A stretch of 64,000 bases of DNA from NCBI RefSeq assembly GCF_902459685.1, contig NZ_CABPSF010000001.1, positions 434,001 to 498,000 on the forward strand. Reading direction: 5' to 3'. This DNA comes from Pandoraea iniqua (GTDB lineage: Bacteria > Pseudomonadota > Gammaproteobacteria > Burkholderiales > Burkholderiaceae). Every line of letters begins with the position of its first letter. The first letter of the stretch is position 1. Both the position numbers and the translations under genes were made by a program. The notes beneath the pieces are model-generated. The model saw nothing but the letters and a program-made list of their open reading frames with translations, was not told the DNA's origin and searched no databases. Shown here piece by piece: positions 1 to 64,000 of this stretch.

Positions 1-335
1 TGACGCAAGCGCGCGCCATCGTGCTGATGCTGCTCGGTTTCGCCGAGAAGAACCCGGGCATGACCCGCGTGCTTACGGGCGAAGCGCTGGTGGGCGAGCA
101 CGAGCGTCTGCAAGAGCGCATGAACCAGCTGCTCGACCGTATCGAGGCGTCGCTGCGTCAGGTGCTGCGTCTGGCCGCCGCACAGGGCACGCTGCCGGAA
201 ACGTTCGACGCAAACTCGCGGGCCAACCTGCTCGTGTCGTACGTGCTGGGCCGCTGGCACCGTTTTGCCAAGAGTGGCTTCAAGCGCACGCCGACCGAAG
301 GCGCCGACCCGCAAGTTACGGCGCTGCTGCGCTAA
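1..335 (+). CDS. slmA: Nucleoid occlusion factor SlmA, TetR family (3' end only)
   Basis: The reading frame enters from the window edge and ends with TAA at 333-335; about 110 C-terminal residues are present. The segment FAEKNPGMTRVLTGEAL, followed by LQERMNQLLDRIEASLRQVLR and a terminal SxFKRTPT stretch, matches the ligand/dimerisation half of SlmA as I remember the E. coli protein. SlmA binds specific DNA sites and blocks FtsZ ring assembly over the nucleoid. The N-terminal helix-turn-helix lies outside the window, so DNA binding cannot be checked. An 11-bp stem-loop follows directly, so the gene probably ends its transcription unit before metX. Confidence 0.85.
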   Translation, partial: TQARAIVLMLLGFAEKNPGMTRVLTGEALVGEHERLQERMNQLLDRIEASLRQVLRLAAAQGTLPETFDANSRANLLVSYVLGRWHRFAKSGFKRTPTEGADPQVTALLR

Positions 336-344
336 GTGGCATCG

Positions 345-370
345 ATGGGCGAACGGCACCGTTCGCCCAT
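345..370 (+). terminator. Stem-loop after slmA
   Basis: An 11-bp perfect inverted repeat (ATGGGCGAACG at 345-355, CGTTCGCCCAT at 360-370) with a 4-nt loop lies 10 nt after the slmA stop. The following sequence (GCGTTTGTCC) has only a weak T-run, so termination may be partial. Confidence 0.6.
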
Positions 371-732
371 GCGTTTGTCCACGTGAGCACTTGACCGCTG
401 CCGGTACCTGACGTTCGCCCTCATGTATGGGGCATGTATGTGTCGGGCGCCGATTCCGCAGATTACGTTATACTTTTGCAACTCGTGATGAGCCGCTGCC
501 ATGCAGACGGTATTGTTACGATGACTGGCGCGCCGATTTGGTGACTCGATTGCGGGCGCGCGAGTGGCTTTGACAGGGGCTTGTTCCGTCGAAGGCACTC
601 AATACAAATGCGGCTAAAGAGGTCGTTCGCGCACCCCGCCCGTTTTTCGTCGACCCCTTTTCCCGCACAGAACGCCTAAGAAACGCTGCCGTTGTTACGG
701 ACAGCGCGACCGGCATGTTTCGGACAGGAAAT
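371..732. other. Intergenic region slmA-metX with no convincing gene
   Basis: About 360 nt without a supportable coding region. A TATACT hexamer at 469-474 and a TTGACA hexamer at 570-575 are visible, but neither has a well-spaced partner, so no promoter is assigned. I looked for a SAM-II type aptamer ahead of metX and did not find one. The reading frame from an ATG at 715 is in phase with metX and could extend it by six codons. Confidence 0.5.
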
Positions 733-1923
733 ATGGAATCGTCAATCGGAATCGTCACGCCACAGCGGATGCATTTTGCGCAGCCGCTGGCACTGCAAAA
801 CGGCAGCACCCTCGCGGGCTACGACCTGATGGTCGAGACCTACGGCGAGTTGAATGCCGATCGCAGCAACGCCGTGCTGGTGTGCCACGCGCTCAACGCG
901 TCGCACCACGTGGCGGGCATCGCCGCCGATAACCCCAAGGACATCGGCTGGTGGGACAACATGGTCGGGCCCGGCAAGCCGCTCGACACCAATCGCTTCT
1001 TCGTCATCGGGGTGAACAACCTCGGCTCGTGCTTCGGCTCGACCGGGCCGATGAGTCTCGATGAAGCCACGGGCACGCCCTACGGCGCCCGCTTCCCCGT
1101 CGTGACCGTCGAAGACTGGGTCAATGCGCAGGCGCGCGTGGCCGACGTGTTCGGTATCCAGAAATTCGCGGCAGTGATGGGCGGCAGCCTCGGCGGCATG
1201 CAGGCGCTGGCGTGGAGCATCATGTATCCCGAGCGTGTCGGGCACTGTCTGGTGATCGCGTCCACGCCGAAGCTCTCGGCACAGAACATCGCTTTCAACG
1301 AAGTGGCCCGCTCGGCCATTCTCTCCGACCCCGATTTCCATGGCGGCGACTACTACGCGCACGGTGTCGTGCCGCGTCGTGGCTTGCGTGTCGCGCGCAT
1401 GATCGGCCACATCACCTATCTCTCCGACGAAGACATGGCGACCAAGTTCGGCCGTGCGCTGCGTCGCGCGGAAGTGCTGGTCGATGGCGTGAAGGGGGCG
1501 GAAGGCGGCGCTGCCGCTCAGGACGACAGCTATCGCTTCAGCTTCGACGTGGAGTTCGAGGTGGAGTCGTACCTGCGCTATCAGGGCGACAAGTTTGCCG
1601 AGTACTTCGACGCCAACACGTATCTGTTGATCACGCGCGCGCTCGATTATTTCGACCCGGCCCGCACGGTCGGCGGCGACCTCTCGCGTGCGCTCGCCCA
1701 CACTACGGCCAAGTATCTGATCGTGTCGTTTGCGACCGACTGGCGCTTCGCACCGGCCCGCTCGCGTGAAATCGTCAAGGCGCTGCTCGATACGCGCCGC
1801 ACCGTGAGCTACGCCGAAATCGACGCGCCGCACGGCCACGACGCTTTCCTGCTGACCGATCCGCGCTATCACAATCTGGTGCGCGCTTATTACGAACGTA
1901 TCGCCGAGGAGGTGGGGGTATGA
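733..1923 (+). CDS. metX: Homoserine O-acyltransferase MetX
   Basis: Alpha/beta-hydrolase-fold enzyme that acylates the hydroxyl of L-homoserine (acetyl or succinyl transfer) at the start of methionine synthesis. Seen: [12 protein letters not shown] near the N-terminus, an oxyanion-type segment [10 protein letters not shown], the nucleophile elbow [11 protein letters not shown] with its serine, and a C-terminal [10 protein letters not shown] carrying the catalytic histidine. The 396-residue length is normal. The start at 733 ([13 protein letters not shown]) fits the family; ATG 715 is in frame six codons upstream and neither has a strong ribosome site. The stop overlaps the metW start (ATGA), so MetX and MetW are translationally coupled, as in many proteobacteria. 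Whether the acyl donor is acetyl-CoA or succinyl-CoA cannot be decided from motifs alone. Confidence 0.93.
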
Positions 1924-2594
1924 GCCAGTCCACGGAACCGTCCAAGACGCCCACGACCAGTGCGCAAGCCGCACGTCTCGCGGCATCGGGCAATCAGATT
2001 ACGGCGTCGCTCGCCGACCGCGCCGACTTCCGCGTGATCGCACGCTGGATCGAGCCGGGCTCACAGGTGCTCGATCTCGGATGCAGCGACGGCTCGCTGC
2101 TGCGTCTGCTGGTCGACGAACTCGACGTGAGCGGCTACGGCATCGAGATCGACGACGCGGGCGTGCTGGCCTCGTCCAAGCGCGGCATCAACGTCATTCA
2201 GCAGAATATGGAAGGCGGGCTCGCGCTGTTCGAAGACAACAGCTTCGACACGGTCATCCTGTCGCAGACGCTGCAAACCATTCACCGCACGGCAGATATT
2301 CTGCGCGAGACGGTGCGGGTGGGCCGCGAAGCCATCGTGTCGTTCCCGAATTTCGGCTACTGGCCGCATCGGCTGTCGGTGTTACAGGGCCGGATGCCGG
2401 TGTCGAAGAGCCTGCCGTTCCAGTGGCACAACACGCCGAACGTGCGGGTGCTGACGATCAAAGATTTCGAAGCGCTGGCCCCCGAAGTCGGCGTGGAGAT
2501 TCTGGATCGCGCGGTGCTGCATAACGGGCGTCTCGTGTCGGTGGGCGCGAACTGGCGTGGTAGTCTTGCGGTCTATCGCGTCAAGCGTTCCTGA
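1920..2594 (+). CDS. metW: Methionine biosynthesis protein MetW
   Basis: Class I SAM-dependent methyltransferase-fold protein of 224 residues that accompanies MetX in methionine synthesis; its partner role (stimulating MetX) is known from other proteobacteria. Seen: a glycine-rich SAM motif [12 protein letters not shown] near residues 49-60, an acidic residue after the second strand ([10 protein letters not shown]), [14 protein letters not shown], and the conserved [13 protein letters not shown]. It starts in the ATGA overlap with metX. The first 30 residues are polar and probably disordered. High confidence from context and motifs. Confidence 0.93.
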
Positions 2595-2719
2595 ACCGAC
2601 GGTTGCGGCGGCGGGGCGGCGCGCCGGGTGCTCCTGATTCGACGTCGACAACGATCGACGCACGGGAGCGAGGGGCGGAGGCCGTTCGTCGCGCGCAGCC
2701 GGCCCCAATTGTCCTGTCC

Positions 2720-4030
2720 ATGACCGATTCGATGCCGCCCGACGACGGGCGAGTGTTCCACCCCACGCGGATGATCATCTGCGTGATTCTCGGCTTCACC
2801 TCCGGCTTGCCGTTGTTCATTCTGCTCAATCTCGTGCAGGCGTGGCTGCGCAGCGAGCAGGTGGACCTCAAGGCGATCGGCCTGTTTGCGCTGATTCAAT
2901 TCCCCTACACATGGAAGTTTCTGTGGGCGCCGCTCATGGATCGCTTCGCGCCGAATCTGTTCGGGTGGAAGCCCGGGCGCCGGCGTGGCTGGATGTTCGT
3001 CACGCAGTTGCTCGTGGCCGGGGCCGTGGCGCTGATGGGGACGTACTCGCCGCAACGCGATCTGATGACGATTGCCGCGCTCGCGGCGGCGCTTGCGTTC
3101 TTCAGTGCGAGTCTCGACATCTGTCTCGATGCCTACCGCCGCGAGTTGCTCTCCGACCGGGAGCAGGGGCTGGGCACGGCGATGCACGTGAACGCGTACA
3201 AGGTGGCCGGGCTGGTGCCCGGGTCGCTCGCGCTGATCATGGCCGATCATCTGCCGTGGTCGCAGGTGTTCTTCGTGACGGCCGCATTCATGCTGCCGGG
3301 GCTGGTGATGACGCTGGTCGTCAAGGAACCGGCCATTCGCGGCACGCCGCCCAAGACGCTGCGCGAAGCGGTGGTCGAGCCGTTCCATGAGTTCGTAACG
3401 CGCGGTGGCTGGACGAAAGCGCTGCTGGTGCTCGCGTTCATCTTCTTGTACAAGCTGGGCGATTCGATGGCGACGTCGCTGGCGACGTCGTTCTATCTGG
3501 ATCTGGGTTTCACCAAGACGCAGATTGGCGTCGTAGCGAAGGCCACGAGCCTGTGGGCGAGCGTGGCCGGCGGGATCATCGGCGGTATCTGGCTGATCAA
3601 GCTAGGCATCAACCGCGGGCTGTGGGTGTTCGGCGTGCTGCAACTGGTGTCGGTGCTCGGCTTCGCGTGGCTGGCAGAAGCCGGCGCCGTGGTGGCGGGA
3701 CTCGGCGCGGTGATCGCGTTCGAGGCGTTCACGGCGGGGCTGGGGACGGCGGCATTTACGGCGTACATCGCTCGCACGACGGACCCGCGCTACACCGCGA
3801 CGCAATTCGCCCTGTTCACCAGTCTCGCCTCCGTGCCGCGCACGTTTGCGAACGCGGGCACGGGGTACATCGTGGATGGGGTGGGCTGGCTGACGTTCTT
3901 CCTGATCTGCACTGTGCTGGCGGTGCCCGGCATGCTGCTGCTGCCGAAGGTCGCGCCTTGGGGCGCAGACGATGCAGGCGATGCGGACGATGCCGACGAT
4001 GAGGGCAGCGTCGCTCAGACGCCGCGATAG
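2720..4030 (+). CDS. ampG: AmpG-like muropeptide MFS transporter
   Basis: Inner-membrane transporter of the AmpG branch of the major facilitator superfamily, which imports anhydro-muropeptides from cell-wall turnover for recycling and, in some species, beta-lactamase signalling. Seen: ILGFTSGLPLFILLNLVQAWL in the first helix, LIQFPYTWKFLWAPLMDR after helix 2, GRRRGWM in the loop, FFSASLDICLDAYRRELL in helix 4/5, and about twelve hydrophobic segments over 436 residues. The ATG at 2720 is chosen because the reading frame upstream (from 2603) encodes an arginine/proline-rich, non-membrane stretch. The acidic C-terminal tail (DDAGDADDADDEG) is low-complexity. The 3' end overlaps the convergent gene at 4015 by 16 nt. 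Confidence 0.85.
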   Translation: MTDSMPPDDGRVFHPTRMIICVILGFTSGLPLFILLNLVQAWLRSEQVDLKAIGLFALIQFPYTWKFLWAPLMDRFAPNLFGWKPGRRRGWMFVTQLLVAGAVALMGTYSPQRDLMTIAALAAALAFFSASLDICLDAYRRELLSDREQGLGTAMHVNAYKVAGLVPGSLALIMADHLPWSQVFFVTAAFMLPGLVMTLVVKEPAIRGTPPKTLREAVVEPFHEFVTRGGWTKALLVLAFIFLYKLGDSMATSLATSFYLDLGFTKTQIGVVAKATSLWASVAGGIIGGIWLIKLGINRGLWVFGVLQLVSVLGFAWLAEAGAVVAGLGAVIAFEAFTAGLGTAAFTAYIARTTDPRYTATQFALFTSLASVPRTFANAGTGYIVDGVGWLTFFLICTVLAVPGMLLLPKVAPWGADDAGDADDADDEGSVAQTPR

Positions 4031-4752
4031 GCCACCTTCTGGCGCTTGACCACTTGTGTGGCGAAGTCCGCATCGGGCGGAATCGGCTCCCAGAAGAAGT
4101 CGCGCTGGAAGATCGGCAGGAAGTTGAATTTCCGCGAGCGGAAGATGCCCCGGTTGCGTTTGAATTCGCTATACCGATCGCCCGTGAACTGTCGGTTCAC
4201 CGAGGTGAAGGGCAGCAGACGCTCCGCGATGTCCGGGAAGTCGAACTTCGGATAGTCTTTCGCGAGCGTCTCCAGCACGTCGAACTGATCCTGGCCGATG
4301 ACCTGAATCGCCGTCTCCGGCATGGCGTAGCGCTGTGCCCACATGACGTGCCAGCCCGACTGGGTGTCATTGATGAAGTCGACGATCTGCTGGCTCAGCG
4401 TGTAGGCATCGGATTCGATGTGCACGATCTTGTCGGCACCCATGGCGCGCGCGAGCGTCACCGAGTGCAGAAAGCTGCGCCACCATCCGGGGTAGAGGCT
4501 CATGCTCTGGCGCCCCAGATTGTTCTCGAAGCGCACGATGGCGTGCACGTCGTCATGCGCCGAGAGGTCGCTGCCGGCGGGCACCGTACGGACGAGCCCG
4601 GCCGGCGGGAGATACGGCGAGCCGTCGTCGATCATCACCATCTTGTCGGCGTGGATCGGTCCGTTCCGGTAGAAGTCGAGCCAGCGCTGATACCGTTGCT
4701 GCCAAGCCTCGGCATCCTTCATGTAGCAAGTACAAAACAACAGGGTCTTCAT
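4015..4752 (-). CDS. Uncharacterised protein, possible GT-A-type glycosyltransferase
   Basis: A 245-residue soluble protein that I do not recognise by name. Seen: an N-terminal TLLFCTCY strand, MVMIDDGSPY, and a VHIESDAYTLSQQ segment that looks like the metal-binding acidic motif of GT-A folds. The C-terminal third is basic and aromatic (RNRGIFRSRKFNFLPIFQRDFFW). There is no signal peptide or membrane segment. It is transcribed away from the exonuclease gene's 3' end and overlaps ampG by 16 nt at its own 3' end. The glycosyltransferase suggestion is an inference from the fold-like motifs only. Confidence 0.6.
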   Translation of the reverse strand: MKTLLFCTCYMKDAEAWQQRYQRWLDFYRNGPIHADKMVMIDDGSPYLPPAGLVRTVPAGSDLSAHDDVHAIVRFENNLGRQSMSLYPGWWRSFLHSVTLARAMGADKIVHIESDAYTLSQQIVDFINDTQSGWHVMWAQRYAMPETAIQVIGQDQFDVLETLAKDYPKFDFPDIAERLLPFTSVNRQFTGDRYSEFKRNRGIFRSRKFNFLPIFQRDFFWEPIPPDADFATQVVKRQKVAYRGV

Positions 4753-4763
4753 CGGGCGATCCG

Positions 4764-5537
4764 TTACAGCGCGTGATCGTAGTCAATGATCAGCGGTGCG
4801 TGATCGCTGAACTTGATGTCGCGGAAGACGGACGTGGTTTTGGCCTTGCCGGCGATGCCCGGCGTGGCGATCTGGTAGTCGATGCGCCACCCGACGTTCT
4901 TCGCATACGCCTGCCCGCGGTTGCTCCACCACGTGTATTGCTCCGCGCGCTGATCCAGCGTACGGAAGACGTCCACATAGCCGTGGTCGTCGAACAGTTG
5001 CGTGAGCCATGCGCGCTCTTCCGGCAGGAAACCCGAGTTCTTCAGATTGCCCTTCCAGTTCTTGATGTCGATTTCCTTGTGCGCGATGTTCACGTCGCCG
5101 CACAACACGACTTCGCGCCCGGCGGCTTTCAACGCCAGCAAGTGCGGCATGAAGTCGGCCATGAAGCGGAACTTGGCCGCCTGACGTTCTTCACCGCTCG
5201 AGCCCGACGGGATGTACACCGAAATCACCGACAGGTTGCCGTAGCGCACTTCGACATAACGCCCTTCGGCGTCGAACTCTTGCTGACCCCAGCCGATCAC
5301 GATGTCGTCGGGCTCGCGGCGCACGTACACGCCTGCACCGCTGTAGCCTTTCTTCTCGGCGTAGTGGAAGTAGCCCTGATAGTCGTGCGGCTTGAGAAAG
5401 TCCGGCGTCATGTCCGGCAGTTGTGCCTTGATTTCCTGCACACACAGGATATCGGCGTCCTGATTGCCGAACCACTCGAAAAAGCCCTTCTTGGAGGCCG
5501 ATCGCACGCCGTTCAGATTCGCGGTGATGATGCGCAT
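4764..5537 (-). CDS. xthA: Exodeoxyribonuclease III (AP endonuclease)
   Basis: Mg-dependent endonuclease/exonuclease/phosphatase-fold enzyme (257 aa) that cleaves DNA at abasic sites in base-excision repair. Seen in order: RIITANLNGVRSA (metal-binding Asn), ILCVQEIKAQ (catalytic Glu), GYSGAGVYVR, VYIPSGSSG, LCGDVNIAHKEID (Asp/Asn pair), and the terminal FSDHAPLIIDY (Asp-His). Start chosen at 5537 (MRIITANLNG); the frame continues 19 codons upstream, but that stretch lacks family similarity. The gene sits with its back to the LysR gene and is followed after 11 nt by the gene at 4015-4752. Confidence 0.92.
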   Translation of the reverse strand: MRIITANLNGVRSASKKGFFEWFGNQDADILCVQEIKAQLPDMTPDFLKPHDYQGYFHYAEKKGYSGAGVYVRREPDDIVIGWGQQEFDAEGRYVEVRYGNLSVISVYIPSGSSGEERQAAKFRFMADFMPHLLALKAAGREVVLCGDVNIAHKEIDIKNWKGNLKNSGFLPEERAWLTQLFDDHGYVDVFRTLDQRAEQYTWWSNRGQAYAKNVGWRIDYQIATPGIAGKAKTTSVFRDIKFSDHAPLIIDYDHAL

Positions 5538-5663
5538 AGGTATCGATGTGCCGCGCTCGTCGCGCGGCCGGGGGGAAGAATTTGTAAGCGGCAAGGATAC
5601 CGCAATCGTTTGAAGGCGGGCGTCGTTGGCCGCGCGTGGATGCCGTGTCGGCCTGTCAGCGTG

Positions 5664-6626
5664 TCAGCGCGCAGGCTGGCGCCGTGTGGCGCCCGCAATC
5701 GCCGCTTGTGCCGCCTTGACGTCGCCGTCACCGCCGGGGCCGAGGATGTCGCGCGCGAGCGCGAGCCAACGGCGCGCTGCATGCGAGAGATAAGAATCGC
5801 GTCGCCACGCCATCGCGAGATCCCACGGAATCTCCGGATCGCGGATATCCGCGATGACGAAGCGCTTCGGATCGAGCCGCGCGCAGAACGGCTCGGGCAG
5901 CAAGGCAATGCCGACGCCGTTATCGACCATCGACGCAATGAAGTCCCACTGGCTTGAGCGTCCGGCAATCTTCGGCGTGAAGCCCGCCCGCCGGCACGCC
6001 GCAATCACGAATTCCGACAGCGCGAAGCCTTCGCCATAAAACACGAACGGCTCGTCGCGAAGCTCGCCCAGCCCGACCGAGGCGCGGCCTTCCCACGACG
6101 ACTCACGCGGTGCGATCAAGCGCAACTGGTAATGGCACACCGGGAGCACGTCGAGAATCGCCGGGTCGATCGGCAGCAGCACGGCACCCAGTTCGATGTC
6201 GCCCGCCAGCAGCGCCTGCTCGATGGCCCGGGAGCCGGTCTCGAACAACTTCATTTCGATATCCGGATAGTGCTGGTGAAAGGCCCCGATCACCGGGATG
6301 AACAGATCGCCACCGAGTGGCGGAATGCCGATCGACAGTTCACCGCGCGCGACCGACTCCAGATCCGACAGCTCCTGTTGCAAACGGGCGTAGGCGGCGA
6401 GCACGTCCTGACCGCGCTCGAACACCACCCGGCCGGCGTCGGTGAGTTGCAGCCGGCGGCCCATGCCGCGCTCTTCTCGCAGCATGAGCGGCGTGCCGAG
6501 CTCGTCTTCGAGCGCCTTGACCATTTTGCTCACCGTTGGCTGCGTGACAAAGAGCGCTTCGGCCGCCGCCGTGAAGCTCTGCTGTCGCACAACTTCCACA
6601 AATCCTCGCAAGGCACGCAGTTCCAT
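5664..6626 (-). CDS. LysR-family regulator, probable CidR
   Basis: LysR-type transcriptional regulator of 320 residues. The N-terminal winged helix-turn-helix reads FVEVVRQQSFTAAAEALFVTQPTVSKMVKALEDELG; the rest is a periplasmic-binding-like effector domain. It is transcribed away from a cidA/cidB-type gene pair with a 198-bp AT-rich spacer between the starts, the usual arrangement for a LysR regulator controlling its neighbour. In the CidR family the inducing signal relates to acetate and overflow metabolism; that is family knowledge, not shown here. Two perfect inverted repeats in the spacer (6643-6657 and 6722-6736) are candidate binding sites. Confidence 0.85.
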   Translation of the reverse strand: MELRALRGFVEVVRQQSFTAAAEALFVTQPTVSKMVKALEDELGTPLMLREERGMGRRLQLTDAGRVVFERGQDVLAAYARLQQELSDLESVARGELSIGIPPLGGDLFIPVIGAFHQHYPDIEMKLFETGSRAIEQALLAGDIELGAVLLPIDPAILDVLPVCHYQLRLIAPRESSWEGRASVGLGELRDEPFVFYGEGFALSEFVIAACRRAGFTPKIAGRSSQWDFIASMVDNGVGIALLPEPFCARLDPKRFVIADIRDPEIPWDLAMAWRRDSYLSHAARRWLALARDILGPGGDGDVKAAQAAIAGATRRQPAR

Positions 6627-6642
6627 TTCGGGGCTCCCGATT

Positions 6643-6657
6643 GCACCATTTTGGTGC
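6643..6657. promoter_or_regulatory. Inverted repeat in lysR-cidA spacer, candidate operator
   Basis: GCACCA-TTT-TGGTGC is a perfect 6-3-6 inverted repeat, 17 nt upstream of the LysR start codon. The position suits autorepression of the regulator gene. Assignment to that protein is inferred from location only. Confidence 0.4.
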
Positions 6658-6721
6658 TAAAGGCCGGAAAGCCCCGCCAGATAAGGCTTTCTCATGCACT
6701 ATTAGGGTTAATACTTAAATT

Positions 6722-6736
6722 ATTCCAATTTGGAAT
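6722..6736. promoter_or_regulatory. Inverted repeat in lysR-cidA spacer, candidate LysR box
   Basis: ATTCCAA-T-TTGGAAT is a perfect 7-1-7 inverted repeat with the dyad and A/T content typical of LysR boxes. It lies about 90 nt before the cidA-like start, and a TATACT hexamer at 6782-6787 could be the -10 of that gene. A role in activation is inferred. Confidence 0.45.
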
Positions 6737-6824
6737 CGATTTGATAATTGTAATTCATTATATTTATGTTGCAGCGCTTCCTATACTGCACTCCATGTTG
6801 ATGCAAAACCCTAGGGAGAGTGCC

Positions 6825-7283
6825 ATGACCAAGATGATCGCCAGCCGTCTGTATAGCCGCAGCAAGCGCGCCGTGGACGTGGTGTGGCAGATCGCCCTGC
6901 TCACCGGCATTTATCTGGTGGCGGATGCTGCGGCGCGTCATTTTAATTTGCCCCTGCCGGGTGGTGTGCTCGGCTTGTTCGCCGTAGTCGGTCTGCTCAT
7001 GAGCGGCGTGCTCAAGGCCGACAAGATCAAGCGCGGCGCCGACTGGTTTCTGGCCGAGATGATTCTCTTCTTCGTGCCGATGGTCGCCGCCGTCATGCAA
7101 TACACCGATCTGCTGCGCCACGAAGGCCTGCAACTGCTCGCCGTGATCGGCGTGGGCACCGTGCTCGTGATGGTCTCGACGGCACTGGCCGTGGATCTCG
7201 CCTGCCGCGCCGAGCGCCGCATGAAGGCCGCCTTCGTGCGCCTGCCGGCACGCCGCGCCGCACACGCTCACGACGTTCGCTGA
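6825..7283 (+). CDS. CidA/LrgA family holin-like membrane protein
   Basis: Small inner-membrane protein (152 aa) of the CidA/LrgA family. These holin-like proteins are linked to murein hydrolase export, programmed lysis and carbon-overflow transport. Seen: four hydrophobic segments, the family core LPLPGGVLGLFAVVGLLM, and IKRGADWFLAEMILFFVP. Start at 6825 (MTKMIASRLYSRSKRAVD) has an AGGGAG ribosome site 7 nt upstream. The C-terminus is basic and alanine-rich. It is followed after 123 nt by the LrgB-family partner; the pair almost certainly works as one unit under the divergent LysR regulator. Confidence 0.88.
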   Translation: MTKMIASRLYSRSKRAVDVVWQIALLTGIYLVADAAARHFNLPLPGGVLGLFAVVGLLMSGVLKADKIKRGADWFLAEMILFFVPMVAAVMQYTDLLRHEGLQLLAVIGVGTVLVMVSTALAVDLACRAERRMKAAFVRLPARRAAHAHDVR

Positions 7284-7406
7284 TTGTTGATCGTTGCTAA
7301 TCGCCGCTAATGGCGCCTGACGGCTCGCTCGCTTCACTTCGATAGTGGCAGCGGGCGCCGCGGGTGGCGCCACAACGCCAGCCTTAATCTCTCGCCGGAT
7401 ACTGTC

Positions 7407-8090
7407 ATGAATCATACGGCGCTGCTTCTGCTCGCTCTTACGGTGGTCTTCTACTACGTGTCGAAGCGTCTTTACGCGCGCTTCGGCAAGGTGTGGCTCG
7501 GCCCGGCCATTCTCGCGCCGGTGCTGCTCATCGCCGTGATGGTCGGCGGCGATATCTCGTACACCACTTACATCTCGGATTCGCGCTGGCTCGTCTGGCT
7601 GCTCGGCCCCACGACCATCGCGTTCGCCGTGCCGATCTACGAACATCGCGACATCATTCGCCGTCACGCATTTGCGCTCACCGTGGGCGTGCTCGTCGCG
7701 ATGATCGTGGCGGTCGGCAGCTCGTTCGTGCTGGCGCGTCTGTTTGAGTTGCCGCCGGAAATGGCGCGCAGTCTGCTCGCCCGGTCGATCTCGACGCCGT
7801 TTGCGCTCGTGGTCTCCGACAAGGTCGGCGGCTCGCGCGATCTGGTGGGGTTGTTCGTGATCGTCACCGGCTTCATCGGCATGTTGCTAGGCGAGGCGCT
7901 CTTGTCGTGGCTGCCGTTGCGTACCCGCATGGCGCGTGGCGCGCCGTTCGGCGCCGGGGCGCACGGGTTCGGCACGGCCAAGGCGCGCCAGATCGGCAGC
8001 GAAGAGGGCGTGGTCGCGAGCCTCGTGATGATGATCAACGGCATCGTGATGGTGTTCGCCGCGCCGCTGCTTACGCACTTGCCGATCTGA
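7407..8090 (+). CDS. CidB/LrgB family membrane protein
   Basis: Integral membrane protein (227 aa) of the LrgB/CidB family, partner of the upstream CidA/LrgA protein. Seen: several hydrophobic helices, the family-typical LLGPTTIAFAVPIYEHRDIIRRH, the SARSIS-like segment LLARSISTPFALVVSDKVGGS, and the GAHGFGTAKARQIGSEEG loop before the last helix. Length is normal. A strong stem-loop terminator follows within 7 nt of the stop codon. Confidence 0.9.
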   Translation: MNHTALLLLALTVVFYYVSKRLYARFGKVWLGPAILAPVLLIAVMVGGDISYTTYISDSRWLVWLLGPTTIAFAVPIYEHRDIIRRHAFALTVGVLVAMIVAVGSSFVLARLFELPPEMARSLLARSISTPFALVVSDKVGGSRDLVGLFVIVTGFIGMLLGEALLSWLPLRTRMARGAPFGAGAHGFGTAKARQIGSEEGVVASLVMMINGIVMVFAAPLLTHLPI

Positions 8091-8096
8091 TGATGG

Positions 8097-8125
8097 GAAG
8101 GTGCACCGCGTGCACCTTCTTCGCC
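8097..8125 (+). terminator. Terminator after cidB-type gene
   Basis: GAAGGTGCA (8097-8105) pairs with TGCACCTTC (8111-8119) around a CCGCG loop, followed by TTCGCC. A 9-bp perfect stem right after the stop codon. The T-tract is short. Confidence 0.6.
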
Positions 8126-8199
8126 GTTCCTCCTGCTGTTGCTCCCCCAAAAAATAACCCTTCGAACGTCGCCCCTGACCCGACGCGCCGCATGAGTTT

Positions 8200-8208
8200 T
8201 GCTACAAT
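8200..8208 (+). promoter_or_regulatory. Extended -10 promoter for the ahcY leader
   Basis: TGCTACAAT is an extended -10 element (TG-N-TACAAT). It lies 8 nt before the first stem of the SAH aptamer, so the transcript would begin essentially with the riboswitch. No good -35 is visible, which extended -10 promoters do not require. Confidence 0.55.
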
Positions 8209-8216
8209 GCGCCAGT

Positions 8217-8340
8217 CTTGAGGAGCGTTGCGACAGCGGATACCGCTGCCAGGCTCAAGATCCTTCCCATTGGCCCCCGCCGGCCCCCGGTTTCCCCCGG
8301 ATAGTTCGGCGCGTAAGCCCCAAGAACGGCGCTCACGTCC
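8217..8340 (+). ncRNA. S-adenosylhomocysteine (SAH) riboswitch
   Basis: Upstream of ahcY the leader contains the conserved SAH aptamer elements as I know them: GAGGAGCGTTGCGAC, GCCAGGCTC and AACGGCGCTCAC. Pairings can be traced directly. P1: CTTGAG (8217-8222) with CTCAAG (8254-8259). Inner helix: CAGCGG (8234-8239) with CCGCTG (8243-8248). Pseudoknot: GAGCG (8223-8227) with CGCTC (8330-8334). SAH riboswitches raise expression when SAH accumulates, so that AhcY removes this methyltransferase inhibitor. The 3' boundary is approximate; an AAGGAGG ribosome site follows at 8363-8369. Confidence 0.93.
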
Positions 8341-8373
8341 CAACTATCTAGACATTTAGAGAAAGGAGGCGTG

Positions 8374-9789
8374 ATGAACGCCGTAGTCGATTCGAAATTC
8401 ACCGATTTCCACGTAGCTGATATCAAGCTGGCCGATTGGGGCCGCAAGGAACTGCGCATCGCCGAGAGCGAAATGCCGGGTCTGATGGCCACGCGCGAAG
8501 AGTTCAAGGCCACCCAGCCGCTCAAGGGCGCCCGCATCGCCGGCTCGCTCCACATGACGATCCAGACCGGCGTGCTCATCGAGACGCTGACCGCGCTGGG
8601 CGCCGAAGTGCGCTGGGCCTCGTGCAACATTTTCTCGACGCAAGATCACGCCGCTGCGGCCATCGCCGCCGCCGGTATCCCCGTGTTCGCGTTCAAGGGC
8701 GAATCGCTCGACGAATACTGGGAATACAGCCACCGCATCTTCGAATGGCCGAACGGCGAGTTCGCCAACATGATTCTCGATGACGGCGGCGACGCCACGC
8801 TGCTGCTGATTCTGGGCAGCAAGGCCGAGAAGGACCTCTCGGTCGTCGCCAACCCGACCAACGAAGAAGAAGTGGCCCTGTACGCGGCGATCAAGCGTCA
8901 CATCGCCCTCGATCCGCACTGGTACAGCAAGCGCCTGTCGAAAATCCAAGGCGTGACCGAAGAGACGACCACGGGCGTGCACCGCCTGTATCAGATGGAA
9001 AAGGACGGCACGCTGCCGTTCCCGGCCATCAACGTCAACGACTCGGTGACCAAGTCGAAGTTCGACAATCTGTACGGCTGCCGCGAGTCGCTCGTCGACG
9101 GTATCAAGCGCGCGACCGACGTGATGATCGCCGGCAAGATCGCACTCGTGGCCGGTTACGGCGACGTGGGCAAGGGCTGCGCGCAAAGCCTGCGTGGTCT
9201 GGGCGCAACCGTTTGGGTCACCGAAATCGACCCGATCTGCGCGCTGCAAGCCGCGATGGAAGGCTACCGCGTCGTGACGATGGAATATGCCGCCGACAAG
9301 GCCGACATCTTCGTGACCGCCACGGGCAACTTCCACGTGATCGATCACGACCACATGGCTGCCATGAAGAATCAGGCGATCGTGTGCAACATCGGTCACT
9401 TCGACTCGGAAATCAACGTCGCGTCTACCCGCAAGTACGAGTGGGAAAACATCAAGCCGCAGGTCGATCACATCATCTTCCCGGACGGCAAGCGCATCAT
9501 CCTGCTGGCCGAAGGCCGCCTCGTGAATCTGGGCTGCGCTACGGGTCACCCGTCGTTCGTGATGAGCAACTCGTTCACCAACCAGACGCTCGCGCAGATT
9601 GAATTGTTCGTGGACGGTGCCAAGTACAAGAACAGCGTGTACGTGCTGCCGAAGCATCTGGACGAGAAGGTCGCGCGTCTGCACCTTGGCCGTATCGGTG
9701 CCGAACTGACCGTGCTGAGCGACGATCAGGCGAAGTACATCAGCGTCGACAAGAACGGTCCGTTCAAGCCGTCGCACTACCGTTATTAA
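8374..9789 (+). CDS. ahcY: Adenosylhomocysteinase (SAH hydrolase)
   Basis: NAD-dependent enzyme that splits S-adenosylhomocysteine to adenosine and homocysteine, keeping the methyl cycle running. Seen: [20 protein letters not shown] in the substrate domain, [20 protein letters not shown], the NAD-binding [28 protein letters not shown], and the C-terminal signature [12 protein letters not shown]. Length 471 is typical for the proteobacterial form. ATG 8374 is chosen over GTG 8371 because the AAGGAGG site would otherwise be too close. The riboswitch in its leader is the evident control. metF lies downstream in the same orientation, completing homocysteine remethylation. Confidence 0.97.
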
Positions 9790-9904
9790 GTTTTAGTTAA
9801 GTCGCACCCACGCGGCTGCGCCCAGTGCGCAGCCGCGTACGAATTCTTGTAACTGCCGGTGTTGACGTCGACGTCTCGCACCGGCTTGTCCTTCGGAGCT
9901 TGCC

Positions 9905-10264
9905 ATGCGTCTGCTGCTGATTTGGCTCATCAATGCCATCGCACTTCTCGTTTTGCCGCACATCATCTCGGGCGTTCAGCTCAAGGGCATCGGTACGGCG
10001 CTGATCGTTGCGGTCGTGCTCGGCCTGATCAACGCATTCCTGCGTCCGCTGCTTGTGGTGCTCACGCTGCCGGTCACGGTCGTCACGCTCGGATTGTTCA
10101 TCTTCGTGATCAATGCGTTGCTGTTCTGGCTGGCCGCCAACGTGGTCAAGGGGTTCGAAGTCTCGGGCTTCTGGGCGGCGCTCTTCGGCTCGCTGCTGTA
10201 CAGCCTGATCTCGTGGATTCTGTCGGCGCTGGTGTTTGGCGGCGATCGCGCGACTAACGTCTAA
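9905..10264 (+). CDS. PF04020-type four-helix membrane protein ('phage holin family')
   Basis: 119-residue protein that is almost wholly hydrophobic, with four predicted membrane segments separated by short polar turns. LLLIWLINAIALLVLPHIISG at the start and LGLINAFLRPLLVVLTLPVTVVTLGLF in the middle match the YvlD-like family often labelled 'phage holin family'. The label does not imply a prophage: in Burkholderiaceae this gene commonly sits between ahcY and metF. Its function is unknown. The start codon at 9905 lies after a CTTCGGAGC ribosome site. Confidence 0.8.
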   Translation: MRLLLIWLINAIALLVLPHIISGVQLKGIGTALIVAVVLGLINAFLRPLLVVLTLPVTVVTLGLFIFVINALLFWLAANVVKGFEVSGFWAALFGSLLYSLISWILSALVFGGDRATNV

Positions 10265-10309
10265 CGCAGCGTTTAACGCAACGTTCAACGCGACGTTTAG
10301 CCCAATGCT
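10262..10309 (+). repeat. Four degenerate 12-nt tandem units after the membrane-protein gene
   Basis: Units read TAACGCAGCGTT, TAACGCAACGTT, CAACGCGACGTT and TAGCCCAATGCT. The first three differ at only a few positions; the fourth is decayed. The run starts on the stop codon of the upstream gene and ends just before a terminator stem. Confidence 0.6.
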
Positions 10310-10314
10310 TAACC

Positions 10315-10345
10315 GGCACGCGCTTACCCGCGTGCCTGCTTTCTT
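10315..10345 (+). terminator. Terminator before tlyA
   Basis: GGCACGCG (10315-10322) pairs with CGCGTGCC (10329-10336), a 6-nt loop, then TGCTTTCTT. A recognisable GC stem with a short T-tract. It would separate ahcY transcription from tlyA. Confidence 0.6.
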
Positions 10346-10363
10346 CCGCAGGAATTTGTTGTC

Positions 10364-11233
10364 ATGTCGCCATCCCTTCGTGTCGATCAGGCACTCGTAT
10401 CACGAGGCCTCGCGTCATCGCGTACCGCCGCGCAGCGTTTGATCGATGCGGGGCGGGTGTACGTTGCCGACACCGACACCGTCCTCAAGAAAGCCAGCCA
10501 GCTCGTGGCGAGCGATGAAGTGCTCGAAGTGCGTGCCGCAGTCGATGGCATGCCCGGTGAGGATCGCTACGTTTCCCGCGGCGGGCTGAAGCTTGAAGGC
10601 GCACTCGCGGCGGCCGGGCTGGGGGCGGATGTCCTGAAAGGACGCACGGCGCTCGACGTCGGGTTGTCGACCGGCGGGTTCGCCGACTGCCTGTTGCAGG
10701 CGGGCGTGGCGCAGGTCATCGGTGTCGATGTTGGCCACGGGCAACTGCATGGCCGAATGGTGACGGAGCCGCGACTGATCTCGCTGGAGGGGATCAACGC
10801 GCGGCACCTGACGCGCGAAATGCTCGACGAGCAGTTGGCGCAGTGGAAGTCGCCGGCGGTGGGCGAGGAAGCGGCTGCGCCGGTGTCCGCGCTCGTGTCC
10901 GCACCGACGACCCCCGAGGCGGGCTTCGACCTGATCGTGGGCGACGTGTCGTTCATTTCGCTCACGCTGGTGTTGCCGGCGCTCGCGCCGCTGCTGGCGC
11001 CGGGCGGCGACTTGCTTATGCTGGTCAAGCCGCAGTTTGAAGTGGGACGCGAGAACATCGGGCGCGGCGGCCTCGTGCGCGACGAAGCGCAATACGCGCA
11101 AGTGGAGACAAAGATCCGCACCGCCTGCGAGTCGCTCGGCCTCACGGTGGCCGGCTGGTTCGACAGCCCGATTACGGGCGGCGACGGTAACCGGGAGTTT
11201 TTCGTACACGCCACGCCTGCCAAGGCGGCATGA
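10364..11233 (+). CDS. tlyA: TlyA family rRNA methyltransferase
   Basis: Putative 2'-O-ribose rRNA methyltransferase/haemolysin TlyA (289 aa). An N-terminal S4 RNA-binding domain (LRVDQALVSRGLASSRTAAQRLIDAGRVYV, residues 5-35) is followed by an FtsJ/RrmJ-type SAM domain with VSRGGLKLEGAL, ALDVGLSTGGFADCLLQAGV, IVGDVSFISLTLVLPAL and LVKPQFEVGR. Family members methylate 16S/23S rRNA cytidines in mycobacteria and set capreomycin sensitivity; the target here is inferred only. There is an unusual Ala/Pro/Val-rich insert (about residues 165-185) between SAM-domain strands. Confidence 0.88.
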   Translation: MSPSLRVDQALVSRGLASSRTAAQRLIDAGRVYVADTDTVLKKASQLVASDEVLEVRAAVDGMPGEDRYVSRGGLKLEGALAAAGLGADVLKGRTALDVGLSTGGFADCLLQAGVAQVIGVDVGHGQLHGRMVTEPRLISLEGINARHLTREMLDEQLAQWKSPAVGEEAAAPVSALVSAPTTPEAGFDLIVGDVSFISLTLVLPALAPLLAPGGDLLMLVKPQFEVGRENIGRGGLVRDEAQYAQVETKIRTACESLGLTVAGWFDSPITGGDGNREFFVHATPAKAA

Positions 11234-11270
11234 GTGCCACACGAACGACTCCCTCGATAATCAGAAGATC

Positions 11271-12101
11271 ATGACGCAACCCTCTTTCAGCTTCGAATTC
11301 TTCCCGCCCAAGACCGCCGAAGGCGCGGAGAAGCTGCGCGCGACGCGCCAGCAACTGTTTCCGCTCGGCCCGAAATTCGTCTCGGTGACGTTCGGTGCTG
11401 GCGGTTCGACCCAGCAGGGTACGATCGATACGGTGGTGGAAATCCAACGCGAAGGCGTCGAAGCGGCACCGCACCTGTCGTGCGTGGGGTCGACCAAAGA
11501 CAACATCCGCGACATCTTGCAGACGTACCGCAGTCACGGCATCCGTCACATCGTGGCGCTGCGTGGCGACCTGCCGTCGGGCATGGGCGAAATCGGTGAA
11601 TTTCGTTACGCGTCGGAGCTGGTCGAATTCATTCGCGCCGAGACGGGCGACTGGTTCCACATCGAAGTGGCGGCCTACCCCGAGTACCACCCGCAGGCGA
11701 AGTCGCCGCGTCTGGACCTCGAACACTTCGCCAACAAGGTGAAGGCCGGGGCCAATGCTGCCATCACGCAGTACTTCTTCAATGCCGACGCCTACTTCCG
11801 TTTCGTCGACGATGCCGCACGCCTCGGCGTGAACGTGCCGATCGTGCCGGGCATCATGCCGATCACGAACTACTCGCAGATGATGCGTTTCTCGGAAATG
11901 TGTGGTGCCGAAGTGCCGCGCTGGATCGCCAAGCGCCTCGAAGGCTTCGGCGACGACCGCGAGTCGATTCGCGCGTTCGGCCTCGACGTGGTGACCGCGC
12001 TGTGCGAGCGACTGCTCGCCGACGGCGCGCCGGGCCTGCATTTCTATACGCTCAACGCGGCAGCCGCCACCAAGGCGATGTGGCAGCGGCTGGGTCTGTA
12101 A
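11271..12101 (+). CDS. metF: Methylenetetrahydrofolate reductase MetF
   Basis: FAD-containing TIM-barrel enzyme (276 aa) that reduces 5,10-methylene-THF to 5-methyl-THF, the methyl donor for homocysteine remethylation. Seen: FSFEFFPPKTAEGAEKL at the N-terminus, VTFGAGGSTQQGTIDTV, HLSCVGSTKDNI, IRHIVALRGDLP, and the barrel segment AAITQYFFNADAYFRFVDDA. ATG 11271 gives the expected N-terminus; an in-frame extension upstream is the shadow of tlyA. With ahcY and metXW this completes a local methionine/SAM cluster. A strong terminator follows. Confidence 0.96.
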   Translation: MTQPSFSFEFFPPKTAEGAEKLRATRQQLFPLGPKFVSVTFGAGGSTQQGTIDTVVEIQREGVEAAPHLSCVGSTKDNIRDILQTYRSHGIRHIVALRGDLPSGMGEIGEFRYASELVEFIRAETGDWFHIEVAAYPEYHPQAKSPRLDLEHFANKVKAGANAAITQYFFNADAYFRFVDDAARLGVNVPIVPGIMPITNYSQMMRFSEMCGAEVPRWIAKRLEGFGDDRESIRAFGLDVVTALCERLLADGAPGLHFYTLNAAAATKAMWQRLGL

Positions 12102-12108
12102 GCCGATC

Positions 12109-12136
12109 CCCAAGGGTGCAGCGCTGCACCTTTGGG
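12109..12136 (+). terminator. Terminator after metF
   Basis: A 12-bp stem (one G-U pair) between CCCAAGGGTGCA and TGCACCTTTGGG with a GCGC loop, 7 nt after the metF stop. The following 226 nt up to dppA are AT-rich and hold no gene; an RBS GAGGAGCCT precedes dppA. Confidence 0.65.
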
Positions 12137-12362
12137 AACCATCGTCTTATTGAGCGCTGATTGCTCAGATTTGGCGCTTGAATGTCAATCCTAATCAAAA
12201 TTAAGTGATTTCCTAATAAAAAACGCTGCAAATTGGCGAATTGCTAGGGATTTGGCGTGTTGTGACGCGAGGTAACCTTCAGTAATATTCCCGGGTGCTC
12301 GGCGGCGACCCCCAACCGGACGAACCGGCCTGAGCCTCGAAAAATATCATTCCGAGGAGCCT

Positions 12363-14003
12363 ATGAAACGAACCCACACCCTGCGTTTGCTTTTGGCGGC
12401 TACCCTGCTTGCCGGCGCGACCGCGATCCAGTCCGCCGCAGCAGTCGAGCTCCCGAACAAGACCCTTGTGTATTGCTCTGAGGGCAGCCCGGCCGGATTC
12501 GATCCGGGGCAACTGACCACCGGTACCGACTTCGATCCTGCCGACGCCATCTACAACCGTCTGATCGCCTTCGTGCCGGGCGAAACCGGGGTGATGCCGT
12601 CGCTCGCCGAGAAGTGGGACATTTCGCCGGACAACAAGATCTACACCTTCCATCTGCGCAAAGGTGTCAAATTCCACACCACCGACTACTTCACGCCCAC
12701 GCGTGATTTCAATGCCGAAGACGTGAAGTTCACGTTCGAGCGCATGGGCGATCGCGAGATGCCCTTCCGCAAGGCATATCCGGCTGAATTCCCGTATTTC
12801 GTCGACATGGGGCTCCAGAAGGATATCGACCGCATCGAGATCGTCGATCCGTACACCGTGCGCTTCGTGCTGAAGCAGGTCGACGCGCCGTTCATCCAGA
12901 ATCTGGCCATGTCGTTCGCGTCGATCCTCTCGAAGGAATACGCGGACAAGCTGCTCGCCGCGAACAATTCCCGCGACATCGCGCTCAAGCCGGTCGGCAC
13001 CGGGCCGTTCATCTTCCGCAGCTACACGAAGGACGCCACGCTGCGACTGGACGGCAACAAAGACTACTGGAATACGAATCTGCCGCCCAAGGTCGGCAAG
13101 CTGATCTTCGCGATCACGACCGACGCCAACGTCCGTATCCAGAAGCTCAAGCGCAACGAATGTCAGGTCGCGACGTACCCGCGTCCGGCTGACGTCGATT
13201 CGCTCAAGGCCGATATCTCGGCGCAGGGCAAGGCCTCGAAGCTGAAGATGCCGGATCAGGTCGGTTTCAACCTCGGTTACGTGGCTTACAACGTGCAGAA
13301 GAAGCCGCTCGATCGTGTGGAAGTGCGTCAGGCACTCGACATGGCGATCAACAAGCAGGCGATCCTCCAGTCCGTCTACGGCTCGGCCGGACAGTTGTCG
13401 AACGGCGCGCCGATGCCGCCGACGCAATGGTCCTACGACAAGAACATCAAGCCGGCCGGCTACGACCCCGAGAAAGCCAAGGCGCTGCTCGACAAGGCGG
13501 GCGTGAAGGGTATCGAAATCACGCTGTGGGCGATGCCGGTGCAGCGTCCGTACAACCCGAACGGCAAGCTCATGGCGGAAATGATTCAGGCCGACTGGGC
13601 GAAGATCGGTGTGAAGGCGAACATCGTCACGTACGAGTGGGGTGAGTACATCAAGCGCGCGAAGGCCGGCGAGCACGATGCACTGCTGATTGGCTGGACC
13701 GGCGACAACGGCGATCCGGACAACTGGCTCGGCGTACTGCTCGGCTGCGATTCGATGAACGGCAACAACTTCTCGAAGTGGTGCTACAAGCCGTTCGACG
13801 ACCTCATCAAGCAGGCGCGTCAGACCACGGACGTTGCAGCGCGTACGAAGCTGTACACGCAGGCGCAGGAAATCTTCGCGCAACAACTGCCGTTCTCGCC
13901 CATCGCGCACTCCACGCAATACAAGCCGATGGCGACGAACGTGAAGGGCTTCAAGCTCAGCCCGTTCAGCCGTAACAGTTTTGCTGGTGTGTCTCTCGAC
14001 TGA
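12363..14003 (+). CDS. dppA: Dipeptide-binding periplasmic protein DppA
   Basis: Solute-binding protein (546 aa) of ABC family 5. A Sec signal peptide (MKRTHTLRLLLAATLLAGA, cleavage near AAA-VE) is followed by KTLVYCSEGSPAGFDPG, which matches the E. coli DppA mature N-terminus closely. Also present are LAEKWDISPDNKIYTFHLRKG, KRNECQVATYPRPADV, YNVQKKPLDRVEVRQAL, WAMPVQRPYNPNGKLMAEMI and GWTGDNGDPDN. It captures dipeptides (and in some species haem or aminolevulinate) for the DppBCDF permease downstream. A strong hairpin at 14071-14100 probably lowers readthrough, so the binding protein outnumbers the permease. Confidence 0.93.
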   Translation: MKRTHTLRLLLAATLLAGATAIQSAAAVELPNKTLVYCSEGSPAGFDPGQLTTGTDFDPADAIYNRLIAFVPGETGVMPSLAEKWDISPDNKIYTFHLRKGVKFHTTDYFTPTRDFNAEDVKFTFERMGDREMPFRKAYPAEFPYFVDMGLQKDIDRIEIVDPYTVRFVLKQVDAPFIQNLAMSFASILSKEYADKLLAANNSRDIALKPVGTGPFIFRSYTKDATLRLDGNKDYWNTNLPPKVGKLIFAITTDANVRIQKLKRNECQVATYPRPADVDSLKADISAQGKASKLKMPDQVGFNLGYVAYNVQKKPLDRVEVRQALDMAINKQAILQSVYGSAGQLSNGAPMPPTQWSYDKNIKPAGYDPEKAKALLDKAGVKGIEITLWAMPVQRPYNPNGKLMAEMIQADWAKIGVKANIVTYEWGEYIKRAKAGEHDALLIGWTGDNGDPDNWLGVLLGCDSMNGNNFSKWCYKPFDDLIKQARQTTDVAARTKLYTQAQEIFAQQLPFSPIAHSTQYKPMATNVKGFKLSPFSRNSFAGVSLD

Positions 14004-14070
14004 TACGCGATAAATGCTCGACTGATCGGGTTTCACTACCCGGTAACACGCAATAGATTGGTATCAAGCA

Positions 14071-14100
14071 GGCAGACCCGGCCGCCGCGCCGGGTCTGCC
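14071..14100 (+). terminator. Intra-operon stem-loop after dppA
   Basis: GGCAGACCCGGC (14071-14082) and GCCGGGTCTGCC (14089-14100) form a perfect 12-bp stem with a 6-nt loop and no clear T-run. It is placed between dppA and dppB, where binding-protein operons often carry a processing or attenuation hairpin. Confidence 0.65.
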
Positions 14101-14203
14101 TGCGGCACCAAGACAAACAGTCGTCGACGACTGAATAACGCGGCACAGCGCCACCCGTCCTGCCGCCGGGGGCGGGCGGTGCGCAAGCCCACGGAACCCT
14201 CAT

Positions 14204-15208
14204 ATGCTGAGATTCGTCCTGCGACGACTGGGCATGGTGATCCCGACCTTCATCGGCATCACCGTCCTGGCGTTCGCGCTGATCCACCTCATTCCCGGCG
14301 ATCCGATCGAAGTGCTCGTGGGCGAGCGAAACCTCGACCCCGTCATGCACGCCGAAGCCATGAAACGGCTCGGGCTCGATCAGCCGCTCACCACCCAATA
14401 CTTCGTCTACCTGAAGCACGCCGCGCAAGGCGACCTCGGGCGCTCCATCGTGACCAATGAAGGCGTGCTGCACGAGTTCTTCGCGCGCTTCCCCGCCACG
14501 CTCGAACTGGCCACGTGCGCGATGCTCTTCGCGCTGATCGTCGGTCTGCCGGCCGGTGTCGCCGCGTCGTTGCGGCGCGGCAAGATGCTCGACCACACCA
14601 CCATGGGGGCGGCGCTGACCGGCTATTCGATGCCCATCTTCTGGTGGGGGCTGTTGCTGATCATGCTGTTCTCGGTCGATCTGCAATGGACGCCCGTGTC
14701 GGGGCGCATCGGAGTGGAATACGACGTGCCGGTCGTGACCGGCTTCATGCTCATCGATACGCTGCTTTCCGGCGATCAAGGCGCATTTTCGTCCGCTGTC
14801 AGTCACTTGATTCTGCCGACCATCGTGCTCGGCACTGTGCCGCTGGCGGTGATCGCCCGCATGACGCGCTCGGCCATGCTCGAAGTGCTGCGTGAGGACT
14901 ACATCCGGACGGCCCGTGCGAAGGGGCTTTCGCCGTGGCGCGTGATCGTCGTGCATGCGCTGCGCAACGCGCTCATTCCCGTGATTACCGTGATTGGGCT
15001 GCAAGTCGGCACGCTGCTGGCGGGCGCGGTGCTCACGGAGAACGTGTTCTCGTGGCCCGGCATCGGCAAGTGGCTGATCGACGCCATTCTGCGACGCGAC
15101 TATCCGGTGGTGCAGGGCGGGATTCTGCTCATCGCGACGGGCGTCATTCTGGTCAACTTGCTGGTCGACGTGCTCTACGGCGTCGTCAACCCGCGCATTC
15201 GGCACTGA
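14204..15208 (+). CDS. dppB: Dipeptide ABC permease DppB
   Basis: Inner-membrane permease (334 aa) of the oligopeptide/dipeptide ABC family. Seen: N-terminal helix MLRFVLRRLGMVIPTFIGIT, the family motif FALIHLIPGDPIEVLVG, MPIFWWGLLLIMLFS, and the EAA loop DYIRTARAKGLSPWRVIVVHALRNALIPV that contacts the ATPases. About six membrane spans. The gap to dppC is 12 nt, with AAGGAGG before that start, indicating one operon. Confidence 0.95.
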   Translation: MLRFVLRRLGMVIPTFIGITVLAFALIHLIPGDPIEVLVGERNLDPVMHAEAMKRLGLDQPLTTQYFVYLKHAAQGDLGRSIVTNEGVLHEFFARFPATLELATCAMLFALIVGLPAGVAASLRRGKMLDHTTMGAALTGYSMPIFWWGLLLIMLFSVDLQWTPVSGRIGVEYDVPVVTGFMLIDTLLSGDQGAFSSAVSHLILPTIVLGTVPLAVIARMTRSAMLEVLREDYIRTARAKGLSPWRVIVVHALRNALIPVITVIGLQVGTLLAGAVLTENVFSWPGIGKWLIDAILRRDYPVVQGGILLIATGVILVNLLVDVLYGVVNPRIRH

Positions 15209-15220
15209 AGGAGGTCAACG

Positions 15221-16141
15221 ATGAGTGACACGCCTGCTACGCTGCCGCCGCCCGCCGCCGTCACCGCCACGCCTCGTGCGCGGCTGGTGCGGGAGTTTCT
15301 GCGCAGCTTTACCGCCAATCGCGGCGCGACGTTCGCCGCGATTATTTTGTTGCTGATGTTCCTCGCGGCCATCTTTGCGCCGATGATCGCGCCGCACAGC
15401 CCCATCGAGCAGTACCGCGATTTCGTGAAGATTCCGCCCGCTTGGTTTGAAGGCGGCAACGCACGATTTCTGCTGGGTACCGATGAAGCCGGCCGCGACA
15501 TCCTTTCACGCCTGATCTTCGGCGCGCGCCTGTCGTTCTGGATCGGTCTGTCGTCGGTGGTGTTGTCGCTGATTCCGGGCATTCTGCTGGGCCTGCTCGC
15601 GGCGTTTTTCCCGCGCTGGCTCGACACGCCGATCATGCGGCTGATGGACATGATGATGGCGCTGCCGTCGCTGCTGCTGGCCGTGGCCGTGGTGGCCATC
15701 ATCGGCCCAGGGCTCGCCAACACGACCATTGCGATTGCCATCGTGACGCTGCCCGCGTATGTGCGTCTCACGCGCGCGGCCGCCATCGGCGAATTGCAGC
15801 GCGAGTACGTGACCGCCTCGCGCATGGCCGGTGCCGGCACGCTGCGCTTGATGTTCTCGACCGTGCTGCCGAACTGTGCGGCCCCGCTGATCGTGCAGGC
15901 GACCCTGAGCTTCTCGGTAGCCATTCTCGATGCGGCGGCGCTCGGCTTTCTCGGGCTGGGCGTGCAACCGCCACTCGCCGAGTGGGGCTCGATGCTCGCG
16001 TCGGCGCGCGACTATATGGAAAGTGCCTGGTGGATTGTGACGCTGCCGGGGCTTGCGATCGTCATCTCGGTCCTTGCGATCAATCTGGTCGGTGACGGCC
16101 TGCGCGACGCCCTCGACCCCAAACTGAAGCGAATCGCATGA
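15221..16141 (+). CDS. dppC: Dipeptide ABC permease DppC
   Basis: Second membrane subunit (306 aa) of the importer. An alanine/proline-rich cytoplasmic N-terminus precedes the first helix ([21 protein letters not shown]). Then comes the conserved [27 protein letters not shown], and the EAA loop [30 protein letters not shown]. The terminal segment [16 protein letters not shown] is typical for DppC/OppC. Its stop overlaps dppD by ATGA. Confidence 0.95.
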
Positions 16142-17163
16142 GCCTGCTCACAATCCGCAATTTATCGGTCGACTTCGAAGGGGCGCGCGCCGTCGAAGGC
16201 ATCGACCTCGACGTCGGCCAAGGCGAGATTCTCGGCGTGGTCGGCGAGTCCGGCTCCGGCAAGAGCGTGACGATGCTCGCGCTCATGGGGCTGATCGACG
16301 CCCCCGGACGTGTGACCGCCGACGAAGTCAGCTTCGACGGCCGCGATCTGCTGCACGCCTCGGCACGGCAGCGGCGCAACATCGTCGGGCGCGATGTTTC
16401 CATGATCTTTCAGGACGCGCTCTCGAGCCTGAATCCGAGCTATTCCATCGGCTATCAGATCGGTGAAGTGCTGCGCCGGCACATGGGACTGCGCGGCCGG
16501 GCGCTGCGCGATCGCATCGTGGAGTTGCTCGAACAGGTGGAAATTCCCGATGCCGCGAACCGGCTCGGCGCGTTTCCGCATCAACTCTCGGGCGGGATGA
16601 ACCAGCGCGTGATGATCGCGATGGCGATTGCTTGCCAGCCAAAGTTGCTGATTGCCGACGAACCGACCACCGCACTCGATGTGACCATTCAGGCGCAGAT
16701 CATGGCGTTGCTGCTGCGTTTGCAGCGCGATCATGGCATGTCGCTCGTGTTGATTTCGCACGATCTGGCCGTGGTGGCCGAAGTGGCGCACCGCGTGGCC
16801 GTGATGTATGCGGGGCAGGTGATCGAGGTGCAGCAGGTGCCGGCGCTGTTCGATGCGCCGCATCACCCCTACACCGAAGCGCTGCTCGCGGCGATTCCCG
16901 AACACAACCGGGGCGTACGGCGCCTGCACACCTTGCCCGGTGTGGTGCCGGGCCGTGACGACCGGCCGGCCGGGTGCCTGCTGTCGCCGCGCTGTCCTTA
17001 TGCCGACGAGCATTGCCGCACGGTGCAGCCCAAGCTTGAGCCCTATACCGGGCCGACAGCCGTCGGGTCGCCGCGCGTGCGGTGCTTCAAGCCACTGCCG
17101 CATGCGGCGGGTGGTCTGGCGGGTGGGGCGGCAGGTGGACTGGTCACCGGAGGTGCGCAATGA
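16138..17163 (+). CDS. dppD: Dipeptide ABC ATP-binding protein DppD
   Basis: ATPase subunit (341 aa). Walker [13 protein letters not shown] (about residue 38), Q-loop [16 protein letters not shown], signature [14 protein letters not shown], Walker [15 protein letters not shown] and the switch histidine [13 protein letters not shown] are all intact. The C-terminal oligopeptide extension has the four-cysteine pattern ([14 protein letters not shown]...C) that in this family can hold an iron-sulfur cluster. A glycine-rich tail ([13 protein letters not shown]) ends in the ATGA overlap with dppF. Confidence 0.95.
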
Positions 17164-18206
17164 GTGAAACCGTTTTCGCGACGCCGCCGGGCGGCCCGGA
17201 CGCACCGCGAACCACGACGCGTGAGCGCGAGCCGAATCGCACGGTGCTGGCCGCCCGCGATCTGAAGCGTTTTTACACCGTCACCCGGGGCATGTTCCGC
17301 GCGGATGCGAGCGTCAAGGCCTTGAACGGCGTGTCGTTCGAGTTGTCGGCTGGCCGGACGCTGGCCGTGGTGGGTGAGTCGGGGTGCGGCAAATCGACGC
17401 TGGCACGGGTGCTGACGTTGATCGAGCCGCCGACGTCCGGCACACTCGCCATCGACGCGACCGAGACAACCGGGGCATCGGCGGGCGATCTGGCCCCATT
17501 GCGTACGCGGGTGCAGATGGTGTTCCAGAACCCGTACGCGTCGCTCAATCCGCGTAAGACGGTCGGGCAGGCGCTGGACGAGCCGCTGGCCATCAATACG
17601 GCGCTCACCCGCGCCGAGCGGGGCGAGAAGATTGCCGCGATGATGCGCACGGTGGGGCTGCGTCCGGAGCATGTGGCGCGGTATCCGCATATGTTCTCGG
17701 GCGGGCAGCGGCAGCGTGTGGCGATCGCGCGGGCGATGATTCTGTCGCCCGCGATCGTGGTGGCGGACGAGCCGGTCTCGGCGCTGGATGTCTCAATTCA
17801 GGCACAGATCCTGAATCTTTTCATGGATTTGCAGGACCGATACGCGACGAGTTACGTATTCGTGTCGCATAATCTCGCCGTGGTCGAGCATGTGGCCGAC
17901 GACGTGATGGTGATGTATCTCGGCCGCGCGGTCGAACACGGTCCCAAGGCCGCCGTGTTTGGCCGGCCGCTGCATCCGTACACCAAGGCGCTGATGTCGG
18001 CGACGCCGGCCATCAAGCCGAGCGAGCGGCGCGTGAAGATTGCGCTGATCGGCGAGTTGCCGTCACCGCTGCGCCCGCCGCCGGGGTGTGCGTTTGCGCC
18101 GCGCTGTCCGTATGCCGTCGACCATTGCCGAGAGGAAGTGCCGCAATTGCGCGAGCTCGACGGACGTCTGGTGGCGTGCCATCGGGTTGAAGACATTGAG
18201 GGATGA
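17160..18206 (+). CDS. dppF: Dipeptide ABC ATP-binding protein DppF
   Basis: Second ATPase (348 aa). About 25 polar residues precede the domain. Walker [16 protein letters not shown]-loop [16 protein letters not shown], signature [14 protein letters not shown], Walker [15 protein letters not shown] and [14 protein letters not shown] are intact. C-terminal [19 protein letters not shown] matches the cysteine motif of DppF/OppF. It starts in an ATGA overlap with dppD and ends in an ATGA overlap with the TraB/GumN gene. Confidence 0.95.
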
Positions 18207-19204
18207 CGAGATTGGGTGGACCACCACGCGCGACGCATGTCCGTCGGGGCGTCGCTTTGACCGGTTGGCTGCTGGGCTGCCTGCTGATGACGCTCGCCGT
18301 CACGCTCGATGCGGCATCGACGGTGACACCCCGCGTCGTTACGCCGCGGGCGTTGCCGCTGGTGGTGCCCGAGCCGGGCGAATCGCCACCCGGCGCCAAT
18401 CTGCCGTTCTACGAAGCCCGCAAGGGCGACATGACGATCTACGTCATGGGTACCCTGCACGTCGGCAAGCCCGACGACTATCCGTTCCGCAAAGTGGTGG
18501 TCGATGCGCTGCGCGTCTCGAAGGTGGTGGCGTTCGAGCTCTCGCCTGACGATCTGACGATGTCGCAGGACGACGTGCAGAAGTACGGCATGTGCACGCG
18601 CGCGTGTCTGCCGCGGATGATTCCGGCGCCGCTATGGCGCAAGTTGCGCGACCGCCTCAAGGGCAATCCGGCGATGCTCACCGAGATTCGTCATATGCGG
18701 CCGTGGCTGGCGGCGCTGCTCGTGGAGACGCTCGACTCGATGGGCGCCGATCTGCAAACCGAATACGGCACCGAGAATCAGCTGGAGAACATTTACCGCG
18801 GGCGCATTGTCGGGCTGGAGTCGTTGGCCGAGCAGATGGATGCGTTCACGGGGTTGTCGGCGGCACAGCAAAACGAGTTGCTGGCGCAGGAGCTGGTGCT
18901 GACCCCGAAGAAGGCCACGGCACAGGTGGAGGAGTTGCACCGGCTGTGGCGCGCGGGCGATGCGGAGCTGGTGTTCGACTGGTCGCAGGGCAAGGCGGCA
19001 CAAGTGCGACGCAATGTGGCGCTGGCCGATGCCATCGACGAGCGCATTCTGTACTCACGCAACCGCCGCTTTTTGGCGCGGATGCTGTTTCTCGCGGACC
19101 CGGGCAAGCCGGTGTTCGTTGCCATCGGCACGCTGCATCTTGGCGGCCCGCATGGCGTGCTGCAACTGCTGCGAGAGCATGGCTTCTCGGTAGCGCAGCG
19201 ATAG
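18203..19204 (+). CDS. TraB/GumN family protein, exported
   Basis: 333-residue protein with an N-terminal signal anchor (VALTGWLLGCLLMTLAVTLDAAS, about residues 17-39). The family's two signature histidine motifs are present: IYVMGTLHVGKPDDYPF and FVAIGTLHLGGPHGVLQLL. The TraB/GumN/Tiki group is proposed to contain metal-dependent proteases; the TraB founder acts on a peptide pheromone and Tiki cleaves Wnt. Biochemical function here is unknown. The start overlaps dppF by ATGA, so translation is coupled to the dipeptide importer, which suggests a role in peptide processing outside the inner membrane. Confidence 0.82.
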   Translation: MTRLGGPPRATHVRRGVALTGWLLGCLLMTLAVTLDAASTVTPRVVTPRALPLVVPEPGESPPGANLPFYEARKGDMTIYVMGTLHVGKPDDYPFRKVVVDALRVSKVVAFELSPDDLTMSQDDVQKYGMCTRACLPRMIPAPLWRKLRDRLKGNPAMLTEIRHMRPWLAALLVETLDSMGADLQTEYGTENQLENIYRGRIVGLESLAEQMDAFTGLSAAQQNELLAQELVLTPKKATAQVEELHRLWRAGDAELVFDWSQGKAAQVRRNVALADAIDERILYSRNRRFLARMLFLADPGKPVFVAIGTLHLGGPHGVLQLLREHGFSVAQR

Positions 19205-19227
19205 TCCGAAACCCGCTTCGGACATCA

Positions 19228-19251
19228 GGGCGGTTCCGTTAGGAATCGCCC
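19228..19251 (+). terminator. Stem-loop ending the dpp operon
   Basis: GGGCGGTTCC (19228-19237) and GGAATCGCCC (19242-19251) pair over 10 bp with one G-U, tetraloop GTTA. A smaller TCCGAA/TTCGGA dyad sits just before it at 19205-19222. No T-run, so efficiency is uncertain. Confidence 0.5.
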
Positions 19252-19270
19252 GATAACTCCCCGACCTGTA

Positions 19271-19319
19271 TTGACTCGACCTATTCCCGACGTTTAATTT
19301 GGCAGCACTCGTGTGAGTG
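19271..19319 (+). promoter_or_regulatory. Promoter and dyad operator of the toxin-antitoxin pair
   Basis: TTGACT (19271-19276), 16 nt, TTTAAT (19293-19298) is a good sigma-70 promoter. A 5-4-5 dyad CACTC-GTGT-GAGTG (19306-19319) covers the expected start point, a place where antitoxins commonly bind to repress their own operon. Binding is inferred. Confidence 0.5.
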
Positions 19320-19351
19320 GCCCCCCGCCAAAATCCTAGTCAGGAATCACG

Positions 19352-19723
19352 ATGCAAACTATCGAGCAACGCGCCGATCTCTCTGTGCGTCATCTCCATC
19401 TGCTGGCGGATCTCGATTCGCCCTGCTATCCCTCACCCGCCATTCTGGCGGAAGCGCAAATTCTCTATGAGGCCACGATCCGTGGACTTGCCGATGTCGC
19501 GTCGGGTCGCAAGCTGCCCTGCGAGGTCGTGAAGACTGGGTGTTCGATCGATCTGAACGAGGAGTACTTCGAGAGTCCGCAGGATCCCAGCGAAGTCGAT
19601 GTTGAGGATTTCGTAAGTCTCCTCATGGGGCTCAAGGATATTGAAGAGGGGCGTACCGTACCAGATGAGGTCGTTAGTACTCTGTTCGATGAACGCTGCC
19701 GGGAGCTGCAGAAAACGCTGTGA
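19352..19723 (+). CDS. Putative antitoxin of a RelE/ParE-type pair
   Basis: Acidic 123-residue protein. Two copies of a short motif are visible: GLADVASGRKLPCEVV (around residue 50) and GLKDIEEGRTVPDEVV (around residue 95). The second resembles the C-terminal GRxVPxExV stretch common in ParD/RelB-like antitoxins. No clear DNA-binding fold is recognised. It ends in a GTGA overlap with the downstream toxin-like gene, as expected for coupled type II modules. Codon use is more AT-rich than the neighbours, suggesting acquisition. Function is inferred mainly from the partner. Confidence 0.6.
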   Translation: MQTIEQRADLSVRHLHLLADLDSPCYPSPAILAEAQILYEATIRGLADVASGRKLPCEVVKTGCSIDLNEEYFESPQDPSEVDVEDFVSLLMGLKDIEEGRTVPDEVVSTLFDERCRELQKTL

Positions 19724-20022
19724 GAGTAACGATTCGTTGGTCGAAATTCGCGTTGCGCGAACGCGTCATTATCTGGAATCAACTCGCCAACATTAATGCC
19801 AGCGCAGCTTTGAATTTGAATACATGTGTGGAACGGGCGCTCAGGAACTTGCGAATCTTTCCAGCTATGGGGCGTCTTAACCGAGCCAGTAACGCCCGCA
19901 TGCTAATACCTCACAAACGCTACAGAATGATTTACGAATTAAAGGAGAGTGTAGTCACCATCGTGTCATTGCGGAACGTGAATCGTCCCTGGCCGCCCAG
20001 GGACTATCCATTCAACCACTGA
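19720..20022 (+). CDS. RelE/ParE superfamily toxin
   Basis: Small basic protein (100 aa) starting with GTG in a 4-nt overlap with the antitoxin gene. RVTIRWSKFALRERVIIWNQLANINASAALNL matches the N-terminal strand and helical hairpin of ParE/RelE proteins. FPAMGRLNRASNARMLIPHKRYRMIYEL, then VTIVSLRNVNRPWP, give the central and last strands with conserved Arg/Tyr. Family members inhibit gyrase (ParE) or cut mRNA on ribosomes (RelE); which applies cannot be told from the sequence. AT-rich relative to flanking genes. Confidence 0.8.
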   Translation: MRVTIRWSKFALRERVIIWNQLANINASAALNLNTCVERALRNLRIFPAMGRLNRASNARMLIPHKRYRMIYELKESVVTIVSLRNVNRPWPPRDYPFNH

Positions 20023-20053
20023 CTTTTTTTGCCGCAACGGCCCTCGCATCCCC

Positions 20054-20692
20054 TCAAGCCAACATCCCCCGCGCTTCAATAAACTGGATGATTTCCTGAA
20101 GGCCTTTGCCTTCCTTCATGTTGCCCATGACGAAAGGACGCATGCCGCGCATCTTTTGCGTGTCCGCACGCATGATGTCGAGCGACGCGCCGACGTAAGG
20201 CGCGAGATCGGTCTTGTTGATGATCAGCAGATCCGACTTGGTGATGCCGGGGCCACCCTTGCGCGGAATCTTCTCGCCGCCGGCCACATCGATCACGTAG
20301 ATCGTCAGATCGGATAGCTCGGGGCTGAACGTGGCCGCGAGATTGTCGCCACCCGATTCGATGAACACGACGTCGGCATCGGGAAAACGCTCCAGCATGC
20401 GCTCGACCGCTTCGAGATTGATCGAGGCGTCTTCGCGAATCGCCGTATGCGGGCAACCGCCCGTTTCCACGCCCAGAATGCGCTCAGGTTCGAGCGCGCC
20501 AGCAACGGTCAGCAGGCGCTGATCTTCCTTCGTATAGATATCGTTGGTGATCACGACGAGATCGTAACGATCCCGCATGGCTTTGCAGAGCATCTCCGTC
20601 AGCGTGGTTTTGCCGGAGCCGACCGGGCCGCCGATACCGACACGCAGCGGCGGATTCTTCTTGGTACGACGGGCGTTGGCAGATGTCGTCAT
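20054..20692 (-). CDS. ureG: Urease accessory GTPase UreG
   Basis: SIMIBI-class GTPase (212 aa) that delivers nickel to urease with UreE, UreF and UreD. Seen: P-loop [31 protein letters not shown], the nickel-binding [18 protein letters not shown] (Cys-Pro-His), [17 protein letters not shown], and [11 protein letters not shown] for guanine. Start at 20692 ([18 protein letters not shown]) gives the usual length, but no ribosome site precedes it. A GTG at 20770, only 3 nt after the ureF stop and preceded by GAGGGG, would add 26 residues. Confidence 0.95.
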
Positions 20693-20773
20693 AAGGAGTG
20701 TCGTGAGTGGCGCAGAGTGATGAGAGTCCAATTGGGGGAGTGAAGCGGCGAGCGTGCGAAGCACGCTCACCCC

Positions 20774-21499
20774 TCACGAACGGAACAGCCTTGAATACTG
20801 TGTCTCGTGGCGCGACGCCAGAATCGCGAGCGCCGGGGAAAACGTATTGATTCGATCGTCGGGCAATGTCGCGGCGCGATGTGCCGCGTCGATGATGCGA
20901 GGCCGCAGTGCCACGATCACCCGTTGCGCAGCGAGTTGCCCCAACGGCACCGCTTTGAGTGCACCCGCGACCTGATTCTCCAACCAACTGAATGCGTAGG
21001 CGACGAGCATGTCCGCGAGCGGCGCACCGTGCGTGAGTGCGGCGAACGCAAATGCCGTCGGCAACGCGATCGGGCGAATCGACGCCAGTTGCTCGCGCTG
21101 CGCAGCCGTGCCCCATTCGAGCGACATGGCCAGTTGCGTGAGCGACCAGCCCATTTGTTCGGTTTCGGCGCGAAGTTCAGCCGCCTCTCTCGTCGCCAGC
21201 AGCCAGTCGTTCACGCGGATCAGCGCAGCGAAGTCGTTCGCTTGCCAGTGACGCCATTGCCTCGCCAGCAGTGCCAGCTCACCCGTGGTGAACACGCCGT
21301 CGAGTTGGCTTGCGATCCAGCGCTCGGCACCGGGGGCGTCGACGATGATGCCGTGCTCAACGGCGGCTTCGAGTCCTTGCGAATAGCTGAACGCCCCGAT
21401 GGGCAGCGCGGGCGACGCAAGGTGGAGCAGCGCCGCAAGCGATTGCAGCGACGCAGCCGCAACGGGCTCAGTGAGAGGACTGGCCAGACTTGCCGTCAT
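20774..21499 (-). CDS. ureF: Urease accessory protein UreF
   Basis: All-helical accessory protein (241 aa), which with UreD and UreG activates the urease apoenzyme. Seen: [25 protein letters not shown], which is the family's most conserved segment, then [13 protein letters not shown], and the C-terminal [22 protein letters not shown]. The first codons overlap the end of ureE by 32 nt, suggesting translational coupling. Confidence 0.93.
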
Positions 21500-22403
21500 C
21501 GGGAGCGCTCGAAGGAGAAGCAGAAGGATTCACCGTCGCATCGTCCTCGCCGGAGGACGTATGCGCGTGATCGTGGCCGCAGTCAGGGCCATGCACATGT
21601 ACAGGCGCGTGCGTGTGACCATGATGTGCATGGTCATGCCCGCAATCGGGGCCATGAACGTGCCCATGATCATGACCACACTCAGCGGTATGCACATGCT
21701 CGTGCGAGTGCCCGTGATCGTGGTCATGGGAATGCGAGTGCGAGTGCCCATGACCATGGTCATGCGAATGTCCATGGTGCTCATGGAACACCTGCTGCGC
21801 AAGCGCATAGTCTTCCGCGAATGTCGCGTCGTGGCCGTGCTTGTGGCCACCACCGTAGGCACCGGCTTCCGGCTCGAAGGGCATCAGCGCTTCGGCCACG
21901 TCGACATCCAATCGCAGGAGCATGTCGCGCAGCACCGGATCGGATTCGAGCTTGAGATACCCGTCGCCGACTTCGACCGGCGTATGACGATTGCCGAGGT
22001 GATACGCCGCCCGAGTGAGCGCGAGCGGCGTCGACGCCGTCACCAGCAACACCGTTTCCGGCGCGGCCTCCACGCGAATCAATCCGCCGTCATCTGCCAC
22101 CAGCACATCGCCACCGCGCAGCACCGTGCCGCGCGGCAGGAACACCGCGACTTCTTCACCGGTTTCCAGCGTGGCACGCAGACGGCTTTTGCCGCGCGCA
22201 TCGAAAGGCAGCACCAGCGCAGGCGCACGCCGTGCGAGCGGTGCCGCGATGCGGCCGGCTTCGAAGCGCTTCTCGACGCGGCGCAGCGTCGCCGAAGAAG
22301 AAGCCGACGACGAAGACGACACAGCATCCGCCGCATCGTCAGCGTGCAGATGAGAGGAGGAATCGGGCGCGGAATCTTGCGCGGAATCGGAGGCTTGCGA
22401 CAT
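21468..22403 (-). CDS. ureE: UreE nickel chaperone with long His-rich tail
   Basis: Urease metallochaperone, here 311 residues against about 150-200 in most species. Three parts are visible. Residues 1-40 are a serine/alanine/aspartate-rich extension of no known function. Residues 41-180 are the UreE core ([53 protein letters not shown] with the nickel-binding histidine). Residues 207-281 hold 32 histidines, with three CGHDH units, two of them in repeats of [11 protein letters not shown]. His tails bind extra nickel. Only one upstream ATG exists; a GTG at Val28 is an alternative start. The tail-coding DNA is repetitive and overlaps the ureF start. Confidence 0.92.
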
Positions 22404-22406
22404 GGT

Positions 22407-24107
22407 CTAGAAAAGGAAATAACGTTGCGCCATCGGCAGCACGGTCGCTGGCTCGCACGTCAGCAGTTGCCCGTCGGCGATGACCTGATAGGTCTCGGGG
22501 TCGACGCTGATCTGCGGCAGCCAGTCGTTGTTGATCATGTTGGCCTTGGTCACCTGCCGGATATTGCGCACCGGCACGATGCGCTTGGAGAGGCCGTAAC
22601 GGCCCGCCACGTCGCCATCGTACGCCGCTTGCGACACGAACGTCAGCGAGGTGCGCGCCATCGCCCCGGCCCGTGCCCCGAACATCTCGCGATAGTGCAC
22701 GGGCTGCGGCGTCGGGATCGACGCGTTCGGATCGCCCATCAGCGCCGACGTGATCATGCCGCCCTTGAGAATCAGCGACGGCTTCACGCCGAAAAACGCC
22801 GGCTCCCACAACACCAGATCCGCCCACTTGCCCACTTCGATCGACCCGATTTCATGCGCCATGCCGTGCGTAATGGCCGGGTTGATCGTGTACTTCGCCA
22901 CGTAACGCTTCACGCGGAAGTTGTCCGCTTGCGCCGAATCCGTGCCGAGCGCGCCGCGCTGCACTTTCATCTTGTGCGCCGTCTGCCACGTGCGCAGCAC
23001 CACTTCGCCGACTCGCCCCATGGCTTGCGAATCCGACGAGATCATCGACAGCGCGCCCAAGTCATGCAGGATGTCTTCGGCGGCAATCGTCTCGCGCCGG
23101 ATGCGTGATTCAGCGAACGCAATGTCCTCGGCAATCGCGGGGTCGAGGTGATGGCACACCATCAACATGTCGAGGTGTTCATCGAGCGTGTTGATGGTGT
23201 AAGGCCGCGTCGGGTTGGTCGACGACGGCAACACATTCGGCTCGCCGCAGACCTTGAGAATGTCAGGCGCATGCCCGCCGCCCGCACCTTCGGTGTGATA
23301 CGTGTGGATCGTGCGGCCCTTGATCGCCGCGACCGTCGCTTCGACAAAGCCGCCCTCGTTGAGCGTGTCGGTGTGAATGGCGACCTGCGTATCGGTGGCG
23401 TCAGCGACCGACAGACACGCATCGATGGCCGCCGGGGTCGAGCCCCAGTCCTCATGCAACTTCAACCCGATGGCACCGGCTTCGATCTGCTCGGTAAGCG
23501 GCTCGGGCTGACTCACGTTGCCCTTGCCGAGAAAGCCGAGGTTGATCGGCCAGCCGTCCGCCGCCTGCAACATGCGCTCGATGTGCCACGGCCCGGGCGT
23601 GCATGTCGTGGCGTTGGTGCCCGTGGCCGGTCCAGTGCCGCCGCCCAGCAGCGTGGTTACGCCCGACGACAGCGCTTCCTCGATCTGTTGCGGACAAATG
23701 AAGTGGATGTGCGAATCGATGCCGCCCGCCGTGACGATCATGCCTTCGCCCGCGATGACTTCGGTGGCAGCGCCGAGGGGAATCGTCACGCCCGGCTGAA
23801 TGTCCGGATTGCCCGCCTTACCGATGCCCCAGATGCGGCCGTCTTTCAACCCGATATCGGCCTTGACGATGCCCCAGTGATCAATGATCACAGCATTGGT
23901 AATGACCGTGTCCACCACGTCGGCGCGCGTGCGTTGCGACTGGCCCATACCGTCGCGAATGACCTTGCCGCCGCCGAACTTCACCTCTTCGCCGTAGATC
24001 GTGTAATCGCGCTCGATCTCGATGATGAGTTCCGTGTCGGCCAACCGCAGCCGGTCACCGGTGGTCGGGCCGAACATCTCCGCATAAGCGCGGCGTGAAA
24101 TCTTCAT
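22407..24107 (-). CDS. ureC: Urease alpha (catalytic) subunit UreC
   Basis: Nickel metalloenzyme (566 aa, normal length) hydrolysing urea to ammonia and carbamate. Seen: [22 protein letters not shown] at the N-terminus, [14 protein letters not shown] with the two metal-binding histidines, [12 protein letters not shown] with the carbamylated lysine, the active-site flap [13 protein letters not shown], and [12 protein letters not shown] with the metal-binding aspartate region. All catalytic residues appear intact. ureB overlaps its start by ATGA; ureE begins 3 nt after its stop. Confidence 0.98.
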
Positions 24108-24409
24108 AAGGCCCCCATGACACGCCCGGCAAAGCCGAACACGCGCCGATCGCCCGCCAGCGCAACCAACTCGACCGTGCGTTGCTGACCCGGCTCGAAC
24201 CGCACGGCAGTGCCGGCGGCAATGTTCAGACGAAATCCGCGCGCTGCTTCGCGGTCGAATTGCAGCGCGTCGTTGACTTCATAGAAATGGAAATGCGAGC
24301 CGATCTGAATCGGCCGGTCGCCGGTGTTGGCGACCGTCACGCTGATCGTGGGGCGTCCCACGTTCAGCTCGATCTCGCCAGCGGCGGTCAGCAGCTCTCC
24401 GGGAATCAT
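24104..24409 (-). CDS. ureB: Urease beta subunit UreB
   Basis: Structural subunit (101 aa). Seen: [40 protein letters not shown] (with the conserved SHFHFYE), [18 protein letters not shown]. The start at 24409 has AGGAG 6 nt upstream; the longer frame upstream is unrelated. Stops in an ATGA overlap with ureC. Confidence 0.97.
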
Positions 24410-24440
24410 GCGAGTCTCCTCAAGGGGGCTTCGTCCGCGC

Positions 24441-25076
24441 TCAGGCCGCAACAGCCAGCAGCGACACGCCGTACGCCAGCACACCCGCGCCCAACAGGCG
24501 CGGCACCCACACCGTGCGCTCGCGCAGCGCCACACCCGCCGCGATACCGATGCAATGCAGCATGCCCGTCGCGAGCAGGAAGCCGGCCATGTAATGCATG
24601 GCGCTGGCTTCGTCCGGCAACTCGGCCCCGTGCGCGAAACCATGGAAGATGGCGAACGCACCGACCACGGCCGCGCCAGCCCAGCCCGGCAGCTTCGTGC
24701 GCGTGGCGAGCATCAGCCCGAGCACCAGCAGTGAGACGGCGATCATCGGCTCGACGCCCGGCAACGCGAACCAGTGCGACATGCCGAGCAAGCCACCGAC
24801 CGCAAGCATCGCGACAAACGCAATGGGTGCCAGCCAGACGCGGCGCGAGGTGAGCGCGCTCCACAGACCGACGACGATCATGGCGCACAAGTGGTCGGCG
24901 CCGGTGAGCGGATGGACGAAGCCTGCGGCAAAGCTGCTGGCGGCGTCATGCCCCGGGTGGCCCGGATGCGCAAGGGCGGCGCCTGATGCGGCGAGCAGGG
25001 CGAGACCGGCAGCCGCGCGTGACCAGCGGCGTGCCGACGAAGTGGCGGAGACGGTGAACGAGTGATCGCGTGACAT
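24441..25076 (-). CDS. HupE/UreJ family nickel permease
   Basis: Membrane protein (211 aa). An N-terminal signal-like segment ([16 protein letters not shown]) is followed by [34 protein letters not shown]. The histidine/aspartate motif HPLTGxDHL is the family's metal-binding signature. [14 protein letters not shown] in a later helix is the second conserved motif. About six membrane segments. Its position between ureA and ureB points to nickel supply for urease. Called ureJ or hupE in different species, so no symbol is forced here. Confidence 0.9.
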
Positions 25077-25127
25077 GGTGCGTCCTTCGGGTGTTGTTAT
25101 CGATGTGTACTGACGTGGATTGCCGGA

Positions 25128-25430
25128 TTACGGAATCGGGTGATGCACGGTCACGAGTTTCGTGCCGTCGGGAAACGTGGCCTCGACCTGAATGTCGGGA
25201 ATCATCTCGGGCACGCCGTCCATCACGTCATCGCGCGTGAGCAACGTCGTGCCGTAGTGCATGAGTTCGGCGACGGTCTTGCCATCGCGCGCGCCTTCCA
25301 TGAGCGCGGCGCTGATGAAGGCCACGGCCTCCGGATAGTTCAGCTTCAGGCCACGTGCGCGCCGGCGTTCGGCGAGCAGGGCGGCGGTGAAGATGAGCAA
25401 TTTGTCTTTTTCGCGAGGAGTGAGCTTCAT
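25128..25430 (-). CDS. ureA: Urease gamma subunit UreA
   Basis: Smallest structural subunit (100 aa, normal length). [39 protein letters not shown] and [30 protein letters not shown] are family-diagnostic. In most urease operons ureD immediately precedes ureA; here ureD lies 3.4 kb upstream, with an amino-acid transporter in between. A partial NtrC-type dyad lies about 120 nt upstream (25551-25567). Confidence 0.97.
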
Positions 25431-25550
25431 CGTGACAGGTGAATTTCAATGCGAAGCAATTAGGGTGGACAGGCCCTGAGGCGCGCTGTAGCTGCTCATC
25501 ATAAGCACGGCGATCACGCCGCGCCACTGCTCTTTGACACGATTAGAGGG

Positions 25551-25567
25551 TGCACCAAAATCGTGCG
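25551..25567. promoter_or_regulatory. NtrC-like dyad upstream of ureA
   Basis: TGCACC-AAAAT-CGTGCG compared with the known NtrC consensus TGCACC-N5-GGTGCA: left half perfect, right half 4 of 6. It lies between the ABC ATPase stop and ureA. No matching -24/-12 element was found before ureA. Confidence 0.4.
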
Positions 25568-25601
25568 AATGACCGATCGGCAGCGCCTTTCCACTGAGAC
25601 T

Positions 25602-26324
25602 TTATTGGCAGATAAAACGCTGCAATTCCGGCGTCGTCGGCTGCGTGAACAGCGCCTCGGGTTCGCCCGATTCCCAGATCTTGCCCTGATGCATGAACAC
25701 CACCCGATCCGACACGTGGCGCGCGAAGCGCATCTCGTGCGTGACCAGAATCAGCGTCATGCCTTCCGCCGCCAGATCCTCCAGCACCTTCAGCACTTCG
25801 GCGACCAGCTCCGGGTCGAGCGCCGACGTAATTTCATCGCACAGCAGCACCGCGGGCGACATGGCCAGCGAACGCGCAATGGCGACTCGCTGCTGCTGAC
25901 CACCCGAGAGTTGCGACGGATAGCTGTCGAATTTGTCGGCGAGCCCCACCTTGGCGAGCATGGCGCGGGCGACTTCGCGTGCCTCGCCGGATGCCGTCTT
26001 CTTCACGACCTTTTGCGCGAGCATCACGTTCTCGCCGGCCGACAGATGCGGAAACAGGTTGTACTGCTGGAACACCATGCCGACCTTCAGGCGCAGGGCG
26101 CGCAGGTCGGTGTCGCGCGCGCCGACGAGCACGCCGTCGACCGCTACGCTGCCGGCATCGAAACTCTCCAGACCGTTGAGCGTGCGCAGCAGCGTGCTCT
26201 TGCCCGAGCCGCTCTTGCCGATGATCGACACGACCTGACCGCGCTCGACGCTCATGTCGATCCCCCGCAACACGGGGTTTTCGCCGAAGCGCTTTTGCAT
26301 GCCCCTGACTTCAATGAGCGACAT
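25602..26324 (-). CDS. Polar amino-acid ABC transporter, ATP-binding protein
   Basis: ATPase of 240 residues, GlnQ/HisP type. Seen: MSLIEVRGMQKRFGENPVLRGID, Walker A GKSGSGKSTLLRTLNGLE, Q-loop MVFQQYNLFPHLSAGENV, signature LSGGQQQRVAIARSL, Walker B LLCDEITSALDPELV and the H-loop VTHEMRFARHVSD. Start 26324 has AGGAA upstream. It overlaps the end of the upstream permease gene by 14 nt. Part of a four-gene operon (binding protein, two permeases, ATPase) read toward ureA. Confidence 0.93.
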   Translation of the reverse strand: MSLIEVRGMQKRFGENPVLRGIDMSVERGQVVSIIGKSGSGKSTLLRTLNGLESFDAGSVAVDGVLVGARDTDLRALRLKVGMVFQQYNLFPHLSAGENVMLAQKVVKKTASGEAREVARAMLAKVGLADKFDSYPSQLSGGQQQRVAIARSLAMSPAVLLCDEITSALDPELVAEVLKVLEDLAAEGMTLILVTHEMRFARHVSDRVVFMHQGKIWESGEPEALFTQPTTPELQRFICQ

Positions 26325-26961
26325 GGAGTTTCCTTTCGAGATGACGCGCCCATAGCGACAGCGGATAGCAGGCAGCGAAGTAGAACAGAGCGACCAGCCC
26401 ATAGACGGTGAACGGCTGGAAGGTCGCGTTGGTGAGCATGGTGCCGGTCTTGGTCAGCTCATCGAACCCGATGATCGACGCGAGCGCCGTGCTCTTGACC
26501 ACCTGCACCGAGAAGCCGACCGTCGGCGCGATAGCGATGCGCAGCGCCTGCGGCAGAATCACGTGACGCAACTGCTCGCCGTAACGCATGGCGAGGCTCG
26601 ACGACGCTTCCCACTGCCCGTGCGGAATGGCATCGACGCAACCGCGCCAGATCTCCGTGAGGTAGGCGCTGGTGTAGAGCGTGAGACACACGGCAGCCGC
26701 GACCCACGGCGAGACTTCCAGACCCAGTAACGGCAAGCCGAAGAAGACGAGAAACAACTGCATGAGCAGCGGCGTGCCTTGAAACACTTCGATATACAGC
26801 GCCACTGCACGCGCGGCCCATTGCACGCGGCCCACGCGAATGATGAGCAGCACGAGTGCGACGAGCCCGCCGCAGACGAAGGCGATCGCCGAGAGCGCGA
26901 GGGTCCAGCGCCCGGCCATCAGCAGGCCGCGCAGCATGTCCCAGAGGGTGAATTCCATCAT
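26311..26961 (-). CDS. Polar amino-acid ABC transporter, permease 2
   Basis: Permease (216 aa) of the HisMQ/GlnP family. Seen: MMEFTLWDMLRGLLMAGRW, the family segment YIEVFQGTPLLMQLFLVFFGLP, AYLTEIWRGCVDAIPHGQWEAS, and the EAA loop LRHVILPQALRIAIAPT. About five membrane helices. Its ATG overlaps the TGA of the preceding permease gene. Confidence 0.92.
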   Translation of the reverse strand: MMEFTLWDMLRGLLMAGRWTLALSAIAFVCGGLVALVLLIIRVGRVQWAARAVALYIEVFQGTPLLMQLFLVFFGLPLLGLEVSPWVAAAVCLTLYTSAYLTEIWRGCVDAIPHGQWEASSSLAMRYGEQLRHVILPQALRIAIAPTVGFSVQVVKSTALASIIGFDELTKTGTMLTNATFQPFTVYGLVALFYFAACYPLSLWARHLERKLHVAH

Positions 26962-27638
26962 CGCGCACCCCCTTTGACCGTGCCGCGGAACAGGCGCCGT
27001 GCGCAACGCATCAGCACGCGCCGCAGCGCGATGGCCAGCACGAGATACACCGCCGTGACGATCAAGTAGCTTTCGAACGCGCGGAACGTGCGCGACTGCA
27101 CGAAGTTGGCGGCGTACGAGAGATCGGGCACCGAGATTTGCGACACCACGGCCGAGCCCAGCATCACGATGACGATCTGGCTGGCGAGTGCCGGGAACAC
27201 CTTCGCAAATGCCTGCGGAAGAATCACGTGACGCAGAATCTGTGCGCGCGTCATCGCCAGCGATTGCCCGGCTTCCGACAGCCCGCGTGGCACCGCGCGC
27301 ATACCGGCTCGGATGATCTCGGTCGCGTAGGCGCCGAGGTTCACGCTCATGGCGATGACGGCCGCCGTGGTCTCGTCAATATGAATGCCCAGACTCGGCA
27401 GCCCGAAGAAGATGAAGAAGAGCTGCACGATGAAGGGCGTGTTGCGAATCAGCTCGACGTAGAGGCCCGCGATGGCCTTAAACCAGCGCGAACCCTCCTC
27501 GCGAGCGACGGCGCACAGCGCGCCGATGACGACACCCACCACCGTGGACACGGCCGTGAGTGCCACCGTCAGCGCGGCACCCTTTACGAACAACATCAGG
27601 TATTGCCGCAGATCGGCAAAGTCGAGAACGTAGTGCAT
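26958..27638 (-). CDS. Polar amino-acid ABC transporter, permease 1
   Basis: Permease (226 aa) of the HisMQ family, partner of the gene downstream. Seen: LFVKGAALTVALTAVSTVVG, YVELIRNTPFIVQLFFIFFGLP, AYATEIIRAGMRAVPRGLSEAGQSLAM, and the EAA loop LRHVILPQAFAKVFPAL. Two different permease genes imply a heterodimeric channel, as in histidine and glutamate importers. Confidence 0.92.
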   Translation of the reverse strand: MHYVLDFADLRQYLMLFVKGAALTVALTAVSTVVGVVIGALCAVAREEGSRWFKAIAGLYVELIRNTPFIVQLFFIFFGLPSLGIHIDETTAAVIAMSVNLGAYATEIIRAGMRAVPRGLSEAGQSLAMTRAQILRHVILPQAFAKVFPALASQIVIVMLGSAVVSQISVPDLSYAANFVQSRTFRAFESYLIVTAVYLVLAIALRRVLMRCARRLFRGTVKGGAR

Positions 27639-27656
27639 CGAAGGGGCAGACCCGCT

Positions 27657-28520
27657 TTACAGGTCGGCCGGCAGCGGTGCGCTGAGCCACTTCTGCGAGA
27701 TCTTGCCCAGCGAGCCATCCTTCTTCGAGGCCGTCAGAATGTCGTTGACCTTGGCGAGCAGGCGCGGCTCGTTCTTGTTCAGGCCGACAAAGCAAGGCGA
27801 GTTCTTGATGAGGAACTTCGGCTCCGGCAGCTTGGGCGGATGCTTGGCGAGAATGGCGGCGGCGACCACGTTGCCGGTGGCTACCAGTTGCACCTGACCC
27901 GACAGGAACGCCGAGATCGTGCCGTTGTTGTCTTCGAAGCGCTTGATGGTGACGTCGGGCGGAGCAACCTTGGAGAGTTCGAGATCTTCCACGGCGCCGC
28001 GCGTCACGCCGATGGTCTTGCCCGAGAGATCGGCGGGCTTGGCGACGGCGATGTCTTTCGGGCCGAACACGCCGTTGTAGAACGGTGCGTAGGCTTCGGA
28101 GAAGTCGATGACCTTCTCGCGCTCGGCGTTCTTGCCGAGGCTCGAGATCACCAGATCGGCTTTGTTCGTGGTGAGGTACGGCACGCGGTTGGCGCTGGTC
28201 ACCGGCACGAGTTCGAGCTTCACGCCCATGCCCTTGGCGAGCAGCGCGGCGGTGTCGATGTCATAGCCGACCGGCTTCATGTCCGGGCCGATCGAGCCGA
28301 ACGGCGGGAAGTCGGCGGGGACTGCCACGCGCAGCGTGCCACGCTTGGTGATGTCGTCCAAGCCGTCGGCATGGGCCGCTCGCGGCATGGCGACAGCGAG
28401 CGCGGCGATGGCGCTCATCGAGAGCATCAATGCCGTGAAGACACGGCGGGCACGAGCGCGTGCGCCGACGGTAGCGACGACAGCATGGTGCGGGACGGCA
28501 GTACGGGTGAACGGCAGCAT
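27657..28520 (-). CDS. Polar amino-acid ABC transporter, binding protein
   Basis: Periplasmic binding protein family 3 (287 aa). A long basic N-terminus leads to a signal segment (FTALMLSMSAIAALAVAMPRAAHA). The mature domain starts DDITKRGTLRVAVPADFPPFGSI, then PVGYDIDTAALLAKGMGVKLELVP, and KADLVISSLGKNAEREKVIDFSEAY. The ligand is a polar amino acid but cannot be specified. The leader carries a sigma-54 type element at 28620-28635 and an NtrC-like dyad further up, so it is probably induced under nitrogen limitation. Confidence 0.9.
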   Translation of the reverse strand: MLPFTRTAVPHHAVVATVGARARARRVFTALMLSMSAIAALAVAMPRAAHADGLDDITKRGTLRVAVPADFPPFGSIGPDMKPVGYDIDTAALLAKGMGVKLELVPVTSANRVPYLTTNKADLVISSLGKNAEREKVIDFSEAYAPFYNGVFGPKDIAVAKPADLSGKTIGVTRGAVEDLELSKVAPPDVTIKRFEDNNGTISAFLSGQVQLVATGNVVAAAILAKHPPKLPEPKFLIKNSPCFVGLNKNEPRLLAKVNDILTASKKDGSLGKISQKWLSAPLPADL

Positions 28521-28619
28521 AGCGGCAACCTCGGTTCGGAGTATCGGGGGCGAGTGATCCGGCGACAGGAGCGTCCCGGCGGCCGGATCATCTGGTCTGA
28601 CCGGTCGATACAGTGAGGT

Positions 28620-28635
28620 AGCAGGAATCGTGCCT
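28620..28635 (-). promoter_or_regulatory. Sigma-54 (-24/-12) promoter of the amino-acid transporter
   Basis: On the minus strand AGGCACGATTCCTGCT compares with the known consensus TGGCACR-N4-TTGCW: GG and GC are correctly spaced, with two mismatches at flanking positions. It lies about 100 nt upstream of the binding-protein start. The surrounding 28521-28796 region holds no gene. Confidence 0.6.
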
Positions 28636-28774
28636 GACGCAGAGAAAGACCGCGCGGCGGTGCTGCCGGGCAGATCGGCGCGCGCATTGCCGTGTCGGGA
28701 ACGCGCTGCGCCGGGCCATGCGCTGCCGATAACGCCCTGAATTGGTGCGTCAGCAGGGCGTGGCGAAGGAGGGT

Positions 28775-28791
28775 GTCACCGTTTTGGTGCC
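28775..28791. promoter_or_regulatory. NtrC-like enhancer dyad
   Basis: GTCACC-GTTTT-GGTGCC, close to the NtrC consensus TGCACC-N5-GGTGCA and a near-perfect dyad. It lies about 140 bp upstream of the -24/-12 element, a typical enhancer distance, and only 5 nt after the ureD stop codon. Confidence 0.5.
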
Positions 28792-28796
28792 GGGGC

Positions 28797-29654
28797 TCAG
28801 GTTGCCCAGAGACGCAGCGGTTCGGCGGGTACGCCATGCACGATCGGGCGTAATGCCAGCCAGTGGCGGATCATCAACTGACGCACGGTTTCCATGTCGT
28901 GACCCAACACGCGCAATACCAGCACGTTGCCCGGCAGGCAGGTCACGCCCGCACGCAAATCATCCTGAAACGGCAGGTCGGCGGCGAGCGTTTCGGCGAA
29001 CTCACGCGTGCACGCCGGGCCAACCGCCCATAGCGTTGCGAACACCGGAAAGCCTGCAAGACCGGTCACGCCGGTGCGCTGCGCATCGTCGGCACCGAGC
29101 ACGGCCTGCTCGGCCCAGAGCAAGCGGTCTTGCGCGTCGCGCAGTTCGAACGTCGCGCGCCACTGGCCTTGCGTCCATTGTTCGCCTGCTGCCTGACGGC
29201 CGAGCAGGGTGGCGTCCCAGCCGATGACGGTGGCGTTCTCGCCGAGACGCACGCGGATGTTCTGCTTCGCATCGGCCTGCTCGAACACGATGTTCTCGAG
29301 CGGCAGCCAGTCGAGTTTTGCACCCGCGCCGAGCGTGAGCGCGATGTCCTGCGTGCCGACGCGGCCTTGCGACTTGTACCACTTCGTCGCGCCGGGCGTG
29401 GTCAGCACCGCGTGCGCGTGATCTTCAAGCCGGACGTCGATGTCGAGACTGTCGCCGCCCGCGATCCCCCCGGGGGGATGCACGATCACGGCGTGGCAAA
29501 TGCCGGGGCCCTCGGGATGCAACGATTTCTGCACGACGAGCGGGCCTTGATGACGACGCGTCGCGAGCACGGTGCGCTCGCCCGTGCGTGCAAAGCCGAG
29601 CGACAGCGCGGCATGCCAGCCGGTGGTGGAAGGGTTCGGGGTGTTCATGAGCAT
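28797..29654 (-). CDS. ureD: Urease accessory protein UreD
   Basis: Accessory scaffold (285 aa) for urease activation; it binds apo-urease and UreF/UreG. Seen: LSLGFARTGERTVLATRRHQGPLVVQKSLHPEG, VIVHPPGGIAGGDSLDI (strongly conserved), LTTPGATKWYKS, LPLENIVFEQADAKQNI, and the terminal HWLALRPIVHGVPAEPLRLWAT. Complete and intact. It is separated from ureA by the four-gene amino-acid transporter. The gap to urtE is about 100 nt. Confidence 0.93.
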   Translation of the reverse strand: MLMNTPNPSTTGWHAALSLGFARTGERTVLATRRHQGPLVVQKSLHPEGPGICHAVIVHPPGGIAGGDSLDIDVRLEDHAHAVLTTPGATKWYKSQGRVGTQDIALTLGAGAKLDWLPLENIVFEQADAKQNIRVRLGENATVIGWDATLLGRQAAGEQWTQGQWRATFELRDAQDRLLWAEQAVLGADDAQRTGVTGLAGFPVFATLWAVGPACTREFAETLAADLPFQDDLRAGVTCLPGNVLVLRVLGHDMETVRQLMIRHWLALRPIVHGVPAEPLRLWAT

Positions 29655-29758
29655 CAGGCGATTCGGATTGCCCGAAATCTAGCACGGGGCGGCGCCGTCA
29701 TCGGCTTGACCGAACGGCGGCCGCCTCCGCAAAACGCAGTACAGCGATATCGCGAAGG

Positions 29759-30460
29759 TCAGACGGCCACCATGTGCCGTACGCCATCGGCTTCCATGTC
29801 TTCCCCGAGACCGCTGGCCACGATGGCGCCCCGGCTCATCACGCGATAGTGATCGGCGAGCGCGAGGGCGAAGTCGTAATACTGCTCGACGAGCAACACC
29901 GTCATGCCGCGCTCGTCCACCAGCCGGCGCAGTGTTGCGCCGATGTCTTTGATGATCGACGGCTGAATGCCTTCGGTCGGTTCATCGAGAATCAGCAGTT
30001 GCGGGTCGCTCATGAGTGCGCGTCCGATGGCGAGTTGTTGCTGCTGACCGCCTGACAGATCGCCGCCGCGTCGCTGCTTCATGTCGCGCAACACCGGAAA
30101 CAGATCGTAGATATGACTCGGAATGCCGCGCTTGGCCTCGCGAGCGGGCTTGCTCGCCGCACCGATCAGCAGGTTCTCTTCGACGGTCAGACGCGGGAAG
30201 ATCTCGCGGCCTTGCGGCACGTAAGCGAGGCCATTGGCCACGCGCGCGAAGGGCGGTGCCGAGGTGAGTGTCTTGCCGCGCCATGCGATGCTGCCCGACT
30301 TCACCGGCACCACGCCCATGAGGCATTTGAGCAGCGTCGTTTTGCCCACACCGTTACGGCCCAGCAGCACGGTGAGCTGCGCGTCGGGCACGGTGAATTC
30401 CACGTTACGCAGGATGTGGCTGCCGCTGTAGTACTGATTGAGAGCGTGAATTTCGAGCAT
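29759..30460 (-). CDS. urtE: Urea ABC transporter ATPase UrtE
   Basis: LivF-like ATPase (233 aa). Seen: MLEIHALNQYYSGSHILRNVEF (the YGxSHIL-like urea-family start), Walker A GRNGVGKTTLLKCLMG, VPQGREIFPRLTVEENLLIG, signature LSGGQQQQLAIGRALM, Walker B LLILDEPTEGIQPSIIKDI, and LLVEQYYDFALALAD. GIQPSII is characteristic of UrtE. It is the last gene of urtABCDE, 2 nt after urtD. Confidence 0.94.
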   Translation of the reverse strand: MLEIHALNQYYSGSHILRNVEFTVPDAQLTVLLGRNGVGKTTLLKCLMGVVPVKSGSIAWRGKTLTSAPPFARVANGLAYVPQGREIFPRLTVEENLLIGAASKPAREAKRGIPSHIYDLFPVLRDMKQRRGGDLSGGQQQQLAIGRALMSDPQLLILDEPTEGIQPSIIKDIGATLRRLVDERGMTVLLVEQYYDFALALADHYRVMSRGAIVASGLGEDMEADGVRHMVAV

Positions 30461-30462
30461 GG

Positions 30463-31341
30463 TCAGCGTCCCAGATACGATTCGATCACGCGCTCGTCGC
30501 GCTGCACGACATCGAGCGTGCCTTCCGCGAGCACACGGCCCTCGGCCATCACCGTCACGAGTCCAGTGTCACCGGAGAGTGCGGCGACGAACGCCATATC
30601 GTGCTCGACCACCATCATCGAGCAGTGCCCGCGCAGGCGGTTGAGCAAGTCGGCGAGCTGCGCAGTTTCTTCGTCGGTCATGCCGGCGGCGGGCTCGTCG
30701 AGCAGCAACAACTGCGGCTGCTGCATGAGCAGCATGCCGATCTCCAGCCGCTGCTTCTGTCCGTGCGACAACTGCCCGGCCTGCACATGCGCCTGATGTT
30801 CCAGATGGGTCAATGCGAGCACTTCTTCGATACGGCGGCGAATCGCAGGCGTGAGCGAGGCCCACAACGCACGGAACCAGCGCTTGTCGCCTTTCTCGCC
30901 CGCATAGGCGAGTTCGAGGTTTTCCCAGACACTGTGCTGCTCGAATACTGTCGGCTTCTGAAACTTGCGCCCGACGCCGGCCTCGGCGATGGCTGGCTCA
31001 TCGAGTCGCGTGAGGTCGAGCGTCTGACCGAGAAACGCGCGGCCGGCGCTGGGGCGCGTCTTGCCGGTGATGACATCCATCATCGTGGTTTTTCCGGCGC
31101 CATTCGGGCCGATGATGCAGCGCAGTTCGTCGGTGTGAATCGCGAGCGACAGGTCGTTGAGTGCGCGAAATCCGTCGAACGACACGGAGATGTTTTCGAG
31201 ATAGAGAATCAGCCCGTGCGACGTGTCGATCTCGCCCGGCACCAGAAAGTGCGACATACCCGTGGTGTCGCCACTGACCGACGTCTCTTTCTTCTCGTGC
31301 TGTGCTTCGGCGACGTGGCCGACATCGATGGCGGGAATCAT
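30463..31341 (-). CDS. urtD: Urea ABC transporter ATPase UrtD
   Basis: LivG-like ATPase (292 aa). An N-terminal extension of about 45 polar residues precedes LENISVSFDGFRALNDLSL; MSHFLVPGE inside it is an alternative start. Walker A GPNGAGKTTMMDVITGKTRP, VGRKFQKPTVFEQHSVWENLELA, signature LSHGQKQRLEIGMLL (His in place of the usual second Gly, as typical of UrtD) and Walker B LLLLDEPAAGMTDEETAQ are present. The start codon overlaps the urtC stop by 4 nt. Confidence 0.94.
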   Translation of the reverse strand: MIPAIDVGHVAEAQHEKKETSVSGDTTGMSHFLVPGEIDTSHGLILYLENISVSFDGFRALNDLSLAIHTDELRCIIGPNGAGKTTMMDVITGKTRPSAGRAFLGQTLDLTRLDEPAIAEAGVGRKFQKPTVFEQHSVWENLELAYAGEKGDKRWFRALWASLTPAIRRRIEEVLALTHLEHQAHVQAGQLSHGQKQRLEIGMLLMQQPQLLLLDEPAAGMTDEETAQLADLLNRLRGHCSMMVVEHDMAFVAALSGDTGLVTVMAEGRVLAEGTLDVVQRDERVIESYLGR

Positions 31342-32549
31342 GCGCGGTCTCCGGTAACAGGATGCGGAGCGTCGCCTTCGGCATGCGCCGGGGCGTGCTG
31401 GGCCTGCGGGCTGCGCTTGCGCGAGAGTTGCGTCACGAGCCCGATCACGCCTTGCGGCAACAACAGTGGCACGAGCACGAACATGGCGCCGAGGAAGAAC
31501 AGCCAGTACTCGGCGAAGTAAGCCGTGAAGTAGCTCTTGGCGCCATTCACGAGAAACGCGCCGACGATGGCGCCGATGAGCGAGCCGCGCCCGCCGATGG
31601 CGACCCAGATGGCCATTTCGATGGAGTTCACCGGGGCCATCTCGTTCGGGTTGATGATGCCGACCTGCGGCACGTACAGCGCACCTGCGATACCGCACAG
31701 CATGGCCGAGAGTGTCCAGACGAACAGCTTGTAGCCGAGCGGCCGATAGCCGAGAAACATCGCGCGCGACTCGCCGTCGCGAATCGCCGTCACCACGCGG
31801 CCGAACTTCGAGACGACCAGCGCACGGCACAGCAGCAACGCACCGACCAGCACCGCGAACGTGATGAGAAACAGCACCATGCGCGTATTGGCCGACGTTA
31901 CCGAGTAGCCGAGGATGCGCTTGAAGTCGGTGAAGCCGTTATTGCCGCCGAAGCCGGTTTCGTTGCGATAAAAGAGCAGCATCGCCGCGAACGTGAGGGC
32001 CTGCGTGATGATCGACAGATACACGCCTTTCACCCGCGAGCGGAACGCCAGATAGCCGAAGATCCACGCGACCGCGCCGGGCAGTGCCACCACGAGGAAC
32101 ATCGCCCACGCGAAATGCTCGGTGCCCGTCCAGTACCACGGCAGTTCCTTCCAGTCGAGAAACACCATGAAGTCGGGCAGGTTGCTGTGATACACGCCGT
32201 CGCGGCCGATGGAGCGCATCAGATACATGCCCATCGCATAGCCGCCGAGCGCGAAGAACAGGCCGTGGCCGAGGCTCAGAATGCCGCAGTAACCCCACAC
32301 GAGGTCGAGCGCCAGCGCGGCGATGGCGTAGCACATGATCTTGCCGACCAGCGTCATGGCGTATGCGGACAGATGCAGCGGATGCGCCGGCGGCAGCACC
32401 AGCGCACACACCGGCACGAGAATCAGCACGGCGAGTACGAACGCGAACAGCACCGGCGCCACATGTTTTGGCAGCAGCCGTGCGCGGGACGGCACGTCGA
32501 GCGAGACCGACGGCGTAATGCCGGGCGGCAGGAAGTTGGGTGTCTGCAT
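31338..32549 (-). CDS. urtC: Urea ABC transporter permease UrtC
   Basis: Branched-chain-type permease (403 aa). Seen: ALDLVWGYCGILSLGHGLFFALGGYAMGMYLM, RSRVKGVYLSIITQALTFAAMLLFYRNETGFGGNNGFTDFK, and AIWVAIGGRGSLIGAIVGAFLVNGAKSYF. About ten membrane helices. The N-terminus (MQTPNFLPPGITPSV) and the C-terminal SRKRSPQAQHAPAHAEGDA tail are cytoplasmic and polar. Confidence 0.94.
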   Translation of the reverse strand: MQTPNFLPPGITPSVSLDVPSRARLLPKHVAPVLFAFVLAVLILVPVCALVLPPAHPLHLSAYAMTLVGKIMCYAIAALALDLVWGYCGILSLGHGLFFALGGYAMGMYLMRSIGRDGVYHSNLPDFMVFLDWKELPWYWTGTEHFAWAMFLVVALPGAVAWIFGYLAFRSRVKGVYLSIITQALTFAAMLLFYRNETGFGGNNGFTDFKRILGYSVTSANTRMVLFLITFAVLVGALLLCRALVVSKFGRVVTAIRDGESRAMFLGYRPLGYKLFVWTLSAMLCGIAGALYVPQVGIINPNEMAPVNSIEMAIWVAIGGRGSLIGAIVGAFLVNGAKSYFTAYFAEYWLFFLGAMFVLVPLLLPQGVIGLVTQLSRKRSPQAQHAPAHAEGDAPHPVTGDRA

Positions 32550-34181
32550 TCAGGCCTCCGCGCTGCGCCCTTTGAGCGCGAACATGCCCTGCGGGCGTTT
32601 CTGGATGAACAGCACGATCAGAATCAGCACGGCGATCTTCGCGAGCACGGCACCCCACATCGGTTCGAGCAACTTGTTGGCAACGCCCAGACCGAAGGCG
32701 CCGACGATCGTGCCCGCGAGTTGACCCACGCCGCCAAGCACCACCGCCATGAACGAGTCGATGATGTAGCTCTGTCCGAGATCGGGGCCGACGTTGCCGA
32801 TCTGCGAGAGGGCGCAGCCGCCCAGCCCCGCAATGCCCGCACCGAACGCGAAGGCATAGCTGTCGACGCGGCCGGTCTTCACGCCCACGCAAGCAGCCAT
32901 CGACCGGTTCTGCGTCACGGCGCGGATGAACAGGCCCAGACGCGTGAGGTTGAGCACCGCCCACGTGAGTGCCACGACGACCAGTGCGAACACAAGAATC
33001 ACGATGCGGTTGTACGGCAGGATCAGGTTCGGCAGCACGGCAATGCCGCCGCTCATCCACGTGGGGTTCACCACTTCAACGTTCTGCGCGCCGAAGAGCG
33101 TGCGCACCGCCTGAATCAGCAACAGGCTGATACCGAACGTGGTGAGCAGCGTCTCGAGTGGGCGGCCGTACAAGTGTTTGATGACGGTGCGCTCGAGCAC
33201 GAAGCCGAGGGCCGCCGCGACGAAAAATGCAGCGGGCACGGCGGCCACGAGATAGAAGTCGAACGCGCCGGGCGCAAAGCGATGGAAGAGCGTCTGCACG
33301 ACGTACGTGGCATACGCGCCGACCATCAGGAATTCGCCGTGCGCCATGTTGATGACGCCGATCAGACCGTAGGTGATGGCAAGTCCCAGCGCGGCGAGCA
33401 ACAGCACGCTGCCTAATGACAGCCCGGCGAAGATCGTGCCGAAGAACTCGCTGCGACGCTGTGCGGCAGCGAGTTGCGTGAGGGCGATGTCGGCGGCGCT
33501 GCGCACGTTGGCGTCGGGTTCTGCATAGCTGCCGTCGGGTTGTTTGGCCACGATGGGCAGCAGCAGGTCGCGCATCTGTGGGTCGCCTGCCGAGGCGATC
33601 AGGTCAATGGCTTCGCGGCGCTTGGCCGGCGACGCATCGTGCAGCGCCGATTGGGCCCAGAGCTGGTCGAGCCGTTTCTTCAGAACCGGATCGGACTCTT
33701 TCTGGCGCGCCTGTTCGATCAATGTCTTGAATGCGGGCGACGGGTTTTGCAACATCGTGTCGATGGCTTGCGCGCGGGCATCGTGGTCGGCCGAGAGCAG
33801 TGCACCGGCGGCGGCCGCCGTGGCGACTTTGGCGCGCAGCACATTGTTGAGCGTGAGCGATTGCGCATCGTCGGCTTTGACGGCCGCGCCCGTGATCGGG
33901 TCGATGTACTTGTCGCCGTCCTGAATGGCAATGCGCGGGGTCGTGTCGCCGACCGTTACGGCCGTGTCGTCGGCCAGCGCCTTGAGCAAGGCGACGGCCT
34001 GTGGCGAAGCGTCTGCGGCGAGGTGGTCGACGGCTTGCGCTTTGGCATCGAAGTCGTCGCCTGCGAGTGCGGCGACATCGGCGTCGGTGACGGCCGCACG
34101 GGCGGCCATCGGTGTCATCAGCGCAGCACCCAGTGATAGCAGGACAAGGGTGGCAGCGGTCCAGCGTCTTATCGTTATCAT
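32550..34181 (-). CDS. urtB: Urea ABC transporter permease UrtB
   Basis: Permease of 543 residues. A signal peptide (LVLLSLGAALMTPMAARA) is followed by a periplasmic domain of about 215 residues with helical repeats (DAKAQAVDHLAADASPQAVALLKAL and similar), then the LivH-like membrane domain starting GTIFAGLSLGSVLLLAALGLAITYGLIGVINMAHGEF. The extra periplasmic part is a normal feature of UrtB and sets it apart from LivH. GRPLETLLTTFGISLLLIQAVR and GVKTGRVDSYAFAFGAGIAGLGG follow. It abuts urtC directly. Confidence 0.94.
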   Translation of the reverse strand: MITIRRWTAATLVLLSLGAALMTPMAARAAVTDADVAALAGDDFDAKAQAVDHLAADASPQAVALLKALADDTAVTVGDTTPRIAIQDGDKYIDPITGAAVKADDAQSLTLNNVLRAKVATAAAAGALLSADHDARAQAIDTMLQNPSPAFKTLIEQARQKESDPVLKKRLDQLWAQSALHDASPAKRREAIDLIASAGDPQMRDLLLPIVAKQPDGSYAEPDANVRSAADIALTQLAAAQRRSEFFGTIFAGLSLGSVLLLAALGLAITYGLIGVINMAHGEFLMVGAYATYVVQTLFHRFAPGAFDFYLVAAVPAAFFVAAALGFVLERTVIKHLYGRPLETLLTTFGISLLLIQAVRTLFGAQNVEVVNPTWMSGGIAVLPNLILPYNRIVILVFALVVVALTWAVLNLTRLGLFIRAVTQNRSMAACVGVKTGRVDSYAFAFGAGIAGLGGCALSQIGNVGPDLGQSYIIDSFMAVVLGGVGQLAGTIVGAFGLGVANKLLEPMWGAVLAKIAVLILIVLFIQKRPQGMFALKGRSAEA

Positions 34182-34343
34182 CGAAACGTCTCCGTGCGCT
34201 GGCTACGGTCAAAGCGGTGGCCGCTGTTGACCGCTGATCAGCGCGAGGAATTTTTGCGCCGCGTGCGCGCCGGTCAGGGCGGCACGCGGCGACGGCAGAA
34301 CATCGGTGGCATCGGACCGGGTTCAGACTGGGTCAGGCCGAGG

Positions 34344-35600
34344 TCAGACTTTATCGGGCTTGCCTTCGTTACCTGCGATGAACGGGCTCCACGGCTGGGC
34401 GCGAATCGGTGCCTTGGTCTTCCACACCACGTTGAACTGACCGTCCGGGCGGATTTCGCCGATCATCACGGGCTTGTGCAGATGGTGGTTGCCGTCCATC
34501 ACCATGTCGAAGCCGTCGGGCGACTTGAAGGTCTGGCCGATCATGGCCGTGCGGACCTTGTCCACGTCGACGCTGCCGGCCTTCTCAACCGCCTGCTTCC
34601 ACATGTGCATGCCCACGAAGGTGGCTTCCATCGGGTCGTTGGTCACGCGCTTGTCGCCGCCCGGCAGGCCCTTCGCCTTGACGTAGGCAAACCATTCCTT
34701 CTTGAACGCGTCGTTGGTCGGGTTCTTCACCGTCATGAAGTAGTTCCACGCGGCCAGATGGCCCACGAGCGGCTTGGTGTCGATGCCGCGCAGTTCTTCT
34801 TCACCCACCGAGAAAGCGACGACCGGTACGTCGGTGGCCTTGAGCCCCTGATTACCGAGTTCCTTGTAGAACGGCACGTTCGAGTCGCCGTTGATGGTCG
34901 AGATGACCGTGGTCTTGCCGCCTTGGGCAAACTGTTTGATGTTCGCGACGATGGTCTGATAGTCGCTGTGACCGAACGGCGTGTAGACCTCTTGAATGTC
35001 TTTGTCGTCCACGCCCTTCGAATGCAGGAAGGCGCGCAGGATCTTGTTCGTCGTGCGGGGGTAGACGTAGTCGGTGCCGAGCAGGAAGAAACGCTTGGCG
35101 CCGCCGCCTTCCTTGCTCATGACGTATTCCACGGCGGGGATGGCCTGCTGGTTCGGCGCGGCACCCGTGTAGAAGACGTTCTTCGACATCTCTTCGCCTT
35201 CGTACTGCACCGGGTAGTAGAGCAACCCGTTGAGTTCTTCGAAGACCGGCAGCACCGACTTGCGCGAGACCGACGTCCAGCAGCCGAACACGGCGGAGAC
35301 CTTGTCCTTCGTGAGCAGTTGGCGGGCCTTTTCGGCGAAGAGCGGCCAGTTCGAAGCCGGGTCGACCACCACGGCTTCGAGCGGGCGGCCCATCACGCCA
35401 CCCTTGGCGTTGATGTCGGCGATGGTCATGAGCGCGACATCCTTGAGCGACGTCTCCGAGATGGCCATCGTGCCCGAGAGCGAGTGCAGGATGCCGACCT
35501 TGATGGGCTGCTTGCTCTGTGCGAACAAGTTGGGCGCCATGCCGGTGAGCGAAGCGGCGCCCGAGAGGGCCGCCATCTGGAGTAGCGTGCGTCGTTTCAT
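34344..35600 (-). CDS. urtA: Urea-binding protein UrtA
   Basis: Periplasmic binding protein (418 aa) of the Leu/amide/urea family. The N-terminus KRRTLLQMAALSGAASLTGMAPNLFA has a twin-arginine-like pattern. The mature part starts IKVGILHSLSGTMAISETSLKD, then VVVDPASNWPLFAEKARQLL, VFGCWTSVSRKSVLPVFEELNGLLYYPVQYEGEE, and HLHKPVMIGEI, all typical of UrtA. It heads urtABCDE; 162 nt without a gene separate it from urtB. A near-consensus sigma-54 promoter lies 55 nt upstream of the start codon. The longer frame reaching 36092 is not coding upstream of 35600. Confidence 0.95.
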   Translation of the reverse strand: MKRRTLLQMAALSGAASLTGMAPNLFAQSKQPIKVGILHSLSGTMAISETSLKDVALMTIADINAKGGVMGRPLEAVVVDPASNWPLFAEKARQLLTKDKVSAVFGCWTSVSRKSVLPVFEELNGLLYYPVQYEGEEMSKNVFYTGAAPNQQAIPAVEYVMSKEGGGAKRFFLLGTDYVYPRTTNKILRAFLHSKGVDDKDIQEVYTPFGHSDYQTIVANIKQFAQGGKTTVISTINGDSNVPFYKELGNQGLKATDVPVVAFSVGEEELRGIDTKPLVGHLAAWNYFMTVKNPTNDAFKKEWFAYVKAKGLPGGDKRVTNDPMEATFVGMHMWKQAVEKAGSVDVDKVRTAMIGQTFKSPDGFDMVMDGNHHLHKPVMIGEIRPDGQFNVVWKTKAPIRAQPWSPFIAGNEGKPDKV

Positions 35601-35654
35601 GATACGTCTTCCCCTTTCCTGGTTAGACCGGTGGATCCGGTACCCGGGGACTAA

Positions 35655-35670
35655 CGCAAGGGCCGTGCCA
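35655..35670 (-). promoter_or_regulatory. Sigma-54 (-24/-12) promoter of urtABCDE
   Basis: On the minus strand TGGCACGGCCCTTGCG matches the known consensus TGGCACR-N4-TTGCW at every fixed position except the last base. The transcript would start near 35644, leaving a leader of about 44 nt before the urtA ATG. This strongly suggests NtrC-dependent expression during nitrogen limitation. Confidence 0.8.
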
Positions 35671-35856
35671 GCGACGCATGTTCGTTGTGATCTCTGCCAT
35701 CCGCTTGCCGGATCGGACGTGCTGGCAAGCGTGCCAACCCCTGAATTCACGCCGGTATTCAAACTTGCATCCAAGTTGCTATGGGGTGCGAACGGGCGGG
35801 ATTTCCTCGCAGGGCATCCGACTTTCGGCTGATGGGCAACGTTGCGGGCGAGGCAC

Positions 35857-35901
35857 GTTGGTGCGGGCGCGCGCTGAGTTGGTGCGCACTGAATTGGCGC
35901 G
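35857..35901. repeat. Direct repeats upstream of the urtA promoter
   Basis: GTTGGTGCG at 35857-35865 and 35878-35886, 21 nt apart (about two helical turns), with a diverged ATTGGCGCG at 35893-35901. They lie about 190-250 bp upstream of the -24/-12 element. The TGGTGC core resembles an NtrC half-site; that assignment is a guess. Confidence 0.4.
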
Positions 35902-35954
35902 CAGGCAGGCCGGACGGTGCCGTCTGCCACCGAGTGGCATTTTTTGATGCATGA

Positions 35955-36036
35955 TTGGCATTCGTGCCAAATCGGCCGACGGCAAGATGACGGCTTCCGA
36001 AGTCTCCCGAAGTCCCCCGAAGTCTCCGGAAGTCCC
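35955..36036. repeat. Palindrome and 10-nt tandem repeats before the MFS gene
   Basis: TTGGCA-TTCG-TGCCAA is a perfect 6-4-6 dyad at 35955-35970. Four 10-nt units follow at 35997-36036 (CCGAAGTCTC, CCGAAGTCCC, CCGAAGTCTC, CGGAAGTCCC), ending 30 nt before the MFS start codon. The rest of the 35671-36066 spacer shows no gene. A regulator site and a variable leader are possible readings. Confidence 0.5.
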
Positions 36037-36066
36037 ATCATCCCGCCAAGACATAGCGACACTCCT

Positions 36067-37359
36067 ATGACCGATGCCGTTGCCGGGCGCACCGCGCCAC
36101 CGTCCGATCCCGACCATAGCAGCGAGCCTGCTGCCCGCCGCGCCCGCCAACTGGGGCGCCGCTATGCCGCCGTGCTGGCGGCGTGTCAGGCGCTCTATAC
36201 GGCCGCGCTGTCCGTCGATCTCACCCTCACCGGGCTGGTCGGCTACGTGCTGGCGTCCGACAAGGGCTACGCCACCCTGCCGTTCTCGCTGATTACGGTG
36301 GCCTCGGCCATCACGACGATCTTCGCGTCGATGCTGATCCAACGCATCGGGCAGCGCTTCGGTTTCGCGTTGGGGGCCGCCTTCGGGACGGTGGGCGGTC
36401 TGGTGTCGGTGATGGCGATCTACCAACAGCACTTCGCCATGTTCTGCGCGGGGACCGCTTGTGTGGGTGTGTTTCAGGCGTTCGCCCGCTACTACCGGCT
36501 CGCCGCAGCCGATGTCGTGCCTGTCGAAGACAAGCCGCGCGCCATTTCGATCGTACTGACCGGTGGCGTGATCGCTGCCGTGATCGGCCCGGCGCTCGCG
36601 GCGGGCAGCAAGGACTGGCTGGCGCCCGTGACCTTCGCGGGATCGTACCTCGTCGTCACGTTGCTGTCGGGCATCTCGTTGTTGCTGCTACTGGGCTTTT
36701 TGCGCGACCTGCCCGTCCATGTAGCGACAGGCACCGCAGGGGATGCCGCGGCCTTGCCCGCGCGCGGACTCGGCGAGATCATGCGTCAGCCGATCTACAT
36801 GGCGGCGCTTGCCAACAACCTGATCGGCTTCATGGTGATGATGTTCGTGATGACGGCTACGCCAATTGCGGCGGTTGCGTGTGGTCACAGCATCGACGAT
36901 GGGGCACACATCATCGAATGGCATTTGGTGGGGATGTACGCGCCGTCGTTCTTCTCCGGGCATCTGGTCAAGCGCTGGGGCGTGGTGCCGGTGTTGTTCA
37001 TCGGTATTGGCATGAGCGCGTTGTGCGGCGTGCTGGCGCTGATGTCGACGAGCCTGCCGTACTTCTACGCGGCGCTGGCGTTCCTCGGTGTGGGCTGGAA
37101 CTTCATGTTCGTGGGCGGCACGACGTTGCTGACGTTGTCCTACCGCCCGGCCGAGCGGGCCCGTGCGCAGGCGGCCAATGAATTCATCACGTTTGCGGGC
37201 ACCGCGCTCTCGAGCCTGTTTGCCGGACAACTGCTGGCGCGCTTCGGTTGGGCGACGATCAATCAGGCGACGTTTCCGTTGCTCGCCATCGCAGCGCTTG
37301 CGACGCTCTGGTATGCCGTCGATGCGCGACGTCGTACGGCCCACGCGCTGACTCGCTAA
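36067..37359 (+). CDS. Major facilitator superfamily transporter
   Basis: Membrane transporter of 430 residues, about twelve hydrophobic segments, with a charged 35-residue N-terminal tail. Seen: ALSVDLTLTGLVGYVLA in helix 1, an RIGQRFGF loop in the place of the MFS motif A, FQAFARYYRLAAADVVP after helix 4, and FLGVGWNFMFVGGTTLL in the second half. Substrate cannot be assigned. It is followed after 22 nt by a GlxA-type regulator in the same direction, so the two may form an operon. The ATG at 36067 is chosen because upstream codons are in the repeat region. Confidence 0.8.
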   Translation: MTDAVAGRTAPPSDPDHSSEPAARRARQLGRRYAAVLAACQALYTAALSVDLTLTGLVGYVLASDKGYATLPFSLITVASAITTIFASMLIQRIGQRFGFALGAAFGTVGGLVSVMAIYQQHFAMFCAGTACVGVFQAFARYYRLAAADVVPVEDKPRAISIVLTGGVIAAVIGPALAAGSKDWLAPVTFAGSYLVVTLLSGISLLLLLGFLRDLPVHVATGTAGDAAALPARGLGEIMRQPIYMAALANNLIGFMVMMFVMTATPIAAVACGHSIDDGAHIIEWHLVGMYAPSFFSGHLVKRWGVVPVLFIGIGMSALCGVLALMSTSLPYFYAALAFLGVGWNFMFVGGTTLLTLSYRPAERARAQAANEFITFAGTALSSLFAGQLLARFGWATINQATFPLLAIAALATLWYAVDARRRTAHALTR

Positions 37360-37381
37360 TCCTCAGTGACCGCCTAGCGCC

Positions 37382-38368
37382 ATGACCGAACCTCGCCTCG
37401 TCGCCTTCCTCATCGTGCCGCCGTTTGTGCTGCTGGATCTTGCCGGGCCGCTGGATGCGTTTCACGCGGTGATCCGTAACGTGACGGAGCTTGGGCAACC
37501 GGCGCCGTATCGCACGGTGGTGGTGTCGGCGCACGGCGGACCGGTGGAGACGGGCTCGGGTATCACGCTGCACACCGAGCCGATGCACTCGTTGGCTTCG
37601 ATGGATGTGGACACGTTGATTGCGGTGGGTGGCGCAGTGATGCACCGGCCTGCGGTGCCGGATGTGGTGGGTGACTGGCTGCGCGATTACGCACCGCGCG
37701 TTCGTCGGGTGTGTTCCGTCTGCGTAGGGGCCTTCATTCTTGGCGCTGCCGGGTTGCTCGACGGACGCCGCGCCACCACGCACTGGCTCGACACGGCCAT
37801 GTTGCAGACGTGCTATCCCAAGGCGCGCGTCGAATCCGACCCGATCTATGTGCGCGAAGACCCCGTATGGACGTCGGCAGGCATTACCGCCGGGATCGAT
37901 CTCGGGCTGGCGCTGGTGGAAGACGATCTCGGTGTAGATGTCGCCTTGCAGGCGGCGCGCCGACTCGTGGTGTTTCTCAAGCGCGCAGGCGGGCAGTCGC
38001 AGTTCAGCCCGCCGTTGCAGGAGCAGTTCGCCGCAGGCGCACCGTTCGGTGAGCTGCACGGCTGGATGGCCGATCGGTTGGACGGTGACTTGTCGGTGAT
38101 GCGTCTTGCTGAGCAGGCGAACATGAGCCCGCGTACGTTTGCGCGAAGCTATCTCGCCAAGACCGGTACCACGCCGGCGAAAGCCGTGGAGCGCATGCGT
38201 CTCGAAGCAGCGCGATTTGCGTTGCTCGACTCCGAAGCACCGCTCAAACGTATTGCGTCGCGCGTGGGCTTCGGCGACGAGCAAAACCTGCGGCGCGCGT
38301 TCGTGCGTCAGTACGGGGTTACGCCGGCTGCGTACCGTGAGCGGTTTGGCGTCGAAACCTCGCTCTGA
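37382..38368 (+). CDS. GlxA-family AraC-type regulator (DJ-1/PfpI + HTH)
   Basis: Transcription regulator of 328 residues. The N-terminal 190 residues are a DJ-1/PfpI-like domain (VAFLIVPPFVLLDLAGPLDAF; RVCSVCVGAFILGAAGLLDGRRATTHW, with a cysteine at the nucleophile elbow). The C-terminal AraC DNA-binding domain has two helix-turn-helix units (LSVMRLAEQANMSPRTFARSYLAKTGTTPAKAVERMRLEAA; LKRIASRVGFGDEQNLRRAFVRQYGVTPAAYRERF). Members often sense amines or amino-acid derivatives. It lies between the MFS gene and the RiPP locus and could regulate either; its orientation favours the MFS gene. Confidence 0.87.
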   Translation: MTEPRLVAFLIVPPFVLLDLAGPLDAFHAVIRNVTELGQPAPYRTVVVSAHGGPVETGSGITLHTEPMHSLASMDVDTLIAVGGAVMHRPAVPDVVGDWLRDYAPRVRRVCSVCVGAFILGAAGLLDGRRATTHWLDTAMLQTCYPKARVESDPIYVREDPVWTSAGITAGIDLGLALVEDDLGVDVALQAARRLVVFLKRAGGQSQFSPPLQEQFAAGAPFGELHGWMADRLDGDLSVMRLAEQANMSPRTFARSYLAKTGTTPAKAVERMRLEAARFALLDSEAPLKRIASRVGFGDEQNLRRAFVRQYGVTPAAYRERFGVETSL

Positions 38369-38611
38369 GCCCGACACCACGCACCCGCCACACCCCCTTC
38401 GTTTTCCGCGCGTCGCGTACCGTGTTACCTGACGCGCGTCATCGCACAACAATTTTCGGAATTCTCCGATATCAAGTGCTGCGTCATCCAGTCAACATGT
38501 CTGCCTGACTGACGCCCCCTGCTGTCTCTCCAGTCTCCCTCGCATGACGTCTCGTTGGCGGCCCGCAGCCAACGGGACGATTCTTCTCGCGGGCTATCAG
38601 GAGATGTCTCC

Positions 38612-38770
38612 ATGTCGAAGCAAGCACTCATCGCGCAACTGACCGAAAAACAGAACGCTGCCAAGGACGACGGTTCGATAAAGGAAATTCCGCAAAACGA
38701 ACTCGAGCAAATCTCGGGGGCCGGTCGCGGCAATGCGTTTGTGAACGCTACGTGGAGCCGTGCGATGTAA
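38612..38770 (+). CDS. RiPP precursor peptide, radical-SAM-modified, XYE-like
   Basis: 52-residue peptide starting at ATG 38612, seven nt after AGGAGA. Residues 1-28 are a polar leader (MSKQALIAQLTEKQ...). Residues 30-37 read ELEQISGA, a double-glycine-type cleavage motif as used by C39 peptidases. The remaining core is GRGNAFVNATWSRAM (38-52). It contains two aromatic-x-polar triplets, F43-V-N45 and W48-S-R50, the kind of three-residue motif that rSAM cyclophane-forming enzymes cross-link. The next genes encode exactly the needed maturase, peptidase-exporter and adaptors. The cross-links and cleavage are inferred. An upstream in-frame ATG at 38555 lacks a ribosome site. Confidence 0.8.
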   Translation: MSKQALIAQLTEKQNAAKDDGSIKEIPQNELEQISGAGRGNAFVNATWSRAM

Positions 38771-38793
38771 CGCACGGTCGAGCAGCGATTCTG

Positions 38794-38827
38794 GCGGGCG
38801 CCGGTCGTGATTGAGACCGGCGCCCGC
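38794..38827 (+). terminator. Strong stem-loop between precursor and maturase genes
   Basis: GCGGGCGCCGGTC (38794-38806) and GACCGGCGCCCGC (38815-38827) form a perfect 13-bp stem with an 8-nt loop, followed by TTGCAGCGGGAGG, the maturase ribosome site region. No T-run. It probably works as an attenuator or RNA-stabilising processing hairpin that keeps precursor mRNA in excess over maturase mRNA. Confidence 0.65.
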
Positions 38828-38849
38828 TTGCAGCGGGAGGAGGCAAGCC

Positions 38850-40022
38850 GTGAAACAGTATGTCGAAGTGATTCTCAAGATGTCCGAGCGGTGCAACATC
38901 AACTGCACGTACTGCTATTTCTTCAACAAGGAAAACAAGGATTACGAAGACAACCCGCCTTATCTGTCGGCCAAGACCGCGAGGGATTTCGTCAGATTCC
39001 TCACGTCGTCAGCGCCGCATCTCAAAGACACCACCTTCCAGATCGATCTCCACGGCGGCGAGCCGTTGATGCTGAAGCCCGAGCGTTTCGAGGAGATCGT
39101 GACCATTCTGCGCGATGGACTTGCCGATGCTGAGGCCGTGCAATTCACCGTGCAGACCAACGCGCTGTTGGTCGACGAGACATGGCTGGACCTGTTCTCG
39201 CGTCTGAATATCTATGTGGGCGTGAGCATCGACGGGCCGAAGATTTATCACGACGAGAATCGTGTCGACAAGAACGGCGAGGGCACCTTCGACAGAACGG
39301 TGGAAAAGATTGCACTGATTCGACAAGCCGCGGAGGCGAAGCGAATTCCCGGGCTGGGGGCGATCTGCGTCATGAATCCGAAATTCGATGCGCAGCAGGT
39401 CTACGACACGCTGACCCGCTCGCTCGGCATCACACAGTTGCAGTTTCTGTTTCCGGATGAAACGCACGACTCGGTCGATCCCGCGAATGTGGCAGCGCTG
39501 ACGCAGTTCAGTAAGTCGCTGTTTCAGTGCTGGATGGATGACGAGCGAGGCACCGTGCGCATTCGGTCCTTCGATCGTGTGCTTGACGCGATTCTGGCCG
39601 ATGGCCCGCGCAAGGCGGCGATTCATGACGAGCTCACGCACAGCACGGTGTTCACGCTATCGAGCGCCGGTGACCTTGGGCACGACGACACGCTGCGCAA
39701 TGTGATCCCGGAGATTTTCTACGCCGGCATGAACGTCGCCGATGTCACGTTTACCGAATTTCTCGCGTGGCACGGCACGATCAGCGCATTGCTGGTGCGG
39801 CACTCGGTGGCCAGCGTATGCCGTGTCTGTGTCTGGCGAGACATCTGCGAGATCGCCACCCGCACGGATACGGCGCTCCATCGCTGCAAGTCCGGCGTGG
39901 CAGACCAACACACCGTGTATTGCGATTGCCTCAAGGCGACCTACGAAAAAGGCGCCGAGTATCTCGCGTTACGAGGGGTACCCATTCGGGACATTTCGAG
40001 AAATCTTGTGGAGACGCATTAA
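38850..40022 (+). CDS. Radical SAM/SPASM peptide maturase
   Basis: 390-residue radical SAM enzyme, GTG start at 38850 after GGGAGGAGG. The [4Fe-4S]-SAM motif is C15-NIN-C19-TY-C22. LHGGEPLML is the GGEP-type SAM-binding segment, and VQTNALLVDE and GVSISDGP-like GVSIDGPKIYHDENR are conserved in SPASM peptide maturases. The C-terminal SPASM region has CRVCVWRDIC (Cx2Cx5C) followed by HRC and YCDC. The first auxiliary-cluster cysteines are not obvious: the matching region reads SSAGDLGHDDTLRN. Its place beside a precursor with FVN and WSR triplets suggests C-C cyclophane formation, an inference from the XYE/three-residue-cyclophane family. Confidence 0.88.
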   Translation: MKQYVEVILKMSERCNINCTYCYFFNKENKDYEDNPPYLSAKTARDFVRFLTSSAPHLKDTTFQIDLHGGEPLMLKPERFEEIVTILRDGLADAEAVQFTVQTNALLVDETWLDLFSRLNIYVGVSIDGPKIYHDENRVDKNGEGTFDRTVEKIALIRQAAEAKRIPGLGAICVMNPKFDAQQVYDTLTRSLGITQLQFLFPDETHDSVDPANVAALTQFSKSLFQCWMDDERGTVRIRSFDRVLDAILADGPRKAAIHDELTHSTVFTLSSAGDLGHDDTLRNVIPEIFYAGMNVADVTFTEFLAWHGTISALLVRHSVASVCRVCVWRDICEIATRTDTALHRCKSGVADQHTVYCDCLKATYEKGAEYLALRGVPIRDISRNLVETH

Positions 40023-41030
40023 ATGCAAGGCAAGTTGTTGGTCAGTTCATTTTTGCCGCGAATATTCCGGCACGGCGCGCTTGCGCTTTCATGTCTGTGG
40101 CCGTTTGCGCACGATGCGAACGCCGGCACATGCAGCGCGCCGTGGCCAAACGTCAAGCCGATGCTGGAATCGGCGATTCGATATAGCGACGACGTCAAGA
40201 AGTCGGACCCGTACATCACGCTCACGACGCGCGGCCAGCCCGTGAAGATGTTGCTGGATACCGGCTCCAACGTGCACGTGATCTGGGACAAACGATTGCT
40301 CGGGGGAGACCGGGGTGTGACGGCCGATGAATCTCCTGCCGCAGATGCAACTTCGGGGGAGGTTGAGGAGGATGAAACCCTTCACGCTATTGCGTCATCC
40401 ACGTTAGCCCAACGCACGGTTCTCGACTTGGTCGATGCGCAAGGCAGACGGGTAACACAATCGTTTTATGTGATCGATGAAACGCCGCTGATGGTGGACG
40501 GCTTTTCAGGGATCATCAGCCCGCAATATCTTGCACAAGAGAAAGTCTCGGTCATCGATTTCAAGCATGACTGCTTCTTCGTAAGCGAGCGGTTCGATCC
40601 CGTGGCCGGCGGCAAATTTGTCATGTCCGCCGGGCGTTCACTGCCGAACCCGCATCGGGTGATGGCGATCCCCCTAGGGGTGTTGGGTGCACGCGTGCCG
40701 GTCGTTGTGGATTCCGGGGCTTCCGGCACGACGCTGCTGGGGCGCGTGATCGAACACTCGCCCGCCGGTCTTCGACTCCCCATGAGCATTGACCTGCTAG
40801 GAAACGCCATCGCGAGCGATGAGCGCGCAAGGCTCGTAGATCTCACGATCAACGGCGAGACAGTGATGCGTCACCCGGTAACGCCGGCATTGGCGCTGCG
40901 CGACAAAGGCATCGTGAGTCTGGGGTCGATCGGCATGGACATTCTCAAAGATCGCATTCTGTTTCACGACGACGATCGCCATCGCTTTGTCTTTCTCGAA
41001 GGTGTTCCAGCGCGCGGCGTGACCGGCTGA
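40023..41030 (+). CDS. Exported pepsin-like aspartic protease of the RiPP locus
   Basis: 335-residue protein starting directly after the maturase stop. Residues 1-35 form a signal peptide (HGALALSCLWPFAHDANAG). Two catalytic-type motifs are visible: LLDTGSNVHVIW with D79-T-G and VVVDSGASGTTLLG with D230-S-G. Between them is VDGFSGIISPQYLA, resembling the DGIxGL region of pepsins. The length and spacing suggest a single-chain, two-lobed A1-like protease rather than a retroviral-type half-molecule. It would act in the periplasm. Probable roles: trimming the exported peptide or its leader, or immunity. That is an inference from position. Confidence 0.78.
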   Translation: MQGKLLVSSFLPRIFRHGALALSCLWPFAHDANAGTCSAPWPNVKPMLESAIRYSDDVKKSDPYITLTTRGQPVKMLLDTGSNVHVIWDKRLLGGDRGVTADESPAADATSGEVEEDETLHAIASSTLAQRTVLDLVDAQGRRVTQSFYVIDETPLMVDGFSGIISPQYLAQEKVSVIDFKHDCFFVSERFDPVAGGKFVMSAGRSLPNPHRVMAIPLGVLGARVPVVVDSGASGTTLLGRVIEHSPAGLRLPMSIDLLGNAIASDERARLVDLTINGETVMRHPVTPALALRDKGIVSLGSIGMDILKDRILFHDDDRHRFVFLEGVPARGVTG

Positions 41031-41079
41031 GTCACCTTTCGATAGTCGGACGACGACGTCCATATCCCCCGGGGAGTCC

Positions 41080-42333
41080 ATGTTTCGCGACGCAGCGCTG
41101 GCGGCCGACCGGCCGCAATGGCTTGGCGAAGTCCTGCTGATACCCCCAACGTCCCTGCGGGTGGCCGCCGTCGCTTCGACGGTCGTGGCGGCGGCGACCG
41201 TGATGTTGCTGGTCTGGGGGACGTACACACATCGCGCCACCGTCGTCGGCCGGTTGGTGCCTTCAGCGGGGTTTGCCAAGGTGTATGCACCGAGTGTCGG
41301 CGTTGTGATCAGGCGGCATGTCGCAGAAGGACAGCGCGTCAATGAAGGCGATGTGCTCTTTGTGCTCTCCGCCGAGCGTCGCAGTGCGGCGGGGGATGGG
41401 CTCGGCTCGCAGGTGGCCCAGCGAATCGAGGCGCGTGTGGCGTCGCTTCAGGAGGATCTGACCGATATGACACGCATGCACTCGATAGCGCTAGAGACGC
41501 AGCGACAAACGATTGCAGCACGCTCGGAGGAGCTGGCAAAGCTCGATGGCCTGATTCAGAGCCAACGTGAGCGAGTGGCGCTCGCCAGTGCCAACGCCCA
41601 TCGGTATGCGCGCTTGCTTGCCCGGTCGTACGTCTCTCGTGAGCAAAGTCAGGAAAAGCGCGCAACGTATCTCGAACAACGTGCCCAGTTTCAGTCGCTT
41701 CAACGCGAGCGGGTAGTCATGACCCGGATGTTGAGCGCCGATCGGCAGCGGCTTGATGCGCTGCCCCACGCACAGCGGGTCGAGCGCTCGCAGCGCACAC
41801 GCGAGCTTGCCCTACTGAAGCAGGAACTGGCCGAGAGCGAAGGCAAGCGAGCGTTCTCCGTGATTGCGCCCGCCAACGGTATCGCTACGGCAGTGATGGC
41901 GGAGGTTGGGCAAACGGTCACCGCCGCGATGCCGCTGATGTCGATCGTGCCGACGGACTCGCGGCTCGAAGCTCACCTTTACGTGACGAGCGACGCCGTC
42001 GGTTTTATGCAGGCGGGCGACCCGGTACGCCTTCGCTATCGTGCCTTCGCACATCAGAAGTTCGGTCAGTTTCCGGGCACGGTGACGTCGGTTTCATGGG
42101 CCGCGCTCCCGCATGCGGAGATCGCCGACATCGATCCCTATGAGGGCCGTAAGGGCACGCAGACACCGCTTTATCTCGTCAAAGTCCGTCTGGATGATCC
42201 GTCGACCCACGCCGGCACTCGACCGTTGGTGCTACGTGCCGGCATGCAACTCGATGCCGATGTCATGCGGGAGACGCGACGCCTTTATGAGTGGGCATTT
42301 CACCCGTTGCAAGGTCTGCGACAGCAATGGTGA
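41080..42333 (+). CDS. HlyD-family membrane fusion protein of the RiPP exporter
   Basis: Periplasmic adaptor (417 aa) of a type I secretion-like exporter. One N-terminal membrane helix (LRVAAVASTVVAAATVMLLVWGTY, residues 25-48) is followed by a biotinyl-lipoyl half-domain (VYAPSVGVVIRRHVAEGQRVNEGDVLFVL). Then comes a long alpha-helical hairpin (coiled coil, about residues 105-255) and SVIAPANGIATAVMAEVGQTVTAAMPLMSIVP as the returning lipoyl half and beta barrel. It couples the C39 ABC exporter downstream to the TolC-like channel. GGGGAG serves as ribosome site. Confidence 0.9.
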   Translation: MFRDAALAADRPQWLGEVLLIPPTSLRVAAVASTVVAAATVMLLVWGTYTHRATVVGRLVPSAGFAKVYAPSVGVVIRRHVAEGQRVNEGDVLFVLSAERRSAAGDGLGSQVAQRIEARVASLQEDLTDMTRMHSIALETQRQTIAARSEELAKLDGLIQSQRERVALASANAHRYARLLARSYVSREQSQEKRATYLEQRAQFQSLQRERVVMTRMLSADRQRLDALPHAQRVERSQRTRELALLKQELAESEGKRAFSVIAPANGIATAVMAEVGQTVTAAMPLMSIVPTDSRLEAHLYVTSDAVGFMQAGDPVRLRYRAFAHQKFGQFPGTVTSVSWAALPHAEIADIDPYEGRKGTQTPLYLVKVRLDDPSTHAGTRPLVLRAGMQLDADVMRETRRLYEWAFHPLQGLRQQW

Positions 42334-42348
42334 GGGGTGAGTTGTTCT

Positions 42349-44514
42349 ATGTTCGATAGGTTCCGGCTGAACGACGCCTTTGGCCGGCGCACGCCGTCCG
42401 TCCTCCAGACCGAGGCGGCCGAATGCGGCCTCGCGTGTCTGGCGATGATCGCTGGCTTTCATGGCCATCAAATCGATTTGCCGTCGCTGCGCGCGCGCTT
42501 TCCGATGTCGCAGATGGGCGTGACGCTAGCGAGTCTCGTCAGCATCGCCCGCTGTCTGCATCTTGCCAGCCGGCCGGTCAGTCTCGATCTCGATGCGCTC
42601 GGCAAGCTGAAACTCCCCTGCGTTCTCCATTGGAACTTCAACCACTTTGTCGTGCTGGTGCGCGTCGGTTCGCGCGACCTCACGATTCACGATCCCGCAC
42701 AGGGGCCGCGCAGGGTGAGCCTGACGGAGGCGTCGGGATCTTTCACCGGTGTAGCGCTTGAGCTATGGCCGCACGAAGCGTTTGTCGCTCGAAACGAAAC
42801 GCGGAATACGCGCATGACGGACCTGCTGGGTACCGTCACCGGTTTGATCCCGGCCATGGCACAGGTGTTTGTGCTGGCCTTGTCGTTGGAAATCTTCGTG
42901 TTGGTCTCGCCGTTCTATCTGCAATGGGTCATCGATCACGCGCTGGTCTCGGGTGACCGTGACCTATTGCTCACGCTGATGATCGGGTTCTCTTTGTTGC
43001 TGGTGTGTCAGCACGGCGTGGCTGCGCTTCGGTCTTGGGCACTCATGCGATTGGGGGCGACGTGGAATCTTCAGTGGCGCGCGAATCTGTTCTCTCATCT
43101 GGTGCGTCTCCCGGTGCAGTACTTCATCCGCCGCCATCTCGGGGACGTGCTTTCGCGATTCGGCGCGGTCGATGAAATTCAGCGCACGCTCACCATGTCA
43201 TTCATCGAGGGCGTGCTCGATGGCGCGATGGCGTTCCTGACGCTGGCGCTCATGTTTGTCTACAGTCCGCCGCTGGCCACTATTGCGCTTGGTTTTATGG
43301 TGTTCTACGCGGTGCTGCGACTCGGCCTGTTTCGTGCTTTACGCCGCGCAACCGAGGCGCATCTGGTCCATGCGTCGCGTCAACAGAGTCATTTTCTGGA
43401 GACGTTGCGAGGCATCAAGACCATCAAGCTTTTCTCGCGAGAGGACGATCGATGCTCGACGTGGCTGACGTTGCTCGTGCGCCAGATCAACGCCGATCTG
43501 CGGATTCAGCGGCTGACGATGATCCATAAACACGCCAACGGTTTCCTGATGGGGGCTGAGAACATTCTGATCGTCTGGCTGGGCGCCACGTTCGTGATTG
43601 ACGGTCGATTCACGGCAGGCGCACTGATCGCGTTGCTCGCGTACAAGTTGCAGTTTCAGACGCGGATGAGTTCGTTGATCGACAAACTGGCCGAGTACCG
43701 GATGCTGGGGTTGCAGGCCGCGCGACTGGCCGATATTGCGTTGAGCGCACCGGAGTCACCCGCCATCGACTTCTCGACGTCCACGCCGGAAACGTCTGCC
43801 GACGGCGATGTGGCGCTTGCGGTCACGCGACTCAGCTTTCGCTATAGCGAGTACGAGCGCCTCATTCTTGAGGACGTCACGTTCTTCATTCGGGCGGGCG
43901 AATCGGTGGCGATTGTCGGACCGTCGGGGTGTGGGAAGTCGACGCTGGCGCATTTGCTGCTCGGCATTCTTACGCCGACAGCCGGCGAGATCCTGCTCTC
44001 GGGTAAGCCAGTGGGTGCGTTGGGCGTGAGTCGTTTGCGACAGGCCGTAGGTACCGTCATGCAGGACGACACGCTGCTGGCCGGGTCGCTCGCCGACAAC
44101 GTGAGTTTCTTCGACACGCAGGCGGACGCCGCATGGATTCATGAGTGCGCGCGGCTTGCCTGTATCGACCAAGAGATCGAGGCCATGCCGATGGGTTACA
44201 ACACCCTCGTCGGCGATATGGGGACGGTGCTCTCTGGCGGGCAGAAGCAACGCATTTTGCTCGCTCGGGCCTTGTACAAGCGCCCCCGAATGTTGCTGCT
44301 CGACGAGGCGACGAGCCATCTTGATGCGGACAACGAGAAGCAAGTGAACGAGGCGGTTCGATCACTACGCATGACGCGGCTGATCATCGCGCATCGTGCG
44401 GAGACAATTGCCACGGCTGACCGGGTGATAGCCCTCCATGGCGGCCGAATCGTCGCTGACCAGCCGCAACCGAATCGTCCAGCCGATGCCACGGCCGTGG
44501 CGCCAACATCGTGA
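42349..44514 (+). CDS. C39 peptidase-containing ABC exporter (RiPP transport)
   Basis: 721-residue inner-membrane ABC exporter with an N-terminal peptidase domain. Catalytic residues are all present: QTEAAEC26GLAC, NH99FVVL and HD115PAQG. So it should cleave the precursor after its ISGA motif. A six-helix transmembrane domain follows (about 160-440). The ATPase has Walker [12 protein letters not shown] (near 525), signature LSGGQKQRILLARAL (near 627) and Walker B MLLLDEATSHLD. ATG 42349, with AGGGGTGA 8 nt upstream, is preferred over the GTG at 42337. The stop overlaps the TolC-like start (GTGA). Confidence 0.93.
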   Translation: MFDRFRLNDAFGRRTPSVLQTEAAECGLACLAMIAGFHGHQIDLPSLRARFPMSQMGVTLASLVSIARCLHLASRPVSLDLDALGKLKLPCVLHWNFNHFVVLVRVGSRDLTIHDPAQGPRRVSLTEASGSFTGVALELWPHEAFVARNETRNTRMTDLLGTVTGLIPAMAQVFVLALSLEIFVLVSPFYLQWVIDHALVSGDRDLLLTLMIGFSLLLVCQHGVAALRSWALMRLGATWNLQWRANLFSHLVRLPVQYFIRRHLGDVLSRFGAVDEIQRTLTMSFIEGVLDGAMAFLTLALMFVYSPPLATIALGFMVFYAVLRLGLFRALRRATEAHLVHASRQQSHFLETLRGIKTIKLFSREDDRCSTWLTLLVRQINADLRIQRLTMIHKHANGFLMGAENILIVWLGATFVIDGRFTAGALIALLAYKLQFQTRMSSLIDKLAEYRMLGLQAARLADIALSAPESPAIDFSTSTPETSADGDVALAVTRLSFRYSEYERLILEDVTFFIRAGESVAIVGPSGCGKSTLAHLLLGILTPTAGEILLSGKPVGALGVSRLRQAVGTVMQDDTLLAGSLADNVSFFDTQADAAWIHECARLACIDQEIEAMPMGYNTLVGDMGTVLSGGQKQRILLARALYKRPRMLLLDEATSHLDADNEKQVNEAVRSLRMTRLIIAHRAETIATADRVIALHGGRIVADQPQPNRPADATAVAPTS

Positions 44515-46169
44515 TTCACCGGCGTTGGCTCCTACGCGGCCTACTGCTGTCATGCTTGATCGCGAATGACGTTACGGGGGCGAGGTGCATGCCGATCGAT
44601 GCAGACGCATCGACATTGCCCGCGGCTTCCAATGATGTGGGCATGGTGTTGTCGTTGCATGACGCGATACGGCAGGCATTGGCATTCGATCCCAAAGTCC
44701 GGCAGACGTGGGCCGCTGTCGCGCGTCGATCGGCGGACATCGGTGTGGCGCGTGCGGCGTATTTTCCGTCGATTGATGTCAACGCTGCGGTGTCGCGCGT
44801 GAATCGGTATTCACGCTGGGGTGGTCAAGGGGAGGGCGCAGCGCACGGTGTTGGGAGTGAGGGCGATCAGGGAATCAACATGAGTTGGCTGCTGCTGGAT
44901 TTCGGCTCGCGCGAAGCCCGTCTGAACGAAGCGCGCAGCCGGCTTGCCGCCGCGTCGGCGACACAGGATGCCAGTCTTCAGCAGGCGGCGTTCGATGTGG
45001 CTCGCGCCTACTACGCGGCGTTCGAAGCGCAGTCGCTGCTGCGCGCCGCGCGCGTGGCGGAGCAACTCTCTCTCGACAGCGTCGCGGCGGCCTGTGCCCG
45101 GCACGAAGCCGGCGCGGGTACGCTCGCGGATGTACTGCAAGCAAGAACGGCCCACGCTCGCGCTGAGCTCACCCGTCTGGAAGCCTTGACGAGTGCGGTC
45201 TCGCGCATGGGGGCACTGGCAGCGATGATTGGCGCCGATATGAACACCGTGTTTCGACTCGATGACGTGGAAAGCGGCGGGACCGTCGACCCGCTTCCGC
45301 AACGGGATTCGGAGAATATGCTGGCAGCATCAGCATCAGCATCAGCATCAGCATCAGCATCAGCATCAGCATCAGCATCAGCATCATCGTTTTCGATGCA
45401 CTCGATAGATGAATTGCTGGCGCTTGCCCGGCATCACCATCCCGCGTTGCGCGCCGCGAGCGCCGAGGTCCATGCGGAGCAGGCAAGGCGCGACACCTTG
45501 CGCTATGCGTGGGCACCGAGCGTCACCCTAGTGGGTGGCATCAATCGTGAAACGCGTCATGGTGCGTTTGCCGTCGATGGCCCCGTGACGGCGGCCAGCA
45601 TCGGCATCCGGATCAGCATTCCCCTCTACGACGGCGGAGACCGGCGGTACCGCACGGCGGCGGCAAACGCGTTGGTCGACGTGGAACAGGCGAAGCTGGC
45701 AGAAGCCGAACGAGGTGTCGCGATGGCGGTCTGGCAGAACTATCAGGCACTGCGTGCGTTGTCGGCGCGCGGGGCCGTGGAACAGCGATTGCTCGCCGAC
45801 GCGAGGCAGTCATTCGAAATGGCACGTGGCCGGTATCGCGAAGGGGCCGGAACTATGGAGGCGCTGGTCACTGCGCAAACAGCGCTCGCCGATGCAAAGC
45901 ATGTCATCGTGGCCTCGCGCGCGCGGTGGCAGACGGTGCGTTTGCGGCTGGCGATCAGTATCGGACAACTCGATGTTCGTGTTCCCGGCAGGACGCTTGA
46001 CCCCGGAATCAGCGCTAACGTTAGCCCAAGCCATGGCCCCAGCGTGAATCCGAGCTCAAGCCCAAGCCCCGACGTTAACGCTGACTCCGGCTCTACGCCG
46101 CCTGCTTCCCGGCCGCCGCCCGATCGAGAAAGCGGAAAAGCCGGGCGTCATCCGAATACGCCACATTAA
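44511..46169 (+). CDS. TolC-like outer membrane efflux protein with Ala-Ser repeat
   Basis: 552-residue outer-membrane factor. GTG start in a 4-nt overlap with the ABC exporter, signal peptide RRWLLRGLLLSCLIANDVTGA. Two structural repeats of the OEP family: LSLHDAIRQALAFDPKVRQTWAAVARRSADIGVARAAYFPSIDVNA, and MHSIDELLALARHHHPALRAASAEVHAEQARRD with SIGIRISIPLYDGGDRRYRTAAA. Between them is a (Ala-Ser)x10 tract coded by ten GCATCA units. The C-terminal 50 residues are a Ser/Pro-rich tail, and the last 77 nt overlap the convergent MocR gene. It would complete the three-part exporter for the RiPP. Confidence 0.87.
   Translation: MIHRRWLLRGLLLSCLIANDVTGARCMPIDADASTLPAASNDVGMVLSLHDAIRQALAFDPKVRQTWAAVARRSADIGVARAAYFPSIDVNAAVSRVNRYSRWGGQGEGAAHGVGSEGDQGINMSWLLLDFGSREARLNEARSRLAAASATQDASLQQAAFDVARAYYAAFEAQSLLRAARVAEQLSLDSVAAACARHEAGAGTLADVLQARTAHARAELTRLEALTSAVSRMGALAAMIGADMNTVFRLDDVESGGTVDPLPQRDSENMLAASASASASASASASASASASSFSMHSIDELLALARHHHPALRAASAEVHAEQARRDTLRYAWAPSVTLVGGINRETRHGAFAVDGPVTAASIGIRISIPLYDGGDRRYRTAAANALVDVEQAKLAEAERGVAMAVWQNYQALRALSARGAVEQRLLADARQSFEMARGRYREGAGTMEALVTAQTALADAKHVIVASRARWQTVRLRLAISIGQLDVRVPGRTLDPGISANVSPSHGPSVNPSSSPSPDVNADSGSTPPASRPPPDRESGKAGRHPNTPH
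45327..45386 (+). repeat. Hexanucleotide tandem repeat (GCATCA)10 within the TolC-like gene
   Basis: Ten perfect head-to-tail copies of GCATCA encode alternating Ala-Ser at the junction of the two OEP repeats. As the unit is six bases, slippage changes the length by two residues per unit and never shifts frame. Confidence 0.97.
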
Positions 46170-47541
46170 AGCGGAACCACCGGCAGGGCTCGTTGTGCGC
46201 GAGGAAGAATTCGCCCGGCGCGAGCATGATGCTTTCCGACAGTGCCGCTTCTGCCAATTCACGCGCCGGCAGTGCGGTATCCGGCAAACTCCCACACACG
46301 AACATGCCGCCCTCGGGCTGCGCGAGCAACGTCACGCCGTGCGATTGCAACTGGGTGATGAGCCGGGCGCGCGAGCGAGTGAGCCGGTCAGTCAATCGTT
46401 CGATGTGTTTGCGATGGCGTCCCTCGGTGAGGATCGCGTGCACGATACGTTCGTTGATTTCCGACGACGTCAGCCCCGCAACCATCTTGCTACGCGCAAT
46501 CTCGTGCGCCAGTTCACGCGAACAGGCCAGATAACCCACGCGTACCGACGGCGAGATCGTCTTCGAGAAGCTCGATACGTAGATGACGCGCGACAGGCCG
46601 TCCATAGCCGCTAGCGACGGTGTCCCGGCAGGCGCCAACTCGCGATAGATGTCGTCCTCGACGATCCAGAAGCCGTGCTGCTCGGCGCATTGCAGGATGC
46701 GGTGCGCACAGGCGGGCGTCAGCGACGTACCCAACGGGTTCTGCAACGCCGGGTTCACGAACAGCGCCCGCGGACGGTGCGTTTGCGCCGCCTGCTCTAG
46801 TGCGGCCAGATCGAGACCAGCCTCCGTGCGCGGAATGCCGACGACGTTCACCCCCGCCAGTCGCAATACCGCCAGCAGATTGCAGTACGCCGGGGCTTCG
46901 ACCAGTACAGTGTCGCCCGGCTTGAGCAGCGTGCGCACCACGAGGTCCAGCGCCTGCGTTGCCCCTTGTGTGAGCACGATTTGCTCCGGTGGGGCGTCGA
47001 TGGACAACTCGCCCAGCCGCCGTGCGAGCCACTGCCGAAGCGGCCCGTAGCCGTGAGGATGGCCGTAATGGGCGAAGTGCGCGCCCGGGCCTTTCGAGAG
47101 CGTGCGCAACGCGCCGTGCAGACCGTCTTCGTCCAACCAACTGTCAGGCAGCCAGCCGCAGCCGCTTTTCACGGCGATGCTGTCGTCGGCGAAGATTTCC
47201 GAGAGCAGCCATGCGTTGGTGACTTCGCTTGCCGCGGCACTGGTCACGCGCGCCGCGCCCGGGCTGGCGGTGCCGGTGTCGCGCGCATCGGACGAACCGG
47301 CCACGAAGAACCCCGCCCCGCGTCGCGCCACCAGCGTGCCGTGCGCCACCAGCCGGTCATAAGCTTCCACCACGGTGAAGGTACTAATGCCGTGCGCCTT
47401 CGCCAGCGCGCGGATCGACGGCATGCGCATGCCGGCGTGCAGGGTCTGGCGTTGCAGGGCGCGCTCGACCTCGCGCACGAGCTGATCGACCAGCGCTTCA
47501 GGCTGGGCGCGGTTCAGGGAGAAAGCGAGCGGCTGGACCAT
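46093..47541 (-). CDS. MocR-family regulator (GntR HTH + aminotransferase domain)
   Basis: 482-residue transcription factor. The N-terminal GntR winged helix is LVDQLVREVERALQRQTLHAGMRMPSIRALAKAHGISTFTVVEAYDRLVAHGTLVARRG (residues 12-70). The C-terminal class I aminotransferase-like domain has LTQGATQALDLVVRTLLKPGDTVLVEAPAY, VNPALQNPLGTSL, IVEDDIYRELAPAG and SSFSKTISPSVRVGYLA, the last holding the PLP lysine. Divergent to the omega-amino-acid transaminase gene across a 328-bp spacer, which it probably regulates. Start at 47541 (MVQPLAFSLNRA). The 3' end overlaps the TolC-like gene by 77 nt. Confidence 0.92.
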   Translation of the reverse strand: MVQPLAFSLNRAQPEALVDQLVREVERALQRQTLHAGMRMPSIRALAKAHGISTFTVVEAYDRLVAHGTLVARRGAGFFVAGSSDARDTGTASPGAARVTSAAASEVTNAWLLSEIFADDSIAVKSGCGWLPDSWLDEDGLHGALRTLSKGPGAHFAHYGHPHGYGPLRQWLARRLGELSIDAPPEQIVLTQGATQALDLVVRTLLKPGDTVLVEAPAYCNLLAVLRLAGVNVVGIPRTEAGLDLAALEQAAQTHRPRALFVNPALQNPLGTSLTPACAHRILQCAEQHGFWIVEDDIYRELAPAGTPSLAAMDGLSRVIYVSSFSKTISPSVRVGYLACSRELAHEIARSKMVAGLTSSEINERIVHAILTEGRHRKHIERLTDRLTRSRARLITQLQSHGVTLLAQPEGGMFVCGSLPDTALPARELAEAALSESIMLAPGEFFLAHNEPCRWFRFNVAYSDDARLFRFLDRAAAGKQAA

Positions 47542-47869
47542 GGCTACGGGGGGACGACAGAAAACATAGGGCGCTGGGCTAAAAAGGCCCGCACCGGGCC
47601 GCCACGGCCTGTACAGGTGGCCAAAGCAGCGGGAATGCACGAAATAAGCCCGCCTTCCCGTGTGACGGCGGTTTGCCGCGCGCACGCACTATTGGCTGTT
47701 GCCAATACAGTTGAGGCGATTGACCGATACAGAATATACATTTTCCGCGTCACTGTACATGTCTGTACCGGTCCGGCTCTCGTAGGATCGATCCATCTAC
47801 CCGGAGCGGTGCGCATTCTGCGTGCGGGCGACGGGATTCCTGATCGAGAGAGACTGGGGGAGACCCGCG
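47542..47869. promoter_or_regulatory. Divergent control region mocR / omega-transaminase
   Basis: 328 nt without a gene. CTGTAC occurs at 47609-47614 (inside the palindrome CCTGTACAGG, 47608-47617), 47753-47758 and 47763-47768; the last two are direct repeats 10 nt apart. Two ATACAG hexamers (47705-47710, 47727-47732) are near. MocR regulators typically bind direct repeats one helical turn apart, so these are candidate operators. Confidence 0.5.
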
Positions 47870-49198
47870 ATGAACATGAATGAACTGAACCTCGACATGA
47901 CGGCGTTCTGGATGCCGTTCACCAATAACCGCCAGTTCAAGAGCGGCCCGCGCCTGCTCGTCGGCGCAGAGGGCATGTATTACACGTCGTCGGACCAGCG
48001 CAAGATTCTCGATGGCACTGCCGGCTTGTGGTGCGTGAACGCCGGCCATTGCCGCACGGAGATCGTCGAGGCGATTCGCAAGCAGGCCGGCGAGATGGAC
48101 TTCGCACCGACCTTCCAGATGGGTCACCCGAAGGCCTTCGAAGCCGCGAGCAAGATCGCCGAGATCACGCCGCAAGGCCTCGATCGCGTGTTCTTCACGA
48201 ACTCGGGCTCGGAAGCCGTCGACACCGCGCTGAAAATTGCCCTCGCTTACCACCGTGCCCGTGGCGAAGGCCAGCGCACGCGTCTCATCGGCCGCGAGCG
48301 CGGTTATCACGGCGTGGGCTTCGGCGGCATCTCGGTCGGCGGCATCTCGCCGAACCGCAAGGCGTATTCGGGCCAACTGCTGCCGGCCGTCGACCATCTG
48401 CCGCACACGCTGAACATCAAGGAAGCCGCGTTCACGAAGGGCCAGCCGTCGTGGGGCGCGCATCTGGCCGATGAACTCGAGCGCATTGTGACGCTGCACG
48501 ACGCCTCGACCATCGCTGCGGTGATCGTCGAACCGCTGGCCGGCTCGACCGGTGTGCTGGTGCCGCCGCAGGGATACCTGCAAAAGCTGCGCGAGATCTG
48601 CGACAAGCACGGCATTCTGCTGATCTTCGACGAAGTGATTACCGGCCTTGGCCGTCTGGGCAAACCGTTCGCTGCGCAGTATTTCGGCGTGACGCCGGAC
48701 ATCATCACGATGGCCAAGGGCGTGAACAATGCCGCCGTGCCGATGGGTGCGGTCGCCGTGAAGACCGGCGTGCACGACACCATCGTCAATGCCGGCAATG
48801 CGGGCGCTATCGAGTTCTTCCACGGTTACACGTACTCGGGCCACCCGTTGGCTGCGGCTGCCGCCTGCGCCGCACTCGATCTGTACAAGAGCGAAGGCTT
48901 GTTCGAGCGTGCCGCGAAACTGGCGCCGCACTTTGAGAAGGCGATCCACGGTCTGCGCGACCTGCCGAACGTTGTCGACATTCGTAATCTCGGCATGGTC
49001 GGCGGTATCGAGCTGTCGACGCGCGACGGTAAGCCCGGTGCCCGCGCTCACGAGATCTTCGTCAAATGCTTCGAAAAGGGCGCGATGGTGCGCTACACCG
49101 GCGACATTCTGGCCTTCTCGCCGCCGCTCATCATCAATGAAACCCAGATCGACGAACTGTTCGGCATCGTTGCCGAAGCGATTCGCGAAACGGCATAA
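47870..49198 (+). CDS. Omega-amino acid:pyruvate aminotransferase
   Basis: Class III PLP aminotransferase (442 aa). Seen: [90 protein letters not shown], and [16 protein letters not shown] with the PLP lysine. These match the omega-amino-acid/beta-alanine:pyruvate aminotransferases. It converts beta-alanine (or a related omega-amino acid) to malonate semialdehyde with alanine formation; the downstream dehydrogenase would oxidise that product. ATG 47870 after GGGGGAGA gives the expected N-terminus. Confidence 0.92.
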
Positions 49199-49235
49199 AT
49201 CGCCTCCCGGCTACATGAATTTCACGGAAATCGAC

Positions 49236-50762
49236 ATGAATCAACGAGTCAGCACGGAACGTATCGAGCATTGGATTGGCGGCGCGAATGTGGCGTCGGA
49301 CGAAGCAGAGCAACGCTTCGGCGAAGTGACGAATCCGGCCACCGGTGAAGTGATCCGGCAGGTCGCACTGGGCGGCGCGACCGACGTGGCGCGTGCCGTG
49401 GCCGCTGCGCGTGCGGCACTGCCCGGCTGGCGCGCGACGCCGCCGATGAAGCGTGCCCGCGTGATGATGAAGTACCGCGAGCTGCTCGACGTCAATCGCG
49501 AAGCCATCGTGCAACTGATTACGCAAGAGCACGGCAAGACACTCGACGACGCCCGTGGCGAAGTGACCCGTGGCGTGGAGGTAGTGGAGTTCGCGATCGG
49601 CATTCCGCATCTGCTCAAGGGCGAGATCGCGCCGCAGGTGGGCACGGGTGTCGATACGTATTCGATCCATCAGCCCGTGGGCGTCTGCGCGGGTATCACG
49701 CCGTTCAACTTCCCCGCGATGGTGCCGTTGTGGATGTTCCCGATGGCGATTGCGTGCGGTAACACGTTCGTGCTGAAGCCGTCCGAGAAGGTGCCGTCGG
49801 CGGCGTTGCTGCTCGCGCGTTTGGCGAAAGAAGCCGGGCTGCCGGACGGCGTGCTCAACGTGGTGAACGGCGACAAGGCTGCGGTGGACGCGCTGCTCAC
49901 GCATCCGGACGTGAACGCGGTGTCGTTCGTCGGCTCGACGCCGATTGCGCAGTACATCTACAGCACGGCATCGGCACACGGCAAGCGCGTGCAGGCATTG
50001 GGCGGTGCGAAGAATCACGGCGTGGTGATGCCCGACGCCGATCTCGATTTCACCGTCGACGCGCTGATCGGTGCGGCCTACGGCTCGGCGGGCGAGCGCT
50101 GCATGGCGATTTCCGTCGCAGTTGCGGTGGGCGACGTGGCGGACAAGCTGGTCGCGCGGCTGGCCAACGTGGCGAGCACGTTGCCCGTTGGCGACGGTAC
50201 CGACCCCATCGCGCAGATGGGGCCGCTGATCACGCGTGCGCATTGCGACAAGGTGCGCGGCTTTGTCGATGCGGGTGTCGATGAAGGGGCAAAACTTGTG
50301 GTCGACGGCCGTGGGCTCAAGGTCGCACAGCGCGACGATGGTTTCTTCATCGGGCCGTGCCTGTTCGACCATGTGACGCCGGAGATGTCGATCTACCGCA
50401 ACGAGATTTTCGGGCCGGTGCTTTCGGTGGTCCGTGTCGAGACGCTGGAAGAGGCGATTGCGTTGATCAACCGCAACCCGTATGCGAACGGCACGGCAGT
50501 CTTCACGACCTCGGGCGGCGCCGCGCGGCGCTTTGAAGACGAGATCGAAGTCGGCATGGTCGGCGTGAACGTGCCGATTCCGGTGCCGGTGTCGTACTTC
50601 TCGTTCGGCGGCTGGCGTAATTCGCTGTTCGGCGACCAGCATATCTACGGGCCGGAGTCGGTGCGCTTTTACACGCGCTCGAAGGTGGTGACGCGTCGCT
50701 GGTCGGAAGGACGTCCCGCCAACGCCACGTCGTCGCTGGTCATGCCGACGCTGGGGCAATAG
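49236..50762 (+). CDS. mmsA: CoA-acylating (methyl)malonate-semialdehyde dehydrogenase
   Basis: Aldehyde dehydrogenase family enzyme (508 aa). Seen: [108 protein letters not shown] and the catalytic [16 protein letters not shown]. It oxidises malonate or methylmalonate semialdehyde to acetyl- or propionyl-CoA. It follows the omega-transaminase by 37 nt in one operon. ATG 49236 fits the family; ATG 49215 in the same frame adds seven residues. A good terminator follows. Confidence 0.92.
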
Positions 50763-50791
50763 CGGAAGCAGGCTACCCGTCGTCTGCAAAG

Positions 50792-50830
50792 AAAAGCCGA
50801 GTGCGAACACTGTTTCGCACGCGGCTTTTT
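50792..50830 (+). terminator. Rho-independent terminator after mmsA
   Basis: AAAAGCCG pairs with CGGCTTTT, extended by GTGCGAA/TTCGCAC, 15 bp in all with one mismatch (A/G), loop CACTGT and a T5 run. It lies between two convergent genes and may serve both. Confidence 0.85.
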
Positions 50831-50889
50831 CGTCGAGAGACATTGCGTGGCTAGCCGATCGTTAAGCGGTCCACACGAACGTCTGCGGA

Positions 50890-51705
50890 TCAATCGAACA
50901 GCGCCAGCGCACGGAACTCGATACTCGCGCGTGGTGGCACCGGGGCCCGCGCGTGCAGATCGTCAAACGCTCCGTGAGGCACGAACCGCGTCGGTTCGCT
51001 CGAATCGTAGCCGACGAACAGCAGCATTTCTTCCGGCTGCATGTCGCTCACGTAGTGCCATCGTTGGGTGTCTCGATGCTGCACCTCGTAGACCTGCCCT
51101 TTGCGTCCTCCCGCCTGCTGGATGTCGACCGGGTGAAGATCCTCCGGGGTGATGGAGCGTGTGTCGCACAGCGCGAGCGGATTGTCGCGTAGCGGGCCAA
51201 TCAACGGATGCCATGCGTTGTAGATCGCAAAGTGCGTAGGCAACGATATGTCTGGTGCGAAATCTGCGAGCACCTCCGCCGCCCGGCGCGGGCCCGATAC
51301 GGCGGTGTAATCACAGTGTGCGCGGTGGTCAGCCTTGCGCTTGACGACTTCGCCGCTTTCATCGCGCTCGAGCGGCATGCCGGTCTCTCCTTCTCCCGCA
51401 CCGCGTACCGTGAAGTCGAAAACAATGACGCGCTTGGCGCCAGTGGCCGCGCTAATGGTCTTGGCGACACCGTTGAGTGCGCTGACGTCAATGTCGTTGG
51501 GCATCATGCAAGCGGTGACCGTGGGGGTGTGGAGAAATACGGCGAAGCCTTCGCGGTCGAGCGATGGGGGCAGCGGCAGCGACCGCACATCGTGTACGCG
51601 GACCGTGCGCGGCACTGTCGCCGTCGCGTTTTCGTCTTGCGCGGGAACGAACAGCAATGTGCCGGACGTACCGCCTGCGGTCTCACTCATCGGCGCCGCG
51701 CTCAT
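50890..51705 (-). CDS. CmcJ/NvfI-like (GA4 desaturase family) oxidoreductase
   Basis: 271-residue soluble protein. AHCDYTAVSGPRRAAEVLAD, then FAIYNAWHPLIGPLRDNPLALCDTRSI, and GQVYEVQHRDTQRWHYVSDMQPEEMLLFVGYDS are the conserved blocks of the CmcJ/NvfI group. HCD and the later H...R resemble 2-oxoglutarate oxygenase metal and co-substrate ligands. Members act in cephamycin and fungal secondary metabolism. The bacterial substrate is unknown. It overlaps the VOC gene by 4 nt, so the two form an operon. Confidence 0.78.
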   Translation of the reverse strand: MSAAPMSETAGGTSGTLLFVPAQDENATATVPRTVRVHDVRSLPLPPSLDREGFAVFLHTPTVTACMMPNDIDVSALNGVAKTISAATGAKRVIVFDFTVRGAGEGETGMPLERDESGEVVKRKADHRAHCDYTAVSGPRRAAEVLADFAPDISLPTHFAIYNAWHPLIGPLRDNPLALCDTRSITPEDLHPVDIQQAGGRKGQVYEVQHRDTQRWHYVSDMQPEEMLLFVGYDSSEPTRFVPHGAFDDLHARAPVPPRASIEFRALALFD

Positions 51706-52094
51706 GCCGGCCCCGGGCCGAAGTAGAGTGCGCCGAGCTTGTTGCCGTCGGGGTCGCGGAAGTAGGCGGCATAGAGACCGGGAACGCAGTCGCGCTCACC
51801 CGGTTCGCCCTCGCATGTCGCGAGTTCGGTCGCCATTGCGGCGTCGTAGATATCGTCCACCTGATCGGGGCTGTCGGCGGCCAGCGCCACCATCACGCCG
51901 TTGCCGTGTGAGGCGGGTGCCCCGTTGTGCGGCTTCATCAACATGAGTCCGGCGCTCGGGCCAGCGCCGGCACGATAGCCGAGAGCATGGTCATCGTCGT
52001 GCACGATGGTCGCGCCTAAGGGCGTGAGGATGGCGTCGTAGAACGTTTTCGAACGGGCCAGATCGCTTGAGCCGAGCGTCGTGTAGAGAATCAT
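51702..52094 (-). CDS. VOC (glyoxalase/dioxygenase fold) protein
   Basis: 130-residue vicinal-oxygen-chelate protein. MILYTTLGSSDLARSKTFYDAILTPLG is the first beta-alpha unit; AYFRDPDGNKLGALYFGPG is the C-terminal metal-binding-type unit. Its substrate is unknown. ATG 52094 after AAAGGAC is chosen; the frame upstream is unrelated. It is translationally coupled (4-nt overlap) to the CmcJ-like oxidoreductase. Confidence 0.82.
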   Translation of the reverse strand: MILYTTLGSSDLARSKTFYDAILTPLGATIVHDDDHALGYRAGAGPSAGLMLMKPHNGAPASHGNGVMVALAADSPDQVDDIYDAAMATELATCEGEPGERDCVPGLYAAYFRDPDGNKLGALYFGPGPA

Positions 52095-52256
52095 CGTTGT
52101 GTCCTTTGATCGCCTGAGAAGGAGTGTCCCCGCCCGCATCGGAAGTGCGGGGCAGAGGAAATTCAGTCTACTGAGCGGACACAACGCTGTGCGGCAGGGA
52201 ATTCCTAAAGACCTATAGGAAATACGCTTGGTTTACCTGCTTTTCGTCGGCGGCGA

Positions 52257-52997
52257 TTAACGTACCGGCGCGATCTCGATGCCTTCGTCGGTCAGGAAGC
52301 TGCGAATCCGTTGGGCGAATTCGAGCGCGTGATCGCCGTCACCGTGCAGGCAGACCGTTTGCGCATTGATCGGCACCAGCGTGCCGTCGATGGCGCGCAC
52401 GCGTTGATCGCGCACCATCATCAGCGTTTGCGCCAGCGCATCGTCTTCACGTTCGATCAACGCCCCGGGCGTGCCGCGTTTGACGAGCGAGCCGTCGGCG
52501 TTATAGCCTCGGTCGGCGAAGACTTCTTCCACGGCATGCATACCGGCGGCGCTGGCGGCTTTCACCAGTTGGCCCCCCGCCAGCCCGAACACCGCGAGAT
52601 CGGTGTCGAACGCGCGGATCGCCTCGACGATCGTCTCGGCGAGCGCCGGATCGCGCGCGGCTTGGTTATACAGCGCGCCGTGCGGCTTCACGTGCGAGAG
52701 CCAGCCACCTTGCGCGCGCACCATCGCTGCGAGGGCGCCGATCTGATACAGCATGCCGGCGCGAATCTCATCGAGAGGCAGTTGCATTTCGGTGCGGCCG
52801 AAGTTCTCGCGATCGGGAAAGCTCGGGTGCGCACCGATGGCGACACCATTGGCGAGCGCCCAGCGCACCACCTGTTGCATGGTGCCGGCGTCGCCCGCGT
52901 GCCAGCCGCAGGCAACGTTGGCCGAACTGACCAGGGCGAGCAACGGCTCGTCGTAATCGCAACCTTCGCCAAGGTCGACGTTGAGGTCGATTTTCAT
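52257..52997 (-). CDS. pxpA: 5-oxoprolinase subunit PxpA (LamB/YcsF family)
   Basis: 246-residue subunit of the prokaryotic ATP-dependent 5-oxoprolinase PxpABC, which opens 5-oxoproline to glutamate. Seen: [32 protein letters not shown] with the conserved ACGx[33 protein letters not shown] and [23 protein letters not shown]. It is downstream of pxpC and pxpB in the same direction, 43 nt from pxpC. Confidence 0.94.
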
Positions 52998-53040
52998 TGT
53001 GGGGTTCTCCTGCGGGGATGCGCAAATGCGGGGGTGGGCG

Positions 53041-54075
53041 TCAGCGCTTGCGGGTGATGGCCGGGCGGCGTGGCGTGTCCAAAATGCCGCGATCATGCCA
53101 CGCAAGGGCGCGCTCGATTTGCGCAAGGTAACGCAATTGTTCGCGCCACGCTTCACGTGCCTCGGCTTGCGTGCACTCCGAGAAATACAGGGTGCTGCCC
53201 AGCCGGGCTTGCCCCAGACGCCAAAGGTCGGCGCTGATGACCGTGCCGATTTTGGGATATCCCCCGGTGGTCTGCGCGTCGGCCAGCAGAATGATCGGCT
53301 GCCCCGACGGTGGCACCTGAATCACGCCGGGCAACACCCCGTGCGAGGGCAGGTCATTCGCACGGTTCTTCTTACGCGAAAGCGCCTCCGGTCCGGCCAG
53401 CCGATAGCCCATGCGATTGCTGTTGGGCGTGACTTGCCAAGGGTTCTCCCAGAACGTCTTGTGCGTGGCTGCGGTGAAGTCGTCGTACTCGGGGCCCGGC
53501 AACACGCGCACGCGATGTGCGAGCGGGTCGGACAGCCACAGCGGTGGACGTACCCCCAACGGCGCGACGTTGCGTGTGTCGGCGCTTGCGTGGCCCTTGC
53601 CGCCCTCGCCGCCTTTGCCGATACCCAGCCGATCGCCGTCACGCAACGCGCGGCCTTCATGGCCGCCGAAACCGGCGGCCAGATCCGTGCTGCATGAGCC
53701 CAGCGCCACCGGCACGTCGATGCCACCAGCCACTGCGAGGTAAGTCCGCATGCCGAAACGCGAGGGGCGCAATGTGAGCGTTTGTCCGCGCGCGACGGGA
53801 AAACGCCACCATGACCAGACGGGCACGCCATCGAGATCGGCATGGCAGTCGGCACCGGTGAGGGCGACGACGGTGGCCGACGAGAAGCGCAGCGCACAGG
53901 TTCCCATCGTGATTTCGAGGGTGGCGGCGTTCAGCTCGTTGCCGGTGAGGCGGTTGGCGACGATGCAGGCCAACGGGTCGATGGCGCCGCCGCTGGCGAC
54001 GCCGAATTCACGCTGTCCGGTACGGCCCAGATCCTGAACCGTGGTGAGCAGGCCGGCACGTAGGATGTCGATCAC
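53041..54075 (-). CDS. pxpC: 5-oxoprolinase subunit PxpC (KipA-like)
   Basis: 344-residue subunit, labelled biotin-dependent carboxyltransferase-like by fold. Seen: [67 protein letters not shown], and the C-terminal PSSGQP-type block [26 protein letters not shown]. Overlaps pxpB by 4 nt. Confidence 0.93.
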
Positions 54076-54725
54076 AGGTCGAGGCTCGCGATAGTGAAGC
54101 GCACGCGATCGCCCGGCGCCAGCAAGGCGGGCGGGGTCGCGGCGGGGTCGAACAGGGCGCTGGCGGTATGGCCGATGATCTGCCAGCCCCCGGGCGAAGT
54201 GAGTGGGTACACACCGGTCTGGCTGCCGCCGATGCCGACCGAGCCAGCGGGCACGGCTAACCGGGGTTCGGCGCGACGCGGCATGGCAATCGATTCGTCG
54301 AGGCCGCCCAGATACGGGAAGCCCGGCTGAAAGCCGAGGAAGTACACGATGTATTCGGGTGCCGTATGGCGTTGCACGACGGTCTTGGGTTGCAGCCGGG
54401 CGTGCTTGGCGACGTCGTGCAGATCGGGGCCGTGTTCGCCGCCGTAATGCACGGGAATCTCAATGTCGCGGCCGACTTCACCCACGGGCGGTTGGGTTTG
54501 CCATGCCTCGCGCAGGCGCTCGCCGAGCGCTTCCTGATCGGTCGCGAGCGGGTCGAACAGCAGCGTCAGGTTGTTCATGCCCGGCACGACTTCTCGCACG
54601 TCGGGCCAATCGCGCGCCAGCGCAGCCACATGCCAGACACGGCGTTGGGCGCCCAGACTGGGGGCGGTGCCGGGTTCGCAAACGAGGGCGCTGTCGCCGA
54701 GCGGCAGGATCTTGAGCGTCGTCAT
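54072..54725 (-). CDS. pxpB: 5-oxoprolinase subunit PxpB (KipI-like)
   Basis: 217-residue subunit, KipI family. Seen: KILPLGDSALVCEPG, REVVPGMNNLTLLFDP, IPVHYGGEHGPDLHDVAKHA, YIVYFLGFQPGFPYLGGLDE and RLAVPAGSVGIGGSQTGVYPLTSPGGWQIIGHT. With PxpC and PxpA it forms 5-oxoprolinase. It starts 3 nt after the stop of the cyclo-ligase gene, so all four appear to share one transcript. Confidence 0.93.
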   Translation of the reverse strand: MTTLKILPLGDSALVCEPGTAPSLGAQRRVWHVAALARDWPDVREVVPGMNNLTLLFDPLATDQEALGERLREAWQTQPPVGEVGRDIEIPVHYGGEHGPDLHDVAKHARLQPKTVVQRHTAPEYIVYFLGFQPGFPYLGGLDESIAMPRRAEPRLAVPAGSVGIGGSQTGVYPLTSPGGWQIIGHTASALFDPAATPPALLAPGDRVRFTIASLDL

Positions 54726-54728
54726 GAA

Positions 54729-55412
54729 TTAGCGGGTGGTGCCGTGAGGGCGTTCGGAGGGGGCGAGCGTGCCGCCCGCGCTATAAGTGGCCGATTCGGT
54801 CACGATGGCGTCGAGCGCAAGGTCATGGGCTTCGGCGACGAGGCTGGCGACTTCGAGCGCGTCGTAGGCGATGCCGAGCGTCTGAGGCCGAGGGGCGAGC
54901 GCGTGCAGGGTGCGATCGTAGAAGCCGCCGCCGTAGCCCAGACGCAGGCCGTCGCGTGTGAAACCGACGCACGGTACGAGCAGCAGGTCGGGCACCAGCA
55001 CTTCGGTGTCCTGCGGCACGGGAATCCGGTAGCGGCCTTCGGTCATGGGGGTGTCGGGCGTCCAGCGGTGGAATACCAGCGGCGTGGCCGGGGCGGTGAC
55101 GACGGGCAGGGCAGCAAGGCGGGGGAGAGATGCCGCGGCCGAATCTGCCGCGTCTGAGGCCGGGGCCAATTCGCCAAGCCACGCACTGACGACGCCCCGC
55201 GCATCGAATTCGCTCTGAATCGGCCAGTAGAAACCGATGCAGCGCGGCGCGCGCCGGGCGATTTCGTCGGCGAGCCGGCGGGCAAGTGCGGCATCGAGCG
55301 TGTCGCGCCCGGCGAGCGCCTCGCGTGTGGCCAGCAGCGAACGGCGCAGCTCCCTTTTCTGGTGGGCGTCGGCCGCCGTTTGGGCGATGTCCCGTGCTAT
55401 GCTTGAATCCAC
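54729..55412 (-). CDS. 5-formyltetrahydrofolate cyclo-ligase
   Basis: 227-residue enzyme converting 5-formyl-THF to 5,10-methenyl-THF with ATP. Seen: KRELRRSLLATREAL, IGFYWPIQSEFDARGVV, and the C-terminal block LLLVPCVGFTRDGLRLGYGGGFYDRTLHALAPRPQTLGIAYDAL with the conserved GxGGGFYDR. The start is uncertain: the only upstream option is GTG at 55412 with no clear ribosome site, 24 nt from the divergent lytic transglycosylase. It probably shares an operon with pxpBCA. Confidence 0.9.
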   Translation of the reverse strand: MDSSIARDIAQTAADAHQKRELRRSLLATREALAGRDTLDAALARRLADEIARRAPRCIGFYWPIQSEFDARGVVSAWLGELAPASDAADSAAASLPRLAALPVVTAPATPLVFHRWTPDTPMTEGRYRIPVPQDTEVLVPDLLLVPCVGFTRDGLRLGYGGGFYDRTLHALAPRPQTLGIAYDALEVASLVAEAHDLALDAIVTESATYSAGGTLAPSERPHGTTR

Positions 55413-55436
55413 TTTTTACCCGACGCTCCCCCGAAG

Positions 55437-57452
55437 ATGTCCGAACGTTTGTCCCGAGTATATCGCGCCGCCGCGCTTGCCCTGAGCGCCGCTGCGCTTG
55501 TTGCGTGCAGCACCACGCAAGCGACCGGCCGCCCCAAGGCGCAACCGGCCGCGAGCCGCTCGGCACCTTCCGCCACTTCTGCCGACGCGCTCTCGCAGCG
55601 CTCGCCGGACGACATCTTCACGGCGTTGCGCGAGGCCGCCCGCAACAACGACGCGCCCCGTGCCACGGCACTCGCGGCGATGCTCACCGACTACGACGTG
55701 CCGTCGTACGTCCAGTACTTCCAGATCAAGCCGCGCATGTTCGATCGTTCGGGCAAGGCGCTGCTGGATACCCCTGACGACGAGATCAAGGCCTTCTTGC
55801 GGACGTATGACGGTCAGGCCATTGCCGATCGCATGCGCAACGACTGGCTGCTGGTGCTGGGCAAGCGCCACGACTGGCAGACGTTCGACGCGGAATATCC
55901 GAAGTTCGCGCTCGACGACGACACGCAGGTCAAGTGCTATGCACTGATGTCGCGTGCCGCCCGTGGCGAGAACGTGACGCAGGCCGCCACCGATCTGCTG
56001 ACTTCGCCGAAGTACTACGGCGAAGGTTGCATCGATATGATCAACACGCTGGCGGCGAACGGGCAGTTGCCGCGCAAGGAAGTCTGGCATCAGGTTCGTC
56101 TGGCCTACGAGGAGAACTACACCTCGCTCGGCAAGCAGATCGCCGATGCGCTCGGCGCCGTGCGCCCGGATGACAGCCTGCTCGAGATGGCCGCCACCCG
56201 CCCGACACAGATACTCGCCCGTGGCGTGGATGGCTCCGAGCAATCGCGTCAACTCGCCTTGCTGGCGACCGTGCGCATGGCCCGCTCCGATGCTGGGCTG
56301 GCCGCAAGCAGCTTTGCGGGCGTGGCGGGCAGCTTGTCGCAGGACGAGCGCGCGATCGGCTGGGGCGCAATCGGCATGCGCGGTGCGCTGTCGCAGAACC
56401 CGATGGCGATCAGTTGGTATCGTCAGGCCGGGACGGCCAAGCTCTCGAACACCGCGCAGGAATGGAAGATTCGCGCCGCATTGCGCGCCGGTGACTGGAA
56501 TCTGGTGCGCACGGGCATCGAAGTGATGCCGGCTTCGCTGCGCGACGATGGCGTGTGGACGTACTGGTACGGTCGCGCGCTGCGCGAAGCGGGTCAGGGC
56601 GATGCCGCGCGCGCGCAATTCCAGAAGATTGCAATGCAGCCGAATTTCTACGGCCAACTGGCGAACGAAGAACTGGGCAACAAGACGCTGGTGCCGCCGC
56701 GCACCACCGTCACGCAAGCCGAGGTGGATGCCAACCGCACGAACGCGGGCTTCCAGCGCGCGGCCAAGTTCTATGCGATGGGGCTGCGTTTCGAAGGCAA
56801 TCGCGAGTGGAACTGGGAACTGCGCAACATGACGGATCGTCAGTTGCTCGCCGCCGCCCAGTACGCCAAGAACATCGAACTGTTCGATCGCACCGTCAAT
56901 ACCGCCGATCGTACGAAGGTCGAGCACGACTTCACGCTGCGCTATCTGATGCCGTTCCGCGATGTGCTGGAGCGCAACGCCGCAGCGGTCGATCTGGATG
57001 AAGCGTGGGCCTATGGTCTGATCCGTCAGGAATCGCGGTTCATCATCGATGCGCGCTCGTCGGCGGGCGCCGGTGGTCTGATGCAGATCATGCCGGCCAC
57101 GGCCAAGATGGTCGCCAAGAAGATCGGCATGGACTACGAGCCGGGCATGATGCACGACATCAACGTCAACATTCGTCTTGGCACGAGCTATCTGTCGTCG
57201 ATCTACAACCAGTTCGACGGCTCGGCCGTGCTGGCATCGGCCGGCTATAACGCTGGCCCGGGACGCCCGCGTACGTGGCGTTCCACGCTCGATCGGCCGG
57301 TGGAAGGCGCGATCTTCGCCGAGACGATCCCGTTCAACGAAACGCGGGCTTACGTCGAGAACGTGCTGTCGAACACCAATTACTACTCGGCCCTGATTAC
57401 GGGGCGTCCGCAATCGCTCAAGGAGCGGCTCGGCGTAATCCTGCCCCAGTGA
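55437..57452 (+). CDS. Soluble lytic murein transglycosylase (lipoprotein-like)
   Basis: 671-residue periplasmic enzyme of the Slt70 type that cleaves peptidoglycan glycan strands to 1,6-anhydro products. The signal peptide ends in LVAC, so residue 24 may be a lipidated cysteine. A long alpha-helical superhelical U/L domain (about 60-480) precedes the GH23 domain, with the catalytic glutamate in LIRQESRFIIDARSSAGAGGLMQIMPATAK and LGTSYLSSIYNQFDGSAVLASAGYNAGPGRP. Its anhydro-muropeptide products are the substrates of AmpG-type transporters such as the one at 2.7-4.0 kb. Confidence 0.93.
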   Translation: MSERLSRVYRAAALALSAAALVACSTTQATGRPKAQPAASRSAPSATSADALSQRSPDDIFTALREAARNNDAPRATALAAMLTDYDVPSYVQYFQIKPRMFDRSGKALLDTPDDEIKAFLRTYDGQAIADRMRNDWLLVLGKRHDWQTFDAEYPKFALDDDTQVKCYALMSRAARGENVTQAATDLLTSPKYYGEGCIDMINTLAANGQLPRKEVWHQVRLAYEENYTSLGKQIADALGAVRPDDSLLEMAATRPTQILARGVDGSEQSRQLALLATVRMARSDAGLAASSFAGVAGSLSQDERAIGWGAIGMRGALSQNPMAISWYRQAGTAKLSNTAQEWKIRAALRAGDWNLVRTGIEVMPASLRDDGVWTYWYGRALREAGQGDAARAQFQKIAMQPNFYGQLANEELGNKTLVPPRTTVTQAEVDANRTNAGFQRAAKFYAMGLRFEGNREWNWELRNMTDRQLLAAAQYAKNIELFDRTVNTADRTKVEHDFTLRYLMPFRDVLERNAAAVDLDEAWAYGLIRQESRFIIDARSSAGAGGLMQIMPATAKMVAKKIGMDYEPGMMHDINVNIRLGTSYLSSIYNQFDGSAVLASAGYNAGPGRPRTWRSTLDRPVEGAIFAETIPFNETRAYVENVLSNTNYYSALITGRPQSLKERLGVILPQ

Positions 57453-57503
57453 CGGATCAGGGGCGCGGGCCGCGCGCCCAAGGTCATGACTCGGAGGTGA
57501 CGC

Positions 57504-58454
57504 ATGCGCTATAACGTTTGTGTCGTCGGTGGCACCGGCTTCATCGGTGGTCATCTGGTTGCCCGATTGGTGTCGTCGGGGCATGCCGTGCGCCTGCCGA
57601 CACGGCGCGTCGAAGCCGCCAAGGCGCTCGGCGTACTGCCGGGCGTGGAACTCGTCGAATGCGATGTGCATGATCCGCGCGCCCTTGAGCGCGTGATCGC
57701 CGGCAGCGACGCCGTGATCAACCTCGTCGGGGTGCTTCACAGCGATCGCGGCACGCCTTACGGCAAAGCCTTCGCCCGGGCGCATGTGGAACTGCCCCGC
57801 AAGATCGCGCAGGCATGCAGCGATCGCGGCATCGACCGCTTGTTGCACATGAGCGCCCTCGGTGCTGACTCGAATGGCCCGAGCATGTACCAGCGCTCGA
57901 AGGGCGATGGCGAGAAGGCGATTCGCGAGACCGGTATTCCGGTCACGATCTTCCGCCCGTCGGTCGTCTTCGGCCCGGGCGATAACTTCCTCAATACGTT
58001 TGCCCGTTTGCAACGCCGCTTGCCGGTGGTGCCGCTCGCCAGTGCCAAGGCGCGCTTTCAACCGATCTATGTGATCGACGTGGCGCAGGCGTTCGTGGCG
58101 GCGCTCGATAACGATGCCACGTTCGGCAAGACCTACGAGTTGGGTGGGCCGCAGGTGTACACGCTGGAAGAACTGGTGCGTTTTGCCGGTGCCGTGTGTG
58201 GCTGCGAACGGCCGATTTTGCCGCTCACCGATGGCGCCGCCCGATTGCAGGCCACGTTCTTCGAGAAGTTGCCCGGTGACCCGATCATCACGCGCGACAA
58301 TCTCGATTCGATGCGTGTCGATAACGTCATGACCGGCCCGCTGGCGCCAGAACTCGACCTCACGCCCAATGGTCTCGAGATCGCCGTCGACTATCTCGAT
58401 GGCGACAACTGGGAGCGGCGGCTGTCGGATTACCGGCGCTACGCCGGGCGTTGA
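57504..58454 (+). CDS. NDUFA9-like NAD(P)-binding protein
   Basis: 316-residue atypical short-chain dehydrogenase with a Rossmann N-terminus (VCVVGGTGFIGGHLVARLVSSGHAVRLPTRR). AVINLVGVLHSDRG, the active-site-region LLHMSALGADSNGPSMYQRSKGDGEKAIRETG, and IFRPSVVFGPGDNFLNTFARLQRRLPVVPL follow. This is the pattern of proteins similar to complex I subunit NDUFA9; a metabolic reaction is not established. GGAGGTGA lies 5 nt before the ATG, a strong ribosome site. Confidence 0.85.
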   Translation: MRYNVCVVGGTGFIGGHLVARLVSSGHAVRLPTRRVEAAKALGVLPGVELVECDVHDPRALERVIAGSDAVINLVGVLHSDRGTPYGKAFARAHVELPRKIAQACSDRGIDRLLHMSALGADSNGPSMYQRSKGDGEKAIRETGIPVTIFRPSVVFGPGDNFLNTFARLQRRLPVVPLASAKARFQPIYVIDVAQAFVAALDNDATFGKTYELGGPQVYTLEELVRFAGAVCGCERPILPLTDGAARLQATFFEKLPGDPIITRDNLDSMRVDNVMTGPLAPELDLTPNGLEIAVDYLDGDNWERRLSDYRRYAGR

Positions 58455-58558
58455 TCGACGGATCGGCTGATTCGGCTACGGGTTCTGCGGCAACCTCGCT
58501 ATGACCGCTTTGATTCCCGCTATCGCGTGCGCATCGTGCGTGCGCAAGGAAAGTTCTC

Positions 58559-59203
58559 ATGCAACTGATCGTCGCCAATAAGCGATATTCCTCGTGGTCG
58601 ATGCGGCCATGGGTTTTGCTCAAGCACTTTGGTATCGCGTTCGAAGAGTGCAACGTCTGGCTCGCACAGCCCGATTCGCGCGAACAGATTCTGCGCTACT
58701 CGCCGACCGGCAAGGTCCCGTGTCTCATCGACAACGGCATCACTGTGTGGGACTCGCTGGCGATTTGCGAGTACCTCGCTGAGAGCTATCCGCACGTGCC
58801 GTTGTGGCCGTCGTCGCGCGAAGCCCGTGCCCATGCGCGCAGTGTCTGCGCCGAGATGCACAGCGGCTTTGGCGGGCTGCGCAGCAGCATGTTCATGAAC
58901 ATTGGCGCGCATTGGCCGGGGGCGGCGGCAACGCCTGAGGCGCTCGCCGACATCCGTCGCGTCGAGGCGATCTGGGAAGACTGTCTCGCGCGTCATGGCG
59001 GCCCGTTTCTGTTTGGTGAATTCACCATCGCCGACGCGTTCTACGCCCCGGTGGTGATGCGCTTCGCGACGTTCGAACCGGCCCTCTCGGCCGTGGCTCA
59101 GGCTTACGCCGACCGCATTCGCGAAGTTCCCGCCGTGCAGGCATGGGTGGCGGCGGCCAAGGCCGAGACGATTCGCGTCGACTATTACGAAGTGCGTCCA
59201 TGA
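58559..59203 (+). CDS. Glutathione S-transferase family protein
   Basis: 214-residue GST. Thioredoxin-like N-terminal domain with ANKRYSSWSMRPWVLLKHFGI (Ser in the usual catalytic position) and YSPTGKVPCLIDNGITVWDSLAICEYLAE, which holds the cis-proline and glutathione-binding Glu/Ser substitute D-S. The helical C-terminal domain has GEFTIADAFYAPVVMRF. Its substrate is unknown. Stop overlaps the cca start (ATGA). Confidence 0.9.
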   Translation: MQLIVANKRYSSWSMRPWVLLKHFGIAFEECNVWLAQPDSREQILRYSPTGKVPCLIDNGITVWDSLAICEYLAESYPHVPLWPSSREARAHARSVCAEMHSGFGGLRSSMFMNIGAHWPGAAATPEALADIRRVEAIWEDCLARHGGPFLFGEFTIADAFYAPVVMRFATFEPALSAVAQAYADRIREVPAVQAWVAAAKAETIRVDYYEVRP

Positions 59204-60453
59204 AGATTTATGCAGTCGGCGGCGCCATTCGCGACGCCATGTTGGGTCTGCCGGTCAAAGACCGCGATTACGTCGTGGTGGGGGCTACGCCCGAGGAGAT
59301 GGTCCGGCTGGGGTACAAGCCGGTCGGTCGAGACTTCCCTGTTTTCCTCCATCCGAAGACACGCGCCGAGTACGCACTCGCGCGTACCGAGCGCAAGACC
59401 GCGCGCGGTTATCACGGCTTCTCGTTCTACTTCGCGCCGGAAGTCACGCTCGAAGAAGACCTGATCCGCCGTGACTTCACAATCAACGCGATGGCGCGCG
59501 AGGTGTTGCCCGACGACAGTCTGTCGGACACGCTGGTCGATCCGTACGGTGGCGAGCGCGATCTGAAGGCACGGCTGTTTCGTCACGTCGGCGTGGCGTT
59601 TGCGGAAGACCCGGTCCGGATTCTGCGCTGCGCCCGCTTTGCGGCGCGCTTCACCGACTTCTCGGTCGCAGACGAGACACTCGATCTGATGCGCGAAATG
59701 ACCGCCAACGGGGAAGTCGATGCGTTGGTGGCAGAGCGGGTCTGGCAGGAGTTATCTCGCGGGTTGATGGAGAACCGGCCGTCGCGCATGTTCGAAGTCT
59801 TGCGTGAGTCGGGGGCGCTGGAGCGCATCCTGCCTGAGTTGGCCCGGCTGTGGGGCGTGCCGCAGCGCGCCGACTATCACCCCGAAGTGGATACGGGCGT
59901 GCACGTGATGATGGTGCTCGACTTCGCTGCCGCGCAGGGATATTCGCTGCCGGTGCGCTTTGCCGCGCTCACGCACGATCTCGGCAAGGGCACCACGCCG
60001 GACGACGTGCTGCCGCGTCACATCGGACACGAAGGCCGCAGCGTCGATCTGCTGGGCCCGTTGTGTGCACGTCTGCGGGTGCCGGTCGAATGCCGCGAGC
60101 TCGCGCAGGTAGTCGCGCGCGAGCACGGCAACATTCATGCGAGCGGGAAGTTCGGGGCGTCGGCGCTGGTGCGCCTGCTCGAGCGTTGCGACGCGCTGCG
60201 CAAGCCCGAGCGCTTTGGCGAGATTCTGCAAGCGTGCGAAGCGGATGCCCGTGGCCGGGGCGGCGATTTTCCGAAGGCACAGTACGTGCAGCGAGACCGT
60301 CTGATGGCGGCGCTCGCGGCCGCTCGGTCGGTCGATGCGGGCGCCGTCGCGGGGCAGTTTGCCGACAATCCGGGGAAGATTCGCGAGGCGGTTCAGGCCG
60401 CACGAATCGAAGCCGTCGAGGCCGCCGGACTTGGCGCAGCGCAGGACGCCTGA
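59200..60453 (+). CDS. cca: Multifunctional CCA-adding tRNA nucleotidyltransferase
   Basis: 417-residue enzyme that builds or repairs the 3' CCA end of tRNAs. Seen: MKIYAVGGAIRDAMLGLPVKDRDYVVVG (nucleotidyltransferase GG and metal-binding DxD), RKTARGYHGFSFYFAPEVTLEEDLIRRDFTINAMA, and DPVRILRCARFAARF. The C-terminal HD domain has GVHVMMVLDFAA and ALTHDLGKGTTP, as in E. coli-type enzymes with phosphohydrolase activity. Its ATG overlaps the GST stop. Confidence 0.95.
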   Translation: MKIYAVGGAIRDAMLGLPVKDRDYVVVGATPEEMVRLGYKPVGRDFPVFLHPKTRAEYALARTERKTARGYHGFSFYFAPEVTLEEDLIRRDFTINAMAREVLPDDSLSDTLVDPYGGERDLKARLFRHVGVAFAEDPVRILRCARFAARFTDFSVADETLDLMREMTANGEVDALVAERVWQELSRGLMENRPSRMFEVLRESGALERILPELARLWGVPQRADYHPEVDTGVHVMMVLDFAAAQGYSLPVRFAALTHDLGKGTTPDDVLPRHIGHEGRSVDLLGPLCARLRVPVECRELAQVVAREHGNIHASGKFGASALVRLLERCDALRKPERFGEILQACEADARGRGGDFPKAQYVQRDRLMAALAAARSVDAGAVAGQFADNPGKIREAVQAARIEAVEAAGLGAAQDA

Positions 60454-60456
60454 GCG

Positions 60457-61494
60457 TCACAAATTCTGCAAGAACGTATCTTCCAGCGATTCCGGCGATT
60501 CCAGCGGGGGCGGCAACGCCCGCCCTGCGGCCTTGATCCGTTCGAATTCAATCGACACGCTGTAGCTTCGGTTTTCGCGATCGAAGGTGAGCCCTTTCTG
60601 ACGACTGAGGGTTCTTTGCATCCCGGCGTTCTCCGCCATCGTGTCGCAGCGATGCCGCTCCGAATAACCCTTGAGACGCCGCTTTGACTGCGTGTGCCGC
60701 ATGATCGACGGCGGCAGCAGTTCATCGCTCTTGTCGAAAGGGAAGTGGTGAAACACGGCATCGTCGTCGAATGCTCCCGCACGCAATCGCGTGTGAATCG
60801 ATTCGAAACTACTCGCTTCCTTGAACATCGCCTTGCAGTTGGTGAGGCTGAACATGCCGCAGTCGACCGAACTCTGTTGCATTCGGGTTTCGAGGATCAA
60901 CAGCGCGCGATCGGGCCAATCGTGCCCGGCGGGAGCGTGCCGTGTCATCGCCTGACACAAACGGAAGGCAAGCCTTGAGCCGCCCTCATCATTCATCGAA
61001 CCCGACTCGACGAGAAGCACGGAAGGCTGACCGTCACGAATGGCCAGATCGAAGGCGGCGAAATGGATGCCGTCGGGCCCCATGTTGACGATGCCCTGCT
61101 CGCGGCCCTCCACGTCCGGCAAGCGGCATCGCTGCAACAGGTAGGTCACCAACTCGTCGGGGGACCGGTGCTGCGATAACCGCATGCCGGGCTGATGGGT
61201 GGCTTCGGACTCGATCAGCATCGGGAGAAACTTCGCGTCGGCCTGCGCCATGCTCGGACATTGCTTCTGGGCCGAGAGAAAGGCGACGGAAAAATTGTAA
61301 TAACCGCGCAATGTCCGGGGCAGTGAATAGCGCATCGAAGTCGCGGCATCGACGTTTCGCATGGCGCGCATTTCGGCGACTGGCTCGCCTGTGGGGAACG
61401 CCGTGATGGCGCGAGCCGCGATGGTCGATGCGTCTGAAACGCCGGCCGGGACTGAATAGCTTCGGGTGCGAGACCAACTGGATAAAGGGTGCAT
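60457..61494 (-). CDS. YopJ-family (peptidase C55) acetyltransferase, effector-like
   Basis: 345-residue protein with the YopJ/HopZ/AvrA catalytic triad: H144 in GPDGIHFAAFDLAI, E163 in PSVLLVESGSMN and C212 in MQQSSVDCGMFSLTNCKA. The His-Glu spacing (19 residues) equals that of YopJ (H109, E128) as I recall it. YopJ proteins are usually type III effectors that acetylate Ser/Thr/Lys of host kinases using an inositol hexakisphosphate activator. The first 60 residues are Ser/Arg/Ala-rich and lack a Sec signal, like T3SS signals. No secretion genes are nearby. The start codon is unsure: ATG 61494 has no ribosome site, with the gltI-like terminator 14 nt upstream. Codon use is visibly more AT-rich than the neighbours. 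Confidence 0.8.
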   Translation of the reverse strand: MHPLSSWSRTRSYSVPAGVSDASTIAARAITAFPTGEPVAEMRAMRNVDAATSMRYSLPRTLRGYYNFSVAFLSAQKQCPSMAQADAKFLPMLIESEATHQPGMRLSQHRSPDELVTYLLQRCRLPDVEGREQGIVNMGPDGIHFAAFDLAIRDGQPSVLLVESGSMNDEGGSRLAFRLCQAMTRHAPAGHDWPDRALLILETRMQQSSVDCGMFSLTNCKAMFKEASSFESIHTRLRAGAFDDDAVFHHFPFDKSDELLPPSIMRHTQSKRRLKGYSERHRCDTMAENAGMQRTLSRQKGLTFDRENRSYSVSIEFERIKAAGRALPPPLESPESLEDTFLQNL

Positions 61495-61507
61495 GAGCGT
61501 CGGGGGA

Positions 61508-61535
61508 AAGAAAAAAGCCGCCATGATGGCGGCTT
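61508..61535 (-). terminator. Rho-independent terminator after the binding-protein gene
   Basis: On the minus strand AAGCCGCCA-TCA-TGGCGGCTT (61535-61515) is followed by a T6 run. It ends transcription from the gene at 61621-62541, so the YopJ-like gene beyond needs its own promoter. Confidence 0.85.
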
Positions 61536-61620
61536 CCTCCTCTCGCTCGCTTTGCTACTCAAGTTGCGGATTTCGGCATTTCGTCCAATCCGCACTTGCC
61601 AACAACATCACCCGCAGCGA

Positions 61621-62541
61621 TTACTCGAACGCCTGATCGTTCGGGTTCGCGTAGAGCTGCTTGAGCTGTTCGCTCATCGGGAAGTTGAAGTTGATGTTCT
61701 TCGGCGGCACCGGCGATTCGAACCACTTCTTGTACATCGCGTTGATCTCGCCGCTCTTCATCACGCCCGAGAGTGTGTCGTCGACGAGCTTCTTAAACAC
61801 CGTGTCGCCGTGTTTCATCATGAACCCGTAGGCTTCAAACGACTGCGGCGTGCCGGTCACGATCCAGTCGTCGGGGTTTCGGCCCATGGTGCGGGCGCCC
61901 GCGAGCAGCACGTCGTCCATCATGAAGCCCTGAACGCGACCGCCTTGCAGCATGATGAACGACTCGCCGTAATCCTTACCCGCGATCACGCTCATGTTCA
62001 TCTTCTTGTCGTTGTTCATCTTGTTGAGGATGCGCTCCGACGTGGTGCCCGCGTTGGTCACGACAGCCTTGCCGGCGAGATCCGGGAAGTCTTTGACGCC
62101 CGAATTCTTGTTCACCAGCAGGCGCGTGCCGGCGACGAAGAAGGTGTCCGAGAAGTTGACCTGTGCCTGACGTGCCTTCAGGTTGGTGGTCACGCCGCAC
62201 TCGATGTCGACCGTGCCGTTCTGCACGAGCGCAATGCGGTTCTGCGACGTCACGGGAATGAAGCGCACTTGCAGATCGGGCTTCTTGAGCTTGGCCTTCA
62301 CCGCGTCGACGACTTTGTTGCAGAGGTCCTGCGAGTAGCCGATGACGTTGTGATTGTTGTCGTAGTACGAAAACGGAATCGACGACTCACGATGGCCGAT
62401 CGAAATCACCCCGCTGGTCTCGATCTTTTGCAGCGTCTCCGATGTGCTCTGCGCTTGTGCTGTGCCCGCGGCGGTACCGATCGACATCGCCACGCCCAGC
62501 ATCACCCCGGTCAATCGCACCTTGGTCTGCATCTTGATCAT
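61621..62541 (-). CDS. Glutamate/aspartate-type ABC binding protein
   Basis: 306-residue periplasmic binding protein, family 3. Signal peptide VRLTGVMLGVAMSIGTAAGTAQA. The mature start TLQKIETSGVISIGHRESSIPFSYYDNNHNVIGYSQDLCNKVVDAVK matches GltI. VRFIPVTSQNRIALVQNGTVDIECGVTTNLKARQAQVNFSDTFFV has the cysteine of the Glu/Asp family. The gene stands alone here without its permease and ATPase genes. ATG 62541 after AGGAGCAGGA. A 10-bp inverted repeat lies upstream (62582-62619). Confidence 0.9.
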   Translation of the reverse strand: MIKMQTKVRLTGVMLGVAMSIGTAAGTAQAQSTSETLQKIETSGVISIGHRESSIPFSYYDNNHNVIGYSQDLCNKVVDAVKAKLKKPDLQVRFIPVTSQNRIALVQNGTVDIECGVTTNLKARQAQVNFSDTFFVAGTRLLVNKNSGVKDFPDLAGKAVVTNAGTTSERILNKMNNDKKMNMSVIAGKDYGESFIMLQGGRVQGFMMDDVLLAGARTMGRNPDDWIVTGTPQSFEAYGFMMKHGDTVFKKLVDDTLSGVMKSGEINAMYKKWFESPVPPKNINFNFPMSEQLKQLYANPNDQAFE

Positions 62542-62581
62542 GTCCTGCTCCTGAAAAGGTCTCACCGTGATTCACGACTGA

Positions 62582-62619
62582 ATCATTTGTTTCATGGTAA
62601 TTTTTTTGCAACAAATGAT
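62582..62619. promoter_or_regulatory. Inverted repeat upstream of the binding-protein gene
   Basis: ATCATTTGTT (62582-62591) and AACAAATGAT (62610-62619), a perfect 10-bp dyad with an 18-nt spacer, in an AT-rich patch 41-78 nt before the start codon. It could be an operator or a leader hairpin. Confidence 0.4.
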
Positions 62620-62760
62620 CAAATGCTTGTTAACCCTAGATGGAATGGGGTTAAGCGGGCATAGGCGGGTGCAGGCGAGCAGGACGACACGCGCAGGCGT
62701 GCGCACCCTGATACAGCGGGTGTTGCGAGGATTCAGAGCGGCGGGGAAATCGGTCGAATG

Positions 62761-62784
62761 CGGCTGCAACACGTGTTGCAGCCG
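62761..62784. terminator. Perfect 24-nt palindrome after the DUF2905 gene
   Basis: CGGCTGCAACAC followed by GTGTTGCAGCCG, a fully symmetric 24-nt sequence 9 nt past the stop of the minus-strand gene at 62794. No T-run is present. A terminator or a protein-binding site are both possible. Confidence 0.45.
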
Positions 62785-62793
62785 GGCCGACGG

Positions 62794-62988
62794 TCAAAGC
62801 AGGCGAATCAGCAGATTGAAGACGAGCGAGAGCACGACGGTCGAAGCGAACGGGAAGACCATCTCCCGGTCGCGCCAGCGGAACCGCAAGTCGCCCGGCA
62901 GGCGGCCGATGCCGAGCTTCGACAGCCAGGGTGAGGCTGCCGAGAGGATGCAGACCGCGATGAAGATCGTGAACATCCAGCGAAACAT
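62794..62988 (-). CDS. DUF2905 family small membrane protein
   Basis: 64-residue protein with two membrane segments (FTIFIAVCILSAASPWL and FASTVVLSLVFNLLIRLL) joined by GIGRLPGDLRFRWRDREMVFPF, the DUF2905 signature. Its function is unknown. It starts 30 nt after the stop of the upstream methyltransferase gene and is likely co-transcribed. Confidence 0.88.
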   Translation of the reverse strand: MFRWMFTIFIAVCILSAASPWLSKLGIGRLPGDLRFRWRDREMVFPFASTVVLSLVFNLLIRLL

Positions 62989-63018
62989 CGGCGGGGCCTT
63001 GTCAGGAGAGAAGTGCGG

Positions 63019-64000
63019 TCAGAGGGCGTGACTGCGGTCGCTGGTCGCAAAGCCGATGAGACCGGCCCATTCGTCCATGCCGCGTCCGAAGGCGATCACC
63101 TTGAAGAGCTCGCCCATTTCCGCTTCCGACAGGAGTTTCTGGGCGGCATTGGCCGCAGGCAAGAACGTTGCCGGGTCGGTCGGGTCGAGCGCGCTCATCA
63201 GGTCGACGATGCCGGCATTCATCAGGAATCGCGCCTGCGAGGTGAAACCCAGCAGATCGAGACCGGCTTCCACGCCCGCATCGGCGATGCCCGAGAATTC
63301 CACGTGCGCGGTGATGTCCTGCAAACCGGGGTAATAGAACGGATCGTCGTGTGCGTGATGGCGGTAGTGGCACATTAGCGTGCCCTGCGCGCGTTGCGGA
63401 TGGTAATACTCGCGCGCCGGGAAGCCGTAATCGATGAGCAGCAGCACGCCACGGGCGAGCAGCGGCGCCACACTGCGCACAAAGGCCGACGCGGCTTCGT
63501 GCGTTTCCGTCAGGTATTCCTGCGTGGGCGGCAGGTCGTCGAGCGCGGCCAGCGCCTCGGGCACCGGGCCGTCGTGCAGACGTTCTTCCCACGCAAAGCC
63601 GTCCGCCGTCATCGTGACGCCGCGTTCGAACCAGACTGGCTGGCCGTCGGCATCCGGGCGGCGCGCCCACAGGCGCACGGGCATGGCGTCGAGCACTTCG
63701 TTGCCGAGCATTACGCCCTTGAAAGCGTCCGGCAGAAAGTCGAGCCAGGTCACCTTGTCGAGCAGGTGCGGGGCGAGCCGTTCGATCGTGGCGCGCTGGC
63801 GGGCCCGGAGCTCACCGGAGAGCTCCATGATCGAATAGCGCTCGCAGGGCGTGCCTTGCGCGTCGAGCGCGAGCAGCAGGTCGGCGGCGAGCCGTCCCGA
63901 GCCGGCACCGAACTCCAGCACCTCGGCGTCGCCCGTCTGTTCGACGATTTCGCCGATCTGACGGGCGATGGTTCCGGCGAAGAACGGGGTGAGTTCCGGC
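63019..64000 (-). CDS. MidA/NDUFAF7-like SAM-dependent methyltransferase (5' end missing)
   Basis: The frame is open to the window edge; about 326 C-terminal residues are present. Seen: ELTPFFAGTIARQIGEIV, SAM motif VLEFGAGSGRLAADLLLAL, IMELSGELRARQR, VMLGNEVLDAMPVRLW, LLLIDYGFPAREYYHP and GTLMCHYRHHAHDDPFYYPGLQDITAHVEFSGIADAG. These are the conserved blocks of MidA/NDUFAF7, whose mitochondrial member dimethylates an arginine of complex I. The bacterial substrate is unknown. Reads toward DUF2905. Confidence 0.9.
   Translation of the reverse strand, partial: PELTPFFAGTIARQIGEIVEQTGDAEVLEFGAGSGRLAADLLLALDAQGTPCERYSIMELSGELRARQRATIERLAPHLLDKVTWLDFLPDAFKGVMLGNEVLDAMPVRLWARRPDADGQPVWFERGVTMTADGFAWEERLHDGPVPEALAALDDLPPTQEYLTETHEAASAFVRSVAPLLARGVLLLIDYGFPAREYYHPQRAQGTLMCHYRHHAHDDPFYYPGLQDITAHVEFSGIADAGVEAGLDLLGFTSQARFLMNAGIVDLMSALDPTDPATFLPAANAAQKLLSEAEMGELFKVIAFGRGMDEWAGLIGFATSDRSHAL

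Follow-up and report, generated by a model that had tools for sequence, protein, structure and literature searches.

We found that the genome of Pandoraea iniqua (6.34 Mb, 17 contigs) carries a complete operon of the xenorceptide/triceptide kind. Judged from its maturase and its core peptide, it is a new variant beside the XYE/xenorceptide systems, and in part of the genus the protease gene of the operon persists on its own at the same chromosomal locus. The course of maturation, export and action that we propose for the product is, in our view, probably the best explanation of this gene set.

Gene content and order of the operon

A first-pass annotation of the window, by which we mean the whole 64,000-nucleotide stretch that was analyzed, had described six consecutive genes in one direction at 38612..46169, and six co-directional ORFs were indeed found there on the plus strand. 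They encode a 52-aa precursor peptide (38612..38770), a XyeB-like radical SAM/SPASM maturase (38850..40022), a secreted aspartic protease with two D[ST]G motifs (40023..41030; signal peptide judged by eye), a HlyD-family periplasmic adaptor (41080..42333), an ABC exporter with an N-terminal C39 peptidase (42337..44514) and a TolC-like outer membrane channel (44511..46169). The precursor and maturase genes are separated by 79 nt, the protease gene follows the maturase gene with a spacing of 0 nt, and gaps of 49 nt and 3 nt precede the HlyD and C39-ABC genes, the latter of which overlaps the TolC gene by 4 nt. The maturase ORF as listed opens earlier, at TTG 38811; we took GTG 38850, which stands behind GGGAGGAG, as its start.

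The family names given to the five large proteins were borne out, each protein scoring above its Pfam cut-off: Radical_SAM for the maturase (48.6 bits, cut-off 29.5), Asp_protease_2 for the protease (33.8, cut-off 24.3), HlyD_3 for the adaptor (57.4, cut-off 22.2) and OEP for the channel (178.3, cut-off 22). The exporter matched Peptidase_C39 (112.6, cut-off 22), ABC_membrane (132.5, cut-off 28) and ABC_tran (108.2, cut-off 25), and with its N-terminal peptidase, membrane and ATPase domains it is thus a C39-containing ABC exporter. Upstream, the locus is bordered by a conserved gene (37382..38368, plus strand; 87-99% identical in the five other whole-operon Pandoraea loci), which we take from its sequence to be an AraC-type regulator. 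The other border is a gene on the minus strand (46093..47685) whose ORF overlaps the end of tolC, presumably a MocR-type regulator.

A dedicated outer-membrane gene had been put forward as a trait of this system in its own right. Such a gene is present in the window, but it is a lineage-dependent part of the system: no TolC gene is annotated in the Xenorhabdus bovienii operon and none was found at L021, a locus from another genus of the family, or at L011, from P. terrae, while all six other Pandoraea export modules of this kind that were examined show the order HlyD-C39ABC-TolC. The ABC proteins of these modules were 53-59% identical to the window exporter in five cases and 46% in the sixth. 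No relative of the maturase was found in the stretches fetched around the six modules, five of which carry small double-glycine-type ORFs instead.

Placement of the maturase

The best of 67 NCBIfam matches to the maturase was XyeB (TIGR04496; E 1.5e-73, residues 3-385), at 247.7 bits and thus below the cut-off of 450, followed in order by YhhB, FxsB, sulfatase maturase and DynA. The scores for the other cyclophane families were also below their cut-offs (YhhB, 214.1 of 445 bits; FxsB, 181.1 of 370; GrrM/OscB, 94.2 of 310; DynA, 120.2 of 450; DarE, 84.2 of 650). The window precursor likewise gave no match at E up to 1 to XyeA (NCBIfam TIGR04495, cut-off 33 bits); nor did the precursors of L021, L024 and L027, and no triceptide model matched any of these four precursors. 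The X. bovienii pair, run as a positive control, passed both models (XyeB, 558.8 of 450 bits; XyeA, 69.3 of 33 bits), and plain XYE membership was rejected on these scores. The proposed likeness to XYE/xenorceptide systems is supported, in that XyeB is the nearest family and the gene order matches, with the qualification that the XyeB cut-off is missed and XyeA is unmatched.

The radical SAM CxxxCxxC and SPASM-type cysteines (C15, C19, C22, C324, C327, C333 and C358) were invariant in 11 aligned rows, and the maturase is 31% identical to X. bovienii XyeB. A tree of 25 maturases gave a Pandoraea clade with support of 99/99 for six rows and 100/100 with L021; three remoter Burkholderiaceae loci (L022-L024) joined this group at 94/84, and the XyeB group came next at 85/90. 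L025, from the same family, was placed elsewhere, and YhhB, FxsB and GrrM lay outside. The exact branching order is unsure, given three open inner branches, three long rows and a distant row, L047, whose reading ran beyond its stop codon. The protein thus did not fall outside the peptide-maturase clades but grouped, by NCBIfam and by the tree, with cyclophane-forming peptide maturases, in keeping with its first reading as a peptide maturase. The nearest entry in a PDB sequence search was the radical SAM domain of ChlB (E 1.7e-29). DynA, the dynobactin maturase, is likewise a radical SAM/SPASM enzyme and belongs to this broad group.

The precursor and its core

The precursor had no significant family match. 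Its leader ends ELEQISGA (residue 37), which we read as a double-glycine-type end, and continues as GRGNAFVNATWSRAM; the bacteriocin_sig model gave 14.0 bits, below its cut-off of 15.7. Aromatic-x-N/R/K motifs follow the GG/GA site: the ten-residue core, FVN-AT-WSR-A-M, has two motifs, F-x-N and W-x-R, 2 residues apart. According to the passages of PMC11002830 that were covered, XncB joins residues i and i+2, connecting Trp through its C6 with the beta carbon of Arg or Asn, and Phe through its C4 with that of Asn. The core has one candidate site of each type, namely Phe43-Val44-Asn45 (38738..38746, plus strand), whose F43 and N45 are each shared by 90% or more of 12 aligned rows, and Trp48-Ser49-Arg50 (38753..38761, plus strand), at which W/F-x-R/K was seen by eye in all 12 aligned precursors.

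Conservation of the 52-residue ORF beside its orthologues, on which the original interpretation had been staked, was confirmed at all six whole-operon Pandoraea loci, where it is 52 aa long and in the same place, and also in distant relatives. An ORF of 51-52 aa lies 71-82 nt upstream of the maturase in the window, at the five other whole-operon loci (L018, L008, L019, L027 and L028; 94, 96, 67, 67 and 75% identical to the window precursor), at L021 (41%) and at L011 (49%). All eight share the ending F-[VA]-N-A-T-W-x-[RK]-[AS]-[MILF], the last core residue varying between Met, Ile, Leu and Phe. Over the codons for residues 37-52, synonymous change among the six whole-operon loci reaches saturation while dN is 0-0.14. 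The precursor ORF is hence not a chance one, given its constant length and place, the saturating synonymous change and the few amino-acid changes in the core, and it is under purifying selection.

Further away, L022-L024 have an ORF of 56-57 aa upstream of the maturase that ends WFAN-[SA][ST]-[FW]-S-K plus two or three residues, the annotated XyeA of X. bovienii ends GG-WVNVFARWDKAI, and the precursors of L044 and L043 end WFKLDWKKSF and WVNSFAKWCLRF. No precursor of this pattern was found in the 700-1500 nt listed upstream of the maturases of L025, L026, L030, L031 and L045-L048, which places the pattern in the XyeB-plus-Burkholderiaceae group rather than in the wider maturase clade. Upstream of the L045 maturase there is a 37-aa ORF with W-N-R.

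In the one XYE operon that we compared, that of X. bovienii, the order precursor-maturase-aspartic protease-HlyD-C39 ABC is the same, and both systems have aromatic-x-N and W-x-R/K motifs, XyeB being the closest maturase family. X. bovienii XyeA, however, has three motifs (WVN-V-FAR-WDK) whereas the window core has two (FVN-AT-WSR), and the window operon has a TolC gene added. The daropeptides (DarA/DarE) share the W-S-R/K-x-hydrophobic C-terminal end and the position of the Trp-Arg/Lys cyclophane, as far as the literature passages covered describe them; in the passages of PMC9055067, the darobactin core is WNWSKSF and a working Arg form, WNWSRSF, comes from Yersinia intermedia. Unlike their WNWx(K/R)xF core, that of the window has no W-N-W, so no Trp-Trp ether would be expected, and its operon has its own protease and C39 exporter. 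A W-x-[KR]-[SA]-hydrophobic end fits the W-S-R-A-M of the window, WDKAI of X. bovienii and WKKSF of L044, with a partial fit only for WCLRF (L043), FSKRF (L022 and L023) and WSKAWR (L024).

Locus states in Pandoraea

The system is rare in the sampled genomes. At E up to 1e-60 the maturase was found in 7 of 32 Pandoraea genomes, one of which (G005) has its C-terminal half only, in 12 of 398 family genomes including these seven, and in 2 of 369 class genomes including our own; a maturase profile at E up to 1e-70, with at most 4 candidates scored per genome, gave 5 of 398 phylum and 3 of 399 order genomes, our own in both. In our own genome, of 5 candidates scored for the maturase, one matched at E up to 0.001, and the four named relatives in genome contigs (60-96% identity) are all from Pandoraea. 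No Pandoraea or Burkholderia triceptide came up in a literature search of titles and abstract openings, with subscription papers mostly outside its reach.

The AraC-type gene was found in 28 of the 32 Pandoraea genomes (at that cut-off not in G017, G023, G025 and G030), and the AraC-MocR locus holds the operon in 6 of these, is empty in 10, contains relics in 9 and is rearranged or unclear in 3. The whole operon occurs in G000, G015, G022, G026, G029 and G018; the G018 protease is divided between two frames, and the G026 contig breaks off within tolC. At the empty loci (G019, G007, G006, G016, G031, G011, G013, G009, G002 and G020) the MocR-type gene directly adjoins the AraC gene. Among the relics, five genomes have an intact protease gene alone (G010, G001, G027, G004 and G024) and two a broken one (G008 and G014), while G005 retains the C-terminal half of the maturase with a tolC end, and in G003 a fragment of tolC accompanies a precursor gene that is intact. 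Other genes stand beside AraC in G021 and G012. In P. terrae (G028), no cluster gene was seen at the AraC locus in the stretch covered; a damaged cluster lies elsewhere, with maturase residues about 108-320 missing and the ABC frame interrupted by a stop codon. Operon, protease-only and empty genomes were intermixed in a tree of the AraC gene (a single gene, with 7 open branches), which argues for repeated losses or exchanges.

The region upstream of the operon

A promoter-like block, TTTCGGAATNNNCCGATNTC (38454..38473, plus strand), is conserved at operon and relic loci. It was present at all six operon loci (with one mismatch each in G018 and G029), 158-164 nt before the precursor; at all five protease-only loci, 85-86 nt before the protease start; at both broken-protease loci; and at one of the two other relics. 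By its exact core it was absent from all 10 empty and both rearranged loci. The block has one exact match in its own genome and 8 others with 1-2 mismatches; no regulon was evident at the one 1-mismatch site examined, the other seven being 2-mismatch sites. A scan of 38368-38860 for the sigma-70 consensus found nothing.

Between the block and the precursor lies a 5′ UTR hairpin with a candidate pseudoknot (38548..38593, plus strand), in which the loop CCCGC could pair with GCGGG just before the ribosome-binding site. In an alignment of 7 of the eight precursor-bearing Pandoraea loci, all but P. terrae, each of 112 cells was paired, with one compensatory pair and an invariant pseudoknot helix. 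The covariation exceeded that of slid versions and was reached by 66 of 500 3′-letter shuffles, and so is not above these. Rfam had no family for the 5′ UTR, its two matches lying far below the gathering score, and a search for the hairpin pattern in viral contigs gave 0 matches. We regard the structure as a conserved candidate and no more.

The aspartic protease and its stand-alone alleles

That the operon has its own protease, as first described, is correct, but the XYE operon used for comparison has an aspartic protease as well, its gene being annotated "hypothetical". A stand-alone protease is the part of these findings that a specialist would not expect. The five protease-only genes encode 316-324 aa with N-termini that look signal-like by eye and with both D[ST]G motifs, and all five score above the Pfam Asp_protease_2 cut-off. 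They form one clade in the protease tree (88/100, with a very long outgroup branch), and their history looks like one old fusion of the operon promoter to the protease. X. bovienii, too, has precursor, maturase and protease in this order, which makes it likelier that the protease-only state is derived than that it is ancestral.

The five intact protease-only genes are under purifying selection. Within subclades their dN/dS values were 0.245, 0.337, 0.281 and 0.232 at pairwise dS of 0.35-0.67, which is close to the 0.31-0.44 of AraC for these pairs. Between the two subclades, protease dS was near or beyond saturation and AraC dS was 0.61-0.73 (two pairs computed), so the alleles would be older than the AraC split or have been exchanged relative to it. 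Neutral simulation from three of the genes introduced 3.7-5.7 stop codons on average, and left 1.6, 2.0 and 0.3% of 5000 runs each free of stops.

Among 299 family genomes, with at most 7 candidates scored in each, the protease was found in 15, comprising 14 Pandoraea genomes and G045, each with the operon or relics. No exporter of this family was found in the five protease-only genomes at E up to 1e-100 among the 34 candidates scored, out of some 120-150 in each genome, so it does not seem that the orphan protease serves a kept exporter. The producers G000 and G022 each have another, stand-alone protease that is 36-37% identical to the operon copy and retains both motifs; it stands beside a SurA_N/PPIC rotamase gene (PpiD-like), and the two copies are of unequal length at the N-terminus (304 and 322 aa). 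The distribution, the missing exporter and the additional copies would be compatible with a protective role. A PDB sequence search with the protease gave weak matches only (best E 0.27; retroviral proteases, E about 1-1.5), and an AlphaFold2 model had a mean pLDDT of 33, too low to use.

We give roughly even chances to the explanation that the protease is a maturation peptidase only, with no protective function, and that the protease-only loci are remnants of old deletions that are now disappearing. An aspartic protease holds the same place in the Xenorhabdus operon, and at L022, in a sister clade, that place is taken by a different protein with no Pfam match and a hydrolase-like TGSEGVS stretch, both of which would suit maturation. 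Decay would also fit the two broken genes among seven promoter-protease loci, the 10 empty loci, and dN/dS values within subclades above those of the operon proteases (0.09-0.12 among three close loci; 0.13-0.21 among remoter ones where computable), the AraC values in the protease-only pairs being lower still (0.03-0.11). Decay is harder to reconcile with five genes that remain full-length with both catalytic motifs at this synonymous distance, and with the rarity of stop-free runs in the neutral simulation. We also consider, as a tentative and rather doubtful proposal, that the protease confers resistance (immunity) to the cyclophane peptide and that, after a single fusion to the operon promoter, some Pandoraea non-producers have kept it by itself as a resistance allele. 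A word search of the main text of a review of RiPP leader proteases (PMC10885120) found none of the terms "aspartic", "aspartyl", "pepsin" or "retropepsin".

Predicted product, mechanism and target

In the mechanism that we propose, the maturase would bind the leader of the 52-aa precursor and close a three-residue cyclophane at each of two core sites, Phe43-Val-Asn45 and Trp48-Ser-Arg50, cross-links that we consider likely with good confidence from their fit to the XncB sites. With both cross-links in place the core would be 4.03 Da lighter, and the calculated [M+H]+ is 1633.765 for GRGNAFVNATWSRAM and 1178.541 for FVNATWSRAM. The C39 domain would then cut after SGA37 during passage through the ABC-HlyD-TolC channel; this predicted cleavage and export is the step we hold to be very likely. 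The secreted aspartic protease might subsequently serve maturation, by trimming the low-complexity GRGNA spacer, self-protection, by clearing away peptide re-entering the periplasm, or both of these. Once released, the peptide with its W-S-R-A-M end would be antibacterial against Gram-negative competitors and act on the outer-membrane BAM complex, like xenorceptide A2 and darobactin. By analogy an antibacterial function is reasonably likely, and BamA as the target somewhat less than an even prospect. BamA is proposed because of the C-terminal resemblance, which is our own reading, and the kinship to xenorceptides, which the passages covered of a review (PMC12971899) report to be antibacterials; xenorceptide A2 is reported there to close the BamA gate and to add a strand between BamA strands 1 and 16. 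With two motifs 2 residues apart, and not three as in X. bovienii XyeA, the fit to BamA is not a given.

Self-resistance through BamA was considered and rejected. In a strict test that misses partial differences, no BamA column fully separated five producers (the sixth, G026, was left out since BamA was not found there) from the 10 empty genomes, none separated producers from 19 non-producers, and none separated producers plus protease-only genomes from empty ones.

A signal or metal-handling peptide with the same chemistry and export would account for the operon having no evident dedicated immunity gene except the protease, and the patchy presence of the whole operon, in 6 of 32 genomes, fits many roles. 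We nevertheless consider such a peptide unlikely, given that the nearest characterized relatives, the xenorceptides, are reported antibacterials in the literature passages covered, that the C-terminal W-x-R/K-x-hydrophobic pattern is common to daropeptides, and that the core has no Cys or His. Least probable, and disfavored, is a plain XYE member whose XyeA/XyeB moved into Pandoraea, since the same gene order and the best match to XyeB stand against 31% identity to X. bovienii XyeB, two models missed with a working positive control, a different core topology, a deep clade of its own and a genus-wide history at one locus.

The new variant represents a further lineage, one whose compact core has ten residues and two motifs. 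In the literature passages covered, we met no answer to what protects the maker of this class of peptides. If the resistance proposal were true, the AraC-MocR locus would be a three-state system of producers, resistant non-producers and sensitive (empty) strains, and the occurrence of producer, protease-only and empty states at one locus offers a direct test of what protects the maker.

A conserved 5′ UTR hairpin and a repeat within tolC

The 5′ UTR hairpin, which has a T-rich tail and a candidate pseudoknot (window 38548-38593), is conserved in the seven Pandoraea precursor loci that we aligned, an eighth locus with a precursor, that of P. terrae, having been left out; it was matched once in the P. 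iniqua genome itself. The candidate pseudoknot terminates immediately 5′ of the ribosome-binding site. Within tolC, 10.3 copies of a CAGCAT repeat (window 45325-45386) encode an Ala-Ser run.

Relic loci and other export modules

In one Pandoraea genome (locus L072:1142-1297) the precursor gene is intact and its core, FVNATWSRAM, unchanged, while the maturase is absent and only a tolC fragment lies downstream. The P. terrae maturase (L011:9001-9521 and L090) carries a large internal deletion that removes residues from about 108 to 320; the locus retains its genes for precursor, protease, HlyD and the ABC exporter. Pandoraea also holds six further HlyD-C39ABC-TolC export modules (L091-L096), five of them accompanied by small double-glycine-type ORFs, which are glycine-rich in L094 and L095. 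No clear precursor was seen in the L096 module, where there is a 301-aa ORF that we take to be cupin/JmjC-like.

Protease genes inside and outside the operon

Two producer genomes carry a stand-alone second protease paralogue (L156:7819-8730 in G000, L157 in G022) beside a PpiD-like SurA_N/PPIC rotamase gene. Genome G018 has an otherwise complete operon whose protease gene is broken across two frames (L019:9685-10601), which may be a sequencing error. At a sister Burkholderiaceae locus, the position of the protease is occupied by a protein without a Pfam match (L022:10125-11252), whose TGSEGVS stretch resembles an alpha/beta-hydrolase nucleophile elbow.

At the AraC-MocR locus of five Pandoraea genomes (L057, L060, L068, L069 and L071), an intact aspartic protease is the sole operon gene remaining. 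These stand-alone genes are preceded by the operon's promoter-like block and are under purifying selection.
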